The position numbers and the translations under genes are program-made. DNA of 64,000 nucleotides from positions 3,360,079-3,424,078 of the forward strand of contig NZ_CP045920.1 of the NCBI RefSeq assembly GCF_009660225.1, in the 5' to 3' direction. The DNA comes from Pseudactinotalea sp. HY158 (GTDB lineage: Bacteria; Actinomycetota; Actinomycetes; Actinomycetales; Beutenbergiaceae). The first letter of the stretch is position 1. Every line of letters starts with the position of its first letter. Positions 1 to 64,000 of the stretch are shown piece by piece. The notes below the pieces were generated by a model. The model made no database searches and had not been told where the DNA came from. It was given only the letters and a program-made list of their open reading frames with translations.

Positions 1-1
1 G

Positions 2-511
2 ATCGACCTTCCCGACCTCGCCAAGCAGACCACCGAGCAGCTCGCTGCGGGGGCACCGGCCCGGGTCGGCTTCCGCACGGAATCCCGCCTCACCCCCGGC
101 ACGAACACGGCGGTGGACATCACCGCCGGCCGGCACGAGTTCACCATCGACGAGCCGCCGGCCCTCGGGGGCGAGGACACCGGCGCCAACCCGGTCGAGC
201 ACCTGCTCGCCGCACTCTCGGCCTGCCAGGTGATCACCGTGCGGGTCTGGGCGGCCAAGCTCGGCCTCACGGTCGACACGGTCGCGGTGGACGCCCACGG
301 CACCCTCGACCTGCGCGGCTTCTTCGGGGTCGACCCCGCCGTCCGCGCCGGCTTCCAGGACATCGAACTCGACCTGACCCTCACCGGTCCCGAGACCGAG
401 GAGGCCTACGCGGAGCTCATCCGGGTGGTCGAGGCGCAGTGCCCCGTGCTCGACAACCTCACGGCCGGTGTGCCCGTGACCACCCGCGCGCACGTCGCCG
501 CGACGGCCTGA
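2..511 (+). CDS. OsmC family protein (5' end outside window)
   Basis: Only the 3' part is present: the frame is already open at base 2 and ends at TGA 509-511. The product matches the OsmC family, thiol-dependent peroxidases that detoxify organic hydroperoxides in the cytoplasm. Visible landmarks are the central helix motif NPVEHLLAALSACQ, carrying the first reactive cysteine, and a second cysteine in EAQCPVLDNL about 80 residues later, the usual two-Cys spacing. An internal GTG at 113 is not the start, because family-like sequence lies upstream of it. It converges on purA. Family assignment is firm; whether it is OsmC proper or a related YhfA-type protein cannot be decided. Confidence 0.85.
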   Translation: MDLPDLAKQTTEQLAAGAPARVGFRTESRLTPGTNTAVDITAGRHEFTIDEPPALGGEDTGANPVEHLLAALSACQVITVRVWAAKLGLTVDTVAVDAHGTLDLRGFFGVDPAVRAGFQDIELDLTLTGPETEEAYAELIRVVEAQCPVLDNLTAGVPVTTRAHVAATA

Positions 512-522
512 CCCACCGGGCA

Positions 523-574
523 GGCCGGCCGGGCAGGCCGGCCGAGCAGGCCGGCCGAGCAGGTCAGCCGAGCA
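523..574. repeat. four tandem 13-nt repeats at the purA 3' end
   Basis: Four consecutive units close to GGCCGGCCGAGCA lie at 523-535, 536-548, 549-561 and 562-574. The last unit contains the purA stop codon (564-566), so the array runs into the end of the gene. The GGCCGGCC cores are self-complementary and could act as a weak bidirectional terminator between the converging genes; no T-run is seen. Confidence 0.7.
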
Positions 575-1850
575 GGTCGTGCCGCACGATCGTGGCCTCG
601 CGGTCCGGACCGACCCCGATCGAGGACATCCGGCAGCCGCTCATCTCCTCGAGCGCGAGCACGTAGTCGCGGGCCGCGGCGGGCAGGTCGTCGAAGGAGC
701 GCACCCCGGAGATGTCCTCGGACCAGCCCGGGAGCTCCTCGTAGATCGGCTTCGCGTGGTGGAAGGCGGTCTGGTCGACCGGCATCTCGTCGTGGCGCAC
801 GCCGTCGACGTCATAGGCCACGCACACCGGGATCGTCTGGTGCCCGGTGAGCACGTCGAGCTTGGTGAGCACGAAGTCGGTCAGCCCGTTGACGCGGCTC
901 GCATACCGGGCGATCACGGCGTCGTACCAGCCGGTGCGGCGCGGGCGCCCCGTGGTCACGCCGAACTCGCCCCCGCTGTTGCGCAGGAGGTCGCCCATCT
1001 CGTCGTGGAGTTCGGTGGGGAAGGGCCCCTCGCCCACCCGCGTGGTGTAGGCCTTGATCACGCCGACCACTCGGTCGATGCGCGTGGGCCCGATGCCCGA
1101 CCCGGTGCACGCCCCGGCGGCGGTGGCCGAGGAGGACGTGACGAACGGGTACGTGCCGTGGTCGACGTCGAGCATCGTGGCCTGTCCGGCCTCGAACACC
1201 ACGTTCTTGCCGGCGTCGAGGGCCTCGTTCAGCACGAGCGAGGTGTCGGCGACCATCGGCCGCACCCGGTCGGCGAAGGCGAGCAGTTCGTCGACGACCT
1301 CGTCGACGACGGAGGCGCGCCGGTTGTAGATCTTGACCAGGATCTGGTTCTTCTGGTCGAGGGCGCCCTCGACCTTCTCGCGCAGGATGCCCTCGTCGAA
1401 GATGTCGGAGATGCGGATGCCGACCCGGTTCATCTTGTCGGCGTACGTGGGCCCGATGCCGCGCCCCGTCGTGCCGATCTGCCGCTTGCCGAGGAACCGT
1501 TCGGTCACCTTGTCGAGCGTGCGATTGTATGAGGGGATCACGTGCGCCGACGAGGAGACGAGCAGCCGGGAGGTGTCGACGCCCCGGGAGTTGAGGCCCT
1601 CGAGCTCGGAGAAGAGCACCTCGAGATCGACCACCACTCCGTTCCCGATGACCGGCGTGCAGCCGGGCGAGAGGATCCCCGAGGGGAGCAGGTGGAGCGC
1701 GTACTTCTGGTCGCCCACCACCACGGTGTGGCCGGCGTTGTTCCCGCCGTTGAACTTGACCACGTAGTCGACGCGCGAGCCGAGCTGATCGGTGGCCTTC
1801 CCCTTGCCCTCGTCGCCCCACTGTGCCCCGAGCACCACTACTGCCGGCAT
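564..1850 (-). CDS. purA: adenylosuccinate synthetase
   Basis: Catalyses IMP + aspartate + GTP to adenylosuccinate, the first committed step of AMP synthesis, in the cytosol. The 428-residue product has the family's usual length. The N-terminal WGDEGKGK motif supplies Asp13, and NNAGHT supplies His41, the two catalytic residues. Further family blocks are [14 protein letters not shown], the [17 protein letters not shown] stretch and the C-terminal substrate loop [12 protein letters not shown]. The ATG at 1850 directly follows a GGGAAG ribosome-binding site that can pair inside a hairpin (see 1853-1876). Its neighbour GH92 is upstream in the same direction and is separated by a strong hairpin. 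Confidence 0.98.
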
Positions 1851-1852
1851 TG

Positions 1853-1876
1853 ATCTTCCCTTCCGGGCGGGAAGAT
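1853..1876 (-). promoter_or_regulatory. hairpin sequestering the purA ribosome-binding site
   Basis: ATCTTCCC (1853-1860) and GGGAAGAT (1869-1876) form a perfect 8-bp stem with an 8-nt loop, ending 2 nt before the purA ATG. In the mRNA the strand ATCTTCCC lies 5' and the GGGAAGAT strand, which contains the apparent Shine-Dalgarno sequence, abuts the start codon. Folding would hide the ribosome-binding site. Any regulatory role is inference. Confidence 0.5.
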
Positions 1877-1910
1877 GGAGGTGGCTCCCGCCTGGGACAG
1901 CGTAGCCGAC

Positions 1911-1942
1911 GGGGCCGACACCCCTGTTGGGATATCGGCCCC
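1911..1942 (-). terminator. hairpin terminator downstream of the GH92 gene
   Basis: GGGGCCGA (1911-1918) pairs perfectly with TCGGCCCC (1935-1942). The loop contains a further CCC/GGG pairing. It lies 26 nt past the GH92 stop and well before purA, as expected for an actinobacterial terminator lacking a U-tract. Confidence 0.6.
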
Positions 1943-1967
1943 GCCGGCCTCGAGCGTCGGGTTCGTC

Positions 1968-4900
1968 CTACTTATGGACGACGCCCGCTCGCCTCAGCGT
2001 CCAGGCGCGCGCCAGCACGCCCGCACCGATGAGGGCGAGCACCGCGAGGAGCGTCGCCCCCACCGGCGCACCGGTGTCGGGCAGCGGATCGGCGCCGGGG
2101 TCGGGCGCGTCGGCGCCGTCGGAGCCATCGGTGCCGTCGCCACCGTTAGTGCCGTCGGAACCATCAGCGCCAGCAGCGCTGTCAGTGCCATCAGTGCCAT
2201 CGGTGCCGTCAGAGCCGTCAGAGCCGTCCGAACCATCGGAACCATCGCTGCCGTCGGAACCGTCGCTGCCGTCAGAGCCGTCGGAACCGTCGCTGCCGTC
2301 AGAACCGGCGCTGTCGTCCGAGCCGTCAGCGCCGTCAGAACCATCGGAACCATCGCTGCCGTCAGAACCGGCGCTGTCGTCCGAGCCGTCAGCGCCGTCC
2401 GAACCATCGGAACCATCGGTGCCGTCGGTGCCGTCAGAACCATCGCTGCCGTCGGAACCGTCCGAACCATCGCTGCCATCGGAACCATCGGTGCCGTCCG
2501 AGCCGTCCGAGCCGTCCGAGCTGTCAGAGCCGTCGGAACCGCCGTCGGCCGGTTCGACCACGACCGAGACCCGGAGGGTCTCCGGCTCGAACGCCGCCGG
2601 CGCGAACGCGGGGGTGTCGAGGCCGCTGCTCACGGTGAGCACGCCCTCATGGGTTCCGGCCTCCTCGAAGCGGGCCGAGGTGGACAGGACCCACGCCCCG
2701 TCCTGGCCTGCGACCGTGACTGGGGACGTGTCCCCGGTGCTCCACTCGATCGTGCCCTCGACGGGCACCGCGCCGTCCGCCGGCGCCGGGCCGGAGATCA
2801 CCGACACGCCCGCGCGGGCGAGGTCCGCGGTCAGGTCCTCCCCCGCCGTGGCGGCCAGGTCCCCGTCGACCAGCCCGGTCAGCTCGAGTTCGGCTCGGAG
2901 CGGATCGGAGACCGACGGGATCCGGTCTGCGGGGGCCGTTCCCCAGGTGAGCCCCTCGGGGCTCTCGCTCAGCGTGAACTCGAGCCGGGCGCCGTCCTGA
3001 AGCTCGCTCACATCCACCCACGTCGCGGAGTGATCCACGCCGTCGACGGTGAGGGAGGAGATGTAGCGCGGCTCGCTCGAGCTCGCCCCGGGAGCGGCGA
3101 TCTCGATCGTCGCACCGTTGTCGAGCGTCACGGTCGCCGCCTCGACCCGCGGCGCGTTGAGCGCCATGATCCCCGAGCCGGGCTGCACCGGGTAGATGCC
3201 GAGGGAGGCGAGCACGTACCAGGAGGACATGGTGCCGAGGTCGTCGTTGCCGACTCCGCCGCCCGGGGTGTTCGGGAACCGGTTGAGCTGGGAGGCGAGC
3301 ACGTCGCCCGCCTTGGCGGGCTGGCCGACGTAGTTGTACAGCCACGGCGTTCCGAGCATGGGCTCGTTGCCGGGGTTGTAGCCGATGCTCGAGTAGTAGT
3401 CGCTGCCGCCGCGGGCCCACGTCGACGGCGAGGCGCCCGGGTTCTCCCGCAGGGCGGGGATGTTCACGTAGTAGTCGAGCCGCTCGACGAACGACTCCTC
3501 ACCGCCCATGGCCTCGATGAGGCCGGTCACGTCCTGGGGAACCATCCACTGGTAGTGCCAGGGCGTGCCCTCGTGGAAGCCGCTCTGCTGCACGCTCGAC
3601 TTCTCGGGGGCGGAGACGAACTCACCCGCGGGGGTCACGGCGTTGACGACACCGGTGAATCCGCCGGTGAGGGAGACCTCGGGGTTCCACAGCCTCGCCC
3701 AGTTCGTGCCGCGCTCGAGGAACGCGTCCGCGTCGGCATCGTGCCCGGTGCGGTAGGCGGCCGCGCCGATCGCGGCGTCCGAGTGGGCGAACTCCATGGT
3801 CGCCGAGCCGCCGTGGCGGTACTCCTCGTACTCCTGGCCGAGGCCCGGCTCGTTCTCGAAGTAGAACGGGATGTGGCCGTTCTCGAGGTAGAACTCGGCG
3901 CTCTGACGCCCGGGGGAGTCGACGTCGGCGGGCGGCGCGGTCGTGGCGTTCTCGACCAGGTAGTCCCAGAACTCCTCGGCGATGTCGTCCGGCACGGTCC
4001 CGAGCGCGAAGTTCTCCGCGACCCAGGGGCTGGCCGGGTCGCCGGCCATCACCGTGGTCTCGACCATGTCGAGCGACCAGCGGGGAAGCCAGCCGCCCTC
4101 GACGCGGGCCCGGTACATCGACCGGGCGATGTCGGTGGCGCGGTCGTGCTCGAACAGCCCGTGCACCGTGGCCTGGGTCCGGTAGGTGTCCCACAGGGAG
4201 AAGCGCTGGTAGTACGTCCAGCCGTCGGCCTGGTGCACCTCGGCGTCGAGGCCGCGGTAGCGCCCGTCGACGTCGCTGCCGATGATCGGCGACAGCAGGC
4301 TCTTGTACGCCTGGGTGTAGAAGATCGGCAGCTGGTCCTCGTCGGGCATCGTGACGTCGAAGCGGCCGAGCGCCTCGTTCCACGCGCCGACGGCCTGCGC
4401 GTGGGCCTCGTCGAAGCTGACGCGCTCGCCGCCGGAGACGCCCTCGGCCTCGCGGTTGGCGCGGGCCCCGTCGAGGTCGACGAAGGAGACCCCGACCGTC
4501 AGCTCCACCGTGTCGTCGGTGCTCGTGTCGAACGTCGCCACCGCGCCGTTGTTCCCGCCGGCGACCTCACTCGACTCACTGCCGGCGTTGTAGCCGCCTT
4601 CGTTGCCCCATGTTCCGACGCTCTCGGCGTCACGGTCGAAGGTGGCGCTGAAGTAGTAGGTGGTCTTCGGGGTGCCCCAGCAGAAGCCGCTCGTGGTGAG
4701 CTGCCCCTCGACGGTGCGGTCGTCGACCCAGGTGATGCTGCTCTCGTGGGTCGAGTTGAGGGTCTGGCCCACGTTGATCGAGACGTGACCGCTGTCCCCC
4801 TCGCCGAACGTGTAGCGGTGCACGCCCGTGCGTTCGGTGGCGGTGAGTTCGGCGGTCACGTCGTTCTCGAGGAGGGCCGTGTAGTAGCCGGCGCTCGCCC

Positions 4901-5339
4901 GCTCGGTCTCCGCCTGGTTCTTCAGGCCGAGGAACCGCTTGGTGGTGATCGGCACCTCGGTCGTGCTCGGGGTGACGAGCACCTCCCCGGCGGCCGGGCA
5001 GCCCGCGCTGTTGACGTGGCGGTGGCTGAAGCCCCACACCCGGCCGGCGCGGTTGCTGTAGGAGGTCGATCCGTACGTGCTCGTGTTGTCCGGGCTCAGC
5101 TGCACCATCCCGAACGGGACGACGGCGCCCGGGTAGGCGTTGCCCTCGTCCTCCGTTCCCACGAACGGGTTGACGAGGCCCGCGTAGTCCCCGTCGTCGA
5201 CCGTAGCCGCGCTCGTCGCCGGCGCGAGCACCACGCCGGCGACGCCGGTGGCGGCCAGGCCGAGGGCCGCGATCACTGCGAGTCCGCGCCGCCGGATACC
5301 GGCGCCCGGCGGGCTCGATTCGGAATATGAATAACCCAC
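1968..5339 (-). CDS. cell-wall-anchored GH92 alpha-mannosidase
   Basis: A 1123-residue exo-alpha-mannosidase of glycoside hydrolase family 92, a calcium-dependent family that trims alpha-linked mannose from N-glycans or mannan. In order: a signal peptide (about 1-45); the GH92 N-terminal beta-sandwich starting at NPFVGTEDEGNAYPGAVVPFG; the catalytic barrel with HEGTPWHYQWMVPQD (near 587) and GNEPMLGTPWLYNY; and GNDDLGTMSSW (near 697), which carries conserved acidic residues. Then come a Ser-Asp-Gly-rich stalk (about 930-1083), the sorting motif LPDTG (1086-1090), a hydrophobic segment and a basic tail. The start is GTG 5339, with GGAG about 10 nt upstream. Two palindromes lie just upstream (5362-5400). 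Family and surface location are firm; linkage specificity is not readable. Confidence 0.95.
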   Translation of the reverse strand: MGYSYSESSPPGAGIRRRGLAVIAALGLAATGVAGVVLAPATSAATVDDGDYAGLVNPFVGTEDEGNAYPGAVVPFGMVQLSPDNTSTYGSTSYSNRAGRVWGFSHRHVNSAGCPAAGEVLVTPSTTEVPITTKRFLGLKNQAETERASAGYYTALLENDVTAELTATERTGVHRYTFGEGDSGHVSINVGQTLNSTHESSITWVDDRTVEGQLTTSGFCWGTPKTTYYFSATFDRDAESVGTWGNEGGYNAGSESSEVAGGNNGAVATFDTSTDDTVELTVGVSFVDLDGARANREAEGVSGGERVSFDEAHAQAVGAWNEALGRFDVTMPDEDQLPIFYTQAYKSLLSPIIGSDVDGRYRGLDAEVHQADGWTYYQRFSLWDTYRTQATVHGLFEHDRATDIARSMYRARVEGGWLPRWSLDMVETTVMAGDPASPWVAENFALGTVPDDIAEEFWDYLVENATTAPPADVDSPGRQSAEFYLENGHIPFYFENEPGLGQEYEEYRHGGSATMEFAHSDAAIGAAAYRTGHDADADAFLERGTNWARLWNPEVSLTGGFTGVVNAVTPAGEFVSAPEKSSVQQSGFHEGTPWHYQWMVPQDVTGLIEAMGGEESFVERLDYYVNIPALRENPGASPSTWARGGSDYYSSIGYNPGNEPMLGTPWLYNYVGQPAKAGDVLASQLNRFPNTPGGGVGNDDLGTMSSWYVLASLGIYPVQPGSGIMALNAPRVEAATVTLDNGATIEIAAPGASSSEPRYISSLTVDGVDHSATWVDVSELQDGARLEFTLSESPEGLTWGTAPADRIPSVSDPLRAELELTGLVDGDLAATAGEDLTADLARAGVSVISGPAPADGAVPVEGTIEWSTGDTSPVTVAGQDGAWVLSTSARFEEAGTHEGVLTVSSGLDTPAFAPAAFEPETLRVSVVVEPADGGSDGSDSSDGSDGSDGTDGSDGSDGSDGSDGSDGSDGTDGTDGSDGSDGADGSDDSAGSDGSDGSDGSDGADGSDDSAGSDGSDGSDGSDGSDGSDGSDGSDGSDGSDGSDGTDGTDGTDSAAGADGSDGTNGGDGTDGSDGADAPDPGADPLPDTGAPVGATLLAVLALIGAGVLARAWTLRRAGVVHK
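2090..2550 (-). repeat. Ser-Asp-Gly repeat stalk in the GH92 gene
   Basis: The DNA is a degenerate 9-nt microsatellite around TCGGAACCG/TCAGAGCCG, encoding runs of SDG with occasional TDG and ADG. It forms a flexible, acidic stalk between the enzyme and the LPDTG anchor, as in clumping-factor-type surface proteins. Such tracts tend to vary in length between strains. Confidence 0.85.
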
Positions 5340-5361
5340 TACTGATCTCTCCTCAACACTG

Positions 5362-5400
5362 AGGCGACGTCGTCGCCTGATTCTGACAACGATATCAGGC
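5362..5400. promoter_or_regulatory. two overlapping palindromes upstream of the GH92 gene
   Basis: AGGCGACG-T-CGTCGCCT (5362-5378) is a perfect 17-bp palindrome. It overlaps a second inverted repeat, GCCTGAT (5375-5381) with ATCAGGC (5394-5400), 12 nt apart. Both lie 23-61 nt upstream of the GTG start. The CGACG/CGTCG centre resembles LacI-family operators of actinobacterial sugar genes, but no LacI gene is present nearby. Confidence 0.5.
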
Positions 5401-5754
5401 CCGATCGGGGCCGCTCGTCGAGGCCGCCCGTCGAGGCCGCCCGTCGAGGCCTCGGCGGCGAGCCTCGGGATCGCCCCGTCATCGGCCTATGGACGACGCC
5501 CGGCCGGCCGAGCGTCCGGGCGCGCCTCCGCGTGCCCAGCCGGCTCGAGCGCCCAGCCGACCCGGGCGTCCGGCGGGCCCGGGCGCGCCGTGTCCCGGTT
5601 CGCGGCGTCGCCGGTGGTGTCCGGGCGGCCCGAGCGCACGGGCGAGACCTGCCGCGGCGCTCGACGGCCCGGTACCACCTGGGCTCGCCTCCGCGCGCCC
5701 GGGAGACGCCTACACCTGCTGCTCCTGGCGCCCCTCGAACGGGACTCGCCTCCG

Positions 5755-5874
5755 TGCGCCCGGGAGACGGCTGCTTCGCCAGTCAGTTCATCGTCGACGG
5801 CCTGCTCGCCTCCGTGCGCCCGGGAGACGCCTGCTTCGCCAGTCAGTTCATCGTCGACGGCCTGCTCGCCTCCG
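5755..5874. repeat. 60-bp direct repeat, two full copies plus partial flanking copies
   Basis: Two copies of exactly 60 bp (5755-5814 and 5815-5874) differ at one or two bases. Both start near CTCGCCTCCGTGCGCCCGGG. A third copy begins at 5875 and breaks off after about 12 nt. An older partial copy of the first 25 nt lies near 5687-5712. Non-coding; function unknown. Confidence 0.85.
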
Positions 5875-5963
5875 TGCGCCCGGGCGAGGCGCCGGCCGTC
5901 CCCGACTCGGGTGCCGCCGGCAGCCGCGCATCGCCGTTCACGTCAGGCACGGAGGGTGCCGCG

Positions 5964-6374
5964 TCAGGCGAGGAGGGAAGCTGCCTCCGGGTCGCAGTCA
6001 CGGGCGAAGATGCGGCACCGCTCGGCCTCGTCGTGCTCGCCGATGGCGGCGGCCGCCGCCTCAAGACTGAGCAGGCAGCTGAGGAATCCCCGGTTCGGCA
6101 CGTGGCTCGCTGGAACGGGGCCGTGCCCCTTCCAGCCGGAGCGCCGCAGGGCGTCGAGGCCGCGGTGGTACCCGGTGCGGGCGAACGCGTACCCGGCGAT
6201 CACGTCGTCCTCGGCGAGGGCGGCACGGGCGAGGAGCGACCACGGATACGAGACCGCGGGGTGGGCGGCGGCAACCTCACGGGCGGACCGTCCGGCCGTG
6301 AGGTCGGCCCGGGCCGCGGAATCCTCCTCGGCCGGCAGGAGGGTCGGATCGGGGTCACCGAGTAGATTGCGCAT
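5964..6374 (-). CDS. DUF3151 family protein
   Basis: A 136-residue conserved actinobacterial protein of unknown function (DUF3151). Seen: the N-terminus MRNLLGDPDPTLLPAE, then a helical region with PWSLLARAAL and YAFARTGYHRGLDALRRSGW, which are typical blocks of this family. The start at ATG 6374 was chosen because conserved sequence begins exactly there; the frame stays open further upstream only through the GGCCGGCACC repeat array. In many actinobacteria DUF3151 sits near fba or purA, and both are in this window. No catalytic motif is evident. Confidence 0.85.
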   Translation of the reverse strand: MRNLLGDPDPTLLPAEEDSAARADLTAGRSAREVAAAHPAVSYPWSLLARAALAEDDVIAGYAFARTGYHRGLDALRRSGWKGHGPVPASHVPNRGFLSCLLSLEAAAAAIGEHDEAERCRIFARDCDPEAASLLA

Positions 6375-6409
6375 CCGGCCATCCTGCCAGGATCCCGCAC
6401 GAGGCACCC

Positions 6410-6763
6410 CATCCGCGGGCACCACTTCGGCCGGCACCACGTCGACCGGCACCGCTCCGACCGGTCCCATCCGCCGGCACCGCTCCGGCCGGCCCCATCG
6501 GCCGGCGCTGCTTCGGCCGGCCCCATCGGCCGGCACCGCTTCGACCGGCCCCATAGGCCGGCACCACGTCGACCGGCCCCATCAGCCGGCACCGCTTCAG
6601 CCAGCGCCGGTTCGAGCGCGCCCATTCGTCGACGGAGCCTCGGGCGCGCCCACCCGTCGGCACCACTTCGGCCGGCCCCATCCGCCGGCACCGCTTCAGC
6701 CGGCACCACGTCGACCGGCCCCATCGGTCGGCACCACTTCGGCCGGTCCCATCGGCCGGCGCG
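6410..6763. repeat. array of ~27-nt GC-rich repeats between DUF3151 and DUF503
   Basis: About a dozen imperfect copies of a unit close to CCGGCACCACTTCGGCCGGC followed by CCCATCGG fill the spacer. Each unit carries facing CCGGC/GCCGG segments and could fold into a short hairpin. A few units are diverged (6600-6660). The array separates divergent genes and leaves only about 30 nt before DUF503. Non-coding; all frames stay open because of the composition. Confidence 0.8.
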
Positions 6764-6791
6764 GCGATGCCTCGGATGCGATGCTGACTGC

Positions 6792-7088
6792 ATGTGGATC
6801 GGTGCGATCGAATTCGACCTGCTGCTCGGCGACGTGCACTCACTCAAGGAGAAGCGGTCGGTGGTGCGGCCCCTCATCGCGGAGGTGCGGCGGCGCTTCG
6901 AGGTGAGCGTCGCCGAGGTGGGCCACCTGGACCTGCACCGGCGCGCACTCGTCGGGGCCGCCGCCTGCGCCGCGGACGCCGGCCACGTGGTCGAGGTGAT
7001 CGACCACCTCGAACGGCTCGTGGCCGCACGGCCCGAGACCGAGCTGCTCAGCGCCCGACGCCGCCTCTTCAACACCGACGACGAGTAG
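6792..7088 (+). CDS. DUF503 family protein
   Basis: A 98-residue protein of the DUF503 (YlxP-like) family, small proteins often linked to ribosome assembly genes in other bacteria; function not established. The family-defining N-terminus MWIGAIEFDLLLGDVHSLKEKR is followed by RPLIAEVRRRFEVSVAEVGHLDLHRRALVG and a C-terminal helix pair. The ATG at 6792 matches the conserved N-terminus, although the ribosome-binding site is weak. It diverges from DUF3151 across the repeat array and converges on the universal stress protein gene. Confidence 0.85.
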   Translation: MWIGAIEFDLLLGDVHSLKEKRSVVRPLIAEVRRRFEVSVAEVGHLDLHRRALVGAAACAADAGHVVEVIDHLERLVAARPETELLSARRRLFNTDDE

Positions 7089-7110
7089 AGCCGCCGCGAC
7101 TCCTGGACCG

Positions 7111-7246
7111 AGGGCGACCGGCCGCCGTCCGCACTCGACAACGCAGGGCGCCCGGCCGCCGTCCCAAGTCGACAAGGACGGGCGAGCAGGCGCCGTCCAT
7201 ACTCGACGATGACGAGTGAGCGGGCGCCGTCCCTGCTCAACGCACC
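7111..7246. repeat. four 34-nt tandem repeats reaching into the usp 3' end
   Basis: Units at 7111-7144, 7145-7178, 7179-7212 and 7213-7246 share the core GGCCGCCGTCC or GGCGCCGTCC followed by an ACTCGACAA-like tail. The period is exactly 34 nt. The third unit contains the dispersed element GGCGAGCAGGCGCCGTCCAT. The fourth contains the stop codon of the universal stress protein gene (7237-7239). Confidence 0.75.
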
Positions 7247-8187
7247 ACGTACACCGCGCATTCGGCGTGCTGGATCACGTCGCGACTCACCGATCCGAGC
7301 ATGAGGCTCGCGAAGTCGCCGCGGCCGCGCGCTCCGACCACGATGAGGCTCGCGCCGTCGGCCGCATCGACGATGACCTCCTCCGCCCGCCCCTCGGCGA
7401 CGACGAGCTCGACCCGGAGACCGGGATGGGCCGACGAGACGTGCTCGGCGGCACGCTCCGCCAGGGCGCTGGCACTCTCGGGGACATCGGTGGCGGGGCG
7501 GTCCGCCTGCTCGTTCTCGGCGTGGGCCTTGTTAGTCCACGGGTTGTCCGAGGCGCCTTCGCCCTCGCGGGCGTCGTCCTCGTGGTGGGTGAAGGAACTC
7601 CGCCACAGATTCCGGCCCGGGGTGCTCCACGCGACGGCGATCCGCAGGTAGGACTGGGTCGCCGCGGCGAGGCGGGCGGCCTCATCGAGGGCGGTTTCGC
7701 CGTTCTCGGAGCCGTCGATCCCCACCACGATGGGGATGTCGGCCGAGGGCAGCGGCCGCAGCGACCCGCGCACCACGGCGACCGGGCACCGGGCGTGCGT
7801 GGTCACGTCGAAGGCGACGGATCCCAGCAGCGCCCCGCGCAGCCGGCCCCGACCGCGGTTGCCCACGACGATCAGTTCGGCGCCGTCGGAGTAGTCGACG
7901 AGCGCGGCGACGGCGCCGCGTTCGACCCCGGCCGCCTCGACCTCGACCGTGGCCTCCCGACGCGCGATGGCCGCGCCGTCCTCGGCGATCTCCTGGGCGC
8001 GCCGCTGCGACATCACGGCCACGCCCGCGCGATAGACCGTGGGGCCCGGATCCTCGAGCCCCGTGGCATGGACCACCAGGAGCGGCACCTGCCGCCGGTT
8101 CGCCACGGCGATGGCCCACTGCAACGCGACCCGGCTCTCGTCCGACGCGTCGAAGCCGACGACGACCTTGCCCTGTGCACCGACCAT
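7237..8187 (-). CDS. tandem-domain universal stress protein
   Basis: A 316-residue cytosolic protein with two Usp domains (about 1-148 and 152-316), the common actinobacterial arrangement. Each domain starts with a VVVGFD or VVGIDGS strand and ends with the ATP-binding G-x2-G-x9-G(S) pattern: GNRGRGRLRGALLGS in the first, GARGRGDFASLMLGS in the second. Such proteins bind ATP and are induced under stress or hypoxia; the client pathway is unknown. The start ATG 8187 follows a clear GGAGG. The gene converges on DUF503. Residues between the domains (near 190-225) are acidic and poorly conserved. Confidence 0.93.
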   Translation of the reverse strand: MVGAQGKVVVGFDASDESRVALQWAIAVANRRQVPLLVVHATGLEDPGPTVYRAGVAVMSQRRAQEIAEDGAAIARREATVEVEAAGVERGAVAALVDYSDGAELIVVGNRGRGRLRGALLGSVAFDVTTHARCPVAVVRGSLRPLPSADIPIVVGIDGSENGETALDEAARLAAATQSYLRIAVAWSTPGRNLWRSSFTHHEDDAREGEGASDNPWTNKAHAENEQADRPATDVPESASALAERAAEHVSSAHPGLRVELVVAEGRAEEVIVDAADGASLIVVGARGRGDFASLMLGSVSRDVIQHAECAVYVVR

Positions 8188-8625
8188 CGCCTGCTACCTC
8201 CACGTCATTGTTGGACTCCTGGCCCTGGGCCGGCGAATGCCGGGTCTCATCGCCGAGGAGCTGGGCCCCAGGGTACTCGACGGGCGGCGATCCCGCCCGT
8301 GCACCGGCGGCGGCACGCAGGAACTGTGAAGGCCCAGGCGAGGGATCGGCGGCGGTCCGACACGTGCCGTTCGGCGCGTCCGGGAGGACGCCGGCCGGGG
8401 CCTCCCGTAGCGCCGCTCCCGCGGCACCCGCACCGGCGCCCCGCAGGGGTGCCCACACCGGCGACATCCGCGCATATCCGCACCTGCGACGTCCGCACAG
8501 CGGTGTCCGCGCGGGGCATCCGCGCCGGGGCATCCGCGCCGGGGCATCCGCGCCGGGGCCGACGCTCGCAGCGTTCCCGGCACCACGGGCGAGCGATTCA
8601 TTCCGATGAGCCCGCCCCCAACCCC
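8188..8625. other. spacer upstream of the usp and HNH genes with 14-nt repeats
   Basis: No gene is supported. Three perfect 14-nt copies of GGGGCATCCGCGCC lie at 8513-8526, 8527-8540 and 8541-8554. The rest should hold the usp promoter, but no clear -10/-35 pair was recognised on that strand. Confidence 0.55.
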
Positions 8626-8654
8626 TTGTTATCGAACATGCGTTCTAGTACGAT
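8626..8654 (+). promoter_or_regulatory. promoter of the DUF222/HNH gene
   Basis: A -35-like TTGTTA (8626-8631) and a -10-like TACGAT (8649-8654) are separated by exactly 17 nt. The spacer is almost entirely the LexA-type box at 8632-8647, so repressor binding would block RNA polymerase. Confidence 0.6.
8632..8647. promoter_or_regulatory. LexA (SOS) box upstream of the DUF222/HNH gene
   Basis: TCGAACATGCGTTCTA differs by one base from the symmetric TCGAAC-N4-GTTCGA form of the actinobacterial LexA operator. It lies between the -35 and -10 hexamers, 41 nt before the start codon. DUF222/HNH genes are frequently found behind SOS boxes in actinobacteria, which agrees with this placement. Confidence 0.75.
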
Positions 8655-8687
8655 GGGGTCATCAGCCACCATCGGAGGTGAATGAGG

Positions 8688-10382
8688 ATGTCGGAGCCAC
8701 AGCCCACCCAGCCCGCTCGAGGCGGCAGCACGCCCGGCGAGGGCATCGGGGCCGGTGCCGACGACGCCGCCGGCGAGATCGGCGCGGCCCGCGTGGCCGG
8801 GCCAGGCAATACCGCCCGCGCGGATGCGGCCGGCAGCACGGCCGGCGCAGCGGTGACAGCGGCCGGCGCAGCAGGCACGACCGCGGATGCGGCCGGTGCA
8901 GCAGGCACGACGGTGGCGGCGGCCGGGGCGGTGCTCGAGGGCCTGGAGGTGCTCGCCCAGACGTCCTGGGCGGACCTTCCCGCACCGATGGTGATCGAGC
9001 TGGTCGACCAGCTCGAACAGGCCCAACGACGACTCGAGGGCGCCCGGGCCGGGGCCCTGTCCGCGGTCGAGGCCGACGGATCCTGGGCACTGCAGGGAGC
9101 CCGGACCTTCACCTCCTGGCTCCGGAACCACTCCGGCGCCGCCGCCGGGGCCACCTCCCGCCGCGTACGTGAATCACGCGCCCTGCGCGACCACCTGCCC
9201 GCCACCGCCACCGCCCTGGCCCACGGCCGGATCGGCACCGACCACCTGCGCATCCTCGCCCGCGACGCGACCCGCACCCAGCGACTACGAGACCAACTCA
9301 CCGACCCCGACCTCGGCGAGACCTTCCTCCTCACCCACGCCCAGACCCTCGACGCCGACCGATTCGCCAAACTCGTCGCCGCCTGGGCCATCCGCACCGA
9401 CCCCGAGGCCGCCGACCGCGCCTGGCGCGAGGACACCGGCAAGGAAGAACTCTCCCTGGCCCCCACCACCGGCGGCTACCACCTCACCGGCTGGCTCACC
9501 ACCACCTCCGGACAGGCCCTGGACACAGCCCTGACCGCCCACATGGGCCGCAAGAGCCAAGACGATCAACGCACCCCGAACCAACGCCGCGCCGCCGCCC
9601 TGACCGGCCTCGCCCGCGAATCCCTCGACACCGGCACCCACGGCACCTCCGCCCGCATCCGCCCCCACCTGACCGTCACCGTCCCCTGGAACACCCTCCG
9701 CGCCCTCACCACGACACACCACCCCGACCAACCCGCCGAACACCACGCCGACCCCGCCGAACCCCACGCCGAATCCGCCGAGCCCCACGGCGACCCCGCC
9801 GAACCCCACGGCGACGCCGCTCACTCCGCCGACCCCGCTGACGACGGCGACCACGGCGACCACGGCGACCACGGCGACCACGGCGAGTATTCCCTGGCCA
9901 CCGGTCTCGACTACGAGGCCCTCCGCGGCCTGGAACCGGCGACGTTCCCCGACGGCACCCCACTGGCGCCCGGGCTCCTGGCCCGCCTGGCATGCGGCTC
10001 CCAACTCTCCCGCGTCGTCTTCGGACCCGACTCCACGATCCTGGACGTCGGCCGCGAGAAACGCATCTTCCCCGCCAACCAGGTCCGCGGAATCATCGCC
10101 CGAGACCGTCACTGCCAATACCCGGCGTGCGACGAACCACCCGGCTACGGCGAGATCCACCACTCCCGATGGTGGTGGCAACACAACGGCACCACCTCGA
10201 CCGCCCAGGGCATCCTGCTGTGTTGGCACCACCACGACCTCGTCCACCAACGCGAGATCACCATCACCCGCCGCAGCGGCACCTGGACCTTCACCGACCG
10301 CCACGGCCACCCCCTCACCGCGACCCCCCACAGCCACCGCGGCACCACCACCAACCCGCCCGGAGAACCCAGAACCACCTGA
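8688..10382 (+). CDS. DUF222 / HNH endonuclease domain protein, SOS-linked
   Basis: A 564-residue member of the large actinobacterial DUF222-HNH family (13E12-repeat-like). In order: an Ala/Gly-rich N-terminus (1-80); the helical DUF222 region (about 85-340); a low-complexity His/Asp-rich insert (about 342-400) ending in four DHG repeats; and the C-terminal HNH domain with CQYPACDEPPGYGEIHHSRWW and CWHHHDLVHQ, whose cysteines and histidines fit a zinc-braced beta-beta-alpha-metal nuclease. The start ATG 8688 lies 9 nt after GGAGG; an ATG at 8682 is too close to that site. A LexA box sits in the promoter. An IS3-family element begins 46 nt after the stop. The role is probably damage- or mobility-related; this is inference. 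Confidence 0.9.
   Translation: MSEPQPTQPARGGSTPGEGIGAGADDAAGEIGAARVAGPGNTARADAAGSTAGAAVTAAGAAGTTADAAGAAGTTVAAAGAVLEGLEVLAQTSWADLPAPMVIELVDQLEQAQRRLEGARAGALSAVEADGSWALQGARTFTSWLRNHSGAAAGATSRRVRESRALRDHLPATATALAHGRIGTDHLRILARDATRTQRLRDQLTDPDLGETFLLTHAQTLDADRFAKLVAAWAIRTDPEAADRAWREDTGKEELSLAPTTGGYHLTGWLTTTSGQALDTALTAHMGRKSQDDQRTPNQRRAAALTGLARESLDTGTHGTSARIRPHLTVTVPWNTLRALTTTHHPDQPAEHHADPAEPHAESAEPHGDPAEPHGDAAHSADPADDGDHGDHGDHGDHGEYSLATGLDYEALRGLEPATFPDGTPLAPGLLARLACGSQLSRVVFGPDSTILDVGREKRIFPANQVRGIIARDRHCQYPACDEPPGYGEIHHSRWWWQHNGTTSTAQGILLCWHHHDLVHQREITITRRSGTWTFTDRHGHPLTATPHSHRGTTTNPPGEPRTT
9847..9888 (+). repeat. 9-nt GACCACGGC microsatellite in the HNH gene
   Basis: Four or more consecutive 9-nt units encode Asp-His-Gly repeats. 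Upstream, imperfect HADPAEP and HGDPAEP units extend the same His/acidic tract. Unit number changes would keep the reading frame. Confidence 0.8.
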
Positions 10383-10428
10383 GCAACCAAGGATTCAGCC
10401 GCACCGATACCACCCGCGACATCAACGC

Positions 10429-10468
10429 TGGACCGTCCCCGGTTTGGTGGACAGTTGGGTTAGCTGCC
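10429..10468 (+). repeat. IS3 left inverted repeat
   Basis: About 40 nt starting TGGACCGTCCCCGGTTTGG and ending GTTAGCTGCC. It matches the right end in most positions, strongest over TTTRGTRGACAG and TTAGGCTGCC. Confidence 0.8.
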
Positions 10469-10489
10469 GTGGACAAGGGAGGCAGTACA

Positions 10490-10810
10490 GTGGGATCGAC
10501 TCGCCGGAGTTTCACGGATGAGTACAAGGCCAGCGCGGTCGCGTTCGTGTTGGACGAGCAGCGGTCTATCGCCGAGGTCGCACGGAATATCGACGTGCAC
10601 GAGATGACGTTAGGGAAATGGGTGAAGAAGGAACGAGATACGCGGGAGGCGGCCCTGGGTGCGGATGCGTCGTTGTCCGAGTCCGAGCGGGCTGAATTGA
10701 TCCGGCTGCGGCAGGACTACAAGAACGTGAAGGCGGAGAATGCTCAGTTGCAGATGCAGGTGAGTTTCGCAAAAAAAGTGGCGACCTGGTTCGCGAGCGA
10801 ACAGCAGTGA
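10490..10810 (+). CDS. IS3-family transposase OrfA
   Basis: A 106-residue helix-turn-helix protein (HTH_Tnp_1 type) that recognises the element ends. Seen: RRSFTDEYKASAVAFVLDE with an HTH of the IAEVARNIDVHEMTLGKWV type, then a leucine-spaced helix. The start GTG 10490 has GGGAGG 6 nt upstream. The gene overlaps orfB by 4 nt (GTGA). In its own frame it carries the heptamer A-AAA-AAA at 10771-10777, where a -1 slip leads without a stop into orfB and would give the full OrfAB transposase. Confidence 0.92.
   Translation: MGSTRRSFTDEYKASAVAFVLDEQRSIAEVARNIDVHEMTLGKWVKKERDTREAALGADASLSESERAELIRLRQDYKNVKAENAQLQMQVSFAKKVATWFASEQQ
10771..10777 (+). promoter_or_regulatory. -1 programmed frameshift site of the IS3 transposase
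   Basis: Seven adenines are read in orfA as A AAA AAA G, the X-XXY-YYZ arrangement of -1 slippery heptamers. After slippage, the frame from 10777 continues open through the orfB start (10807). This is the standard way IS3-family elements make OrfAB. Confidence 0.8.
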
Positions 10811-11691
10811 AGTTTGCTGCGATCGCGGACTGGGCTGATCAGCAGGAGTACCCGGTGGCGTTCATGTGCCGGCAGCTGGGGGTGTCGCGGGCGGGCTACT
10901 ACAAGTGGCGTGATGCGCCGCTGAGCGACCGGGCCGTCTACGACGAGCGCCTCAGCGTCCTCATCGCCGGGATCTACGCCAGCGCCCGCGGGAACCCGGG
11001 AGTGCGCCGGGTCCGGGCCGGGCTGGCTGCGGCCGGTCACCGCGTCGGCCTCAAGCGAGTGCACCGGTTGATGCAGGCCGCCGGCCTGCAGGGACGCCAC
11101 CCCCGGGCGTGGAAGCGCACGACGGTCCCCGGTCAGGGGCCGGTGCCGGCACCAGACCTGATCGGGCGCTCGTTCACCGCCGAGGAGGCCGATACCCGCT
11201 GGTGCGGCGACATTACGTACGTCAAGACGTGGGAAGGGTGGGCCTACCTGGCCACCGTCATCGACCTGCACTCACGCGCCCTGGTCGGCTGGGCGATCGA
11301 GGACCACATGCGCACCGACCTGGTCACCGACGCCCTCGACATGGCACTCAAGACCCGGAAGCCACCCGCCGGTGTCATATTCCACAGTGACCGCGGAACG
11401 CAATACACCTCCACCGCCTTCGCCAAATACTGTGAAGACCACAATATCCGCCGCTCCCTGGGCAGGACCGGTGTTTGCTACGACAACGCAGTCTCGGAAT
11501 CATTCTTCGCGACCTACAAGAAGGAACTCATCCACACCCGCCCCTGGCCGAACCTCACACGACTCCGCAAAGCGACCATCGACTGGATCACGAACTACTA
11601 CAACACCATCCGTCGGCACTCGACTCTCGGATACTTGACACCCACAGAATATGAACTAGGATATAGGAACATCAACGAATTGGCAGCCTAA
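10807..11691 (+). CDS. IS3-family transposase OrfB (DDE integrase)
   Basis: A 294-residue catalytic subunit with an RNase H-like DDE core (rve domain). The first Asp is in WCGDITYV, the second in IFHSDRGTQYTS and the Glu in AVSESFFATYKKE. An N-terminal HTH_21-like segment precedes the core, and RRHSTLGYLTPTEYE is the usual C-terminal IS3 block. The GTG at 10807 overlaps the orfA stop and is probably used mainly through -1 frameshifting. The coding sequence is intact and ends inside the right inverted repeat, upstream of the ISL3 insertion. Confidence 0.95.
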   Translation: MKFAAIADWADQQEYPVAFMCRQLGVSRAGYYKWRDAPLSDRAVYDERLSVLIAGIYASARGNPGVRRVRAGLAAAGHRVGLKRVHRLMQAAGLQGRHPRAWKRTTVPGQGPVPAPDLIGRSFTAEEADTRWCGDITYVKTWEGWAYLATVIDLHSRALVGWAIEDHMRTDLVTDALDMALKTRKPPAGVIFHSDRGTQYTSTAFAKYCEDHNIRRSLGRTGVCYDNAVSESFFATYKKELIHTRPWPNLTRLRKATIDWITNYYNTIRRHSTLGYLTPTEYELGYRNINELAA

Positions 11692-11710
11692 TTCGCCTGT
11701 CTACTAAAGC
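11682..11710 (-). repeat. IS3 right inverted repeat, inner part (split by ISL3)
   Basis: The inner 21 nt (11682-11702) match the left repeat block GACAG...TTAGGCTGCC. The next 8 nt ACTAAAGC (11703-11710) are the ISL3 target site. The outer 12 nt of the repeat now lie 1.45 kb away at 13162-13173. Confidence 0.85.
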
Positions 11711-11735
11711 GGCTCTTCGTGGTTCGTGGTGAAAG
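11711..11735 (+). repeat. ISL3 left inverted repeat
   Basis: Starts GGCTCTTCGTGGTTCGTGGT. It pairs with 13129-13153, with two mismatches in 25 nt. Confidence 0.9.
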
Positions 11736-11823
11736 TGGCCCGCGCGTCGTAGGCGTGTGAGGGCTCGTGGTCCTGCTGTGATGGGTGTTGCGAGACATCC
11801 ACAAGAGCAGAGGACCACGAGCT

Positions 11824-13149
11824 ATGGACGAGTTTACTGGCTCGCAGCGTGATGCTGCGAGCACGATCTTCAATCTGTCTGACTACCGTGTCATCGACGC
11901 GATCGATCTTCCCGGCGGAGGCCGTCGGGTCGTGATCGAGTCACTCGCCCCGCCTGGCTGCCCGGCGTGTGGTGTGATCGCGGTGAAGATCCATTCCCGG
12001 CGCCGGCAGCGTCTGCGTGATCTGCCGATCGCGGGTGCGGTCGAGGTGTGGTGGGCCAAGCGGCGCTGGTTCTGCCGGGAAGAGCTGTGCGGGCGTGGCA
12101 CGTTCGCCGAGTCCACCATCCAGGTCCCCAGGTTCGCCCGGTCCACTACGCGGCTGAAGAATCAGGTCGTGGCCGCGGTGGTCGACTCCGGTCGAGCCGC
12201 CAGCGAGGTTGCCCGCGCTCACGGGGTCTCATGGTGGCTGGTCCAATCGGCGCTGGCTGCCGCGGCGCTCGTCCTACCCGCCGCCGACGACTGGGTCGTG
12301 ACGCGCTTGGGCATCGATGAGCACCGGTACCGGTCCGTGCGGTTCTTCCGTGATGAGCACGGGGCCTGGCGCCGGTTCGAGCCGTGGATGACGACCCTGG
12401 TCGACCTGGCCACAGGACAGGTCCTGGGCATCGTCGATGGCCGCGACAGCACGGGCGTGGGCGCGTGGCTCAGCGCCCGCCCACAGTCATGGCGGGACCG
12501 TATCGAGGTCGTCGCGATCGACCCCTCGGCCGCGTTCCGTAAGGCCCTGCGCGAGCACCTGCCCCACGCCGCGGTCTCGGTCGACAAGTTCCACCTCGTC
12601 AAACTCGCAGGCGACATGCTCACCAAGGTCCGCCAGCGCCTCGCCCGAGACCAGCACGGCCGCCGCGGGCGCAAGAGCGACGCGTCCTGGGCACACCGGA
12701 TGCTGCTGCTGCGGGGCGCCGATACGCTGTCCCCGCGTGGCTGGGCCAGGCTGGAGAAGGTCTTCACCGACGATGACCCCACGGATGAGCTCTCCGCCGC
12801 GTGGGGCGTCAAGGAGCAGCTCCGCCGCCTCCTCGGCGCTGATACCCTCGCCCAGGCGTGGCAAGAGCGGATGAGACTGGGTCACTACGTCCAGACCGCG
12901 AACATGGCCGAGACCGACCGCCTCTACGAGACCATCGTGACCTGGTGGGAGGCCATCGAAGTCCTCATCGTCACCGGCGCCACGACCGCGAAGGTCGAAG
13001 CCGCGAACACCACGATCAAGAACATCAAACGCACCGGCCGCGGATTCAGGAACTCCGCCAACTACAAGGCCCGTATACTCCTGGCCAGCGCCGCTCGAGC
13101 AGCAGCGCGAACACCAATCACAGCAGGCCTTTCACCACGAACCGCGTAG
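11824..13149 (+). CDS. ISL3-family transposase
   Basis: A 441-residue DDE transposase. An N-terminal zinc ribbon has cysteines in CPACGV and, after about 40 residues, FCREELCGRGTF; an HTH_ISL3-type helix-turn-helix follows. The catalytic domain shows Asp in GIDEHRYR, Asp in VVAIDPSAAFRKAL and Glu in AKVEAANTTIKNIKRTGRGFRN, a hallmark ISL3 C-terminus. ATG 11824 (MDEFTGSQ) was chosen over an ATG at 11785, which lies closer to the terminal repeat. The stop lies within the right inverted repeat. Confidence 0.95.
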   Translation: MDEFTGSQRDAASTIFNLSDYRVIDAIDLPGGGRRVVIESLAPPGCPACGVIAVKIHSRRRQRLRDLPIAGAVEVWWAKRRWFCREELCGRGTFAESTIQVPRFARSTTRLKNQVVAAVVDSGRAASEVARAHGVSWWLVQSALAAAALVLPAADDWVVTRLGIDEHRYRSVRFFRDEHGAWRRFEPWMTTLVDLATGQVLGIVDGRDSTGVGAWLSARPQSWRDRIEVVAIDPSAAFRKALREHLPHAAVSVDKFHLVKLAGDMLTKVRQRLARDQHGRRGRKSDASWAHRMLLLRGADTLSPRGWARLEKVFTDDDPTDELSAAWGVKEQLRRLLGADTLAQAWQERMRLGHYVQTANMAETDRLYETIVTWWEAIEVLIVTGATTAKVEAANTTIKNIKRTGRGFRNSANYKARILLASAARAAARTPITAGLSPRTA

Positions 13150-13153
13150 AGCC
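13129..13153 (-). repeat. ISL3 right inverted repeat
   Basis: Complement of the left repeat with two mismatches. It contains the transposase stop codon (13147-13149) and is followed directly by the duplicated target ACTAAAGC. Confidence 0.9.
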
Positions 13154-13359
13154 ACTAAAGCGGGAACACTCCACGCCGCACGAGCATGCTCCTGGACGGC
13201 CACAGCCGACCTCACCCGGAACCTCGCGGTCCGAACACCGGCTGCTACGCGGGCGTCCCTCCGTGAGGCGCGCCGGCGTTCCCGGACCTTTCAGGTGAGT
13301 CGCGTCGGGACCGCGACACGGGATGGACTCGATGAATAGACTCGCCTTCGGAGGTTCGG

Positions 13360-14085
13360 TTGACGAAGCCCACTCTGATCCACTCGGTCGTCCGCGCTCT
13401 CAGCCTGCTCGACGCGGTCGGGACTTCGGTCGTGCCACTGACGGCGAAGCAGCTCGCTCGACGCACGACCGTGCCGCTGAGCACCACCTATCACCTGCTG
13501 CGCACACTCGTGCACGAGGGCTACCTCGCCTGCTTCCAGGGCGGCTACGTGCTCGGGAGCGAGGTCTATGCGCTCCGGAGCCCGACCGGAATCGACGCAC
13601 GCCGCGCCCGGGAAGCACTCACCGACCTCCACAACGATTCCGGCGCCGCCGCCTACCTGGCGGCCCTGCGAGGTGAGGAGATCTGGATCGTCGACATCAT
13701 CGACGACCCGACCACACCGCGGGTCGACCTGTGGGTAGGCCTGCACGAGGCGGCCCATGCGACAGCACTCGGGAAGGCGATCCTGCGTGCCATGGCGCCG
13801 GCACAGCGGAGCGAATACCTCGGCCGTCACCGGCTCGCCGACCTCACGCCACACACGATCACGAACCCGCGGCGGCTCCTGAACGAAGTCACCCATGCCG
13901 AATTCGCCGTGGACAACCAGGAGTACGCCGTCGGCACGAGCTGCCTCGCGCTCCCGGTGCCGTCGACGAGCTGGACCGCCGCCGTCGCGATCTCGCTGCC
14001 CGCGACACGGGCAGGCGACCTCGGTCGCCATGCCGTCAGGATGCGCCGGGCCGCCACCCGCATCGCCCTCGACACCGCCGCCTGA
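13360..14085 (+). CDS. IclR family transcriptional regulator
   Basis: A 241-residue repressor/activator of the IclR family: a winged helix-turn-helix (about 5-62, with RALSLLDAVG and STTYHLLRTLVHEGYL) and a C-terminal effector-binding domain (about 75-238, with HATALGKAIL, the family's AxGKA-type block, and EYAVGTSCLALPV). The TTG start at 13360 is supported by GGAGG 7 nt upstream and by the conserved N-terminus. It lies just outside the IS3 element and 219 nt before the dehydrogenase operon in the same direction, so it probably controls that operon; the ligand is unknown. Confidence 0.9.
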   Translation: MTKPTLIHSVVRALSLLDAVGTSVVPLTAKQLARRTTVPLSTTYHLLRTLVHEGYLACFQGGYVLGSEVYALRSPTGIDARRAREALTDLHNDSGAAAYLAALRGEEIWIVDIIDDPTTPRVDLWVGLHEAAHATALGKAILRAMAPAQRSEYLGRHRLADLTPHTITNPRRLLNEVTHAEFAVDNQEYAVGTSCLALPVPSTSWTAAVAISLPATRAGDLGRHAVRMRRAATRIALDTAA

Positions 14086-14304
14086 CGCCGTCTCCACCGC
14101 CGGCCTGCGCGCAGCCCCGAGCCGCCACCCACCAGCCCACGGCCTCGGGCGGCCTCGGGCATCACCGAGGGTCATCGGGCGACCCGGCCCGGCCGCCCCA
14201 CGGGTCCAGCCCAGCAGATTATGACCATGTGAAATCCGACCCCTTGCGCCCGCGCGTGATCCTCCTCACAGTGGAGGGATACACGTCTGCCGAAGGAGGC
14301 ACCC

Positions 14305-15339
14305 ATGTCGTCGCAGGTCGCTTCACCTCCCCCGCCGCCCTCGGATCCGCCTCCCGATGACGTCCGCCGGGACCTCTTCACCACGATGGTGCTCTCCCGC
14401 ACCTACGAGGAGGCGATCCTGCGGGAGTATCACGCCGACAAGGGGCCGGGCTTCGATATCGGCAAGGGACTGGTGCCCGGCGAGATGCACCTGTCCGCGG
14501 GCCAGGAACCCGTCGCGGCCGGGGTCTGCGCCCACCTGAGACCCGATGACGCCCTGACCGCGACGCACCGGCCACACCATCTCGCCATCGCCAAGGGCGT
14601 CGACCTCGACCGCATGACGGCGGAGATCTTCGGCCGGGAGGACGGCCTGGGACGGGGCCGCGGCGGCCACATGCACCTCTTCGATCCCGCGGTGCACTTC
14701 TCCTGCTCGGGCATCGTGGCCGAGGGACTCCCCCCGGCGCTCGGGCAGGCGTTCGCCTTTCAGCGCCGGGGCACCGACGCCGTCGCCGTCGCCGTCATGG
14801 GAGAGGGGGCCGCGAACTCGGGCGCGTTCCACGAATCCCTCAACCTCGCCGCGTTGTGGACGCTGCCCGTCATCTTCGTGATCGAGGACAACGACTGGGG
14901 CATCTCGGTGCCCCGCAGCGCCTCCACGTCGGTGCCCTCGAACGCCGTACGGGCCGCCGGCTACGGCATCCCCGGCGAGACGATCGAGGGCAATGACGTC
15001 GACGCCGTCCACGCGGCTGCGGGTCGCGCCGTCGCCCGCGCGCGCGCCGGCGAGGGTCCGAGCCTGCTCGAGATCCGCACCCTGCGCCTCTGGGGCCACT
15101 TCGAGGGCGACGCCCAGGGCTACCGACCCGACCTCGACACGGTGCCCGAGCACGATCCACTGCCCCGCTACGAACAGCGGCTGCGCGACGCCGGAATCCT
15201 CGACGACATCTCCGTCAAGCAGGCCTACGCCGACGCAACCGACGTCGTCGAGGCGGCGATCGACTACGCCAAGTCCAGCCCGATACCCGACCCCGCCGAC
15301 GTGCACAAGTACGTCTTCGCCGAGGAGGCCACACGATGA
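14305..15339 (+). CDS. thiamine-diphosphate-dependent 2-oxoacid (or acetoin) dehydrogenase E1 alpha
   Basis: A 344-residue E1 alpha subunit that decarboxylates a 2-oxo substrate, or cleaves acetoin, with thiamine diphosphate. The diphosphate-binding motif runs from GEGAANSGAFHESLN to VIEDN (about 167-195). GEMHLSAGQEPVAAG and GRGRGGHMH are typical E1 alpha blocks. The ATG at 14305 follows GAAGGAGG. The gene overlaps the E1 beta gene by 4 nt (ATGA), indicating translational coupling. Sequence features lean toward the AcoA/PdhA branch, but substrate cannot be fixed from motifs. No E3 gene is present here. Confidence 0.9.
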   Translation: MSSQVASPPPPPSDPPPDDVRRDLFTTMVLSRTYEEAILREYHADKGPGFDIGKGLVPGEMHLSAGQEPVAAGVCAHLRPDDALTATHRPHHLAIAKGVDLDRMTAEIFGREDGLGRGRGGHMHLFDPAVHFSCSGIVAEGLPPALGQAFAFQRRGTDAVAVAVMGEGAANSGAFHESLNLAALWTLPVIFVIEDNDWGISVPRSASTSVPSNAVRAAGYGIPGETIEGNDVDAVHAAAGRAVARARAGEGPSLLEIRTLRLWGHFEGDAQGYRPDLDTVPEHDPLPRYEQRLRDAGILDDISVKQAYADATDVVEAAIDYAKSSPIPDPADVHKYVFAEEATR

Positions 15340-16367
15340 CCGCCGCCGACACGAGCTCGGCGCCCACCCGCCGTCTCAACACCTCCAAGGCGATGGTCGA
15401 GGCCATCGCGGCCGAGATGGAGGTGAACTCCGAGGTGTTCTACATGGGCGAGGACGTCGGCGCCTACGGCGGCATCTTCGGCTCGACGACCGGCCTGCTC
15501 GAGCGATTCGGGCCGAGCCGCATCATCGACACCCCCATCTCCGAGACGGCGTTCATCGGCCTGGGCATCGGCGCCGCCGTCGAGGGGATGCGCCCGATCG
15601 TCGAGCTCATGTTCGCCGATTTCGTGGGCGTGTGCCTCGACCAGATCTACAACCACATGGCCAAGATCCACTACTTCTCCGGCGGGAACGTCACAGTGCC
15701 GATGGTGCTCACGGCGGCCGTCGGTGGCGGCTATGCCGACGGCGGCCAGCATTCCCAGACCCTGTGGGGCACGTTCGCGCACCTGCCCGGTATGAAGGTC
15801 GTGGCGCCCTCGAATCCGGCGGACGCCAAGGGCCTCATGACCGCCGCGATCCGCGACGACTCACCGGTCGTGTACATGTTCCACAAGGGCGTCATGGGGC
15901 TGCCGTGGATGGCGAAGAACCCCCGCTCCATCGGGCCCGTGCCCGACGGCGAGCACATCGTTCCGATCGGGCGGGCGGCCATCCCGCGGGAGGGGACCGA
16001 CATCACCGTCGTCACGCTGTCCCTCTCGGTGCATCACGCGCTCGACGTCGCGGAGAAGCTCGCCGGCGAGGGCACGAGCGTCGAGGTGATCGACCTGCGC
16101 TCGATCGTCCCACTCGACCGGGAGGCGATCCTCGCCTCGGTCGCCAAGACCGGCCGGCTCGTGGTCGTCGACGAGGACTACCTCTCCTTCGGGCTCTCCG
16201 GGGAGGTCGCCGCCACCATCACGGACGTCGATCCCGGGCTGCTCAAGGCGCCCGTGCGCCGGGTCGCGCTCCCTGACCTGCCGATCCCGTACGCCCACGG
16301 GCTCGAGTACGCCGCGCTCCCCCGCCCGGAGCGGATCGAGGCCGCGATCCGGGAGGTGCTCGACTGA
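15336..16367 (+). CDS. 2-oxoacid (or acetoin) dehydrogenase E1 beta
   Basis: A 343-residue E1 beta subunit with an N-terminal transketolase pyrimidine-binding domain (MGEDVGAYGGIFGSTTGL; TPISETAFIGLGIGAAVEGM) and a C-terminal transketolase domain (IDLRSIVPLDREAILASVAKTGRLVVVDE). Length and motifs match AcoB/PdhB-type proteins. It overlaps E1 alpha by 4 nt and shares one base with the following lipoyl gene, so the three are one operon encoding E1 and a lipoyl carrier. Confidence 0.93.
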   Translation: MTAADTSSAPTRRLNTSKAMVEAIAAEMEVNSEVFYMGEDVGAYGGIFGSTTGLLERFGPSRIIDTPISETAFIGLGIGAAVEGMRPIVELMFADFVGVCLDQIYNHMAKIHYFSGGNVTVPMVLTAAVGGGYADGGQHSQTLWGTFAHLPGMKVVAPSNPADAKGLMTAAIRDDSPVVYMFHKGVMGLPWMAKNPRSIGPVPDGEHIVPIGRAAIPREGTDITVVTLSLSVHHALDVAEKLAGEGTSVEVIDLRSIVPLDREAILASVAKTGRLVVVDEDYLSFGLSGEVAATITDVDPGLLKAPVRRVALPDLPIPYAHGLEYAALPRPERIEAAIREVLD

Positions 16368-16597
16368 TGGAGGTCACGTTCCCGGAGCTGAGCCGGGAGA
16401 ATCCGGACACCGAGGGCGTGCTCGCGACGTGGTACGTCGGCGACGGCGAGCAGGTCGCCGCGGGCCAGCTCCTCGCCGACGCCCAGGTCGACAAGGTGGA
16501 CGCCGAGGTCACGGCCCCGTCGGCGGGCACCGTGCACCTGCTCGTGGCGGAAGGCGAGGCGGTGGTCCAGGGCCGGCCGATCGCCCGGATCGACTAG
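16367..16597 (+). CDS. free-standing lipoyl-domain protein
   Basis: A 76-residue protein that is just one lipoyl/biotinyl domain. Lys43 in the AQVDKVDAEV turn is the expected lipoylation site. It would carry acyl groups from E1, but no E2 acyltransferase domain follows. The ATG shares its first base with the E1 beta TGA. Its last 74 nt (16523-16596) are repeated at 17744-17817. The downstream copy also ends with Ile-Asp-stop (TAA there, TAG here), so the gene was already this short before the island inserted. The acyltransferase core must be supplied from elsewhere or by a different partner. Confidence 0.85.
   Translation: MEVTFPELSRENPDTEGVLATWYVGDGEQVAAGQLLADAQVDKVDAEVTAPSAGTVHLLVAEGEAVVQGRPIARID
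16523..16596 (+). repeat. 74-bp direct repeat, left copy (lipoyl gene 3' end)
   Basis: It starts GCGGGCACCGTGCACC and ends CGGATCGACTA, and is identical to 17744-17817 except for one C/T difference. It forms the functional end of the lipoyl gene. Confidence 0.95.
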
Positions 16598-16605
16598 ATG
16601 AGGTC

Positions 16606-16633
16606 GGCGGCTCGTACGATTGCACGAGCCGCC
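16606..16633. repeat. perfect 10-bp inverted repeat at the island's left inner edge
   Basis: GGCGGCTCGT (16606-16615) and ACGAGCCGCC (16624-16633) surround an 8-nt loop, 10 nt after the left 74-bp repeat. It could be a terminator for the lipoyl operon or a recombinase-related structure. Confidence 0.65.
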
Positions 16634-16691
16634 GGTCGACAGTACGATTGGGAGTGCCTCCCGTTACGACGGGTCAGGAAGAAGGCCTTAG

Positions 16692-16726
16692 AACCCCAGC
16701 CGGACGACTGGATCTAGGGCCTTTCG
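16692..16726 (-). terminator. hairpin at the DUF3800-like gene 3' end
   Basis: An AGGCCTTAGA-type strand near 16683-16692 pairs with TCTAGGGCCT near 16713-16722, with one G-T pair, followed by T-rich sequence. It overlaps the end of the DUF3800-like gene and could terminate transcription in either direction. Boundaries are approximate. Confidence 0.4.
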
Positions 16727-17397
16727 CTTTCCCCGGTGGCAAGCGAATCCGCCGTGTGCTTGTGGATGAGCAGCGTGTCCGCCAGCTCCTCCAGGTGCCT
16801 GGCTTCGCCCCGCGCATCGGCGTTTATGGCTCCAAGGACCGCATCGGGGATCCAGAGCAGTGGCTCATCGCCACCGCGCTGGTGCTGGATCCGCAACGAC
16901 CGGTCCAGACCTTGCCCCTGAAGTGCAACGATGTGCGCACGATCCTGCCCGTCCTGGGTGGGGGTTCGGGTCTCGAGGATCAGGTCGTTCACGTCCATCT
17001 CGCTCATCTCGTAGTAGACGGCTTCGAGGCACTTCCGCCGATACCGCTCGATCCTTCGCGTGCGCACATCGAGGGGCCTAACGACAACGTTCATGGGGTG
17101 GAGGCTGGAGACGGCGGCAACGATCTTGCGCTTGCGCCGGTCACTCTCATCGCTCCAATGGAGCTTGATCTGTCCAGGGAGCAGCAGCTTCTTCAGTTCG
17201 TCACGAACTGCGTCACACTCATCTGCCTGGAGGAGTGCCGCACAGACCAAGTACTCCTGACGCTCCGGAGTGCGGACCGTCGATGATTCGTCGACGAATG
17301 CCCGGATCGCCGAACCTCGCTCCTCTGCGACCAGGGTGATCAACCTACTCATGAGGCACCCGGCCAGGTGATTGGTCGCGGTCGACATCCGTACCAT
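16714..17397 (-). CDS. DUF3800-like protein
   Basis: A 227-residue protein with the AFVDESST signature of DUF3800, a family of unknown function thought to have an RNase H-like fold and often found with phage or defence genes. Other acidic candidates are HWSDESDRRKR and LADTLL near the C-terminus. The upstream start (17397) gives MVRMSTATNH; an internal ATG at 17352 (MSRLITLVAEER) is a plausible true start and neither has a strong ribosome-binding site. It is the only gene of the island, antisense to the flanking operon, and its codon usage looks less GC-biased than its neighbours. Possibly an abortive-infection or nuclease-like cargo; unproven. Confidence 0.7.
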   Translation of the reverse strand: MVRMSTATNHLAGCLMSRLITLVAEERGSAIRAFVDESSTVRTPERQEYLVCAALLQADECDAVRDELKKLLLPGQIKLHWSDESDRRKRKIVAAVSSLHPMNVVVRPLDVRTRRIERYRRKCLEAVYYEMSEMDVNDLILETRTPTQDGQDRAHIVALQGQGLDRSLRIQHQRGGDEPLLWIPDAVLGAINADARGEARHLEELADTLLIHKHTADSLATGESERP

Positions 17398-17743
17398 GAG
17401 GCTTCAGCAATTGCGCGCGCCCACCGCTGACCTGGGTGGAGTGACGCGCTTGACACCGGAGTAGCGCGAGATAGATCGCGGCGGGAGATGCTCCCGCCAA
17501 GCCGGGGACTCCGCTGATCATGAACGGGACAGTACCGGGAATCACCATCGCCGATTCGGTTCGTCGACGGTCGCCGCTTGTCGCCCTGTACGCGATAGTC
17601 AGATGCATCCTGAGACAGCTGGCTACGGCGCCTGCTCCGATCCCATGAGATGCCCGATCGGCGGTGAGCACCAACACCGAGCGCGCACCCTGCCCAACCT
17701 GCGCGACTCTACGGATCTCAGGCAGTCACTCTTGACCGAGCAC

Positions 17744-17817
17744 GCGGGCACCGTGCACCTGCTCGTGGCGGAAGGCGAGGCGGTGGTCCAGGGCCGGCCG
17801 ATCGCTCGGATCGACTA
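17744..17817 (+). repeat. 74-bp direct repeat, right copy
   Basis: Same as 16523-16596 except T for C near the end. It retains the lipoyl-gene reading frame and a TAA stop at 17816-17818, overlapping the convergent ABC permease stop (17815-17817). This is the ancestral gene junction. Confidence 0.95.
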
Positions 17818-18576
17818 ACGCGAGCGTCGCCGGTACAGCCGGGCGGCGAGGAGGGAGGCGAGTGCGGTCAGAGCGACGAGCCAGGCGAGCGCCGTCCAGA
17901 TCTCCCCGCCGACGCTCTGCTGCGCGAACAGCGCGCGGAGCGAGTCGGCGACCGCCGTCACCGGCTGATGCTGGGCGAACCACGCGACCGGGGCGGGCAT
18001 CGACTCGGTCGGCACGAACGCGGAGCTGACGAAGGCGAGCAGGACGATCGGGTAGCTGAACGCGCTCGCACCGTCGACCGTCTTGGCCGAGAGCCCGGCG
18101 ATCACGGCGATCCACGTGAGCGCGACCGTGACGAGCACGAGGATGCCCACGATCGCCAACCACGCCCCGATCGAGGCGCCGGTACGAAAGCCCATGAGCA
18201 GGGCGACTCCCGTGACGAGCACGAGCGAGGCGAGGTTGGCGGCGACCGAGGTGAGCACGGGCGCCCAGAGCACGCTCGAGCGCGAGATCGGCATCGAGCG
18301 GAACCGTTCGAGGATCCCGCCCTGCAGGTCGAGGAAGAGCCGGTAGGCCGTGTAGGCGACCCCGAACGCGATGGTCATGAGCAGCACGCCGGGCAGCAGG
18401 TACTCGACGTAGGACGCGGCGGCGCCGGTCTCGAGGGCGCCGCCGAGCACGTAGACGAACAGCAGCATGATCCCGACCGGCATGACGGCCGTGGTGATGA
18501 TCGTGTCGGGGCTGCGCAGGATGTGGCGCAGCGACCGGCCGGTGAGCACGGCGGTGTCGCCGAGGGCGTGGGTCAT
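17815..18576 (-). CDS. ABC-2 type transporter permease
   Basis: A 253-residue integral membrane subunit of an ABC exporter (ABC-2 / DrrB-like), with six predicted hydrophobic segments, for example TAVMPVGIMLLFVYVLGG, VLLMTIAFGVAYTAYRLF, a central LVLVTGVALLMGF and a final AWLVALTALASLLAARLY. ATG 18576 has GGAGG upstream and overlaps the ATPase stop by 4 nt. Last gene of the padR-DUF1048-ATPase-permease operon. Probable role: drug or peptide export; substrate unknown. Confidence 0.92.
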   Translation of the reverse strand: MTHALGDTAVLTGRSLRHILRSPDTIITTAVMPVGIMLLFVYVLGGALETGAAASYVEYLLPGVLLMTIAFGVAYTAYRLFLDLQGGILERFRSMPISRSSVLWAPVLTSVAANLASLVLVTGVALLMGFRTGASIGAWLAIVGILVLVTVALTWIAVIAGLSAKTVDGASAFSYPIVLLAFVSSAFVPTESMPAPVAWFAQHQPVTAVADSLRALFAQQSVGGEIWTALAWLVALTALASLLAARLYRRRSR

Positions 18577-19388
18577 GACGCGCCTCCCTCCGGCGCGTGG
18601 GCGGGCTCGGTCGCGGCCTCGCCCGGGCCGACACTCGAGCCCTGCCCGATCAGGGCGAAGAAGATCTCCTCGAGGGAGGGTCGGCGCTCGACGTACTCGA
18701 CGGTGGCGGCCGGCAGGAGCGCCCGGAGCTCGGCGAGGGAGCCCTCCCGGATGATCGTTCCCTCGTGCAGGATCGCGATGCGGTCGGCGAGCTGCTCGGC
18801 CTCGGCCAGGTCCTGGGTCGTGAGGAGCACGGTGGTGCCGCGGCCGGCGAGGGCTCGGATCGCCTCCCACACCTCGAGCCGGGCCTGGGGGTCGAGACCG
18901 GTGGTGGGCTCGTCGAGGAACACGACGGGCGGGTCCCCGATGAGGCTCATCGCGAGGTCGAGCCGGCGGCGCATCCCGCCGGAGTAGGTGGCCGCCCGCC
19001 GGTCGGCGGCGCCGGTGAGCGAGAACCGCTCGAGCAGGCCCGCGGCGATGGCCCCGGGGTTCGGCAGGTGCCGCAGCCGGGCCACGAGCACGAGGTTCTC
19101 CCGCCCGGTGAGCACGCCGTCCACCGCCGCGAACTGGCCGATGAGGCTGATGGCCTCACGCACCCGGCCCGGCTCGGCGCCCACGTCGAACCCGGCCACG
19201 CTCGCCCGCCCCGCGTCGTACCGGATGAGGGTCGACAGGATGCTCACGAGCGTCGTCTTTCCCGCGCCGTTGGGGCCGAGCAGGGCGAGGATGCCGCCCC
19301 GCTCGAGCGTGAGGTCCACGCCGCGGAGCACAGGGACGTCGCCGTAGGACTTCTCGAGGCCGCTCGCCTCGATCATCGCCGCGGTCAT
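18573..19388 (-). CDS. ABC transporter ATP-binding protein
   Basis: A 271-residue DrrA-type ATPase partner of the downstream permease. Walker A is GPNGAGKT (38-45), the signature is YSGGMRRRLDLA and Walker B with D-loop is VVFLDEPTTGLDP; a C-terminal extension with EIFFALIG follows. The ATG at 19388 overlaps the DUF1048 stop by 4 nt, and the 3' end overlaps the permease start by 4 nt, so the three genes are translationally coupled. Confidence 0.95.
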   Translation of the reverse strand: MTAAMIEASGLEKSYGDVPVLRGVDLTLERGGILALLGPNGAGKTTLVSILSTLIRYDAGRASVAGFDVGAEPGRVREAISLIGQFAAVDGVLTGRENLVLVARLRHLPNPGAIAAGLLERFSLTGAADRRAATYSGGMRRRLDLAMSLIGDPPVVFLDEPTTGLDPQARLEVWEAIRALAGRGTTVLLTTQDLAEAEQLADRIAILHEGTIIREGSLAELRALLPAATVEYVERRPSLEEIFFALIGQGSSVGPGEAATEPAHAPEGGAS

Positions 19389-19753
19389 GGCCGCCACGCC
19401 CGCGTCGCGTCGTCGACCGCCGCCTGGAGGCGGGCCCGCTCCTTGTCGATCCAGCGGGCACCGCCGTAGGCGAGCGTGAAGGTCTCCGCGAATTCGACCG
19501 GGTCGTCCCCGACGATCGCGACGATCGGCGCGTGATCGATCGCGGCCCGCTCCCACAGGTCGGCGAAGTCCTCGAGCATCCGCACGAGGGTGTCGCCGTC
19601 GGTCACGCCGCCGAAGCGCATGAGGTAGCGCTCGAACGCCCGCACCGTGGCCCGGTACGGCTCGGGCAGGGCCGCGACGCGGTCCTTGTACACCCGGTAC
19701 TGCTTCTTCTGTTCGAGGGGCCCCGTGAGCACCTCGATCCACCGTGCGGCCAT
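19385..19753 (-). CDS. DUF1048 family protein
   Basis: A 122-residue helical protein of the DUF1048 family, commonly encoded between a PadR regulator and an ABC transporter; function unknown. Characteristic stretches are GPLEQKKQYRVYKDRVAALPEPY and AFERYLMRFGGV. The ATG at 19753 is placed 8 nt after GGAGAG. A GTG at 19759 overlapping the padR stop is possible but sits too near that site. Confidence 0.85.
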   Translation of the reverse strand: MAARWIEVLTGPLEQKKQYRVYKDRVAALPEPYRATVRAFERYLMRFGGVTDGDTLVRMLEDFADLWERAAIDHAPIVAIVGDDPVEFAETFTLAYGGARWIDKERARLQAAVDDATRAWRP

Positions 19754-19755
19754 GG

Positions 19756-20085
19756 TCACCGCTCTCCTTCGTGGAGCTGGTCGAGCCGGTCCGAGAGGAA
19801 GCTCCACGTCCTCCAGAACTCTTCGAGGTAGTCGCGCCCCCGTGCGTTGAGCGAGTAGACCTTGCGCGGCGGCCCCTTCTCCGAGGGGACCTTCTCGACG
19901 TCCACGAGACCGCGGCGTTCGACCCGCACGAGCAGTGCGTAGATCGTGCCCTCGGCGATGTCCTCGAAGCCGCGCTCGCGCAGCTCGGCCGTGATGTCGT
20001 ACCCGTGCGCGGGCCGCCCGGAGAGGATCGCGAGCACGATTCCCTCGAGGATGCCCTTGAGCATCTCGGTCAGCTGCCCGTTCAT
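19756..20085 (-). CDS. PadR family transcriptional regulator
   Basis: A 109-residue winged-helix repressor: MLKGILEGIVLAILSGRPAHGYDITAEL and GTIYALLVRVERRGLV are the PadR recognition-helix region, with a C-terminal dimerisation helix ending in RLDQLHEGE. First gene of the export operon and probably its autorepressor: a perfect inverted repeat lies 15-56 nt upstream (20100-20141). PadR proteins of this layout often respond to the drug exported by the adjacent ABC pump; the inducer here is unknown. Confidence 0.93.
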   Translation of the reverse strand: MNGQLTEMLKGILEGIVLAILSGRPAHGYDITAELRERGFEDIAEGTIYALLVRVERRGLVDVEKVPSEKGPPRKVYSLNARGRDYLEEFWRTWSFLSDRLDQLHEGER

Positions 20086-20099
20086 CGAACCCCGCTTAC

Positions 20100-20141
20100 T
20101 ACTCAGCGATAATGACTACTGGTAGATAGTATCGCTGAGTA
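20100..20141. promoter_or_regulatory. PadR-type operator upstream of the export operon
   Basis: TACTCAGCGATA (20100-20111) and TATCGCTGAGTA (20130-20141) are perfect 12-bp inverted repeats 18 nt apart. The AT-rich centre (GACTACTGGTAGATAG) probably holds the leftward promoter -10 region. Spacing and position suit an autoregulating PadR dimer pair. Confidence 0.75.
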
Positions 20142-20336
20142 CCGGCCGCGACAAGCCCCCGTGCTCGACGCTGCGCCACCTGCGCCCATCCACGGCCGCC
20201 CGCCCGATCCATCGGCCGGCCCGGCCACTCACGCCGACCACCCACGCCCGGCCACCCACACGGGGCCGTCCACGCCCGGCCACCCACGCGGGGCGCGCCC
20301 GCCCACGGCGGCCGAGCTGCGTCGTCCCCACGCATT
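20142..20336. other. non-coding spacer with CGGCCACCCAC repeats
   Basis: Several imperfect copies of CACGCCCGGCCACCCAC lie between 20222 and 20300. No gene or promoter is supported. Confidence 0.5.
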
Positions 20337-20371
20337 GAGGGCGGGCACCCCACCACGGGGTACCCGCCCTC
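20337..20371 (-). terminator. fba terminator hairpin
   Basis: GAGGGCGGGCACCCC (20337-20351) pairs with GGGGTACCCGCCCTC (20357-20371), 14 of 15 positions, over a 5-nt loop. It lies 19 nt past the fba stop. Confidence 0.85.
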
Positions 20372-20389
20372 AGGCGCTTTCGGTGAGCG

Positions 20390-21409
20390 TCAGGCCTTCG
20401 TGCCCGCGCTCCGCAGCTGCCGGCACGCCTCGACGATCCGGGCGGCCATGCCGGCCTCGGCCAGCTTGCCCCAGGCGCGCGGGTCGTAGGCCTTCTTGTT
20501 GCCGACCTCGCCGTCGATCTTGAGCACGCCGTCGTAGTTCTTGAACATGTGCGTCACCACGGGGCGGGTGAACGCGTACTGGGTGTCGGTGTCGACGTTC
20601 ATCTTGATCACACCGTTGTCGACCGCCTCGGCGATCTCCTCGGCCGAGGAGCCGGAGCCGCCGTGGAACACGAGGTCGAACGGGTTCTCCTTGCCGAGCT
20701 CGGCACCGACGGCGGCCTGGATCTCGCCCAGGAGCGCGGGACGCAGCTTGACGGCGCCCGGCTTGTACACGCCGTGGACGTTCCCGAAGGTCAGGGCCGT
20801 GAGGTAGCGGCCCTTCTCGCCCGAGCCGAGCGCACGCACGGTGGCCAGGCCGTCCTCGACGGTCGTGTAGAGCTTCTCGTTGATCTCGGCCTCGTGGCCG
20901 TCCTCCTCGCCACCGACGACGCCGACCTCGATCTCGAGGAGCGTGCGGGCGGCCTGGCTCAGCTCGAGCAGCTCCGCCGCGATCACGAGGTTCTCCTCGA
21001 GCGGGATGTTCGAGCCGTCGAACATGTGCGACTGGAAGGTCGGGTTCTTACCGGCCTTGACCTCGTCGACCTCGAGCTCGAGGAGCGGGCGCACCCAGGA
21101 GTCCAGGTTCTGCTTGGTGCAGTGGTCGGTGTGCAGCGCCACCGTGATCGGGTAGTTCTTCGCCACCTCGGCGGCGTAGGCCGCGAGCGCGCGCGTGCCG
21201 GCGACGCGGTTCTTGATCGTGGAGCCGGAGGCGTACTCGCCGCCGCCGACCGACACCTGCAGGATGCCGTCGGACTCGGCCTCGGCGAAGCCCTGGAGGG
21301 CTGCGGTGATGGTCTGCGAGGAGGTGATGTTGATGGCCGGGTAGGCGAACTTGCCTGCCTTCGCCCGGTCCAGCATGTCGGCGTACTGCTCGGGGGTTGC
21401 GATACCCAT
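20390..21409 (-). CDS. fba: class II fructose-bisphosphate aldolase
   Basis: Cleaves fructose 1,6-bisphosphate to dihydroxyacetone phosphate and glyceraldehyde 3-phosphate, a cytosolic zinc enzyme of glycolysis. The 339-residue product is of normal length. ALHTDHC carries a zinc-binding histidine and the adjacent active-site Asp; VFHGGSGSSAEEI and VIKMNVDTDTQYAF are the phosphate and substrate loops. The ATG at 21409 (MGIATPEQYADML) is the conserved start. A strong terminator follows. Confidence 0.97.
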   Translation of the reverse strand: MGIATPEQYADMLDRAKAGKFAYPAINITSSQTITAALQGFAEAESDGILQVSVGGGEYASGSTIKNRVAGTRALAAYAAEVAKNYPITVALHTDHCTKQNLDSWVRPLLELEVDEVKAGKNPTFQSHMFDGSNIPLEENLVIAAELLELSQAARTLLEIEVGVVGGEEDGHEAEINEKLYTTVEDGLATVRALGSGEKGRYLTALTFGNVHGVYKPGAVKLRPALLGEIQAAVGAELGKENPFDLVFHGGSGSSAEEIAEAVDNGVIKMNVDTDTQYAFTRPVVTHMFKNYDGVLKIDGEVGNKKAYDPRAWGKLAEAGMAARIVEACRQLRSAGTKA

Positions 21410-21525
21410 GGGGCCCTCTCAGTCGTGGGATGGGGGAATGCGAAGATTCGCCCCATTCTCCCATGAGCGCGCGCGTGGGCACCAACCGCTCGTATCCGCG
21501 TATGGACGACGCCCGCTCGCCCTGA

Positions 21526-22224
21526 TCAGGAGTCCTCGCCGTGTTGGAGCATCCACGCCCACATGGCGATCCCGGCGGCCGCGCCGGCGTTGATCGAGCG
21601 GGTGGAGCCGTGCTGGGTGATGTGGAGCAGTTCGGCCGAGGCCTCGACGATCTCCCGGCTCAGCCCGGCCCCCTCCTCGCCGAAGACGAGCACGGCCTGC
21701 CGCGGCAGCGCCCGGTGCTCGAGCGGGACCGATCCGGGCAGGATGTCGATGCCGAGCACCACCCGGTCCGCGTCGCGCGCCCAGGCGAGGAAGTGCTCGA
21801 CGTCGGGGTGGTGGAACACGTGCAGGTACCGGTCGGTGACCATCGCGCCGCGGCGGTTCCAGCGGCGCCGGCCGATGATGTGCACGGCGGCCACGTTGAA
21901 CGCGTTCGCGGTGCGTACGACCGACCCGATATTGAAGTCCCGGCCCCAGTTCTCGATGGCGACGTGCAGCGGGGACCGGCGCGTGTCCAGGTCCGCGACG
22001 ATCGCGGCCATGGTCCAGTACCGGTAGCGGTCGGCGACGTTGCGGCGGTCGCCGTGGGCGAGCAGGTCCCGGTCGTAGCGGGGATCCTCCGGCCACTCCG
22101 GCGGGCCGCCGGGCCACGGACCGACGCCGACCTCACGCTCGGGTTCAGCGGCAGACACCGGCTCAGCGGTCGGATCGGGCTCGACGGCCTGCTCGGGCTC
22201 GACGGTCGGGTGTGAGGATGACAC
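21526..22224 (-). CDS. SpoU/TrmH-family RNA methyltransferase
   Basis: A 232-residue SPOUT enzyme that 2'-O-methylates tRNA or rRNA with S-adenosylmethionine. The three signature motifs are present: NIGSVVRTANAFNV, LVFGEEGAGLS and STRSINAGAAAGIAMW, forming the trefoil-knot cofactor site. An acidic Pro/Glu-rich N-terminus (1-45) precedes the domain. GTG 22224 was chosen for its GGAG 5 nt upstream; the frame is open much further upstream, but only antisense to the HAD phosphatase gene. A copy of the dispersed GGCGAGCGGGCG element lies immediately after the stop. Confidence 0.92.
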   Translation of the reverse strand: MSSSHPTVEPEQAVEPDPTAEPVSAAEPEREVGVGPWPGGPPEWPEDPRYDRDLLAHGDRRNVADRYRYWTMAAIVADLDTRRSPLHVAIENWGRDFNIGSVVRTANAFNVAAVHIIGRRRWNRRGAMVTDRYLHVFHHPDVEHFLAWARDADRVVLGIDILPGSVPLEHRALPRQAVLVFGEEGAGLSREIVEASAELLHITQHGSTRSINAGAAAGIAMWAWMLQHGEDS

Positions 22225-22305
22225 GGCTCCAGTATGGCGACGTGCCTGCCGGCGCCCGCCCCCGTGGGGCTGGGTGGTCTCGATCGGCACCTCTAAGCTG
22301 GGGTC

Positions 22306-23073
22306 ATGACGATCACAGCGTGGCTCACGGACATGGACGGCGTGCTCGTGCACGAATCGGTCGCCCTGCCGGGCGCTCCGGAATTCATCGCCCGGCTGCG
22401 CGAGCGGGAGGTCCCCTTCCAGATCCTCACGAACAACTCGATCTTCACGCCGCGCGACCTGGCGGCCCGGCTGCGGTCCTCGGGCATCGACGTCGACGAG
22501 TCCTCGCTGTGGACCTCGGCCCTCGCTACGGCCCGATTCCTCGCCGACCAGGCCGCCGGCGGCTCCGCCTACGTCATCGGTGAGGCCGGCCTGACCACCG
22601 CGCTGTACGAGCAGGGGTACATCCTCACCGATCACGACCCGGACTTCGTGGTGCTCGGGGAGACCCGCACCTACTCCTTCGAGGCGATCACCACGGCCAT
22701 CCGGCTCATCGCCCGCGGGGCGCGCTTCATCGCCACGAACCCGGACGTCACCGGCCCCTCGCGGGAGGGGCCGCTGCCGGCGACCGGCTCGGTGGCGGCG
22801 ATGATCACGGCGGCGACCGGGCGCCGTCCCTACTTCGTGGGCAAGCCGAACCCGGTGATGATCCGCACCGCGATGAACCGCATCTCCGCCCATTCCGAGC
22901 ACACGGCCATGATCGGCGACCGGATGGACACCGACATCGTGGCCGGGATGGAGGCCGGGCTGCGCACCTACCTCGTGCTCACCGGCTCCACGAACGCCGA
23001 GGACGTCGGCCGCTTCCCGTACCGACCGAGCGAGATCCACCCGGGGATCGCGGACTTCATCGACCACATCTGA
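22306..23073 (+). CDS. HAD-IIA family (NagD-like) phosphatase
   Basis: A 255-residue cytosolic HAD hydrolase. Motif I DMDGVL carries the nucleophilic and acid/base aspartates, motif II is TNNS, motif III is the Lys in GKPNPVMI and motif IV is GDRMDTDI. The C2-type cap between motifs II and III places it with NagD/PGP-like enzymes acting on nucleotides or sugar phosphates. It is divergent from the methyltransferase gene. True substrate unknown. Confidence 0.92.
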   Translation: MTITAWLTDMDGVLVHESVALPGAPEFIARLREREVPFQILTNNSIFTPRDLAARLRSSGIDVDESSLWTSALATARFLADQAAGGSAYVIGEAGLTTALYEQGYILTDHDPDFVVLGETRTYSFEAITTAIRLIARGARFIATNPDVTGPSREGPLPATGSVAAMITAATGRRPYFVGKPNPVMIRTAMNRISAHSEHTAMIGDRMDTDIVAGMEAGLRTYLVLTGSTNAEDVGRFPYRPSEIHPGIADFIDHI

Positions 23074-23299
23074 CCCGGCTCGGCCGGTTCGTCCGGGCGT
23101 CGGGGCCGCCGCCCACGGCCGGCACGTGACGCATCACTCAGCATCCTCGCGGTTGCCATCGGGCCGGGATACGGGGTGGCCACCTAGAATGGCGAAGAGC
23201 AGTCGCCGCCCGCGTTCCCTCGCGTGGCCCTGTTCTCGCGCCCAGTCGTCCACGCCGCTCGCGTGGGCCCGCGCCCCGTGAATGCCGAGGAGTTCGCCC

Positions 23300-24508
23300 G
23301 TGCCCATCGCCATCCTGGCTCTTGCCCTGGGATCCTTCGGGATCGGCACCACCGAGTTCGTGATCATGGGCATGTTGCCCCAGGTGGGCGGAGATCTCGG
23401 CGTGGACGTGGCGACCGCCGGGCAGTACGTGTCCAGCTATGCGATCGGTGTGGTCGTCGGGGCGCCGCTGTTGACTGCCGCCACGGTGCGCCTTCCGCGC
23501 CGCTGGACGCTCGTCGGACTGCTCGGACTCTTCGTAGTGGGCAATCTGCTTTCCGCGCTCGCGCCCGGGCACCTGGCGTTGCTGGCCACCCGCTTCCTCA
23601 CCGGTCTGCCGCACGGCGCGTTCTTCGGGGTGGCGGTGTTGGTGGCGGCCTCGCTCGTCGGCCCGCACCGGCGGGGCCGGGCGATGGCGACGGTGCTGCT
23701 CGGGCTGAGCGTCGCGAACGTCGTCGGCGTGCCGTCCGGCACGTACATCGCCCAGCAGTTCGGGTGGCGGTGGACCTTCGGGGCGATCGCGTTGATCGGT
23801 CTGGCGGCGATGACGGTAGTGGCGGCGTTCGCGCCGCGCCAGGACCCCGCCGCCGCCTCAACGGGGTCGATCCGTGCCGAGCTCGGCGCGTTTGCCAGGC
23901 CGCAGGTGCTGCTGACGCTGGCCGTCGTCGTCTTCGGCCTCGGGGGCCTGTTCGCCAGCTACAGCTACGTGGCCCCGATGCTCACCGCCGTCACCGGCCT
24001 GGCCGATTCCACCGTGCCCTGGGTGCTCGTGCTCGTGGGGATCGGGATGACCGCCGGATCCCTCGTCGGGGGACGGCTGGCCGACCTCTCCACCCTGGGC
24101 ACGCTGGCGGCCGGGCTGGCGCTCGTCGTGGCCGTGCTGCTGGGACTCGCGGTGTTCCTCGCCAGCGCACCCGCCGCGATCGCGCTGCTGTTCCTGCTGG
24201 GCTTCGCGAGCCTGGGGATGGGGCCGGCGATCCAAATGCGTGTCATCGACCACGCCGGCGGGGCCCCGACCATCGTCTCGGCCGGCGTGCAGTCGGCGTT
24301 CAACATGGCCAATACGATCGGCGCCTGGCTGGGCGGAGCCGTGATCGCCGCCGGTGCCGGACTGCGCGCCCCGAACGTCGTCGGCGCCGCGCTCGCGCTG
24401 ACCGGGCTGCTGTTCCTCGCCGGCTCCGCAGTGCTCGAGATCCGCGAGCGCCGGACGACGGCCGCCCGGGTGGCGGCGGGCGGGCAGCAGCCGGTGCCGG
24501 TGGGATAG
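23300..24508 (+). CDS. MFS transporter, DHA1-type exporter
   Basis: A 402-residue membrane protein with 12 predicted helices, of the major facilitator DHA1 group (AraJ/CmlR-like). The opening ALALGSFGIGTTEFVIMGMLPQ, with the TEF motif, and GLPHGAFFGVA in helix 5 are typical of proton-coupled drug or sugar efflux pumps. GTG 23300 lies 8 nt after GAGGAG and is preferred over the in-frame ATG at 23282, which has no ribosome-binding site. Directly after the stop lies a partial copy of the dispersed GGCGAGCGGGC element. Confidence 0.9.
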   Translation: MPIAILALALGSFGIGTTEFVIMGMLPQVGGDLGVDVATAGQYVSSYAIGVVVGAPLLTAATVRLPRRWTLVGLLGLFVVGNLLSALAPGHLALLATRFLTGLPHGAFFGVAVLVAASLVGPHRRGRAMATVLLGLSVANVVGVPSGTYIAQQFGWRWTFGAIALIGLAAMTVVAAFAPRQDPAAASTGSIRAELGAFARPQVLLTLAVVVFGLGGLFASYSYVAPMLTAVTGLADSTVPWVLVLVGIGMTAGSLVGGRLADLSTLGTLAAGLALVVAVLLGLAVFLASAPAAIALLFLLGFASLGMGPAIQMRVIDHAGGAPTIVSAGVQSAFNMANTIGAWLGGAVIAAGAGLRAPNVVGAALALTGLLFLAGSAVLEIRERRTTAARVAAGGQQPVPVG

Positions 24509-24679
24509 CGGCGAGCGGGCTGCGCGAGATCGGCGCCATACCCGCGACTGCTCGCCCGGGGCTGCCCACCCGGGGCTGCCCACCCGGAATGCGCTTGGCC
24601 GGCCCTCGCTCGCCGGCGGCGACGAGACCGGTGCGAGGAGCACGAGCAGCCCCAGCGGCCGGGGCCGAGTTGTGGTCGG

Positions 24680-25249
24680 CTACTGCGGTTCGAGGCCCAG
24701 GTCGTCGGCGGAGAGCAGCCACACGTACGGCAGTCCGGCGTCGGCGAAGACCTCGCGGGCGCCGGTGTCGCGGTCGACGATCGTGGCCACGCCGATCACC
24801 TCGGCGCCGGCGCGACGGGCCGCCTCGACGGCGAGCATGATCGAGCCGCCCGTGGTCGAGGTGTCCTCGAGGATGACGACGCACCGCCCGGCGACGTCCG
24901 GGCCCTCGACCTGGCGTCGCATCCCGTGCCCCTTGGACTCCTTGCGCACGAGGAACGCATCGAGGGCGAGGCCGCGGCTCGCGGCGGCGTGCTGCACGGC
25001 GGCCACGACCGGATCGGCGCCCATCGTCGGCCCACCGACCGCCTCCGCCTCACCCACTCCGAGCCCGGCCTCCTCGAGCTTGTCGAGCAGCAGGTGCCCG
25101 ATGAGCGGGGCGGCCTCGTGGTGCAGGGTCACGCGGCGCAGGTCGACGTAGTAGTCCGCCTCCCGCCCGCTCGAGAGCGTGACCCGGCCGCGCACCACGG
25201 CCAGTTCGTTCACGAGGTCGGCCAGCCGGCTCAGCGTGTCAGTGTTCAC
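24680..25249 (-). CDS. pyrE: orotate phosphoribosyltransferase
   Basis: Transfers ribose phosphate from PRPP to orotate, the penultimate step in UMP synthesis. The 189-residue product has the family's compact length. The PRPP loop is VVILEDTSTTGGS, and FLVRKESKGHGMRRQVEGP supplies the flexible catalytic lysine loop. GTG 25249 begins the conserved N-terminus; the frame runs open into the upstream repeats only because they lack stops. It diverges from the exonuclease gene across a tandem 62-bp array. Confidence 0.93.
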   Translation of the reverse strand: MNTDTLSRLADLVNELAVVRGRVTLSSGREADYYVDLRRVTLHHEAAPLIGHLLLDKLEEAGLGVGEAEAVGGPTMGADPVVAAVQHAAASRGLALDAFLVRKESKGHGMRRQVEGPDVAGRCVVILEDTSTTGGSIMLAVEAARRAGAEVIGVATIVDRDTGAREVFADAGLPYVWLLSADDLGLEPQ

Positions 25250-25651
25250 CCCGGCAGGGTATCGAATCCTCGGCGTCCCGACGGATTCGGGGAACATTCC
25301 CGGCGCGGTGCACCAGAGAGCTTCCCCAGCCCCCGCTCTCACCGGCTGCGGGGAACATTCCCGGGGCGGTGCACCAGAGAGCTTCCCCAGCCCCACGCCC
25401 ACACCGGCCGCGGGGAACATTCCCAGGGCAGCACACCAAGTAGTATCCCCGGCCCCACGCCACACCGCCCGCGGGGAGCATTCCCGGGGCAGCACACCAG
25501 AGAGCTTCCCCAGCCCCACACTCTCACCGGCTGCGGGGAACATTCCCGGGGCGGTGCACCGGAGAGTCTCCCCAGCGCCCCGCCTGCTGCGGAGGGCGCT
25601 GCCTCGGTGATCGGGAGGCGAGCTGCGCCGTCCATAGGTAGGTTGGCGGGC
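25250..25651. other. 402-nt divergent spacer between pyrE and xth
   Basis: It consists almost wholly of the five-unit 62-bp array (25288-25590), followed by one dispersed GGCGAGCTGCGCCGTCCATA element (25618-25637) directly before the exonuclease start. Promoters for both divergent genes must lie within or between these repeats; none is clear. Confidence 0.6.
25288..25590. repeat. five tandem 61-62-bp repeats between pyrE and xth
   Basis: Units start at 25288, 25349, 25411, 25472 and 25534, each with CGGGGAACATTCCC. A conserved block of about 46 nt, including the palindrome GGGAACATTCCC, GGTGCACCAGAGAGC and TTCCCCAGCCCC, is followed by a less conserved stretch of about 16 nt. GGGGAA and TTCCCC can pair within a unit. 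Related 62-bp units lie at 62807-62930. Confidence 0.85.
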
Positions 25652-26425
25652 ATGAGGATCGCGACCTGGAACGTCAACTCCATCCGCGCCCGGGCCGAGC
25701 GGGTCGCCGCGTGGCTCGAGGCGAGCGACGTCGACGTGCTGGCGATCCAGGAGACCAAGTGCTCGGTCGAGCAGTTCCCGGCGCTCCCGTTCGAGGCGCT
25801 CGGCTACGAGGTGGTCGCGGCCGGCTACCACCAGTGGAACGGGGTGGCGATCTGCTCCCGGGTGGGTATGGACGACGTCGCCGCGGGCTTCGCGGGCCAG
25901 CCCGCCTTCGGGGCGCCCGAGCCCCGGCTCGAGGCCCGCGCGCTCGGCGCGACGTGCGGCGGGGTACGGGTGTGGAGCATGTACGTGCCGAACGGGCGGT
26001 CACTGTCGGATCCGCATTACGACTACAAGCTGGCCTGGCTGCGGGCACTCGCGAGCGAGGCCGGCGGCTGGACCGGCGAGCCGACCCTCCTGCTCGGGGA
26101 CTGGAACGTGGCGCCGCGCGACGAGGACGTGTGGGACGTGGAGGTCTTCGCCGGGGCGACCCACGTGTCCGAGCCGGAGCGGGAGGCCCTCGCCGGGCTC
26201 GAGCGGGCGGGGTTCAGCGAGATCACCCGCGCCCACACCGCCGGGCAGTACACGTACTGGGATTATCAGCGCCTCGCGTTCCCGAAGAACAACGGCATGC
26301 GGATCGACCTGGCCTTCGCCAACCCGCCCGCGGCCGCCCGGGTGACGTCCGCGTGGATCGACCGCGACGAGCGCAAGGGCAAGGGCGCCTCGGACCACGT
26401 GCCGGTCGTGGTCGAACTCGACTGA
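25652..26425 (+). CDS. xth: exodeoxyribonuclease III
   Basis: A 257-residue exonuclease/AP endonuclease of the EEP superfamily, acting in base-excision repair. Motifs: MRIATWNVNSIRAR (catalytic Asn), QETKC (metal-binding Glu), MYVPNGRS, GDWNVAP (Asp and Asn) and the terminal SDHVPVVVE (Asp-His). ATG 25652 is the conserved start. It is preceded by the dispersed repeat at 25618-25637. Confidence 0.95.
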   Translation: MRIATWNVNSIRARAERVAAWLEASDVDVLAIQETKCSVEQFPALPFEALGYEVVAAGYHQWNGVAICSRVGMDDVAAGFAGQPAFGAPEPRLEARALGATCGGVRVWSMYVPNGRSLSDPHYDYKLAWLRALASEAGGWTGEPTLLLGDWNVAPRDEDVWDVEVFAGATHVSEPEREALAGLERAGFSEITRAHTAGQYTYWDYQRLAFPKNNGMRIDLAFANPPAAARVTSAWIDRDERKGKGASDHVPVVVELD

Positions 26426-26543
26426 CGCCCGGGCCGGATCGTCCGCGAAATCCCACACCGGGGCGGCGCTTGCCGGTACGGTTTGCCCACTGACGCCTCG
26501 GGCCCTGGCCGGCGGTGTCCGCCACGCAAGCAAGGGAACACGA

Positions 26544-28073
26544 ATGAGTCAGCGACAGCAGTTCAAGGGGCGCAGCGCGTTCATCTTCGCGGCGATCGGC
26601 TCCGCGGTGGGACTGGGAAACATCTGGCGCTTCCCGTACGTCGCCTACGAGGGCGGCGGCGGCGCATTCATCATCCCGTACCTTACGGCGCTCCTGACCG
26701 CGGGCATCCCACTGCTCTTCCTGCTCTACGCGATCGGCCACAAGTACCGCGGGTCGGCGCCGCTGAGCTTTCGGCGGATGAGCCGGGGCACCGAGGTGAT
26801 CGGGTGGTGGCAGGTCGGGATCTCGTTCGTCATCGCCGTGTACTACGCGGTGGTCATCGCGTGGGCGATCCGTTACGTCGGCTTCTCGGCGAACCAGGCG
26901 TGGGGCGACGACACGGTGTCGTTCTTCGTCGACGACTTCCTCCAGCAGAGCGGCGACTTCGGGATGGGCGGCGGCTGGGTCGTGGCCGTCGGGGTGCCGC
27001 TCATCATCGTGTGGGTCTTCACCCTCGTGGTCATGCGGGCCGGGATCCAGAGCGGGATCGCGCGGCTCTCCCAGGTGTTCATCCCGCTGCTCGTGGCGAT
27101 CTTCATCCTCCTCGTGATCCAGGCGCTGCGGCAGCCGGGGGCGGCGGAGGGTCTCAACGCCCTGTTCACGCCGAATTGGGCGGCGCTCAAGGACAGCAGC
27201 GTGTGGGTCGCGGCCTACGGCCAGATCTTCTTCTCCCTCTCGATCGCGTTCGGCATCATGATCACCTACGCCGCCCACCTCAAGCGCAATACGAACCTCA
27301 CGGGTTCGGGCCTGGTCGTCGCCTTCGCGAACTCCGGCTTCGAGCTGCTCGCCGGGATCGGCGTGTTCTCGGCGCTCGGGTTCATGGCCCAGGCGCAGGG
27401 CGTGCAGGTCGCCGAGGTGGTCGAGAGCGGGATCGGGCTCGCGTTCTTCGCATTCCCGCAGATCGTCTCCACGATGCCGGGCGGGGCGGTGTTCGGCGTG
27501 CTGTTCTTCGTCTCGCTCGTGCTCGCCGGGATCACCTCGCTCGTGAGCATCGTCGAGGTCGTGATCGACGCGTTCGAGGACAAGTTCAACCTCAACCGCA
27601 CGGCGTCCGTCGCGCTCATCGGTGGGCTCATGGCGGTCGTGTCGATCCTGCTGTTCCCCACGGCCACGGGCCTCAACCTGCTCGACGTGACCGATCACTT
27701 CGCGAACTCGTTCGGGATCGTCGGGGCCGGGCTCACGATCGTGATCCTGCTCAGCTGGGGGCTCCGCCGGCTGCGGGTCATGAGCGCCCACCTGAACGAG
27801 GTCTCATCCTTCAAGGTCGGCACGACCTGGATGGTGCTCCTCACCGTGATCACGCCGCTCATCCTCGGGTTCATGTTCATCAGCGAACTCGTGGACACCA
27901 TCCAGAACGGCTACGGCGAGCCCGCGATGCCGAGCTGGTACGTCAACACCTTCGGCTGGGGCATGAGCATCGGGCTCATCGTCATCGCATTCATCCTCGC
28001 CGCCCTCCCGTGGCGACGGGGTGTGGTCGAGGCCGAAACCTACGAACTGAGCCAGAAGGGAGCGAACCGATGA
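26544..28073 (+). CDS. NSS-family sodium-dependent amino-acid transporter (MetP-like)
   Basis: A 509-residue neurotransmitter:sodium symporter with 11-12 helices. The helix-1 sodium/substrate motif IGSAVGLGNIWRFPYVAYEGGGGAF is textbook NSS. The gene overlaps by 4 nt a 47-residue small membrane protein, the arrangement of the Corynebacterium MetPS methionine/alanine importer. ATG 26544 follows AAGGGA. Methionine and alanine are the likely substrates by analogy. Confidence 0.93.
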   Translation: MSQRQQFKGRSAFIFAAIGSAVGLGNIWRFPYVAYEGGGGAFIIPYLTALLTAGIPLLFLLYAIGHKYRGSAPLSFRRMSRGTEVIGWWQVGISFVIAVYYAVVIAWAIRYVGFSANQAWGDDTVSFFVDDFLQQSGDFGMGGGWVVAVGVPLIIVWVFTLVVMRAGIQSGIARLSQVFIPLLVAIFILLVIQALRQPGAAEGLNALFTPNWAALKDSSVWVAAYGQIFFSLSIAFGIMITYAAHLKRNTNLTGSGLVVAFANSGFELLAGIGVFSALGFMAQAQGVQVAEVVESGIGLAFFAFPQIVSTMPGGAVFGVLFFVSLVLAGITSLVSIVEVVIDAFEDKFNLNRTASVALIGGLMAVVSILLFPTATGLNLLDVTDHFANSFGIVGAGLTIVILLSWGLRRLRVMSAHLNEVSSFKVGTTWMVLLTVITPLILGFMFISELVDTIQNGYGEPAMPSWYVNTFGWGMSIGLIVIAFILAALPWRRGVVEAETYELSQKGANR

Positions 28074-28213
28074 ACACCTCCGCCCTCGTCATGATGATCA
28101 TCGCGCTGCTGCTCGTCTGGGGCGGCCTCGTCGCCGCCCTCGTGCACCTGCGCGCCAATCCCGACCACTCCGGGGACGACGACGGGCCCGGCGACGGTCC
28201 GCCGCCCGCCTGA
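28070..28213 (+). CDS. MetS-like NSS transporter small subunit
   Basis: A 47-residue protein with one membrane helix, MIIALLLVWGGLVAALVHL, and an acidic Gly/Pro tail. The ATG overlaps the transporter stop by 4 nt (ATGA). Length, topology and position match the methionine/alanine import NSS small subunit. The protein is probably required for stability or activity of the large subunit. Confidence 0.88.
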   Translation: MNTSALVMMIIALLLVWGGLVAALVHLRANPDHSGDDDGPGDGPPPA

Positions 28214-28242
28214 GTGAGCGCGCCCGGGCGGACGGGGCGCGC

Positions 28243-29775
28243 TCACACCTGCTGGGCCGTGGCGGGCTCGTCGACAGGGTCGATGAGGACCCGCCCACGC
28301 ATGGCGATCCAGTGGAACAGCCCACCGAGCACGGCCCCGAAGAGCCAGGCGAAGCCGGTCAGCTCCTCGAGCGCGGGAAGCCAGACCGTCGTCATGGAGA
28401 AGATCGCGGCGATCCCGCCGGCCACGAGCGCGCGCACGTTCCAGCCGTTGCGGAAGTGGTAGATGCCTCGCGGGGAGGTGGTGAACGCCTGCCGGATGTG
28501 GAGGCGCTGCTTGCGCAGGATGTAGTAGTCGCACACGAGGATGCCGTAGAGCGGGGCGAGGATCGCGCCGAGGGTGTCGACGAACTTCGGCAGGCCCATG
28601 TCACCGATCGCGGCCACCCACAGGGCCCCGATCACGAAGCCGGCGGCGGCCGTGATGAGCCCGCCGCCCCGGAAGGTGATCTTCGACGGCATGAGGTTGG
28701 CCAGGTCGTAGGCCGGCGGGATGAAGTTCGCCACGAGGTTGATCCCCACGGTCGCGAGGAAGAACGTGATCGCCGCGACGATCGTCAGGGCGGTGTTGTC
28801 CGCCAGGCCCACGATCTCGGCGGGGTTCGTCGCCGGCTCGCCGGTTCCGTCCTGATACACGATGTAGGCCCCCGCGGTGATGAACAGGGCGAGGAACGTG
28901 AAGAACGTGAGCGAGATGGGAAGGCCGTAGAAGTTGCCGCGGCGCATGGCCTTGACCGAGTGGGTCTGCCGGGAGAAGTCCCCGAAGTTGACCACGACGG
29001 CCGCGAAGTAGGCGATCATCGTGCCCACCACGCCGAAGAAGGCGAGCACCGCGGAGACGCCGCCCTTGTCACCCTGGAAGAGCGTACCCACGCCCTGGAT
29101 CAGCTCATCGCCCGCCTGCACCCAGATCGCGATGAGCAGCAGGATCATGACGACGTACACGGCCGGCCCCGCGAAGTTGAGGAATTTGGCCATGCCCTCG
29201 AGCCCGCGGATGAACAGCAGCACCTGGAAGCCGGCGACGACGACGTAGGCGACCCAGTCGACCAGGTTCATGCCGAGGAACTCGCCGGTCGGGCCGTTCG
29301 GAACGACCGCGTTGATCGCCAACGCCACGGCGGTGGAGGCGAAATACGTCTGGGCACCGAACCAGAACATCGCGACGATCCCGCGGATGAGCGCGGGCAC
29401 GCGCGCTCCGAGCACCCCCATGCTCGTGCGGGCCATGACGGCGTACGGGATGCCGTATCGCACGCTCGGGCGCCCCGAGAGGTTGACGAGGAACATGACG
29501 ACCACGCCCGCGAGGATGATCGCCGCGAACACGTACCAGCCGCTGATCCCGGCGGTGATGAACAGGCTCGCCGCCAGGGTGTAGCCCGCGAGCGACTGCA
29601 CGTCGTTCGTCCACACGTTGAAGATCGCGAACGCACCCCATTTGCGCTCGGTATCGGGGACGGGGGCGAGGTCGGCGTTGTGGAGCCTGTCATCACTGTC
29701 GTGAATGACGCTCTCGTCGGCGCTGATGAGCTCGTCTCCACGACGAACACTCTGGGTCGGTCGGTTGGTCGTCAT
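28243..29775 (-). CDS. NCS1 family nucleobase/allantoin permease
   Basis: A 510-residue, 12-helix sodium- or proton-coupled permease of the NCS1 family (Transp_cyt_pur). Seen: FAIFNVWTNDVQSLAGYTLAAS at helix 1, GIPYAVMARTSMGVLGARVPA, MFWFGAQTYF and, near the C-terminus, APLYGILVCDYYILRKQ. These fit uracil, cytosine, allantoin or hydantoin carriers; the choice cannot be made. ATG 29775 (MTTNRPTQS) has AAGGA 6 nt upstream and is preferred over further upstream in-frame starts. It converges on the MetS-like gene with a 29-nt gap. Confidence 0.93.
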   Translation of the reverse strand: MTTNRPTQSVRRGDELISADESVIHDSDDRLHNADLAPVPDTERKWGAFAIFNVWTNDVQSLAGYTLAASLFITAGISGWYVFAAIILAGVVVMFLVNLSGRPSVRYGIPYAVMARTSMGVLGARVPALIRGIVAMFWFGAQTYFASTAVALAINAVVPNGPTGEFLGMNLVDWVAYVVVAGFQVLLFIRGLEGMAKFLNFAGPAVYVVMILLLIAIWVQAGDELIQGVGTLFQGDKGGVSAVLAFFGVVGTMIAYFAAVVVNFGDFSRQTHSVKAMRRGNFYGLPISLTFFTFLALFITAGAYIVYQDGTGEPATNPAEIVGLADNTALTIVAAITFFLATVGINLVANFIPPAYDLANLMPSKITFRGGGLITAAAGFVIGALWVAAIGDMGLPKFVDTLGAILAPLYGILVCDYYILRKQRLHIRQAFTTSPRGIYHFRNGWNVRALVAGGIAAIFSMTTVWLPALEELTGFAWLFGAVLGGLFHWIAMRGRVLIDPVDEPATAQQV

Positions 29776-30014
29776 GGCCGTCCTTGGCATCACGGTGGGG
29801 GTCGAGCAAACGTGGGCGTCGCCGCCGTCACTGCGCCGGATCGGCGCCGGCTGCGCCGACACTGGCGCAGTGACCGAAGCCTACACGTCCACGCCGATCG
29901 GGGACGGCGTTCGGTCGGCCTTTCGCCCCGGCTCACCCCGGCTCGCCCCGGCTCGCGTCGGCTCGCGTCGGCTCAGGGGGAGGGTGGGCGTCCCCCGGCC
30001 GTTAGGCTGCTGCC
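29776..30014. other. divergent intergenic region with short CGGCTCG repeats
   Basis: Contains four or five copies of CGGCTCGC/CCCCGGCTC near 29930-29975. Promoters for both flanking genes are expected here but not recognised. Confidence 0.4.
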
Positions 30015-31304
30015 ATGAGTGCCTCCACCGACGACCCCGGGGCCGACTCCCGGCCATGGGTCTCGCCCGGAGGCGGGCCGATCGAACCGGTCGAACCGGC
30101 GCGCACCACCGGCACGCCGGACGCGCCACGCACACCGGGCCCAGCGGGACCAGCGGGGCCCGCGGAATCAGCGGACCCGCCGGCCGGCCGGCCGGGACGC
30201 TCGGACGCCTGGGGAACCGGTGTCCCGGTCCCGGGAGCGCGCGGGAACCCGTATGGCGGTCGGGGGAACCCGTATGCCGGTCCTCCTGCCCGGCCGCACC
30301 CCGGTCCGTATCCGGCGCACCCCGCTCCGTATCCGGATGGGCCCAACGCCTGGGCGACTTCCGGGCCGGGAGACCTGGCACGATCCGGATATCCCGTCCA
30401 GGCTGCGCAACCGGGGAATCCGGGGCAATCCGTCCACCCGATCCAGCCCGGCGCCCTCCCACCGAACGGTGCCTTCGGGCACGGTGACGGCCCGACGATG
30501 GGCGCCCCGGCCGGGGCTCCGAGCGCCGCGCCGCCCCCTGTCGGCCCCGGCGACCCCGTCGGTTTCGGCGGCCCGGTCGGCCCTGACGGCTCTGACGGCT
30601 CTGGCGGCCCGGTCGGCTCTGGCGGCCCGGTCGGCTCTGGCGGCTATGGCGGCTATGGCAGCCCTGTCGGCTCTGACGGCTATGACGGCTTCGTGCTGCC
30701 GGTCGTGCCACCCACCCGAATCGAACCGCTCGCGGTCGCATCGGTCGCGACGTTCCCGCTCGGACCGATCGGTCTGGGGCTCGGGATCGCGGCGCTGCGC
30801 CGGGTTCGCCGCAATCACAGGCGCAGCCCCGCGCTCGCCGGGACGGGGATCGTGCTCGGCCTCCTCACGACCGCCGCCGCCGTGCTCGTCGCGATCACCC
30901 TGACGCTCAACGGAACATGGGACCGGATGACGGAGCGGCCGGTGGCCGGCGACGTCACCGGTGAGCGCGTCGTGGCCTCGGTGCATGTGGCGGCCGGAAA
31001 CTGCCTGCGCACCCTGCCGGTCGGGGACGTCGTGGGCGAGGTGACGCAGGTGCCGTGCGCGCAGGCGCACGAGGCCCAGGCGGTGAGCGTCGTCGAACTC
31101 TCCGGCACCGATCCGGCCCCGGCGACGCTGCTGCGCCAGGCCCAGGCCGCCTGCGCGGGCGCCCTCGCACCCGTCGCCGGCGACCCCGCGGTCGAGCCCT
31201 GGTACTTCGTTCCCACGGACCGCGGCTGGGAACAGGGCGAGCGGGCTGCGATCTGCCTCGTGCGGAGCACCGGCCCCGCGCTCACGACCGATTACATCAA
31301 TTGA
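30015..31304 (+). CDS. DUF4190 / Septum_form membrane protein
   Basis: A 429-residue protein. A long Pro/Gly-rich disordered N-terminus (1-235, with GSGGPVG repeats near 190-220) is followed by two membrane helices of DUF4190 type (about 245-295, with PLGPIGLGLGIAALRR and GTGIVLGLLTTAAAVLVAITL). An extracytoplasmic Septum_form-like domain follows, with paired cysteines in AAGNCLRTLP, VPCAQAHEAQAV, QAACAGAL and AAICLV. Such proteins are common in actinobacteria and loosely linked to cell-envelope or septum formation. It is followed after 37 nt by a paralogue. Confidence 0.8.
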   Translation: MSASTDDPGADSRPWVSPGGGPIEPVEPARTTGTPDAPRTPGPAGPAGPAESADPPAGRPGRSDAWGTGVPVPGARGNPYGGRGNPYAGPPARPHPGPYPAHPAPYPDGPNAWATSGPGDLARSGYPVQAAQPGNPGQSVHPIQPGALPPNGAFGHGDGPTMGAPAGAPSAAPPPVGPGDPVGFGGPVGPDGSDGSGGPVGSGGPVGSGGYGGYGSPVGSDGYDGFVLPVVPPTRIEPLAVASVATFPLGPIGLGLGIAALRRVRRNHRRSPALAGTGIVLGLLTTAAAVLVAITLTLNGTWDRMTERPVAGDVTGERVVASVHVAAGNCLRTLPVGDVVGEVTQVPCAQAHEAQAVSVVELSGTDPAPATLLRQAQAACAGALAPVAGDPAVEPWYFVPTDRGWEQGERAAICLVRSTGPALTTDYIN

Positions 31305-31341
31305 CGAACCGAACGACGAACACCACACAAAGGACGTCCCC

Positions 31342-32448
31342 GTGACCTGGGATCCCACTCATCGACCCGAGCCGCCCGCCGCCGGCTCGATGGCGCCCTT
31401 CGGGCAATTCACGAACGAACCGGAGCCCGCCCCGCCCGCCGGCGAGGGCGACCCGGCCGGCCGCCCCAACCAGTACGGCCCGGCGGGTTCCGCGCCCACC
31501 GGCGAATCGGTCCCCGGTTATGGGCCGACGCCGACCCCGTACGCCCAACCGGTCCCCGGCCCCGACGGCCACCCCGGTCAGCAGGGCCCGGCGGGTTCCG
31601 CCCCCTACGGCCCGTCTGGGCAGGCGGATACCTCCCCCGACGGTCCGTACGGCCGGCCTGCGCCGGGCCCGTACGGCCCGCCCGCGCCGGGCCCCTACGG
31701 CCCGGCAGACCCCGCACCGTACGGCCAACCGGCACCCGGCCCCTACGGTGGTCAACCGGCGCCCGGCCACCCCGGCTACCCGAGCGGCCCCACCTACCCG
31801 AGCGGCCCTACCTATCCGAATGGCCCCGCAGATTCGAGTGGCCCCGCCTATCCGGGCGGCCCCGCCTACCCGGGCGGCCCCGCATATCCGGGCGCGCCGA
31901 CGACCGGCGAGCCTGCCGGCAAGAAGACCGGCGTGCTCGTCGTCGTCATCGTCGTGGCGCTGCTCGTCATCGCCGGCACGATCGCCGGAGTCATGGCCCT
32001 ACGCGCCTCCGATGGCCCGGCCGGCAGCGGCGGCCCGGCCGACACGTCCGGCGGCCCCGCGGTCGACATCACCTCGCCCACGCAGGTGTACGACACCGAG
32101 CTCGCCCCGGGCATGTGCCTCGAGGCCTTCGAGTACGACGCCGACCAGAAGCTCACCGTGATCCCGTGCGCCGAACCGCACGCGCTCGAGGTCGTGGCCG
32201 AGAAGACGGTTCCCGACGGCGCCTACCCCGGTGAGGACGGCCTCGAGCAGGAGGCCGGCACCTTCTGCTCGAGCGCGGCCGACGGTCTCCCGAGCGGCCA
32301 GCCGTTCGACCTGGCCCAGGTTCGCGACCTCTACCCCTCCGAGGTCACCTGGGACGCCGGCGACCGCGTCATCAGCTGCCTGGCCGAGGCCCGCGACGGC
32401 ACGGTGCTCACCGGCTCGTTCGTGGCGGGCGACGCCACCGCGCGATAG
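31342..32448 (+). CDS. Septum_form domain membrane protein
   Basis: A 368-residue type II-like membrane protein. The N-terminal half (1-190) is Pro/Gly/Tyr-rich with PYGPPAPGPYG and YPGGPAYPGG repeats. One membrane helix (VLVVVIVVALLVIAGTIAGVMAL, about 195-217) precedes an extracytoplasmic domain with cysteines in PGMCLEAF, IPCAEPHALEVV, TFCSSAADG and ISCLAEAR, a pattern matching the upstream paralogue. GTG 31342 has AAAGGACG upstream. Probably co-transcribed with the preceding gene. Confidence 0.85.
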   Translation: MTWDPTHRPEPPAAGSMAPFGQFTNEPEPAPPAGEGDPAGRPNQYGPAGSAPTGESVPGYGPTPTPYAQPVPGPDGHPGQQGPAGSAPYGPSGQADTSPDGPYGRPAPGPYGPPAPGPYGPADPAPYGQPAPGPYGGQPAPGHPGYPSGPTYPSGPTYPNGPADSSGPAYPGGPAYPGGPAYPGAPTTGEPAGKKTGVLVVVIVVALLVIAGTIAGVMALRASDGPAGSGGPADTSGGPAVDITSPTQVYDTELAPGMCLEAFEYDADQKLTVIPCAEPHALEVVAEKTVPDGAYPGEDGLEQEAGTFCSSAADGLPSGQPFDLAQVRDLYPSEVTWDAGDRVISCLAEARDGTVLTGSFVAGDATAR

Positions 32449-32517
32449 GGCGGGATCGACGCAGCCGGCCGTGGGCGAGCCCGTTGACCCCAGTGACCCC
32501 GTTGGCCCTGCGCCCCG

Positions 32518-32548
32518 GCGGCCCCGGGGAAAGTTCGGCCCCGGGCCA
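32518..32548. terminator. GC-rich hairpin between converging Septum_form and clpB genes
   Basis: GGCCCCGGGGAAAGTTCGGC followed by CCCGGGCC offers several alternative stems of CCCCGGGG type. It lies between two convergent stops and is the only strong secondary structure seen there. Confidence 0.4.
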
Positions 32549-32558
32549 CCCGCTGGGC

Positions 32559-35168
32559 TCAGACCACCACCGGCTCCGCGCCGGTCACGGTGAGTTCGAG
32601 GCCGTCGTCGCCGGGCTCCACGTGCACGTGGGCCCCATCGGCCACGGTTCCACCGAGCAGCAGCCGGGCGAGCTGGTCCCCGATCTGTCGCTGGATGAGC
32701 CGGCGCAGCGGCCGGGCACCATAGGCGACGTCGTACCCCTCCGAGGCGAGCCACTGCCGCGCCCCCTCGGAGACGTCGATCGTGATCCGGCGGTCCGCGA
32801 GTCGCTCCCCGAGCCGCTCCGTCTGCAGGTCGACGATGGTGCTCAGCTCCGCCATCGTCAGCGCATCGAACATGACGATCTCGTCGAGCCGGTTGAGGAA
32901 CTCCGGCTTGAACGAGGTCCGCACGAGCGCCATGACGGATTCGCCCTGTTCCTCGGGGCTCAGCGCCTGATCCACGAGGAACTGAGAGCCGAGGTTCGAG
33001 GTGAGCACGAGGATCACGTTCCGGAAATCGACCGTGCGCCCCTGCCCGTCGGTCAGGCGGCCGTCGTCGAGGACCTGGAGCAGGATGTCGAAGACCTCCG
33101 GGTGCGCCTTCTCCACCTCGTCGAGCAGCACGACCGAGTAGGGACGGCGTCGCACGGCCTCCGTCAGCTGCCCGCCCTCCTCGTAGCCGACGTAGCCGGG
33201 TGGCGCCCCGACGAGGCGCGAGACCGAGTGCTTCTCCGAGTATTCGCTCATGTCGATGCGCACGATCGCGCGCTCGTCGTCGAAGAGGAAGTCGGCGAGG
33301 GACTTGGCCAGCTCGGTCTTGCCCACCCCGGTCGGGCCGAGGAAGAGGAAGGAGCCCGTGGGCCGGTCGGGGTCGGAGATGCCCGCCCGCGATCGGCGGA
33401 CCGCATCCGATACGGCCCGCACGGCGGCCTTCTGGCCGATGAGGCGCCTGCCGAGCGCGTCCTCCATCCGCAGCAGCTTCTCGGTCTCGCCCTCGAGCAG
33501 GCGGCCGGTCGGGATGCCGGTCCAGGCACCGACGACCTCGGCGACCTCGTCGGGGCCCACGTGATCGGCGATCATCGGGTCCTCGACCTGGCCACTGTGG
33601 TCGGCCTCCGCCCGTTCGGCGGCCTCGATCTCGGCCTCGACCTGCGGGATCTCGCCGTTCTGGAGCCGCCCCGCCTCCTCCCAGCGCCCCTCGCGCATGG
33701 CACCCTCGAGGGTGGTGCGCAGTTCGTCCAGCCGCACGCGCAGGTCGCCGATCCGGTTGTGGCCGGCCTTCTCGGCCTCCCACCGGGCCGTGAGGGATCG
33801 CAGCTCCTCGGTGCGGTCGGCCAGGTCTGCCCGCAGCTTCTCCAACCGGGCCCGGCCGGCCTCGTCGGGCTCGGATTCGGTGAGGTAGGCCTCCTCCATC
33901 GTGAGCCGGTCGACGCCGCGGCGCAGTTCGTCGATCTCGACCGGGGAGGAGTCGAGCTCCATCCGCAGCCGGGAGGCGGCCTCGTCGACCAGGTCGATCG
34001 CCTTGTCCGGCAGCTTCCGGCCCGTGATGTACCGGTCCGAGAGGGTCGCGGCCGCCACGAGTGCGCCGTCGGAGATCGTGACCTTGTGGTGCGCCTCGTA
34101 CTTCGGTGCGATCCCACGCAGGATCGCCACCGTGTCCTCCACCGACGGCTCCCCCACGAACACCTGCTGGAATCGCCGCTCGAGGGCCGGATCCTTCTCG
34201 ATGTGCTCGCGGTATTCGTCCAGGGTCGTGGCCCCGACCATGCGCAGTTCGCCCCGGGCGAGCATGGGCTTGAGCATGTTGCCGGCGTCCATCGCGCCCT
34301 CGCCGGTCGCACCGGCGCCGACGACGGTGTGGAGCTCGTCGATGAAGGTGATGATTTCGCCGTCGCTCGAGGCGATCTCGGCGAGCACGGCCTTGAGGCG
34401 CTCCTCGAACTCGCCTCGGTACTTCGCCCCGGCGACCATCGCGCCGAGGTCGAGGGCGATGATGCGCTTGTCGCGGAGGGATTCGGGCACATCGCCGTTG
34501 ACGATGCGCTGGGCGAGGCCCTCGACCACGGCCGTCTTGCCCACGCCGGGGTCGCCGATGAGGACCGGGTTGTTCTTCGTGCGACGCGAGAGCACCTGCA
34601 CCACGCGCCGGATCTCCCCGTCACGGCCGATGATCGGGTCGAGCCTGCCGGAGCGGGCGAACTCCGTCAGGTCCGTGCCGTACTTCTCGAGGGCCTGATA
34701 GGTGCCCTCCGGGTCGGCGCTCGTGACCCGGGTGTTGCCGCGGACCTGCGGGAGCGCATCGCGCAGGCCGTCTCGGGTGACCCCGAGACCGCGCAGCATC
34801 TCCCCGATCGGCCCGTCGGCGGTCATGCCGATGAGCAGATGCTCGGTGGAGACGAACTCGTCACCGAGCGACGTGGCCTCCGAGCCCGCTGCGTTGATCA
34901 CGCTCATGAGGGCGCGTGAGGCCTCCGGCTGGTTCACCGTGCTCCCGCTGGCCGTGGGCAGCACTGCCACCTGGGCCGCGACCCGTCGATCCAGCTCGGC
35001 GCGGTTGACGCCGAGGGCATCGACGAGGGCACCGGCCACGCCCCCCTGCTGGGAGAGCAGGGCGGAGAGCAGGTGGATGGGTTCGAGCTGCGGGTGACCG
35101 GCGCCGACCGCCTGCTGCAACGCCGCGGCCACGGCCTCCTGCGACTTGGTGGTGAGTTTGGTGTCCAT
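32559..35168 (-). CDS. clpB: ATP-dependent disaggregase ClpB
   Basis: An 869-residue Hsp100 chaperone that, with DnaK, pulls polypeptides out of aggregates. In order: Clp N-domain (1-145); first AAA+ module with Walker A GDPGVGKT near 203; the coiled-coil middle domain (about 395-530), which distinguishes ClpB from ClpA/ClpC; and the second AAA+ module with GPTGVGKT near 608 and the ClpB C-terminal domain. ATG 35168 ([13 protein letters not shown]) follows GGAGG. A HAIR-type HspR operator lies 52-72 nt upstream, tying it to the dnaK cluster at the other end of the window. Confidence 0.98.
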
Positions 35169-35219
35169 CGGACCTCCGTGAGAAGTGAACAGTGTGCTAC
35201 TCGTCTCAACTCTGACAAA

Positions 35220-35240
35220 GTTGAGTCTATTCCACTCAAG
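35220..35240 (-). promoter_or_regulatory. HspR operator (HAIR box) upstream of clpB
   Basis: On the clpB strand the site reads CTTGAGT-N7-ACTCAAC, 13 of 14 matches to the HAIR inverted repeat CTTGAGT-N7-ACTCAAG recognised by HspR. It is correctly placed for repression of clpB. Confidence 0.88.
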
Positions 35241-35455
35241 TCCAGATCGGGAGGGTGGCGCGCGACGACTCGGGCGGATCGGGCTCGGCGCACGCCGTCC
35301 GAGGCGGGCCGGGTCGGCCGGCGTGCTCGAGGTCGAGCGGCTGCGAGGATCCCGCACCGACCCATTGCCTCCCCTGCCGGCGCCCCCTACACTCTGCGCA
35401 CCGGCCGCCGACGGCACGGCTCCGGGGCCATGCCCGGGAACACGCTGGAGGAACC

Positions 35456-36232
35456 ATGCCCGCTCACACGCTCCTCGTCGTCGTCGCTCACCCCGACGAC
35501 GAGTCCTTCGGCTGCGGCGCGCTCATCGCGGGCGAGGCCGCGCGCGGGGTCGACGTCGTCGTAGCGAGCGCCTCCCGCGGGGAGTTGGGGGAGGACGCGA
35601 GCGGCCTGCACCCGAGCCCGGCGATGCTCGGCGCCGCCCGAGAGGTGGAGATGCGTCGGGCGGCCCGCGTGCTGGGCGCGAGCCGGGTGGAGATTCTCGG
35701 CCTGGGCGACTCGGGATGGGACGGTGCGGCCCCGTCCGGATCGATCGTCGCCGAACCCGAGCGCCTTCACATGGAGCTGACGCGGCTGCTCGAGGCGCAC
35801 CGGCCCGATGTCGTGGTGACGATGGATCCGAGCGGGTCCGACGGCCACCGGGATCACGCGGCCGTGGCCGAGGCGACGACCGCCGTCTTCGGCGACCGCG
35901 TGGACTGGCCGGCCGCCCTGTACCACTGGTGCATGCCCCATTCGATCATGGACGACTGGCTGCGCGAGATCGCCGCCGCCCAGCCGGACAGCGTGTACGC
36001 CGGCACCGACATGGGCCGGCCGGACGACCACATCACGACGATCGTCGACGGCACCGGCGTCGCGGAGCGAGTCTGGCGGGCGATCGCCGAGCACGCGACC
36101 CAGGACTCCCCGTTCGAGGCGATCTCGGCCGAGCTGGCCCACCGGTTCGTCGCCGTCGACCACCTCGTCCGGATCCACCCCGCGTGGCCCGGCGGACCGC
36201 ACGAGCGGGCGTTGAGCTACCCGAGCCCGTAA
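35456..36232 (+). CDS. PIG-L family deacetylase
   Basis: A 258-residue zinc-dependent N-deacetylase of the LmbE/PIG-L family (as in MshB and Mca of mycothiol metabolism). AHPDDE (11-16) holds the metal-binding His and catalytic Asp, and GSDGHRDH supplies two further histidines. ATG 35456 follows GGAGG and is the conserved start. Its substrate could be a GlcNAc-inositol, mycothiol conjugate or other amino sugar; neighbours do not decide. It diverges from clpB and precedes the amidohydrolase gene by 23 nt. Confidence 0.88.
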
Positions 36233-36255
36233 CCCGCTCGTTCTACCCTGGTCGG

Positions 36256-37839
36256 GTGAACCTGCATTCCGTGCGGCTCGCCGGCGGCACCGGCGATCTC
36301 GTCGACGTCACGCTCACCGCCGGCCGGGTCTCGGCCGTACGTCCGGCGGCTCGTCCCACCGATCGCGACGCCGACGGCGCCGATGGCGCGAGCTGGCACG
36401 GTGCCTGGGTGCTCCCGGGCCTGTGGGACCACCACGTGCATCCGGTCGACTGGGCCGCCAGCACGCACCGGCTCGACCTCACCGCCCACACGAGCTCCGA
36501 CCAGGTGCTCGACGCCGTGGCGGGTGAGTTGCGTCGTCTCCACGCTCGGAGCGGCGGCCGGTCCGAGACGATCGAGCGACCCGGCGACTCTGGTGACTCT
36601 GGTGCTGCCCGCGACTCTGCAGGCTCTGCAGGCACCGGCAGCCCTGCCGGCCCCGACGAGCTCACCGGCCACGGCCTGTGGCATTCGCGCTGGGAGCGCG
36701 GCTGGGGGGATCCGGACGGCCCGTCCCTCGCCGCGCTCGACGCGGTGACCGGGACCGTGCCGACGACCCTCATCAGCGCCGACCTGCATTCCGCGTGGTT
36801 GAACTCCGCGGCGCTCGAACGCTACGGCCTGCCCCGATCCCCCTCGGGTCTCGTGGCCGAGACCGACTGGTTCGAGATCATGTCCCGCGTCGGCCGGGCG
36901 AGCGAGGCCACCCGGGACGCCCGCGTGATCGAGGCCGGTCGGGCGGCGGCGGCCCGCGGGATCGTGGGCATCGTCGACTTCGACCCGATCGACACCCACG
37001 CGGCATGGCGCCGGCGCGTCGCGGCCGGATTCGACTCCCACCGCGTGCGGGCGAGCGTGTGGCCGGACTTCCTCGACGCCGCGATCGCGGCCGGGCTGCG
37101 AACCGGCGACCAACTCCCCGGGGCCGGGCCGCTCGTGCGCATGGGCTCGCTCAAGGTCATCTCCGACGGCTCCCTCAACACACACTCCGCGTGGTGTCAT
37201 GACCCGTATCCGGGCGGCGGCCGAGGCGCGGCGAACGTGAGTGGCAGCGAATTACGGACGACGATGCGCCGGGCCGCGCGAGCGGGTGTCAGCTCGGCGA
37301 TCCACGCCATCGGCGATCGAGCCGTCGGTGCCGCGCTCGACGCGTTCGAGGCCGCGCGGGCGACCGGCTCGATCGAGCATGCCCAGCTCGTGCGCGACGA
37401 GGACCTGCCCCGGCTCGCCCGGCTCGGGCTGACCGCGAGCGTGCAGCCGCTCCACCTGCTCGACGACCGGGACGTGGCCGAGCGCCTCTGGCCGGGCCGG
37501 ACGGGCCGGGCCTACCGCTTCGCCGACTTCCTCGCGGCGGGGGTGCCGATGGTGTTCGGTTCGGACGCCCCCGTCGCTCCACTCGACCCGTGGGCGGGCA
37601 TCACCGCGGCGGTGCGGCGCACGAGGGACGAGCGCGGCCCCTGGCACGGCGAGCAGCGCATCTCCGTTGTCGAGGCGCTGGCCGCCACGTGCGGCCGAGT
37701 GCCCCGGGTGCGGGTGGGCGATGCGGCCGATCTCGTGCTCACCGAGATCGACCCGTTCCGGGTCGGGGAGGAGGGCCTCCCCGACCCGGGCGTCGTCGGC
37801 ACGCTCTGCGCGGGCCGGCTGACGTTCGACGGCCGCTGA
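36256..37839 (+). CDS. amidohydrolase family protein (YtcJ-like)
   Basis: A 527-residue metal-dependent hydrolase of the amidohydrolase_3 type. WDHHVHP is the first metal-binding HxH. Further landmarks are VISDGSLNTHSAWCHDPY, AIHAIGDRAVGAALDAF with its histidine, and FGSDAPVAPLDPW with the catalytic Asp. A low-complexity GDSGDSGAARDSAGSAG segment lies near 115-135. GTG 36256 is the first start consistent with the conserved beta-sandwich strand. Probably co-transcribed with the deacetylase; substrate unknown. Confidence 0.85.
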   Translation: MNLHSVRLAGGTGDLVDVTLTAGRVSAVRPAARPTDRDADGADGASWHGAWVLPGLWDHHVHPVDWAASTHRLDLTAHTSSDQVLDAVAGELRRLHARSGGRSETIERPGDSGDSGAARDSAGSAGTGSPAGPDELTGHGLWHSRWERGWGDPDGPSLAALDAVTGTVPTTLISADLHSAWLNSAALERYGLPRSPSGLVAETDWFEIMSRVGRASEATRDARVIEAGRAAAARGIVGIVDFDPIDTHAAWRRRVAAGFDSHRVRASVWPDFLDAAIAAGLRTGDQLPGAGPLVRMGSLKVISDGSLNTHSAWCHDPYPGGGRGAANVSGSELRTTMRRAARAGVSSAIHAIGDRAVGAALDAFEAARATGSIEHAQLVRDEDLPRLARLGLTASVQPLHLLDDRDVAERLWPGRTGRAYRFADFLAAGVPMVFGSDAPVAPLDPWAGITAAVRRTRDERGPWHGEQRISVVEALAATCGRVPRVRVGDAADLVLTEIDPFRVGEEGLPDPGVVGTLCAGRLTFDGR

Positions 37840-37843
37840 GCCC

Positions 37844-38341
37844 CTACGGGACGAAGCGTTCGACCCGCAGCACGCAGGTGAGGTCGTCGTCCGTCAGATC
37901 GAGCCGCGCCTCCCAGGAGGCCGTCTCACCCGGACCGACGGCGGATACGTCGACCTGTGTGAGGCCGCGGGTGTCCGAGCCCTGCATCGCGGAGACGTAG
38001 ATGCGATAGCTCTGCGCCTCCTTCTGCGGATTGGTCACGTCACCGGTGACCTCGAGCGCCCCGTCCCGAGTCGCACAGGTGGCGAGTTCGGCGTCGCCCA
38101 GGGCGCCGACGTATCCCTCCTGCGAACCGGGCTGCTCCTCCAGGTCCACGACGGTGTCGGGCTTGGCCCCGTCCGCCGAGTCCGGTGACTCATCGGGGGT
38201 CGGCTCGGACGTCGTCCCCTCGGCGCCGACGGTCTGCTCCGACGACGGGTCGGACGTGGCCGATCCGTCGTCGGAACATCCGGCCATCAGAGCGAGGCAC
38301 AGGATCCCGAGGCCGAGCGTCGCGCTGCTCGATCGCCTCAC
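37844..38341 (-). CDS. small secreted lipoprotein
   Basis: A 165-residue predicted lipoprotein: a signal peptide with lipobox LMAGC (lipidated Cys22), an acidic Ser/Thr/Glu-rich linker (24-75) and a C-terminal beta-rich domain with two cysteines (ATCATRDG and LTCVLRVE) that could form a disulfide. The fold resembles small FxLYD-like domains but is not firmly assigned. GTG 38341 overlaps the stop of the giant surface protein gene by 4 nt, so the two are co-transcribed and perhaps act together at the envelope. Confidence 0.75.
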   Translation of the reverse strand: MRRSSSATLGLGILCLALMAGCSDDGSATSDPSSEQTVGAEGTTSEPTPDESPDSADGAKPDTVVDLEEQPGSQEGYVGALGDAELATCATRDGALEVTGDVTNPQKEAQSYRIYVSAMQGSDTRGLTQVDVSAVGPGETASWEARLDLTDDDLTCVLRVERFVP

Positions 38342-41300
38342 GCCGACACCCGCCTTCTGCGGATCGTGACGATGCCGGCACCCAGGATCAGCAGGGCCAA
38401 CGCCGAGACTCCCAGCTGGAGGGCGCCCTCATTCACTCCCGTCGACGGCAGCGTGCCCGTCGTGACGGTTGCACTGTCCGCGGCGTCGACCACATCGCCC
38501 GAGGGCGGAGTGCCCGTGACGGTCGCGTGATTGACGACCGTACCGGAGAGCACGTCGGCCTCCGTCAGCGTGTAGGTCGCCGTGGCCGTGACGGACTCGC
38601 CCGGAGCCAGCACACCCTCACCGGTCGCAGCCGACCAGTCATAGGACAGCTCGGACAGGCCCGCCAACGGATCGCTGATCTGCACATCCGAGAGCGTGAC
38701 GTTCCCGCTGTTCGTCGCGGTGAAGGAGTAGGTGACGACATCACCCACGTTGCCCTCACCCGCGAGGTCGGCGTCCTTGACCAGCGTGATCGCCGACGCC
38801 GGGTCGACCGTGGGAACCGTGACCTCGTCCTCGACGGGAGGAAGCGGCGCCGGCGGATTCTCCGGATCGACCGTCGGCGGAGTGCCCGTGGCCGAGGCGA
38901 CGTTGTGCACGCTGCCCGCATCCATATCCGCCTGCGTCAACGTGTACGTCGCCGTCGCGGTGACCGACTCACCAGGCGCCAACACACCCTCACCGGTCGC
39001 GGCCGACCAGTCATAGGACAGCTCCGACAGACCCGCCAACGGATCCGTGATCGCCACATCCGAGAGCGTGACATTCCCGGCATTCGTCGCGGTGAAGGAG
39101 TAGGTGACGACGTCGCCCACGTTGCCCTCACCCGCGAGGTCGGCGTCCTTGACCAGCGTGATCGCCGGCGCCGGATCCGTGGTCGGAACCGTGGCCGGGT
39201 CCTCGTCCTCGACCGGATCGGAGGGAATCGGCGTGCCCGGATCCTCCGGATCGAACGTCGGCGGCGGCGTACCCGCAGCCGTCGCCACGTTCACGACACT
39301 GCCCGCATCCACATCCGCCTGCGTCAACGTGTACGTCGCCGTCGCCGTGACCGACTCACCCGGAGCCAACACACCCTCACCGGTCACAGCCGACCAGTCA
39401 TAGGACAGCTCCGACAGACCCGCCAACGGATCCGTAATCACGACGTCGGTCAGAGTCACGTTCCCCGCATTCGACGCGGTGAAGGAGTAGGTGACGACGT
39501 CGCCCACGTTGCCCTGGCCCGCGAGGTCGGCGTCCTTGACCAGCGTGATCGCCGGCGCCGGATCCGTGGTCGGAACCGTGGCCGGGTCCTCATCCTCGAC
39601 CGGATCGGAGGGAATCGGCGTGCCCGGATCCTCCGGATCGAACGTCGGCGGCGGCGTACCCGCGGCCGTCGCCACGTTCACGACACTGCCCGCATCCACA
39701 TCCGCCTGCGTCAGCGTGTACGTCGCCGTCGCGGTGACCGACTCACCCGGAGCCAGCACACCCTCACCGGTCGCGGCCGACCAGTCATAGGTCAGCTCGG
39801 ACAGGCCCGCCAGCGGATCCGTGATCGCGACGTCGGTCAGGGTCACGTTCCCGCTGTTCGTCGCGGTGAAGGAGTAGGTGACGACATCGCCGACGCCATT
39901 CCCATCGGTGGTCTCGCCCGACTTGACCAGCGTGATCGCCGGGGCCGGGTCGACCGTGGGAACCGTGGCCGGGTCCTCGTCCTCGACCGGATCGGAGGGA
40001 ATCGGCGTGCCCGGGTCCTCCGGATCGAACGTCGGCGGCGGCGTCCCCGCGGCCGTCGCCACGTTCACGACACTGCCCGCATCCACATCCGCCTGCGTGA
40101 GCGTGTAGGTCGCCGTCGCGGTGACCGACTCACCCGGAGCCAGCACACCCTCACCGGTCGCGGCCGACCAGTCATAGGACAGCTCCGACAGACCCGCCAA
40201 CGGATCGCTGATCGCCACATCCGAGAGCGTGACGTTCCCGCTGTTCGTCGCGGTGAACGAATACGTCACGACATCGCCGACGCCATTCCCGTCGGTGGTC
40301 TCACCCGACTTCACCAGCGTGATCGCCGGGGCCGGGTCGACCGTGGGAACCGTGGCCGGGTCCTCGTCCTCGACCGGATCGGAGGGAATCGGCGTGCCCG
40401 GGTCCTCCGGATCGAACGTCGGCGGCGGCGTACCCGCGGCCGTCGCCAGGTTCACGACACTGCCCGCATCCACATCCGCCTGCGTGAGCGTGTACGTCGC
40501 CGTCGCGGTGACCGACTCGCCCGGTGCCAGCACGCCCTCGCCGGTCGCGGCGGACCAGTCATAGGTCAGCTCGGACAGGCCCGCCAGCGGATCCGTGATC
40601 GCGACGTCGGTCAGGGTCACGTTCCCCGCATTCGTCGCGGTGAAGGAGTAGGTGACGACATCGCCGACGCCATTCCCGTCGGTGGTCTCACCCGACTTGA
40701 CCAGCGTGATCGCCGGGGCCGGGTCGACCGTGGGAACCGTGGCCGGGTCCTCGTCCTCGACCGGATCGGAGGGAATCGGCGTGCCCGGGTCCTCCGGATC
40801 GAACGTCGGCGGCGGCGTACCCGCGGCCGTCGCCAGGTTCACGACACTGCCCGCATCCACATCCGCCTGCGTGAGCGTGTAGGTCGCCGTCGCGGTGACG
40901 GACTCGCCCGGTGCCAGCACGCCCTCGCCGGTCGCGGCGGACCAGTCATAGGTCAGCTCGGACAGGCCCGCCAGCGGATCGCTGATCTGCACATCCGACA
41001 GGGTCACGTTCCCGGCATTCGTCGCGGTGAAGGAGTAGGTGATGACGTCACCCACGTTGCCCTGGCCCGCGAGGTCGGCGTCCTTGACCAGCGTGATCGC
41101 CGGGGCCGGGTCGACCGTGGGAACCGTGACCTCGTCCTCGACCGGAGGAAGCGGCTCATCGCTACCCGGCGGAGTGCCCGTGGCCGAGGCGACGTTGTGC
41201 ACGCTGCCCGCATCCACATCCGCCTGCGTCAGCGTGTACGTCGCCGTCGCGGTGACGGACTCACCCGGAGCCAGCACACCCTCGCCGGTCGCGGCCGACC

Positions 41301-44300
41301 AGTCATAGGACAGCTCCGACAGGCCCGCCAACGGATCCGTGATCACGACGTCAGTCAGGGTCACGTTCCCGCTGTTCGTCGCGGTGAAGGAGTAGGTGAC
41401 GACGTCGCCCACGTTGCCCTGGCCCGCGAGGTCGGCGTCCTTGACCAGCGTGATCGCCGGCGCCGGATCCGTCGTGGGAACCGTGGCCGGGTCCTCGTCC
41501 TCGACCGGATCGGAGGGAATCGGCGTGCCCGGATCCTCCGGATCGAACGTCGGCGGCGGCGTACCCGCGGCCGAGGCCACGTTCACGACACTGCCCGCAT
41601 CCACATCCGCCTGCGTCAGCGTGTACGTCGCCGTCGCCGTGACCGACTCACCCGGAGCCAGCACACCCTCACCGGTCGCGGCCGACCAGTCATAGGTCAG
41701 CTCCGACAGGCCCGCCAGCGGATCCGTGATCGCGACGTCGGTCAGGGTCACGTTCCCGGCATTCGTCGCGGTGAACGAATACGTCACGACATCGCCGACG
41801 CCATTCCCATCGGTGGTCTCACCCGACTTGACCAGCGTGATCGCCGGGGCCGGGTCGACCGTGGGAACCGTGGCCGGGTCCTCGTCCTCGACCGGATCGG
41901 AGGGAATCGGCGTCTCCGGGTCCTCCGGATCGAACGTCGGCGGCGGCGTACCCGCGGCCGTCGCCACGTTCACGACACTGCCCGCATCCACATCCGCCTG
42001 CGTGAGCGTGTAGGTCGCGGTGGCCGTGACCGACTCACCCGGAGCCAACACACCCTCGCCCGTCGCGGCCGACCAGTCATAGGACAGCTCCGACAGACCC
42101 GCCAACGGATCCGTGATCGCCACATCCGAGAGCGTGACATTCCCGGCATTCGTCGCGGTGAACGAATACGTCACGACATCGCCGACGCCATTCCCATCGG
42201 TGGTCTCACCCGACTTCACCAGCGTGATCGCCGGCGCCGGGTCGACCGTGGGAACCGTGACCTCGTCCTCGACGGGAGGAAGCGGCTCATCGCTACCCGG
42301 CGGGGTGCCCGTGGCCGAGGCGACGTTGTGCACGCTGCCCGCATCCACATCCGCCTGCGTCAACGTGTACGTCGCCGTCGCGGTGACCGACTCACCCGGA
42401 GCCAGCACACCCTCACCGGTCGCGGCCGACCAGTCATAGGCGAGCTCGGACAGACCCGCCAGCGGATCCGTGATCACGACGTCGGTCAGGGTCACGTTCC
42501 CCGCATTCGTCGCGGTGAAGGAGTAGGTGACGACGTCGCCCACGTTGCCCTGGCCCGCGAGGTCGGCGTCCTTGACCAGCGTGATCGCCGGCGCCGGATC
42601 CGTCGTGGGAACCGTGGCCGGGTCCTCGTCCTCGACCGGATCGGAGGGAATCGGCGTGCCCGGGTCCTCCGGATCGAGCGTCGGCGGCGGCGTACCCGCG
42701 GCCGTCGCCACGTTCACGACACTGCCCGCATCCACATCCGCCTGCGTCAGCGTGTACGTCGCGGTGGCCGTGACGGACTCGCCCGGTGCCAGCACGCCCT
42801 CACCGGTCGCAGCGGACCAGTCATAGGACAGCTCCGACAGACCCGCCAACGGATCCGTGATCGCCACATCCGACAGGGTCACGTTCCCGCTGTTCGTCGC
42901 GGTGAACGAATACGTCACGACATCGCCGACGCCATTCCCATCGGTGGTCTCACCCGACTTCACCAGCGTGATCGCCGGGGCCGGGTCGACCGTGGGAACC
43001 GTGACCTCGTCCTCGACCGGAGGAAGCGGCTCATCGCTACCCGGCGGAGTGCCCGTGGCCGAGGCGACGTTGTGCACGCTGCCCGCATCCACATCCGCCT
43101 GCGTCAACGTGTACGTCGCCGTCGCGGTGACCGACTCACCCGGAGCCAGCACACCCTCACCGGTCGCGGCCGACCAGTCATAGGCGAGCTCGGACAGGCC
43201 CGCCAACGGATCCGTGATCGCCACGTCGGTCAGGGTCACGTTCCCCGCATTCGTCGCGGTGAAGGAGTAGGTGACGACGTCGCCCACGTTGCCCTGGCCC
43301 GCGAGGTCGGCGTCCTTGACCAGCGTGATCGCCGGCGCCGGATCCGTCGTGGGAACCGTGGCCGGGTCCTCGTCCTCGACCGGATCGGAGGGAATCGGCG
43401 TGCCCGGATCCTCCGGATCGAACGTCGGCGGCGGCGTACCCGCAGCCGTCGCCACGTTCACGACACTGCCCGCATCCACATCCGCCTGCGTCAGCGTGTA
43501 CGTCGCCGTCGCGCTGACGGACTCACCCGGAGCCAACACACCCTCACCGGTCGCGGCCGACCAGTCATAGGACAGCTCCGACAGACCCGCCAACGGATCC
43601 GTGATCGCGACGTCGGTCAGGGTCACGTTCCCCGCATTCGTCGCGGTGAAGGAGTAGGTGACGACGTCGCCGACGCCATTCCCATCGGTGGTCTCACCCG
43701 ACTTGATCAGCGTGATCGCCGGCTGCTGGTCGAGGGGGACGGAGGCCGTGTCCGTGTCGTCCACGTCGGGTCCGGACGGCGGCGTGCCGACGACCGTGGC
43801 GGTGTTGTCGATCGATCCCGCATCGACGTGTTCCTGGGTGACGATCAAGGTCGCCGTCGCCGTCACCGTCTCCCCCGGCGCCAGCTCACCGGGCGCGCCC
43901 GGCCAGTCGGAATAGGTGAGGGTCGACAGCCCCGGCAACGGGTCGCTGATGTCGACCCCGGTGAGGAGCACGTTGCCCGTGTTCTCGGCGGCGAAAGTGT
44001 AGGTGACCGTGTCCCCGACGACGAGCGCGCCACCGTCGGAGACGGTCTTCGTCAGCGCGATCGACGGCGCGTGCGCCTCGTTGGTGATCGTGCACACGAC
44101 GTCGGCACCGGCCAGCGCGGAGGGTTGGGTGACGGTCCAGGACGGCGCCTCGCCGCTCGTGCTCACCGTGCCTTCGGTGGCTGCGTCGACACAGGAGATC
44201 GTGCTGATGTAACCGGCGAGGTCGGCGCCGCCGGCGGCCGCTTCGGAGAGCGTGAACTCGTCTCCGGGCTGAGCGAAGAACGCGCCGACGGTCTCGGCCT

Positions 44301-45291
44301 GAATCCCGGGCGAATCACCCGTGGTGGTCGCCGTGGAATCGCTCGGCAGATACGGCTGACCACTCGCGCTCAACTCGAACTGGTCCCCCGGGTTCTGGCG
44401 GTCCCCGTCGATGTTCTTCTGCAGGGTGAGCATGCTCGGCGACGAGCAGCTGGCCATGTCCGTGGGGCTGAAACCGGTCGGCATGTCTGTCGAATCGACC
44501 TGCACGCCGGTTGCCGGGTTGACCTCGTAGATCTTCGATGACGTCGAGATGAACAGGTTTCCCTGGGCGCCGAACGCGATCCCGTTGCCCTCCGTGCCTT
44601 CCGGGAGATCCGCGAGGAACGTGGTGCTCAGGTTGCCGGTCCCGGCGGCCGTGGGCATGGCGCCGTTGACGCGATAGATATTGCGATCGGCGACGATGAT
44701 GAGCTGGCCGCTCGAGGTGAAGGCGAGGTCACCGTTCGCACCGTTCATTCCGGTGATCCAGCCGGCCTGGAAGCTTGCGCCGGTGCTCGGGTCATAGGCC
44801 CCGAGGAACACCGGCCCACCGCCCACGCCCGGCGTATCGGTGTAGTAGTAGATGCCCGTCTGGGGGTTGACGCCTCCCCGGATCAGATAGCGCGCGTCGG
44901 CGCCGTCCGTGAGCGTCACATCCGGAATGAGAGTGGTCCCCGTGACCTGGTCGTGGACGCGCAGACCCTTGGCGGTTCCCGCGGGGACATTGTCGGCCGT
45001 ATAGACGTAGCGCCCCTCGGCGGAGACCCCCAGGCCGTTGTTCTTCTGACCGGTGATGACGGCGGCCGCGCCGAGGGTGCTGGCCGTCGTGTCGAACGCC
45101 CGGACGTTCCCGAAGTCGTCCTGCACATAGACGGTCGAGCCGTCGCAGACCAGCGGATCCGCGGCATACGCCGGCTCCGCATTCATGACAGTCCCGACGG
45201 CGACGAACGAGGCCGCGACAACTGCCGTCGACGCCGCCATCCCCACCAGCTTCTTCAGCAATCTTCCCCGATTGCGCGTGAAATTATGCAA
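38338..45291 (-). CDS. giant cell-wall-anchored DUF11-like repeat protein
   Basis: A 2317-residue surface protein. In order: signal peptide (about 1-43, cleavage near AYAADP); a beta-propeller-like region (about 45-280, with VYVQDDFGNVRAFD); a prealbumin-like domain (about 290-405); one divergent DUF11/DUF7507-type Ig-like repeat (about 407-525); and 14 near-identical repeats of about 115-130 residues with PAITLVK, NVTLTDVAITDPLAGLSELS and LTQADVDAGSVVN. The sorting motif LPSTG (2281-2285), a hydrophobic helix and a basic tail end the protein. The start is TTG 45291, with GAGAGGG about 8 nt upstream; the n-region fits. No sortase is nearby. Probable adhesin or envelope spacer. Confidence 0.9.
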   Translation of the reverse strand: MHNFTRNRGRLLKKLVGMAASTAVVAASFVAVGTVMNAEPAYAADPLVCDGSTVYVQDDFGNVRAFDTTASTLGAAAVITGQKNNGLGVSAEGRYVYTADNVPAGTAKGLRVHDQVTGTTLIPDVTLTDGADARYLIRGGVNPQTGIYYYTDTPGVGGGPVFLGAYDPSTGASFQAGWITGMNGANGDLAFTSSGQLIIVADRNIYRVNGAMPTAAGTGNLSTTFLADLPEGTEGNGIAFGAQGNLFISTSSKIYEVNPATGVQVDSTDMPTGFSPTDMASCSSPSMLTLQKNIDGDRQNPGDQFELSASGQPYLPSDSTATTTGDSPGIQAETVGAFFAQPGDEFTLSEAAAGGADLAGYISTISCVDAATEGTVSTSGEAPSWTVTQPSALAGADVVCTITNEAHAPSIALTKTVSDGGALVVGDTVTYTFAAENTGNVLLTGVDISDPLPGLSTLTYSDWPGAPGELAPGETVTATATLIVTQEHVDAGSIDNTATVVGTPPSGPDVDDTDTASVPLDQQPAITLIKSGETTDGNGVGDVVTYSFTATNAGNVTLTDVAITDPLAGLSELSYDWSAATGEGVLAPGESVSATATYTLTQADVDAGSVVNVATAAGTPPPTFDPEDPGTPIPSDPVEDEDPATVPTTDPAPAITLVKDADLAGQGNVGDVVTYSFTATNAGNVTLTDVAITDPLAGLSELAYDWSAATGEGVLAPGESVTATATYTLTQADVDAGSVHNVASATGTPPGSDEPLPPVEDEVTVPTVDPAPAITLVKSGETTDGNGVGDVVTYSFTATNSGNVTLSDVAITDPLAGLSELSYDWSAATGEGVLAPGESVTATATYTLTQADVDAGSVVNVATAAGTPPPTLDPEDPGTPIPSDPVEDEDPATVPTTDPAPAITLVKDADLAGQGNVGDVVTYSFTATNAGNVTLTDVVITDPLAGLSELAYDWSAATGEGVLAPGESVTATATYTLTQADVDAGSVHNVASATGTPPGSDEPLPPVEDEVTVPTVDPAPAITLVKSGETTDGNGVGDVVTYSFTATNAGNVTLSDVAITDPLAGLSELSYDWSAATGEGVLAPGESVTATATYTLTQADVDAGSVVNVATAAGTPPPTFDPEDPETPIPSDPVEDEDPATVPTVDPAPAITLVKSGETTDGNGVGDVVTYSFTATNAGNVTLTDVAITDPLAGLSELTYDWSAATGEGVLAPGESVTATATYTLTQADVDAGSVVNVASAAGTPPPTFDPEDPGTPIPSDPVEDEDPATVPTTDPAPAITLVKDADLAGQGNVGDVVTYSFTATNSGNVTLTDVVITDPLAGLSELSYDWSAATGEGVLAPGESVTATATYTLTQADVDAGSVHNVASATGTPPGSDEPLPPVEDEVTVPTVDPAPAITLVKDADLAGQGNVGDVITYSFTATNAGNVTLSDVQISDPLAGLSELTYDWSAATGEGVLAPGESVTATATYTLTQADVDAGSVVNLATAAGTPPPTFDPEDPGTPIPSDPVEDEDPATVPTVDPAPAITLVKSGETTDGNGVGDVVTYSFTATNAGNVTLTDVAITDPLAGLSELTYDWSAATGEGVLAPGESVTATATYTLTQADVDAGSVVNLATAAGTPPPTFDPEDPGTPIPSDPVEDEDPATVPTVDPAPAITLVKSGETTDGNGVGDVVTYSFTATNSGNVTLSDVAISDPLAGLSELSYDWSAATGEGVLAPGESVTATATYTLTQADVDAGSVVNVATAAGTPPPTFDPEDPGTPIPSDPVEDEDPATVPTVDPAPAITLVKSGETTDGNGVGDVVTYSFTATNSGNVTLTDVAITDPLAGLSELTYDWSAATGEGVLAPGESVTATATYTLTQADVDAGSVVNVATAAGTPPPTFDPEDPGTPIPSDPVEDEDPATVPTTDPAPAITLVKDADLAGQGNVGDVVTYSFTASNAGNVTLTDVVITDPLAGLSELSYDWSAVTGEGVLAPGESVTATATYTLTQADVDAGSVVNVATAAGTPPPTFDPEDPGTPIPSDPVEDEDPATVPTTDPAPAITLVKDADLAGEGNVGDVVTYSFTATNAGNVTLSDVAITDPLAGLSELSYDWSAATGEGVLAPGESVTATATYTLTQADMDAGSVHNVASATGTPPTVDPENPPAPLPPVEDEVTVPTVDPASAITLVKDADLAGEGNVGDVVTYSFTATNSGNVTLSDVQISDPLAGLSELSYDWSAATGEGVLAPGESVTATATYTLTEADVLSGTVVNHATVTGTPPSGDVVDAADSATVTTGTLPSTGVNEGALQLGVSALALLILGAGIVTIRRRRVSA
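38450..43720 (-). repeat. 14 near-identical DNA repeats inside the giant surface protein gene
   Basis: Units of about 350-390 bp in two head types (SGETTDGNG or KDADLAGQGN) and two tail types (a long PPTFDPEDPGTPIPSD linker or a short PPGSDEPLPP linker) occur in mixed combinations. Long identical stretches make the locus prone to recombination and to assembly errors. Confidence 0.9.
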
Positions 45292-45406
45292 GGCACAGCC
45301 CTCTCAACCCTCGGATCCCGCCGATTTGTCCTGCGAGCGTAGCAGTTCGCGACGGTTCGTCCAGCTTGCATTCGGTTTGAGAACTGTCAAGGACGGTTGA
45401 GAATCG

Positions 45407-46906
45407 TTAAGAACCGGGAGCGAAATCCGGTTCGAGGCTCGCCGCGAGCGCGAGCAGGAGATCCTCCCGGCCCGTGCGGGCGCCGAGCATGGCGCCGAAC
45501 GGGAGCATCGGCCCGGCGGGTTCGGCAGGTTCGGCAGGTTCGACAGGGCCGGCACGTTCGACAGGTTCGGCAGGTTCAGCAGGGCCGGCCTCACCGCCGC
45601 CGACCCGGGCCCGGTGCACGGGCAGGGAGATCGCCGGGGCGCCGAGGATGTTCCAGGTCGAGGTCCACGGGGTGTAGGCGCACTGGTCCTCGAAGTCCCG
45701 GGCCGGATCGGCGTCGTTGCGGATCGAGCCGATCGGCGCGGCCGGCTGGGCGAGCGTGGGTGAGAGCACGAGGTCGACGTCCGCCCAGGCGGAGGCCGCC
45801 TGCCGCTGGAGCTGCTGGCCGTTCGCGATCGCGTTCGCGTAGGCGACGCCGCCGACGCCACGGCCCCGCTCACGCATCCACCGCGTCAGCGGCACGAGCA
45901 GGTGCTCCCGCTCGGGCGGGATGGGGGCCTGCGCGGCCATGACCGACCAGACGTCCTTGAAGGGCTGCCACTGCTCCGCCGGGAACGGCACGCCCACCTG
46001 CTCGACCCGGTGACCCCGGGCCTCGAGGAGCGCGATCGTCTTCTCCACGGCGCGGATCGCCTCGGGGTGCACGGGCGCATCCGGGGTGATGAACGGGGTG
46101 AGCACGACCCCGACGCGCAGCGGCCCCGGGTCGGTGTCGCAGGCGGCGAGGAACGACCCGGCGGCCGGGCGCGGCAGCAGCCGGTCGTCACCGGGCCAGG
46201 GTCGGGCGAGCACGTCGAGCGCGAGCGCGGTGTCGCGCACGTCCCTGGTGAGCACCCCGCTCGTGGCCAGCGCCGCGCCGTCCACCCCGTTCGGTCCCGT
46301 GCTGATCCGCCCGCGCGAGGGCTTGAGCCCCACGAGACCGCACGCGGCGGCCGGGATCCGGATCGATCCGCCCCCGTCGCTTCCCTGCGCGATCGGCACC
46401 ATCCCACCGGCGACGGCCGCCGCGGCGCCGCCGGAGGAGCCGCCCGGGGAACGGGTCTCATCCCACGGGTTGCGCACCGGCGGGGCGATGTCGGTCTCGG
46501 TGTACGGCGGCAGCCCGAGCTCGGGGGTGGCGGTCTTGCCGACCATGACCGTGCCGGCCTCGCGCAGGAGCGTGACCACGCCGTCGTCGACCGGAGCCAC
46601 GAAGTCCGCCAGGGCGGCGCTGCCGGCGGCCATCGGCAGCCCGGCGACCATGTTCAGGTCCTTGATCGGCACGGGCACACCGAGCAGCGGCGGCACGGGC
46701 CCGTCCCCGGCGGCCGCGAGCAGCCGGTCGGCCGCACGCGCCTGGGCGAGCGCGAGCTCGGGCGTGACACGAACGAAGGCCGCGAGGGCGCCGTCCCTAC
46801 GCTCGATCCGCTCGAGGGCCGCCTCGGTGGCCTCGACGGCGCTCGCCTCGCCCACGCGGATCGCCTCGGCGAGCCGGCGGCCCGTGAGATCCATGAGTTC
46901 GCTCAC
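45407..46906 (-). CDS. amidase (amidase signature family)
   Basis: A 499-residue amidase with a Ser-cis-Ser-Lys triad: Lys82 in VPIKD, the cis-Ser in SPGGSSGG (157/158) and the nucleophile Ser181 in [12 protein letters not shown]. It hydrolyses a carboxamide; the family includes GatA, but no gatB or gatC is present and the sequence resembles stand-alone amidases. GTG 46906 has GGAAGG 7 nt upstream. Near the C-terminus a Glu/Pro/Ala insert (about 435-465) is encoded by a GGTTCGGCA microsatellite, absent from typical amidases. An IS110-family element lies just upstream and may have cut the native promoter. Confidence 0.92.
45515..45592. repeat. 9-nt GGTTCGGCA microsatellite in the amidase gene
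   Basis: Seven to eight imperfect copies of GTTCGGCAG/GTTCGACAG, in frame, encode [18 protein letters not shown]. Copy-number change would lengthen or shorten the insert without a frameshift. Confidence 0.8.
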
Positions 46907-46924
46907 TGGTCTACCTTCCTTGTG

Positions 46925-47187
46925 TCAGCGTTCTTCGATAGGACGCTGATGCACCCCGGGTGCTGCCGGGCCATCGCCCAGCTCGCTCGACACTGTTGAT
47001 GTCCAGCATGAGATCTGCGAGGTCTGGTGGCTGCCCGGGACGTGTGGACCGTCGATAGGGCTGAGCGCCAAACCCGGTGACGGGGGCGAGCGCCGATCAG
47101 TGAGCGAACCGGCAGACACGTCCCGGCTCCCACAGCACCGTGAGACGAGGGCGCCTCCCCACTGGTACGAGCAGCAAGGAGGCTGAC
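46925..47187 (+). ncRNA. candidate bridge-RNA region of the IS110 element
   Basis: IS110 elements such as IS621 encode a bridge RNA in the non-coding left end that guides target and donor recognition. Here TCAGCGT (46925-46931) and ACGCTGA (46943-46949) form a perfect 7-bp hairpin at the left edge, followed by further GC-rich stems. The octamer ATAGGGCT at 47055-47062 recurs at the element's right end (48461-48468), as expected for a donor-guide segment. Limits of the RNA are not known. Confidence 0.45.
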
Positions 47188-48459
47188 ATGAAGTCTGCCA
47201 ACACACCCACCCATGAACAAACCCTGTGCCTGCCCGAGGAACCTCCCGGCGACGTGACCGCCGGTCTGGACTGGGCCCGTGACGACCACGCGGTCAGCGT
47301 GGTAGATCATCGCGGCCGTGAAATCGACCGATGCATGATCGAACACACCGCGGAGGGGCTGCGCGCCCTGCTCACCTTCCTGGCCCGCAACAACGCCACC
47401 GAAGTCGCGATCGAACGCCCCGACGGACCCGTGATCGACACGCTGCTGGACGCCGGCATCACCGTGGTCGTGATCAGCCCGAACCAAGTCAAGAACATCC
47501 GACGCCGATACGGCTCCTCCGGCAACAAGGACGACCGGTTCGACGCGTTCGTCCTCGCCGACACGCTCCGCACCGACCGGGCACGACTGCGCCCGCTCGT
47601 CCCGGACCGAGACGACACGATAGCTCTGCGCCGGGCATGCCGTGCACGCAAGGACCTCATCGCCCACCGCATCGCGACCGGAAACCAGCTGCGCGCGCAC
47701 CTGCGCAACGCACTGCCCGCCACAATCGGACTGTTCAAGGACATCGACTCCGACATAGCTCTGTCGTTCCTGGAACGCTTCGACACCCAAGACAAGCTGG
47801 ACTGGCTCACCCCCACCAGACTCGGCACCTGGCTGCGCAAACAGGGATACTCCGGACGCACCAGCTCCACCGTGCTGCACACGAAGATCCTCGCCGCACC
47901 CCGCGGACCCGAAGGTGACTTCGCCACAGCCCTGGCCACGATCACCGCCAGCCACGTCGCCGTCCTGCGCACCCTCCAGGCCCAGACCCGCACCCTGGAG
48001 AAGCACATCGATCAGCAGCTGACCACCCACCCCGACGCGCACATCTTCACCAGCCTGCCCCGATCCGGGCGCGTCCGCGCCGCCCGACTGCTCGCCGAGA
48101 TCGGCGACTGCCGCTCCCGATTCCCCACCCCCGAAGCACTCATCTGCCTCGCCGGAGCAGCACCATCGACCCGCCAATCCGGGAGGATCCGCGTCGTCGG
48201 ATTCCGTTGGTCCTGCGACAAACAACTCCGCGACGCCGTCACCGACTTCGCCGCCGACAGCATCAAAGCCAACCCATGGGCCGCGCACCTCTACCAACAA
48301 GCCAGAACCAGAGGCCACGACCACCCCCACGCCGTCCGAATCCTCGCCCGAGCATGGCTCACCATCATCTGGCACTGCTGGCAAGACCACGTCCCATACA
48401 ACCCCAGCAAACACCGAGCACTCCAGCCCTACCTCACCCCCGAAAACAAGGCGGCTTGA
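47188..48459 (+). CDS. IS110-family transposase
   Basis: A 423-residue recombinase with the IS110 two-domain layout. The N-terminal RuvC-like DEDD domain has Asp in AGLDWARDDHAV, Glu in AIERPDGP and aspartates in NKDDRFDAFVLAD. A coiled linker and the C-terminal Transposase_20 domain follow, with GDCRSRFPTPEALICLAG and the catalytic serine region PSTRQSG. ATG 47188 follows AAGGAGG. Intact. Confidence 0.95.
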   Translation: MKSANTPTHEQTLCLPEEPPGDVTAGLDWARDDHAVSVVDHRGREIDRCMIEHTAEGLRALLTFLARNNATEVAIERPDGPVIDTLLDAGITVVVISPNQVKNIRRRYGSSGNKDDRFDAFVLADTLRTDRARLRPLVPDRDDTIALRRACRARKDLIAHRIATGNQLRAHLRNALPATIGLFKDIDSDIALSFLERFDTQDKLDWLTPTRLGTWLRKQGYSGRTSSTVLHTKILAAPRGPEGDFATALATITASHVAVLRTLQAQTRTLEKHIDQQLTTHPDAHIFTSLPRSGRVRAARLLAEIGDCRSRFPTPEALICLAGAAPSTRQSGRIRVVGFRWSCDKQLRDAVTDFAADSIKANPWAAHLYQQARTRGHDHPHAVRILARAWLTIIWHCWQDHVPYNPSKHRALQPYLTPENKAA

Positions 48460-48495
48460 CATAGGGCTTCTCATGCCCCGAGCCTACGTCGCAGC

Positions 48496-48705
48496 TCAAT
48501 CGTCGAGGATGAACGTGACCTCGAGAACCACGTGATAGGTGGTGACGATGCCGTCGACGAGTTCGACCTTCTGCTCCTTGACCCAGGCGCCGGAGATGTT
48601 CCGGAGGGTCTCGGCGGCGCGTTCGACCCCTTCGCGGATCGCGTCGTCGAAGCCGACGTCGGAACGGACGGTGATCGTGGTGACGCGGGCGACGGAGACG
48701 GCCAT
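48496..48705 (-). CDS. dodecin family protein
   Basis: A 69-residue flavin-storage protein forming hollow dodecamers. The sequence MAVSVARVTTITVRSDVGFDDAI, the following GVERAAETLRNISGAWVKEQ helix and the final VTFILDD strand are typical of dodecin. The ATG at 48705 follows AAGGAGG. The nearest neighbour upstream is GH125 (57-nt gap, same strand); no functional link is evident. Confidence 0.93.
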   Translation of the reverse strand: MAVSVARVTTITVRSDVGFDDAIREGVERAAETLRNISGAWVKEQKVELVDGIVTTYHVVLEVTFILDD

Positions 48706-48762
48706 GGATCCTCCTTGATCGGGCCCCCATCCTGGCCGGTCCGCGGGCCCGGCGCAATGGGA

Positions 48763-50109
48763 CTACAGGAGGCCGGCGGCGTCGAGCGCCAGCTCGCAGA
48801 ACATCATGTTCGCCCAGGAGAACCACTCGCGGGTGAACGTCGACGGGTCCCCGGCGTCGAAGCTCTCGTGCATCCAGCCCGTGCCGCCGTCGGTGTCGAT
48901 GAGCAGGTGCAGCAGCCGCCGCTTCTCGGCCTGGTCGGTCGTGGTCAGCCCCTGCACCGCGAGCGCGATCGGCCACACGTGCCCAGGCGGGGTGTGCGGG
49001 CTGCCGACGCCGGCCGCGGCGGGCCCGGAGACGAAGTGCGGGTTGGCCGTGGACAGCACCCGGCGGCGGGTGTTCTGGTAGATCGGGTCGCTCACCCGCA
49101 GGTCGCCGAGCAGCGGCAGGCCGAGCAGGCTGGGCAGGTTCGCGTCGTCCATGAACAGCGCGCCGCCGAGACCGTCGACCTCGTACACGAGGTGGGCCCC
49201 GGGCTCGCCGTGGATCCGGCCGTCCGTCACGCGGCCCGGGCTGAGCTCGGCCCCCTCGTACAGGCCGTGGCGAGCGACGCCGTCCAGAATCTCGAGACGA
49301 AGGTGCTGCGCCTCGGCCGCGAGCGCCGAATCGGAGAAGCCGAGCACGGCCAGATCCGCGATCTGGCGCAGCGCGCGGGCGGCGAAGAGCTGGGCGGGGA
49401 TGTTGTAGCCGTAGGTGCAGGCGTCGTCGGAGGGCCGGAAACCCTGCCAGGTCATGCCGGTGTGGGCGACCGGGGTGCCGCGACCGTCCCGGGCGAGGGT
49501 CTCGGTCGGGGGCATTCCGGCGCGCACGAATCGGTACGCGGAGGCGTCGTGGCGCTGCTCCAGGCGCCACGTGCGCACGATCGCGAGGATCGCCTCGTGC
49601 AGGGTCGGGGTGAAGAACTCCGACGGCCGGATCACGTGCCCGATGAGGTGCCAGGTGCGGTGGGCCAGGTCGACCGGGAACGCGAGGGAGTCGATCTCGT
49701 ACTTGCGCTCCCACAGGTGCGGATCGGAGTCGAGGTCGCCGGGGTGATAGGCGGCGCCGGTGGGGCCGTCGTTGAACGCGTTCGCGTACGGGTCGTGGCA
49801 GATGAACGCGAACTGGCTGCGCAGCACCCCCTGCACGAGTTCGCGGGCCTGGGCGCTCGCGGCCATGAACGGCAGCAGCGGCCACAGTTGGGCGCTCGAG
49901 TCGCGCAGCCACATCGCCGGGATGTCGCCCGTGATCACGAAGACGCGGCCCGAGTCGCCGGCGGTCATCGTGCGTTCGACCGTGTCGCGCGTGTAGGTGC
50001 TGAACCGGGCGGCGATCTCCGCGCCGAGCCGCGGGGCGTCCGGCCATGCCTGCTCGATCCGACCGGCCGCGCGATCCAGTTCGCGGGCGAGGTCTCCTTC
50101 GATGTGCAC
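48763..50109 (-). CDS. GH125 exo-alpha-1,6-mannosidase
   Basis: A 448-residue glycoside hydrolase of family 125, inverting alpha-1,6-mannosidases acting on N-glycan cores and yeast mannan. Conserved blocks: GDIPAMWLRDSSAQLWP, FKCH-like FICHDPYANAFN, WERKYEIDSL, TGMTWQGFRPSDD (containing the general acid Asp region) and GTGWMHESFD...REWFSWAN (containing the general base Glu). There is no signal peptide, so it is cytosolic. GTG 50109 follows GAGGTGAA. It is divergent from the GH5-type beta-mannosidase gene with a shared 145-nt promoter region, suggesting co-regulation. Confidence 0.95.
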   Translation of the reverse strand: MHIEGDLARELDRAAGRIEQAWPDAPRLGAEIAARFSTYTRDTVERTMTAGDSGRVFVITGDIPAMWLRDSSAQLWPLLPFMAASAQARELVQGVLRSQFAFICHDPYANAFNDGPTGAAYHPGDLDSDPHLWERKYEIDSLAFPVDLAHRTWHLIGHVIRPSEFFTPTLHEAILAIVRTWRLEQRHDASAYRFVRAGMPPTETLARDGRGTPVAHTGMTWQGFRPSDDACTYGYNIPAQLFAARALRQIADLAVLGFSDSALAAEAQHLRLEILDGVARHGLYEGAELSPGRVTDGRIHGEPGAHLVYEVDGLGGALFMDDANLPSLLGLPLLGDLRVSDPIYQNTRRRVLSTANPHFVSGPAAAGVGSPHTPPGHVWPIALAVQGLTTTDQAEKRRLLHLLIDTDGGTGWMHESFDAGDPSTFTREWFSWANMMFCELALDAAGLL

Positions 50110-50254
50110 TCTTCACCTCATAGCTTGCGGCACGGGTCTCGGCCGCGCGGGTGGATGGGGCCGGGCTTCGACCATGGCAGGCTACCTGAGAGAGTAGTGC
50201 CAGCACTGGGCCGCCCGGCGGCCGTCGCCATCCTGAGGTCGTGAGGAGACCCGC

Positions 50255-51517
50255 GTGAACGCACCCCGCTTCGGAGTCAACTACACCCCCCGCTCGGGCT
50301 GGTTCCATCACTGGCTCGACTTCGACGCCGCCGAGGTCCGGGCGGACCTCGAGGTGATCGCCGCGCTCGGTATGGATCACGTGCGGATCTTCCCCATCTG
50401 GCCGTACGTGCAGCCCAATCGCACCCTCATCCGCCCGCGCGCCCTCGATCAGCTCGCGGAGGTCGTGACGATCGCCGGTGAGGCGGGCCTCGACGTGAGC
50501 GTCGACGGCATCCAGGGCCACCTGTCCAGTTTCGACTTCCTGCCGGCGTGGACCCAGACGTGGCACCGGGCGTCGATGTTCTCCGATCCGGTGGTGATCT
50601 CCGGGCTCGCCGCCTATCTCGAGGCGATCGCGGGGCGGCTCGCGGACCTGCCGAACTTCCTCGGCATGAGCCTGGGGAACGAGGTGAGTCAGTTCTCCTC
50701 GACCGAGCATCCCGAGCCGCACATGGCGACCCCGGCCCACGCCCACGCGTGGGCCGAGCGGATGCTCGCGGCGTGCGAGGCGGGCGCGCCCGGCAGGGAG
50801 CACCAGATCTCCGAGTACGACCGGGCCTGGTTCTCCTCGGACCATCCGTTCACGCCGGCGATGGCGGCCCGGCTCGGGTCGGCGACCACCATCCACTCGT
50901 GGGTCTTCAACGGCACGGCCGCCCGGTACGGCAACCTGTCCGAGGAGAGCGTGCGCCTGGCCGAGTACCTCATCGAGCTCGGCCGGGGCTGGGCCACCGA
51001 CCCGGCGCGGCCGATCTGGCTGCAGGAGATCGGGGCGCCGATGCCGCCGCTCGCGGCGGACCAGCCCGTGGAGTTCCTCGAGCGCAGCCTCGCCCACGCC
51101 CTCGACACCGAGCGGCTGTGGGGCGTGACCTGGTGGTGCTCCCACGACGTCTCCCGCGAGCTCGCGGACTTCCCGGCGCTCGAGTACGACCTCGGGCTCA
51201 TCGACTCGCAGAACCGGGTCAAGCCGGTCGGGCGCGCGTTCGCGGCGGCCGCGGCCACCGCCCGGAAGCAGGCCGCGGTCCCGGCCCCCCGCAGCACCGC
51301 CGTCGTGCTCGACGTGCCCGACCTGGAGCCGGGGGCCGGGTACAGCGCGAACGGGCGGGAGGTCTGCGCCCCCGGCGGGGAGTTCTTCGAGGCGTGGATG
51401 CGGCTGGCGATCGCGGGCGGGCGGCCCACGGCCGTGCTCGCTTCGCGTGTGGACGACGCAGCTCACCTCGCGCAGCGAGGCATCACCGAGGTGGTCCACC
51501 CGGCCGACCTCGGCTGA
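50255..51517 (+). CDS. GH5-type beta-mannosidase (GH5_18-like)
   Basis: A 420-residue (beta/alpha)8 glycosidase. The N-terminus FGVNYTPRSGWFHHWLDFD, the acid/base Glu in SLGNEVSQF and the nucleophile Glu in WLQEIGAP are arranged as in GH5 subfamily 18 enzymes, which cleave the Man-beta-1,4-GlcNAc left after N-glycan demannosylation. There is no signal peptide. GTG 50255 lies 8 nt after GAGGAG. The pairing with GH125 mirrors N-glycan utilisation loci of bifidobacteria. Subfamily is inferred from motifs only. Confidence 0.8.
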   Translation: MNAPRFGVNYTPRSGWFHHWLDFDAAEVRADLEVIAALGMDHVRIFPIWPYVQPNRTLIRPRALDQLAEVVTIAGEAGLDVSVDGIQGHLSSFDFLPAWTQTWHRASMFSDPVVISGLAAYLEAIAGRLADLPNFLGMSLGNEVSQFSSTEHPEPHMATPAHAHAWAERMLAACEAGAPGREHQISEYDRAWFSSDHPFTPAMAARLGSATTIHSWVFNGTAARYGNLSEESVRLAEYLIELGRGWATDPARPIWLQEIGAPMPPLAADQPVEFLERSLAHALDTERLWGVTWWCSHDVSRELADFPALEYDLGLIDSQNRVKPVGRAFAAAAATARKQAAVPAPRSTAVVLDVPDLEPGAGYSANGREVCAPGGEFFEAWMRLAIAGGRPTAVLASRVDDAAHLAQRGITEVVHPADLG

Positions 51518-51713
51518 GATGACCGGCGGGCTACTCCCACACCACACCACGACGTAGTCCGGCCGCCCCTCGCATTCGGCAGGCAGGTCCCAGGCGGCCG
51601 AGGGGGGCCCGTGACCGCCGCCCGCCGGCAGGCCGTGCCCGAACCTTCAGCCCGTGCTGGCGGGCGTCCTGCTCGTCGAACACGGGCACGACGACGGCGC
51701 CGGGCGCGCGGGC

Positions 51714-51890
51714 CTATGACCGGCGACTGTCGTCGTCCGAACGCCCGAACATCCCGGTGGCGATCCAGGCGAGCGCGACGATCGCCCCGCCGACGGCCGG
51801 ATAGCCGTCGACGTCTCGGAACAGCGTGAAGCCCGCGCCGTAGAGGATCGAGATCGCGAGGGCGATGAAGGCGAGGATGCGACGGCTCAT
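51714..51890 (-). CDS. small two-helix membrane protein
   Basis: A 58-residue hypothetical protein with two hydrophobic segments, ILAFIALAISILYGAGFTLF and AVGGAIVALAWIATGMF, joined by a short acidic loop, and a charged tail. It is divergent from the S9 peptidase gene (31-nt gap). Function unknown. Coding status rests on the clean ATG, good hydrophobic pattern and lack of any overlapping gene. Confidence 0.7.
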   Translation of the reverse strand: MSRRILAFIALAISILYGAGFTLFRDVDGYPAVGGAIVALAWIATGMFGRSDDDSRRS

Positions 51891-51921
51891 CCATCCATCC
51901 TCCCGCACTAGTGTGACGTGC

Positions 51922-53955
51922 GTGAGTGATCCCTTTGCATGGCTGGAAGACGTCGACTCGGACGAGGCGCTCGCGTGGGTACGCGAGCGGAACGGTGAGC
52001 GGGCCGCCGAGCTCGCCGCCGGGGCGGGGTTCGCCGCGCTGCAGGAACGGATCCTCGGGATCCTCGACTCGCGGGACAAGATCCCGAGCGTGTCGAAGAT
52101 CGGCGAGCACTACTACAACTTCTGGCGCGACGAGGACCACGAACGCGGGCTGTGGCGGCGCACGAGCCCCGAGTCGTACGCGAGCGAGGATCCCGACTGG
52201 GAGGTCGTGCTCGACCTCGACGAGCTCGGCCGGGTCGAGGGCGAGAACTGGGTGTGGCACGGCGCCTCCGTCCTGCGGGGGGCGGGAGAGTACCGGCTCG
52301 CACTCGTCAGCCTCTCCCGGGGCGGCTCGGACGCCGACGTCACGCGCGAGTTCGACCTCGTGGCCAAGGACTGGGTCGAGGGCGGGTTCCACCGCCCGGA
52401 GTCGAAGGGCGGCATGGGGTGGATCGACGCGGACACCGCGTTCGTGTACACCGACACCGGCCCCGGCTCGATGACCTCCTCGGGGTATCCGCGCCTCGCA
52501 CGGCGGTGGACGCGCGGCACCGACCTCGCCGCGGCGCCGATCGTGTACGAGGGCACGCCGGAGGACATGTACGTCGCGGCCCTGCACGACTCGACCCCCG
52601 GGTTCGAGCGGGACCTCGTGGTGCGGACGATCGACTTCTACTCCTCCGAGGCGTTCCTGCTCGCGGACGGGCGGTTGACGAAGATCGACGTGCCGGACTC
52701 GGCGGAGATCGACCTGCATCGCGAGTGGCTCACGGTGGAGTTGCGGGAGGAGTGGGCCCCGGGCGGCGAGGCCGGCGCGCCGGTCCACGCGGCCGGCTCA
52801 CTGCTCGCGATCCCGCACGAGGACTTCCTCGCCGGGGCGCGGGACTTCCGCGTGATCTTCGCGCCGACTCCGGCCACCTCCCTCGTGGGGGCCGCATGGA
52901 CCCGGTCCCACCTCGTGGTCAACGTGCTCGAGGACGTGAAGACGCGGCTGCACGTGTGGACCCCGACCGGCGGCGCGTTCGTGCGGGGCGAATTCCCGGG
53001 GGTCCCCGACGTGGGGACCGTGGGGGTGCGGCCCGTGGACGAGAAGTTCAGCGACGACGTCTGGGTGGTGACGACGGACTTCCTCACCCCCACGACGCTG
53101 CAGCTGGCGACGGTCGGCGGGGCGCCGAGCCCGCTCAAGTCCCAGCCGCGCTTCTTCGACGCCTCGGACCTCGTGACCACGCAGCGGTTCACTCGCTCGG
53201 CCGACGGTACCCGGGTGCCCTATTTCCTCATCCACCGCCGCGAGGTGCCGCTCGACGGGTCGACTCCCACGCTGCTCTACGGGTACGGGGGCTTCGAGAT
53301 CTCGTTGACTCCGTCCTACTCGGGGGTACTCGGGGCCGCGTGGCTCGAACGGGGCGGGGCCTACGCGCTCGCGAACATCCGCGGCGGCGGGGAGTACGGC
53401 CCCACGTGGCACCAGGGCGCACTCCGGGAGAACCGGCACCGCGCCTACGAGGACTTCGCCGCGGTCGCCCGGGATCTCGTGGCCTCGGGGCTCACGTCGC
53501 GGGAGCACCTGGGGATCCAGGGCGGGTCGAACGGCGGCCTGCTCACGGGGAACATGCTCACCGGGTACCCGGAGCTGTTCGGTGCCGTGGTGATCCAGGT
53601 GCCGCTGCTCGACATGAAGCGCTACTCGCACCTGCTCGCGGGGGCGTCGTGGATCGCCGAGTACGGCGACCCCGATACCGACGACTGGGAGTTCATGGAG
53701 TCGTTCTCGCCGTATCACCAGATCGATCCCGAGCGCGCGTATCCGCCCGTGCTGCTCACCACCTCGACCCGCGACGACCGGGTGCATCCGGCGCATGCCC
53801 GCAAGTTCGCGGCGGCCCTGGCGGCGGCCGGGCAGGACGTGACCTACTTCGAGAACGTCGAGGGCGGTCACGGGGGCGCCGCCACGAACGCGCAGGCGGC
53901 GCACATGGCGGCCCTCGCCTACGAGTTCCTCGCGACCCGACTCGGGCCGGCCTGA
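51922..53955 (+). CDS. prolyl oligopeptidase family (S9A) serine peptidase
   Basis: A 677-residue cytosolic peptidase, with no signal peptide, cleaving short peptides, classically after proline. A seven-bladed propeller (about 70-390) covers the alpha/beta-hydrolase domain (about 405-677). The catalytic Ser536 lies in QGGSNGGLL, the Asp in TRDDRVHP and the His in EGGHGG. NIRGGGEYGPTWH is the oxyanion-side loop. GTG 51922 begins the conserved VSDPFAWLED. It converges on GH20 across a strong terminator hairpin. Confidence 0.93.
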   Translation: MSDPFAWLEDVDSDEALAWVRERNGERAAELAAGAGFAALQERILGILDSRDKIPSVSKIGEHYYNFWRDEDHERGLWRRTSPESYASEDPDWEVVLDLDELGRVEGENWVWHGASVLRGAGEYRLALVSLSRGGSDADVTREFDLVAKDWVEGGFHRPESKGGMGWIDADTAFVYTDTGPGSMTSSGYPRLARRWTRGTDLAAAPIVYEGTPEDMYVAALHDSTPGFERDLVVRTIDFYSSEAFLLADGRLTKIDVPDSAEIDLHREWLTVELREEWAPGGEAGAPVHAAGSLLAIPHEDFLAGARDFRVIFAPTPATSLVGAAWTRSHLVVNVLEDVKTRLHVWTPTGGAFVRGEFPGVPDVGTVGVRPVDEKFSDDVWVVTTDFLTPTTLQLATVGGAPSPLKSQPRFFDASDLVTTQRFTRSADGTRVPYFLIHRREVPLDGSTPTLLYGYGGFEISLTPSYSGVLGAAWLERGGAYALANIRGGGEYGPTWHQGALRENRHRAYEDFAAVARDLVASGLTSREHLGIQGGSNGGLLTGNMLTGYPELFGAVVIQVPLLDMKRYSHLLAGASWIAEYGDPDTDDWEFMESFSPYHQIDPERAYPPVLLTTSTRDDRVHPAHARKFAAALAAAGQDVTYFENVEGGHGGAATNAQAAHMAALAYEFLATRLGPA

Positions 53956-53999
53956 TCGACGCGTCTGCGGGGCACGATCCGTCGGCACCTCGCCGCTGC

Positions 54000-54064
54000 T
54001 GATCACCGAGCGGGGAGGATCCACCACCCGCGCGGTGGCGAATCCTCCCGACTGCGGGTGATCA
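54000..54064. terminator. bidirectional terminator between the S9 peptidase and GH20 genes
   Basis: The inner stem GGGAGGAT (54013-54020) pairs with ATCCTCCC (54042-54049), enclosing CCACC/GGTGG. An outer stem TGATCACC pairs with GGTGATCA (ending 54064, which includes the GH20 stop). Suited to both converging genes. Confidence 0.8.
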
Positions 54065-57000
54065 GGAGCGGTGGGCCGCGCGACGACGCAGCGTGAACAC
54101 GGCTCCGGCGATGAGCAGGAGGGCCGCGAGCGCGATGCCCGTCGGTTGCACTCCCGTGTCGGGCATGGCTCCCGGCGCCGGGTCGGCCCCGTCGTCCACG
54201 CCCTCGTCCGCGCCGTCGTCCGCGCCGTCGTCCGCGCCCTCGGCCGCATCGGATCCGGCGTCCGCGCTCGTGGCCGCGGCTCCCGCCTCGGTGCCGCCGG
54301 ACTCGGGATCGGCGCCCGTCTCGGTGCCCGCAGCGTCTGTGCCGCCCGAATCCACGCCACCCGAATCCGCGCCGGCACCCGCGTCCGAGCTGCCCGCGTC
54401 CGAGCTGCCGCCGGCCTCCGAGCCACCCGTGCCCGCATCGCCGTCGGAGCCGGTGTCGGTGTCGGTGCCACCAGCATCCGCGTCTCCGCCGGACCCGGAA
54501 CCACTGGAATCCGCGCCGGCACCCGCGTCCGAGCTGCCGCCGGCCTCCGAGCCACCCGTGCCCGCGTCGCCGTCGGCGCCGGTATCAGTGTCGCCGTCGG
54601 AGCCGTCGGAGCCGGCATCCGCGTCGCCGCCGTCCTCGGCGGCCACCTCGATGGTCACGGCGCCCGCGACCTCCCCGACCGGCACGGTCCCGCGCACGGC
54701 GAGCTCATAGGTCCCGGCCTCGGCGAACTCCGGAAGCTGCGCGTACACCTCGATGAGCGAATTCATCACGCGGCCGGTCGTGCGACCCTCGTCGGTGTAG
54801 TGGAATCCCCGCTCCATCGCGAGCCGCACGGGAACGTCGACGTCCGCGAGGGTCGCGGTGACGGTCGCGTCCGCCACCTCCGCGGTTCCGGGGGCGGCGA
54901 CGTAGCCGACGAGTACCTCGCCGCCGGCCTGAGACACGTCCGCGACGGGCGCGGGGGCGAAGCTCGAGTACCAGTCGGTGACCTCGGGCACGAGTTGGAA
55001 CGTCGCGTCCTGGGTCAGCAGCGACACGCCCGCGGCCGGGACGCGACCGGTGAAGTCGGCGAAGCTGCGCCGGGCCTGCGGCGTCCAGCCGACCTCCGCG
55101 TGGGCGAGGAGCCGGGGGAACACGAGGAACTGCAGGTCGTGCAGGGTGCGCAGGTGCTCGGACCACATCGGCCCTTCGACCCCGAGCACCCCGGCCTCGT
55201 CGACCCCGGCCATCGAGGTCGGGTTCCAGTTGTAGAAGTCGTCGATCCCGCACGCGGTGCCGCCGCAGGCCCAGCTCGGCCCACTCAGGTCGGTCGTGGG
55301 GATCTGCGGGTAGTAGGCGTTGCCCACTTGGGACAGGAGGATCTTGCCGCCGCGATTCTCGACGAGATCCCGGGTGCCCTGGCTGATCCCGCCGTTCCAC
55401 TGCTGCACCACCGTGCCGTCGGGTAGTGCATCGGGTGTCGAGGTCGCCTCGTTCCACACGATCGGAAGCCGACCGGTCTCCGTGACGATCTCGGTGACCC
55501 GCTCCATGTAGTGCGCGTAGTCGTCCCCGGTCGTCGTGGCCGACTCGTCCCCGCCGATGTGCAGGTACGGCGATGCCGGAGCGAGCGCCGCACCGGCGCC
55601 CTCGGCCGCGGCGACCCCGGCGATCGTGTCGTCGACGAGCTGGGAGAGCACGTGCGTCAGGAACGTGTAGGTGGCCTCCGAGCGGGGGTCGAGCGTGGTC
55701 TGCGCGAAGGTCGACTCGTCGAAGGCGTCGACCCGGGTGTTCCCGGCGGCGGGCTTGGGGAAGGCCCCCGCGGTGTTGAGTTCGTCGATCGCGTGGAGCA
55801 TCGAGTTCGCGTGGCCGGGCCCGTCGATCTCGGGCACGACCATGACGCCGCGCTCGGCCGCATAGGCGACGAGTCCGCTGAACTCCGCGCGGGTGTAGAA
55901 GCCGGTCCGGCCCGCCGCGGGCGCGTAGTTCGACTTGCCGGCCATGTAGGCGGTCGCACCCGAGCGCTCGGTCAACTCGGTGTAGTCGATCGTGTCGGCG
56001 TCGGCGCGGCCCTCGTTGTCGACCGCGATCCGCCAGCCCTGATCGTCGGAGAGGTGGACGTGGAGCACGTTGAGCTTGAACTGGGAGATGAGGTCGATCA
56101 GCTCCTCGACCTCCTCGACCGGCCAGAACGAGCGCGCGGGGTCGAGCATGAATCCGCGCCAGGCGTACCGCGGAGCGTCCTCGATGTGGACCGCCTCGAG
56201 CGTCGGCGCCACGTCGAGGGCGACGGGGGCCTGGGCCCACGGTCCGAGGAGCTGCACGAGCGTGCGCACGGCCCAGAGGGCGGCTCGGGGGCTGTGCGCG
56301 ACGATCCGCACGCCGTTCTCGTCGACGTCGAGGGTGTACGCCTCCTCGTCCCGCCCCGCTCCCACGCTCAGCGATTCGTCGATGGCCAGGGAGACGGCGC
56401 AGTCCTGCCCGGTCGGCAGGGTGAGCCCGGTCGAGGTGCCGATGGCCTCCCGGAGCCGGTCCGCGACCGCCTCGAGGGAGGCGTCGGAGAGGGAGAGGCA
56501 CGAGTCCGCCGCGAGGGTGAAGCCGGCGCCGCCGGTCGCCGTGGCCTCGAGCGGCAGCGGCACGAGGGAGGCGTCGAGCGGCACCGCATCGACCGGGGGC
56601 TGCCCGATCGGCGTCCCGAGCACCTCGATCTCCCAGATCGCGAGCGCCCACTGCTGGCTCTTGCCCGAGATCTGCAGGCGCAGGTGGCTCCCGGTCGCGG
56701 GCTCGTCGAGCTCGGTCACCACGATGCCGTCGCGCACACCCGTGATCCCGGTCGCGATCTCCTCCCAGCGGACCCCGTCCTCGGAGATCGAGAGCGCATA
56801 GGGGTCGCCGAAGGTGTTTCCCCAGTCGACCGCGACCTCGGAGACCGCGGACTCCTGGGCGAAGTGGATGTCGATCCACGCGTCGTCGGAGTTGTTCGCG
56901 CTCCATCGGGACGAGTCGGGCGCATTGTGCACGGTGGGATCGGAGCGGTTCTCCGCGGGCCCGTGGTCACCGTCGATGGTCAGCCGGGGCCCCCACCGGT

Positions 57001-57181
57001 CACCGACCTCCTGGCCGGAGGCGGTGACGGTCGAGGCGAGGGACAGGTTCTCGGGATCGCCGGTGTCGGCCGCCGCCGGGATGACCATCGCTCCCGCGAG
57101 GGCGAGGCTCGCAGTGGCCGCGAGCACCACGGTCGAGGCGCGGCCATGAGCGATCTCCGCGCGAAGTGTCTGGTTCGTCAT
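54062..57181 (-). CDS. cell-wall-anchored GH20 beta-N-acetylhexosaminidase
   Basis: A 1039-residue exo-hexosaminidase removing terminal GlcNAc or GalNAc. In order: signal peptide (about 1-39); an F5/8 type C-like carbohydrate-binding domain (about 45-185); GH20 N-terminal domain (about 195-335); GH20 catalytic barrel (about 340-690) with HLSDDQGWR and the Asp-Glu pair in HIGGDES near 541; a linker domain; a Gly/Ser/Asp/Ala-rich stalk (about 855-1005); and the sorting motif MPDTG (54152-54166) with helix and basic tail. ATG 57181 follows GGAG. Met replaces the usual Leu in the sorting motif. Confidence 0.93.
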   Translation of the reverse strand: MTNQTLRAEIAHGRASTVVLAATASLALAGAMVIPAAADTGDPENLSLASTVTASGQEVGDRWGPRLTIDGDHGPAENRSDPTVHNAPDSSRWSANNSDDAWIDIHFAQESAVSEVAVDWGNTFGDPYALSISEDGVRWEEIATGITGVRDGIVVTELDEPATGSHLRLQISGKSQQWALAIWEIEVLGTPIGQPPVDAVPLDASLVPLPLEATATGGAGFTLAADSCLSLSDASLEAVADRLREAIGTSTGLTLPTGQDCAVSLAIDESLSVGAGRDEEAYTLDVDENGVRIVAHSPRAALWAVRTLVQLLGPWAQAPVALDVAPTLEAVHIEDAPRYAWRGFMLDPARSFWPVEEVEELIDLISQFKLNVLHVHLSDDQGWRIAVDNEGRADADTIDYTELTERSGATAYMAGKSNYAPAAGRTGFYTRAEFSGLVAYAAERGVMVVPEIDGPGHANSMLHAIDELNTAGAFPKPAAGNTRVDAFDESTFAQTTLDPRSEATYTFLTHVLSQLVDDTIAGVAAAEGAGAALAPASPYLHIGGDESATTTGDDYAHYMERVTEIVTETGRLPIVWNEATSTPDALPDGTVVQQWNGGISQGTRDLVENRGGKILLSQVGNAYYPQIPTTDLSGPSWACGGTACGIDDFYNWNPTSMAGVDEAGVLGVEGPMWSEHLRTLHDLQFLVFPRLLAHAEVGWTPQARRSFADFTGRVPAAGVSLLTQDATFQLVPEVTDWYSSFAPAPVADVSQAGGEVLVGYVAAPGTAEVADATVTATLADVDVPVRLAMERGFHYTDEGRTTGRVMNSLIEVYAQLPEFAEAGTYELAVRGTVPVGEVAGAVTIEVAAEDGGDADAGSDGSDGDTDTGADGDAGTGGSEAGGSSDAGAGADSSGSGSGGDADAGGTDTDTGSDGDAGTGGSEAGGSSDAGSSDAGAGADSGGVDSGGTDAAGTETGADPESGGTEAGAAATSADAGSDAAEGADDGADDGADEGVDDGADPAPGAMPDTGVQPTGIALAALLLIAGAVFTLRRRAAHRS

Positions 57182-57495
57182 TGAAGAACTCCGTTTCAGG
57201 CGCGCCACTACGATGCGCCGCGATCTAAAACGATCATAACTGCTCAGGAATGACCGATGCAACCTGCGCAGTCAGTCCGTGACCCACGGGCGTTCGCGAG
57301 CGTTTGCGGACTCGTCGCGGGTACGGGCGCGACCATATGCGCCGGCGCGCCGGCGCGACGGCGCAACCGTCCTACCGCCCGCCGCGAGGCCGCCCAGCGC
57401 AACGCGCGCGCGATCCGGACCGGGCGCCGTCCACGCGCACGTGCGGATCCGGGCGCGACGGCACGGGCTCGACAGCGGCGACGGCGCGGCGCTCG
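57182..57495. other. 314-nt spacer upstream of the GH20 gene
   Basis: Contains the presumed GH20 promoter (an AT-richer patch, AAAACGATCATAACT, near 57227-57241) and GC-rich sequence with many CGCGCG motifs. No gene is supported. Confidence 0.4.
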
Positions 57496-58068
57496 CTAGC
57501 GGATGGCGCGCTGCCCCGAGACGTCCCACCAGTGATGCACGAGGTCGTGCAGGGCGTACTGCAGCAGGGTGACCACGGTGAACCGGGTGCCGTCGCTGCG
57601 CAGGCCGGTGCGCTCGTACTCACTCGCCGGCACGGCGTGGATCGCGACGGCGAGGGCGTGCGCGGAGTGCTGCAGCTCCTCGGCCACGGCCCGCGGCGCG
57701 CGGCTGCCGTAGCCGCCGTCGACGGCCGCCCGGTTCTGGTCCCAGTCGGGGAACTCCGGGTCCACCCGGATGAGGATGAGGCCGAGTCGGCGGTCGAACA
57801 CCTGACACACCTCGGCGACGTGGGCCGCGTACTCGATCGGCGACCAGACCCCGGGTGCCGGGCGCCGGTGCAGATCCGCGCTCCCCGAGGTGAGCAGGCC
57901 CTCGAACGCGGCGGCGATCCGCGTGGCCGCGTCGGCCACCTGAACGGGCTCGAAGTCGGCCGACGTGAGCCCGCAGTCCGGGCAGGTCCGGCTCAGCACC
58001 CAGGTCCAGTCCTGCGTGTCGACCGGGACCTCGGGGCCCTGGGCGTGCTGGGGTGTGTCGGCGCTCAT
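57496..58068 (-). CDS. DinB-like superfamily protein
   Basis: A 190-residue four-helix protein of the DinB/YfiT metal-binding superfamily. The first helix carries a metal-ligand His (VWSPIEYAAHVAEV), and the end of the fourth has HDLVHHWWD. A CPDC pair near residue 30 is an extra feature. ATG 58068 (MSADTPQHAQ) was chosen; the frame is open 14 codons further up without a better ribosome-binding site. In actinobacteria such proteins are often thiol (mycothiol)-dependent transferases, but this one is unassigned. Separated from hspR by 63 nt on the same strand. Confidence 0.82.
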   Translation of the reverse strand: MSADTPQHAQGPEVPVDTQDWTWVLSRTCPDCGLTSADFEPVQVADAATRIAAAFEGLLTSGSADLHRRPAPGVWSPIEYAAHVAEVCQVFDRRLGLILIRVDPEFPDWDQNRAAVDGGYGSRAPRAVAEELQHSAHALAVAIHAVPASEYERTGLRSDGTRFTVVTLLQYALHDLVHHWWDVSGQRAIR

Positions 58069-58131
58069 GCCGCCCAGCGTAGAACGATCGGCGCGGCCAC
58101 GGTAGGGCACGGGCGGGGCCGCTCGGGGCGG

Positions 58132-58542
58132 TCAGCGCCCCTGACGCCACACGACGAGGGCCCGCGAGACCCCCTCGGCGCGCCGCAATCGCGTTCCGAG
58201 CGGGAGGGCCACGACGTCGCCGCTGCTGCTCGCCGCGAACACCCGCTGTGAGGTCGCCTGCCGCTCCCGCAGCCGGGCGTTCTCGAGCTCGAGTTCCTCG
58301 TTGCGGACGGCGAGCTCGAGGATGCGCTTGATGCCGGCGAGGTTGATGCCCTCCTCCTGCGAGAGCCGTTGCACCTCCCGCAGCACGTCGACGTCGCGCG
58401 GGGAGTACCGCCGCCCCCGCCCGGCGGTGCGCTGGGGCACCACCAGGCCGAGGCGGTCGTAGCTGCGCAGGGTCTGCGGGTGCATCCCGGCGAGGTCGGC
58501 CGCTATCGAGATGAGGTAGATCGGGGCGTCGTAGCGAGCCAT
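58132..58542 (-). CDS. hspR: heat-shock repressor HspR (MerR family)
   Basis: A 136-residue MerR-type autoregulator that represses the dnaK operon and clpB through HAIR boxes. PIYLISIAADLAGMHPQTLRSYDRLGLVVPQRT is the winged-helix region (split here by no gap), and RRYSPRDVDVLREVQRLSQ plus a coiled coil (about 75-105) follow. ATG 58542 lies 10 nt after the dnaJ stop. The gene order dnaK-grpE-dnaJ-hspR is the classic actinobacterial operon, and two matching operators are present in this window. Confidence 0.95.
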   Translation of the reverse strand: MARYDAPIYLISIAADLAGMHPQTLRSYDRLGLVVPQRTAGRGRRYSPRDVDVLREVQRLSQEEGINLAGIKRILELAVRNEELELENARLRERQATSQRVFAASSSGDVVALPLGTRLRRAEGVSRALVVWRQGR

Positions 58543-58552
58543 GGGACGACCC

Positions 58553-59528
58553 TCAGGCCTGCGCCGCTTCGGCCAGGCCGACCCGCGGGTCGGTGCCGTC
58601 GCCGGCGGCCTCGAAGTCCGCGAGCGCGCGCGCCGCATCCTTGCCCAGCTTCCGGGGAACGGCCACCTCGACGGTGACGATCAGGTCACCGGCGCCCTTG
58701 GCCGACTGCACACCCCGGCCCTTGACGCGCAGCCGGGTGCCCGACTGGGTCCCCGCGGGCACCTTGAGCCGGACCGGCTCGCCGCTGAAGGTCGGCACCG
58801 AGATCTTCGCCCCGTTGACCGCCTCCGGGAACGTGATCGGCACCGTCATCGTCAGGTTGCGGCCGTCGATCCCGAACACGGGGTGCGGGTCGACGGCGAC
58901 CGTGACCACGAGGTCACCGGCCGGTGCACCGCCGCTGCCCGGGCGGCCCTTACCCCGCAGACGGATCCGCTGGCCGTCGTGCACGCCCGCCGGGATCCGC
59001 ACGTTGAGGGTCCGGCCGCCGCTCATGGACAGCGCCACCTGGGCGCCCTCGACCGCCGCGCGGAAGCCGAGCGTGGTCGAGGCGGCCATGTCGGCCCCCC
59101 TGCGCCCCGAAGCCGGCGGGCGCGCCGCCGCCTCCGAAGAGGCCGCCGAGGAGGTCGTCGATCGGGACGCCGCCGCCGGTGGAGTAGCCCATGCGGCTCC
59201 CCCCGTGCGCGCCGCCCGCGAACATTCCGCCGAAGAGGTCCTCGAAGCCGCCGGCGGCCCCGCCGGGGCCGGAGGCGAACCGTGGTCCGCCCCCGGCCAT
59301 GGCGCGCAGGGAGTCGTACTGCTGGCGCTGCTCGGCATCGGAGAGGACGGCGTACGCCTCGCCGATCTCCTTGAACTTCGCCTCGGCCGCCTCGTCACCG
59401 GGGTTCTGGTCCGGATGGTACTGGCGCGCCAGCTTGCGGTACGCCTTCTTGATCGCGGCGTCGTCGGCGTCCTTGGGCACGCCCAGCGAGGCGTAGAAGT
59501 CCTTCTCGATCCAGTCCTGGCCGGTCAT
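58553..59528 (-). pseudogene. dnaJ: dnaJ co-chaperone gene with a single-base frameshift
   Basis: The J-domain ([13 protein letters not shown] motif in [10 protein letters not shown]) starts at ATG 59528. A Gly/Phe-rich region with [14 protein letters not shown] follows. The substrate-binding C-terminal domain ([11 protein letters not shown] onward) is in another frame and ends at 58553. Removing one base from the six-C run at 59095-59100 joins the two parts seamlessly into about 324 residues. There are no zinc-finger cysteines, so this is a type II (CbpA-like) J-protein. Because the gene sits intact in an operon with dnaK and grpE, a sequencing error in the homopolymer is as likely as a real mutation. 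Confidence 0.85.
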
Positions 59529-59553
59529 GCCCCACCTCCTGCTCGCATCACGT

Positions 59554-60159
59554 TCACTCCGGTCCGGCGACCCCGACCCGCGCGGGCCGGACGACCCGGT
59601 CGCCCACGCGGTAGCCGGGCTGCATCACGACGTCGATGACGTCGGTGGCGACGTCCTCGCTCGCGCGGTGCATGAGCGCCTCGTGCACGGTCGGGTCGAA
59701 CTCCTCGCCGACCTGCCCGAACCGTTCGACGCGGTAGCGCTGACTCAAGGTGGTCTCGAGCTTCTCCGCGATCGACGCGAACGGGCCGTGCAGCTCGTCG
59801 TGCCGGCGTGCGAGCTCGATGTCGTCGAGCACCGGGATGAGCGCCTCGACGGCGTCCGCCTGCCCGCGCCCGAAGGCGTCGGCGGCGTCGGCCTTCGACC
59901 GCTGCACGTAGGTGTTGAATCGCTGGTCGAGGTTGTACAGGTCGGCCTTCGCCCGCGCCAGGTCGTCGGCGAGGTCGAGCGCCTCGGCCCGCACGGTGGC
60001 CAGCTCCTCGGACTCGGGTGCGGCATCCTCCGCGCCGGCGGCCCCGGGGGCGGTGGCGCCGCCGGCTGCGGCGGCGCCACCCTCCCGAAGTTCGCCGGTC
60101 ACGGGGTCCAGCTTCCGCTTGTCACGGATGACCGGCTCCTCCTGATCGGCTGGGGTCAC
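59554..60159 (-). CDS. grpE: nucleotide exchange factor GrpE
   Basis: A 201-residue DnaK nucleotide-exchange factor. A charged, disordered N-terminus (1-50) leads to a long coiled coil (about 50-100, [25 protein letters not shown]), then a four-helix bundle and the beta-wing with [13 protein letters not shown] and [20 protein letters not shown] 60159 overlaps the dnaK stop by 4 nt, so translation is coupled to dnaK. Confidence 0.96.
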
Positions 60160-62033
60160 TTCTTCTCCTCGTCCTCATCCACGATCTCGGCGTCGACGAC
60201 GTCGTCATCGTTGCTGCCACCGGCGGGGGCCTCCCCCGTCGCGCCCTCGGCTCCCGCCGCACCGTCCGCGCCCTCGGCCTGACCGGCGGCGTAGAGCGCC
60301 TCACCGATCTTCTGGGACTCGGTGGTCAGCTCGCTCTGGGCGGTCTTGACCGCCTCGAGGTCCTCGCCCTTGAGCGCTTCCTGCAGCTTGGTGACGGACT
60401 CGCGAACGCTCGCTGCGACGTCCTCAGGCAGCTTGTCGGCGTTGTCGGTGAGCAGCTGCTCGGTCGAGTAGACCTGCTGCTCGGCCGTGTTGCGCACGTC
60501 GGCCTCCTCGCGGCGCTTGGCGTCCTCGGCGGCGTGGGCCTCGGCCTCGGCGACCATGCGGTCGATCTCCTCCTTGGGCAGGGCCGAGCCACCGGTGATG
60601 GTCATCGACTGCTCCTGACCGGTGCCGCGGTCCTTCGCCGACACGTGCACGATGCCGTTCGCGTCGATGTCGAAGGCCACCTCGATCTGCGGCATGCCGC
60701 GGCGGGCCGGGGCGATGCCGGTGAGCTCGAAGGTGCCGAGCGGCTTGTTGTCGCGGGCGAACTCGCGCTCACCCTGGAACACCTGGATGAGCACCGAGGG
60801 CTGGTTGTCCTCGGCGGTGGAGAACACCTCGGAGCGCTTGGTCGGGATGGCCGTGTTGCGCTCGATCAGCTTGGTCATGACGCCGCCCTTGGTCTCGATC
60901 CCGAGGGAGAGGGGGGTGACGTCGATGAGCAGCACGTCCTTGCGCTCGCCCTTGATGACCCCGGCCTGGAGGGCCGCACCGACCGCGACGACCTCATCCG
61001 GGTTGACGCCCTTGTTGGGGTCCTGGCCACCGGTGAGCTCCTTGACGACCTCGGTCACGGCGGGCATGCGGGTGGAGCCGCCCACGAGGACCACGTGGTC
61101 GATGTCGCTCAGCGCGATGCCGGCGTCCTTGATCACGTTGTGGAACGGGGTCTTCGTGCGCTCGAGCAGGTCCTTGGTCATGTCCTGAAACTGCGCGCGG
61201 GTGAGGCGCTCGTCCAGGTGGATCGGGCCGTTCTCGCCCATGGAGAGGTACTGCAGCGAGATCGTGGTCGACGTGGCCGAGGAGAGTTCCTTCTTCGCGG
61301 TCTCGGCGGCCTCGCGCAGGCGCTGGAGGGCGATCTTGTCCTTGCTCAGGTCGACCCCGGTGCCGTTCTTGACCTGGGTCACGAGCCAGTCGACGACGCG
61401 CTGATCCCAGTCGTCGCCGCCGAGGCGGTTGTCGCCGTTGGTGGCGCGGACCTGGATCGTGGAGAAGTCGTCCTCGTCCTTGCCCACCTCGAGCAGCGAG
61501 ACGTCGAACGTGCCGCCGCCGAGGTCGAATACGAGGATGAGTTCGTCCTCCTTGCCCTTCTCGAGGCCGTAGGCCAGGGCCGCCGCGGTGGGCTCGTTCA
61601 CGATGCGCAGCACGTTGAGGCCGGCGATCTGCCCGGCGTCCTTGGTCGCCTGCCGCTCGGCGTCGTTGAAGTAGGCCGGCACGGTGATGACCGCGTCGGT
61701 CACCGGCTCGCCGAGGTAGGACTCGGCGTCCTTCTTGAGCTTGCCGAGCACGCGCGCCGAGATCTCCTGCGCGGTGTAGGTCTTGTCGTCGATGTCGACG
61801 CTCCAGTCGGTGCCCATGTGGCGCTTGACCGAGGAGATGGTGCGGTCGACGTTCGTGACCGCCTGGCGCTTGGCCACCTCGCCGGTGAGCACCTCGCCGG
61901 CCTTGCTGAATGCGACAACCGACGGCGTCGTTCGGGCGCCCTCGGCATTCGCGATGACGGTGGGTTCGCCACCTTCGAGAACGGCGACCACGGAGTTGGT
62001 GGTGCCGAGGTCGATTCCGACCGCTCGTGCCAT
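60156..62033 (-). CDS. dnaK: molecular chaperone DnaK (Hsp70)
   Basis: A 625-residue ATP-driven chaperone. [13 protein letters not shown] starts the nucleotide-binding domain; further landmarks are [30 protein letters not shown], the linker to the substrate domain with [14 protein letters not shown], and an acidic C-terminal tail ending EDEEKK. First gene of the dnaK-grpE-dnaJ-hspR operon, repressed by HspR: a HAIR box and promoter-like hexamers lie upstream. Confidence 0.99.
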
Positions 62034-62066
62034 GTTGCGTACTCCTTGTTGCTTGACTGTCGGGGG

Positions 62067-62087
62067 ATTGAGTGTGTGTCACTCAAG
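62067..62087 (-). promoter_or_regulatory. HspR operator (HAIR box) upstream of dnaK
   Basis: ATTGAGT-N7-ACTCAAG on the plus strand, 13 of 14 matches to the HAIR consensus. It lies 34-54 nt upstream of the dnaK ATG. It has the same N7 spacing as the clpB site. Confidence 0.9.
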
Positions 62088-62102
62088 TCTTGAACTGCGT
62101 TC

Positions 62103-62131
62103 AGTGTGCGCCCTGAGTCGGGTGCTGTCAA
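62103..62131 (-). promoter_or_regulatory. dnaK promoter (putative)
   Basis: On the dnaK strand TTGACA (complement of 62126-62131) is a perfect -35 hexamer; 17 nt on is a weak -10-like CACACT (complement of 62103-62108). The HAIR box lies just downstream of the expected start site. Confidence 0.5.
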
Positions 62132-62137
62132 CTCGAA

Positions 62138-62158
62138 CCTGAGTCCACTCGGCTCAAC
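62138..62158 (-). promoter_or_regulatory. second, degenerate HAIR-like site upstream of dnaK
   Basis: CCTGAGT-N7-GCTCAAC, 11 of 14 matches, just upstream of the -35 region. Could be a weaker HspR site for cooperative repression. Confidence 0.5.
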
Positions 62159-62389
62159 CCTGGTCGGCGCGGCGTTATTCCCCGCGCCGGGCCCCGGGCC
62201 GTCCTCGGGATGACCACGATCACGGTCGAGGATGCCTGGCTCCTGCCGGCCGGCGGCACACTGCGGCGGCTCTCGGGAGCTCTCGGGAGCTCGGCGACCT
62301 GTGGACGGAGGGCGCGGATTCCGTGCACGTCCGGCACCGCCGGGGCGCCCTGCGGCGCCGATCGCGGCCGCGCTTGGTTGACTGCCGCT

Positions 62390-62797
62390 ATGGCCTTTGG
62401 ACGGCGTCGCTCACGCTCGCGCACCCTGCTCGCACTCGCGCTGGTCGTCGCTGCGGGGCTGGCCCTGCAGACCGCGCGCACCCTTCCGGGGTCAGACGTG
62501 GCCGGCACCGTTCTCTACGCCACCGCCCTGGTGCTGCTGATCGCGGCACTGCTGCCCCGGCTCGGAGCCACTGGTTCGGCGGCCCTCGGGACCGCCGTCG
62601 CGCTGGCGGTCGAATTCGCCCAGCTCACGCCGCTCCCCGGAGTCGTGGTGGAGCGCATCCCGTCCGCCCGGCTCGTGCTCGGCAGCGCCTTCGACCCGAT
62701 CGACGTGCTCGGCCTGATCGCCGGCGGCATCGCGGCATGGCTCCTCGTGCGTGCCCTCGACCACCCCTCGCGCCGGGCCGCCACCCCCTCCCCCTGA
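62390..62797 (+). CDS. DUF2809 family membrane protein
   Basis: A 135-residue hydrophobic protein with four predicted helices. The sequence TLPGSDVAGTVLYATALVLLIAALLP, the middle VEFAQLTPLPGVVVERIPSARLVLGSAFDP and the terminal DVLGLIAGGIAAWLLV resemble DUF2809. Function unknown. ATG 62390 (MAFGRRRSRS) is the nearest start to the first helix; the frame is open to an ATG at 62210 but that part is not membrane-like. No strong ribosome-binding site for either. Confidence 0.75.
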   Translation: MAFGRRRSRSRTLLALALVVAAGLALQTARTLPGSDVAGTVLYATALVLLIAALLPRLGATGSAALGTAVALAVEFAQLTPLPGVVVERIPSARLVLGSAFDPIDVLGLIAGGIAAWLLVRALDHPSRRAATPSP

Positions 62798-62806
62798 GCC
62801 CTCCCT

Positions 62807-62945
62807 CCCGACCTGGGTCCCCTGGATCCGACCCCACAGGGTCGAGACTCCCCAGCCCCACTCGAGTGCCCGACCTGGGTCCCCTCGACCCGACGGGACA
62901 GGGGTGAGACTCCCCAGCCCTGGGTGGCCGGTGGCCGGTGGCCGG
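62807..62945. repeat. two 62-bp repeats and a GGTGGCC tract
   Basis: Units begin CCCGACCTGGGTCCCCT at 62807 and 62869 (period 62), each ending with GAGACTCCCCAGCCC, which resembles the GAGCTTCCCCAGCCCC block of the pyrE-xth array. They are followed by four GGTGGCC units (about 62921-62948). Non-coding. Confidence 0.75.
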
Positions 62946-63061
62946 TGGCCGACGCTCCTTCCACCTGCGGACGCATCCACAACGCGGTTCGCGATGCGCC
63001 GTCATCCACAGCCCCGTGACGTCACCGAACGCCCCGGCCCCCGCCGTGGCTCACTGGGTCC

Positions 63062-63985
63062 ATGACGAGCACCGGACCCCCGACCGCACGACGCCTGGTC
63101 GCCGCCCTCGCGGCGAGGCAACACGGCATCGTCGCTCGCCGGCAGGTGCTCGAACGGGGAATGTCGAAGGCACAGATCCAGTCCCGCCTGGACACCGGCG
63201 AGTGGGTGTCCATCCACGGGGGCGTCTACGGGATCTCCGCCGCACCTCGGACTCCCGGGTCCCGGGCCACCGCCGCTCTCCTGTACGCGCCGGCCGGCTC
63301 CGCCCTCAGCCACCTGACGGCGGCGCGGCTGCTCGATCTCGGCGTTCGGTCGGGTTCGGGAGCCATCTGGATCTCGATCCCCCACGGCCACCGCCGCATC
63401 CCCTCCTCCGGCCTCCGGTTCGTTCGCAGTCGCACGCTCGACAGCTTCATCACGACGATGCACGGCTGGCGCGTGACGACGCCGGCACGCACCATTGTCG
63501 ACCTCGCGACGATCCTGCCGCCGGGCCGGCTCATCCCGGTCGCCTATGACGCCGTACGCACCCGGGTGGCGTCGATCGAGGAGATCGCGCGGGCCGCTCG
63601 AGCGGTGTCGGCGCGTGCCGACGCGCCTCGGCTGCGCCGATTGCTCGATGAGCTCGATTCGACCTTCGACTCCGGGCTCGAGGTCGAGGCGGATCACGCC
63701 TTCCGCGCGAACGGGCTGATATTCGAGCACCAGTACGAGGTCTTCAATGGTGACCAGTTCGTCGCCCGGGTCGACTTCGCGGATCCTCGGCTCAAGATCG
63801 CCATCGAGATCGACGGTGCCCGCTACCACTCCTCGGCGGAGGCCCAAGAACGGGACCGCCGGCGCGATCGGCGGCTGAGCGAACTCGGCTGGCACCCGGC
63901 CCACTTCGGCACCGACGATGTACGACGCCGACCCGCCGAGATGGTCGCCCACCTGCGCGAGCTCATCGCCCAGCGTGCCACGTGA
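63062..63985 (+). CDS. AbiEi-like winged helix plus DUF559 nuclease-like protein
   Basis: A 307-residue protein common in actinobacteria. The N-terminal domain (about 10-60, RQHGIVARRQVLERGMSKAQIQSRLDTGEW...GVYG) matches the winged helix of AbiEi-type antitoxins. The middle holds ALSHLTAARLLDLG and TPARTIVDLA. The C-terminal DUF559 domain (about 215-305) has EVEADHAFRANGL, VDFADPRLKIAIEIDGARYHSS and AQERDRRRDRRLSELGW, a PD-(D/E)xK-like nuclease pattern with Asp, Glu-x-Asp and Arg. ATG 63062 is the conserved start. No toxin partner (AbiEii) follows within the window. Possible defence or DNA-repair role; unproven. Confidence 0.82.
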   Translation: MTSTGPPTARRLVAALAARQHGIVARRQVLERGMSKAQIQSRLDTGEWVSIHGGVYGISAAPRTPGSRATAALLYAPAGSALSHLTAARLLDLGVRSGSGAIWISIPHGHRRIPSSGLRFVRSRTLDSFITTMHGWRVTTPARTIVDLATILPPGRLIPVAYDAVRTRVASIEEIARAARAVSARADAPRLRRLLDELDSTFDSGLEVEADHAFRANGLIFEHQYEVFNGDQFVARVDFADPRLKIAIEIDGARYHSSAEAQERDRRRDRRLSELGWHPAHFGTDDVRRRPAEMVAHLRELIAQRAT

Positions 63986-64000
63986 TCGGCCCGCGCACCC

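Follow-up and report, generated by a model that had tools for sequence, protein, structure and literature searches.

REP-type palindromes of bacteria are usually explained by the tags at their ends and by RAYT transposases; a RAYT, which is a Y1 transposase, is expected for REPs of the GTAG super-family, while CGTC REPs are without one. The MIRUs of mycobacteria are intergenic minisatellite loci, a single family scattered over an actinobacterial chromosome, and they overlap start and stop codons. In the account given in the main text of PMC3733652, REP elements of the GTAG and CGTC super-families, known from Proteobacteria and others, are palindromes of 20-40 bp that occur as scattered singles and as tandem clusters carrying flanking DNA, some of them intragenic, and that mostly occupy convergent or codirectional gaps adjoining 3' ends. 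That main text describes REPs mainly outside Actinobacteria, the word Actinobacteria being missing from it (PMC3733652). REP copy number is given as often above 100 per genome in PMC2817692, and scattered non-coding satellites that belong to a single family within a genome are outlined for Leptospira and others in PMC6749651.

The array described here belongs to a family that shares several of these features. Its core of 39 bp falls within the REP palindrome range as set out in PMC3733652, its loci likewise favor convergent and codirectional gaps near 3' ends (eight of each, the present array being the exception), and one of its arrays overlaps an open reading frame. The family counts 60 cores (E<=0.01), compared with the figure of often more than 100 quoted from PMC2817692. 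Inspection of the flanks of the listed cores revealed neither GTAG or CGTC nor any other constant tetranucleotide beside them, and a search for the Y1 transposase domain (PF01797) gave no match in the host genome, while the control search was positive in five of 14 named genomes. Because the GTAG/CGTC tag and the Y1 transposase are both lacking, the family is REP-like and not a REP; it differs further in its actinobacterial-type host and its helically spaced, head-to-tail arrays. Compared by description rather than by sequence, the family resembles MIRUs as a set of intergenic minisatellite loci over an actinobacterial chromosome, and is distinguished by a unit built on a 39-bp dyad. Enterobacterial BIMEs are also regular arrays of palindromic units, but the present units mostly keep one orientation, with a hint of alternation at a single locus, L121 (loci are cited by our own labels). 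The Leptospira-type satellites share the scattered, non-coding, one-family character yet conserve the full unit (PMC6749651), whereas the present family conserves one dyad core among unrelated spacers. Within the literature searched, parts of papers included, we recognised no description of this 39-bp dyad family, and an earlier one is possible.

The array between the pyrE-like and xth-like genes

The window (the whole stretch of 64,000 nucleotides that was analysed) carries the array between two divergent genes, a pyrE-like phosphoribosyltransferase gene on the minus strand (24680-25249; PF00156, E 1.5e-8), for which the name pyrE is a reading suggested by its sequence, and an xth-like exodeoxyribonuclease gene on the plus strand (25652-26425; Exo_endo_phos PF03372, E 4.4e-30), both with their 5' ends towards it. 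An earlier note had reported five tandem repeats of about 62 bp at this place, and this was confirmed. Tandem Repeats Finder delimits the array at 25288-25583 with a period of 62, 4.8 copies, 84% matches and a score of 394, and unit alignment resolves it into five 61/62-bp units that start at 25288, 25349, 25411, 25472 and 25534 (spacings of 61, 62, 61 and 62). The two gene starts are 402 bp apart, and the array fills 296 bp of this distance. Each unit consists of a 39-bp dyad core, GGGG...CCCC, and a spacer of 22 or 23 bp; the cores lie on the plus strand at 25289-25327, 25350-25388, 25412-25450, 25473-25511 and 25535-25573, with weight-matrix scores of 37.5, 38.9, 28.5, 34.5 and 38.1, respectively, the third being the most diverged. 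The description of the unit as conserved blocks plus a variable segment held in part: GGGAACATTCCC is intact in four of the five units (unit 4 reads GGGAGCATTCCC) and GAGAGCTTCCCCAGCCCC in three (units 1, 2 and 4), but the variable segment proved to be a spacer local to the array and not a variable cassette.

The exact pattern CYTCCCCAGCCC has three matches in the genome, none outside the window array, and matches to CCCAG-N-CCCCAGCCC are no commoner in the genome than those to the reversed control. As a DNA query against 59 genomes the array returned just short chance matches outside its own genome, and blastn against plasmids gave coding matches only, the array not being matched among the matches listed. 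Searching named genomes for Xth left 80 loci, the best at 53-66% identity and none from a close relative of the host. In the host's taxonomic family, 23 members with xth were available; pyrE lay within the fetched flank in 18 and was adjacent and divergent in 15. The pyrE-xth gap of these 15, measured by hand from alignments, is 45-194 bp, and no tandem array of period at least 25 occurs in any of them. Since the host's own gap without the array is 106 bp, inside that range, the array is probably a gain of this lineage.

Two other kinds of repeat were observed in the window. One is a motif unrelated to the array but likewise dispersed, GAGCTGYGYCGTCCATA, with GAGGCGAGCTGCGTCGTCCATACGC as its wider consensus, which lies at 25620-25636 and again at about 20314-20330 and 51448-51464; it has 73 genome matches at up to two mismatches against one for the reversed pattern, and when 20 of its loci were checked, nine fell inside called genes and 11 between genes. 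Positions 38551-43723 hold two long blocks of a 387-bp tandem repeat, 6.7 copies each, in phase with a coding repeat length.

A genome-wide family with a 39-bp core

A DNA search of the host genome detected a second array, L002, whose five 60-bp units fill a convergent gene gap, and alignment of the ten units from both arrays exposed a common core. A covariance model made of these ten units only (R1) recovered four further loci at E<=0.01 together with many weaker, clustered matches. Its successor (R2; 24 units from 15 loci) reports 60 cores at 17 loci of the genome at E<=0.01, two of these loci being outside the training set; a weak site at 213562 (E 0.027) stands outside the 17 loci and is included in the 18-locus sets used for folding and consensus. 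Array sizes range from two to seven units. The earlier note had envisaged a family of mobile or amplifying intergenic units and had named, as what would speak against it, two loci being the only ones in the genome and not conserved in relatives. An amplifying family of mostly intergenic units is borne out by the 60 cores and 17 loci; mobility is not, there being no Y1 transposase in the genome. Conservation in relatives is lacking as far as was searched: with R2, 395 other genomes from the order yielded no match at E<=1e-4, the filters being so strict that just 16 matches came from the host genome itself. At E<=0.01, 58 relatives yielded one weak match (G009, E 0.006), a perfect hairpin of 39 bp with a gene on either side, which was rejected as a family member and taken as an ordinary hairpin; the samples of relatives hold no second species of the genus. 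A family with a fixed dyad core, local amplification and restriction to the lineage is well supported.

The kinship of two units at 62.8 kb, which the earlier note had regarded as related, fared differently. Two 62-bp units are present (62810-62925, with 39-bp spans at 62815-62853 and 62877-62915), and they have in common with the window array a GGG...CCCC span of 39 bp, the 62-bp period and CTCCCCAGCCC. They are not among the matches of R2 at E<=10, and the family weight matrix ranks them only 46th and 269th of 63,962 window positions. The link to the window array is therefore statistically unsupported, and the pair was rejected as proven kin, its membership of the family being unproven.

The locus-weighted consensus of the core, GGGGAAACTCGCCGGTGCGGGGCACCAGCGAGTTTCCCC, is a 39-bp dyad. 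Nearly all units run from GGGG to CCCC over exactly 39 bp, ends that are partly ascertained; the exceptions are L121, which has cores of 34 nt, and a single L125 unit shortened by 1 bp. As an unbiased test, which supports the fixed span, the pattern GGGGAA-N15..45-TTCCCC has 23 matches in the genome, 18 of which (from nine family loci) span 39 bp while the other five all differ, and the reversed pattern has two. Conservation along the core is mirror-symmetric (Spearman 0.87 for information content, on rounded values), and at A5, T9, A31 and T35 the bases themselves are kept and not exchanged in pairs. In a set of 49 units from 15 loci, with one L125 row off register by one base and one carrying the 1-bp deletion, the left arm of a unit has no better pairing with its own right arm than arms combined across arrays have (12.34 versus 12.29 of 18, p 0.43). 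Real units likewise fold no better than chimeras (-16.61 versus -16.67 kcal/mol, with the units corrected; this set and the consensus set omit the L121 units of 34 nt and a number of identical repeats), and a count of pairs in the first ten units, from the window and L002, gives no covariation either. Conserved bases without covariation point to symmetry of the kind expected where a symmetric protein binds, and not to a stem preserved through compensatory substitution. Since the arms do not covary, maintenance of an RNA hairpin was rejected as the chief constraint.

Within arrays the core is about as diverged as the spacer (means of 0.150 and 0.166; core lower in five of 11 sets, p 0.76, with L121, L127, L129 and the deleted L125 unit omitted and L124 split in two), a comparison that fails to show selection on the core; T9 and C26 are invariant within arrays across the 11 sets. 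Spacers range from 21 to 53 bp. Units are alike within an array, and spacer interiors from different arrays show no similarity in excess of shuffles (p 0.10 for seven of 33 bp, p 0.43 for five of 23 bp), while full spacers including their ends do (p 0.002 and 0.03). As the interiors look unrelated between arrays, each array was, judging from these sequences, probably amplified in place together with local flanking DNA.

The periods fall into clusters of 60-62 bp (window, L002, L126, L128 and the 62.8-kb pair), 71-73 bp (L122, L123, L125, L127, L129, L133 and L162) and 92 bp, L124 alternating between 72 and 92 bp; the clusters are about one helical turn apart. A post hoc Rayleigh circular test at 10.5 bp, which leans mainly on two period clusters and runs on 14 arrays with L163 absent, gave p 6e-5 (p 1.6e-4 when the 62.8-kb pair is left aside). 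Two observations speak against phasing: scanned over pitches, the signal peaks at 5.3 bp and has just a second maximum near 10.75, and L121, at 73-78 bp, is out of phase with helical turns. A degenerate neighbor of the L163 unit, detected afterwards, is spaced from it by exactly 62 bp (28 of 39 identical, the next best shift reaching 19). Most loci have multiplied their own copy, apparently in step with turns of the helix. At L121 (genome positions 1505440-1505861) 39-nt and 34-nt cores alternate with a double period of 154 bp, and for three of its six units, those with the shorter cores and the last one, the minus strand gives the higher score by 5-7 bits, which is the hint of alternating orientation mentioned above.

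Genomic context and competing readings

Gene contexts rest on our own gene finder; most neighbors are backed by Pfam matches, the gene upstream of L134 excepted. The 17 loci divide into eight convergent, eight codirectional and one divergent. Convergent examples are rbpA with a 6-phosphogluconolactonase-type gene, purB with DUF2330 (L126 being the array at the purB 3' end) and NUDIX with CtaA; leuA exemplifies the codirectional ones, and all eight codirectional arrays are closer to the upstream stop than to the downstream start. The divergent promoter position, in which the earlier note had seen a clue to the family, is thus the exception, held by the window array alone. Gaps of at least 60 bp in the window comprise six convergent, 14 codirectional and nine divergent, and the family loci set against them for convergent versus divergent position differ with a Fisher p of 0.024 one-sided and 0.033 two-sided. 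Two further contexts were observed: a three-unit array of 72-bp period within L133 (932-2179 of the locus, 1396731-1397978 of the genome) is read in frame at the C-terminal end of an ABC transporter permease reading frame, where it makes up a repetitive tail, and at L127 (3001000-3007400) two integrase-core (rve) transposase genes enclose two cores, with a third core about 2.8 kb off.

Several explanations can be set against these results. Placement suits a series of tandem bidirectional terminators or stabilisers of mRNA 3' ends, in which transcribed cores would form hairpins and serial copies would halt polymerase from both sides: eight loci are convergent and eight sit just past stop codons, and the consensus dyad can pair over 18 bp around a 3-nt loop. 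RNA folding relative to shuffles is strong in several arrays (z of -8.7 and -6.5 in L126, -7.6 in L133, -6.5 in L163, -5.8 in L124 and -5.6 in L127b), the singleton-type L163 unit is a near-perfect hairpin of -25.6 kcal/mol, and in the three of 17 loci scanned terminator-like sites exceed expectation in both non-window arrays, L126 (two, 0.6 expected) and L002 (three, 0.4 expected). The window array, however, lies upstream of both of its genes, has no such site and folds unremarkably (z of -2.0 and -2.4), as do L122, L123 and the 62.8-kb pair; the sense strand folds better in six of nine codirectional loci, weak L164 included, which is non-significant. Neither a fixed length nor fixed bases are required of a terminator, and the arms here pair and fold equally well with foreign partners. 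As a general account we consider termination rather unlikely. With strong folds in some arrays and terminator-like sites in two of them, a 3'-end RNA role may nevertheless exist, and a regulatory or RNA function as suggested in the earlier note is conceivable.

Functionless minisatellites, in which an old palindrome was dispersed by chance and slipped where slippage did no harm, would reduce the period clusters and the 3' bias to tolerance and chance. The equal divergence of core and spacer, the array read into the permease gene as a repetitive tail, the absence of the family from the relatives searched and the avoidance of promoters, the window excepted, all agree with this. It accounts poorly for a 39-bp span in 18 of 23 matches despite spacers of 21 to 53 bp, for the invariance of T9 and C26 in 11 sets and for periods one turn apart though spacers are unrelated between arrays, and we judge it unlikely. 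A CRISPR array was rejected and has a negligible probability: the 61/62-bp period and the pairing of a repeated with a more variable part recall one, but the conserved part of 39-46 bp is quasi-palindromic, spacers within one array resemble each other (mean divergence 0.166), and Rfam returned no match at E<=1 in 24000-27000.

A REP-like dyad and its possible reading

The explanation that we favor, tentatively and at a little short of even confidence, is a lineage-specific, REP-like dyad that amplifies in tandem and is read mainly as DNA. The element proper would be the 39-bp core of fixed length, of which the window array represents one locus among 17. Single cores would have been dispersed over the chromosome by a route that the model leaves unspecified, and at most sites a core with its local flank would then have been duplicated head to tail into arrays. 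Copies would persist mainly where promoters and genes stay unbroken, in convergent gaps and just past stop codons; the window array would have entered a divergent gap, of which 106 bp remain, and forced pyrE and xth apart. The core may be read chiefly in double-stranded form, as the target of a protein with two-fold symmetry, and adjacent cores would be held on the same face of the helix. The computations show the family itself, the constant length of its core, the dyad symmetry, amplification in place, the bias towards 3' ends and the absence from the relatives sampled; binding by a protein, helical phasing as a selected trait and the spread of copies are what we infer. A more specific version, in which a dedicated symmetric protein coats the cores on one DNA face to form insulator or topology nodes between transcription units, selection setting the period to whole turns and leaving spacer sequence free, seems to us quite doubtful.

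The arrays of the family would offer 15 candidate length-variable markers for strain typing. An untagged, Y1-free family of one lineage, with a fixed dyad and periods stepping by about one turn, would also provide a test of whether a bound protein can space tandem arrays.
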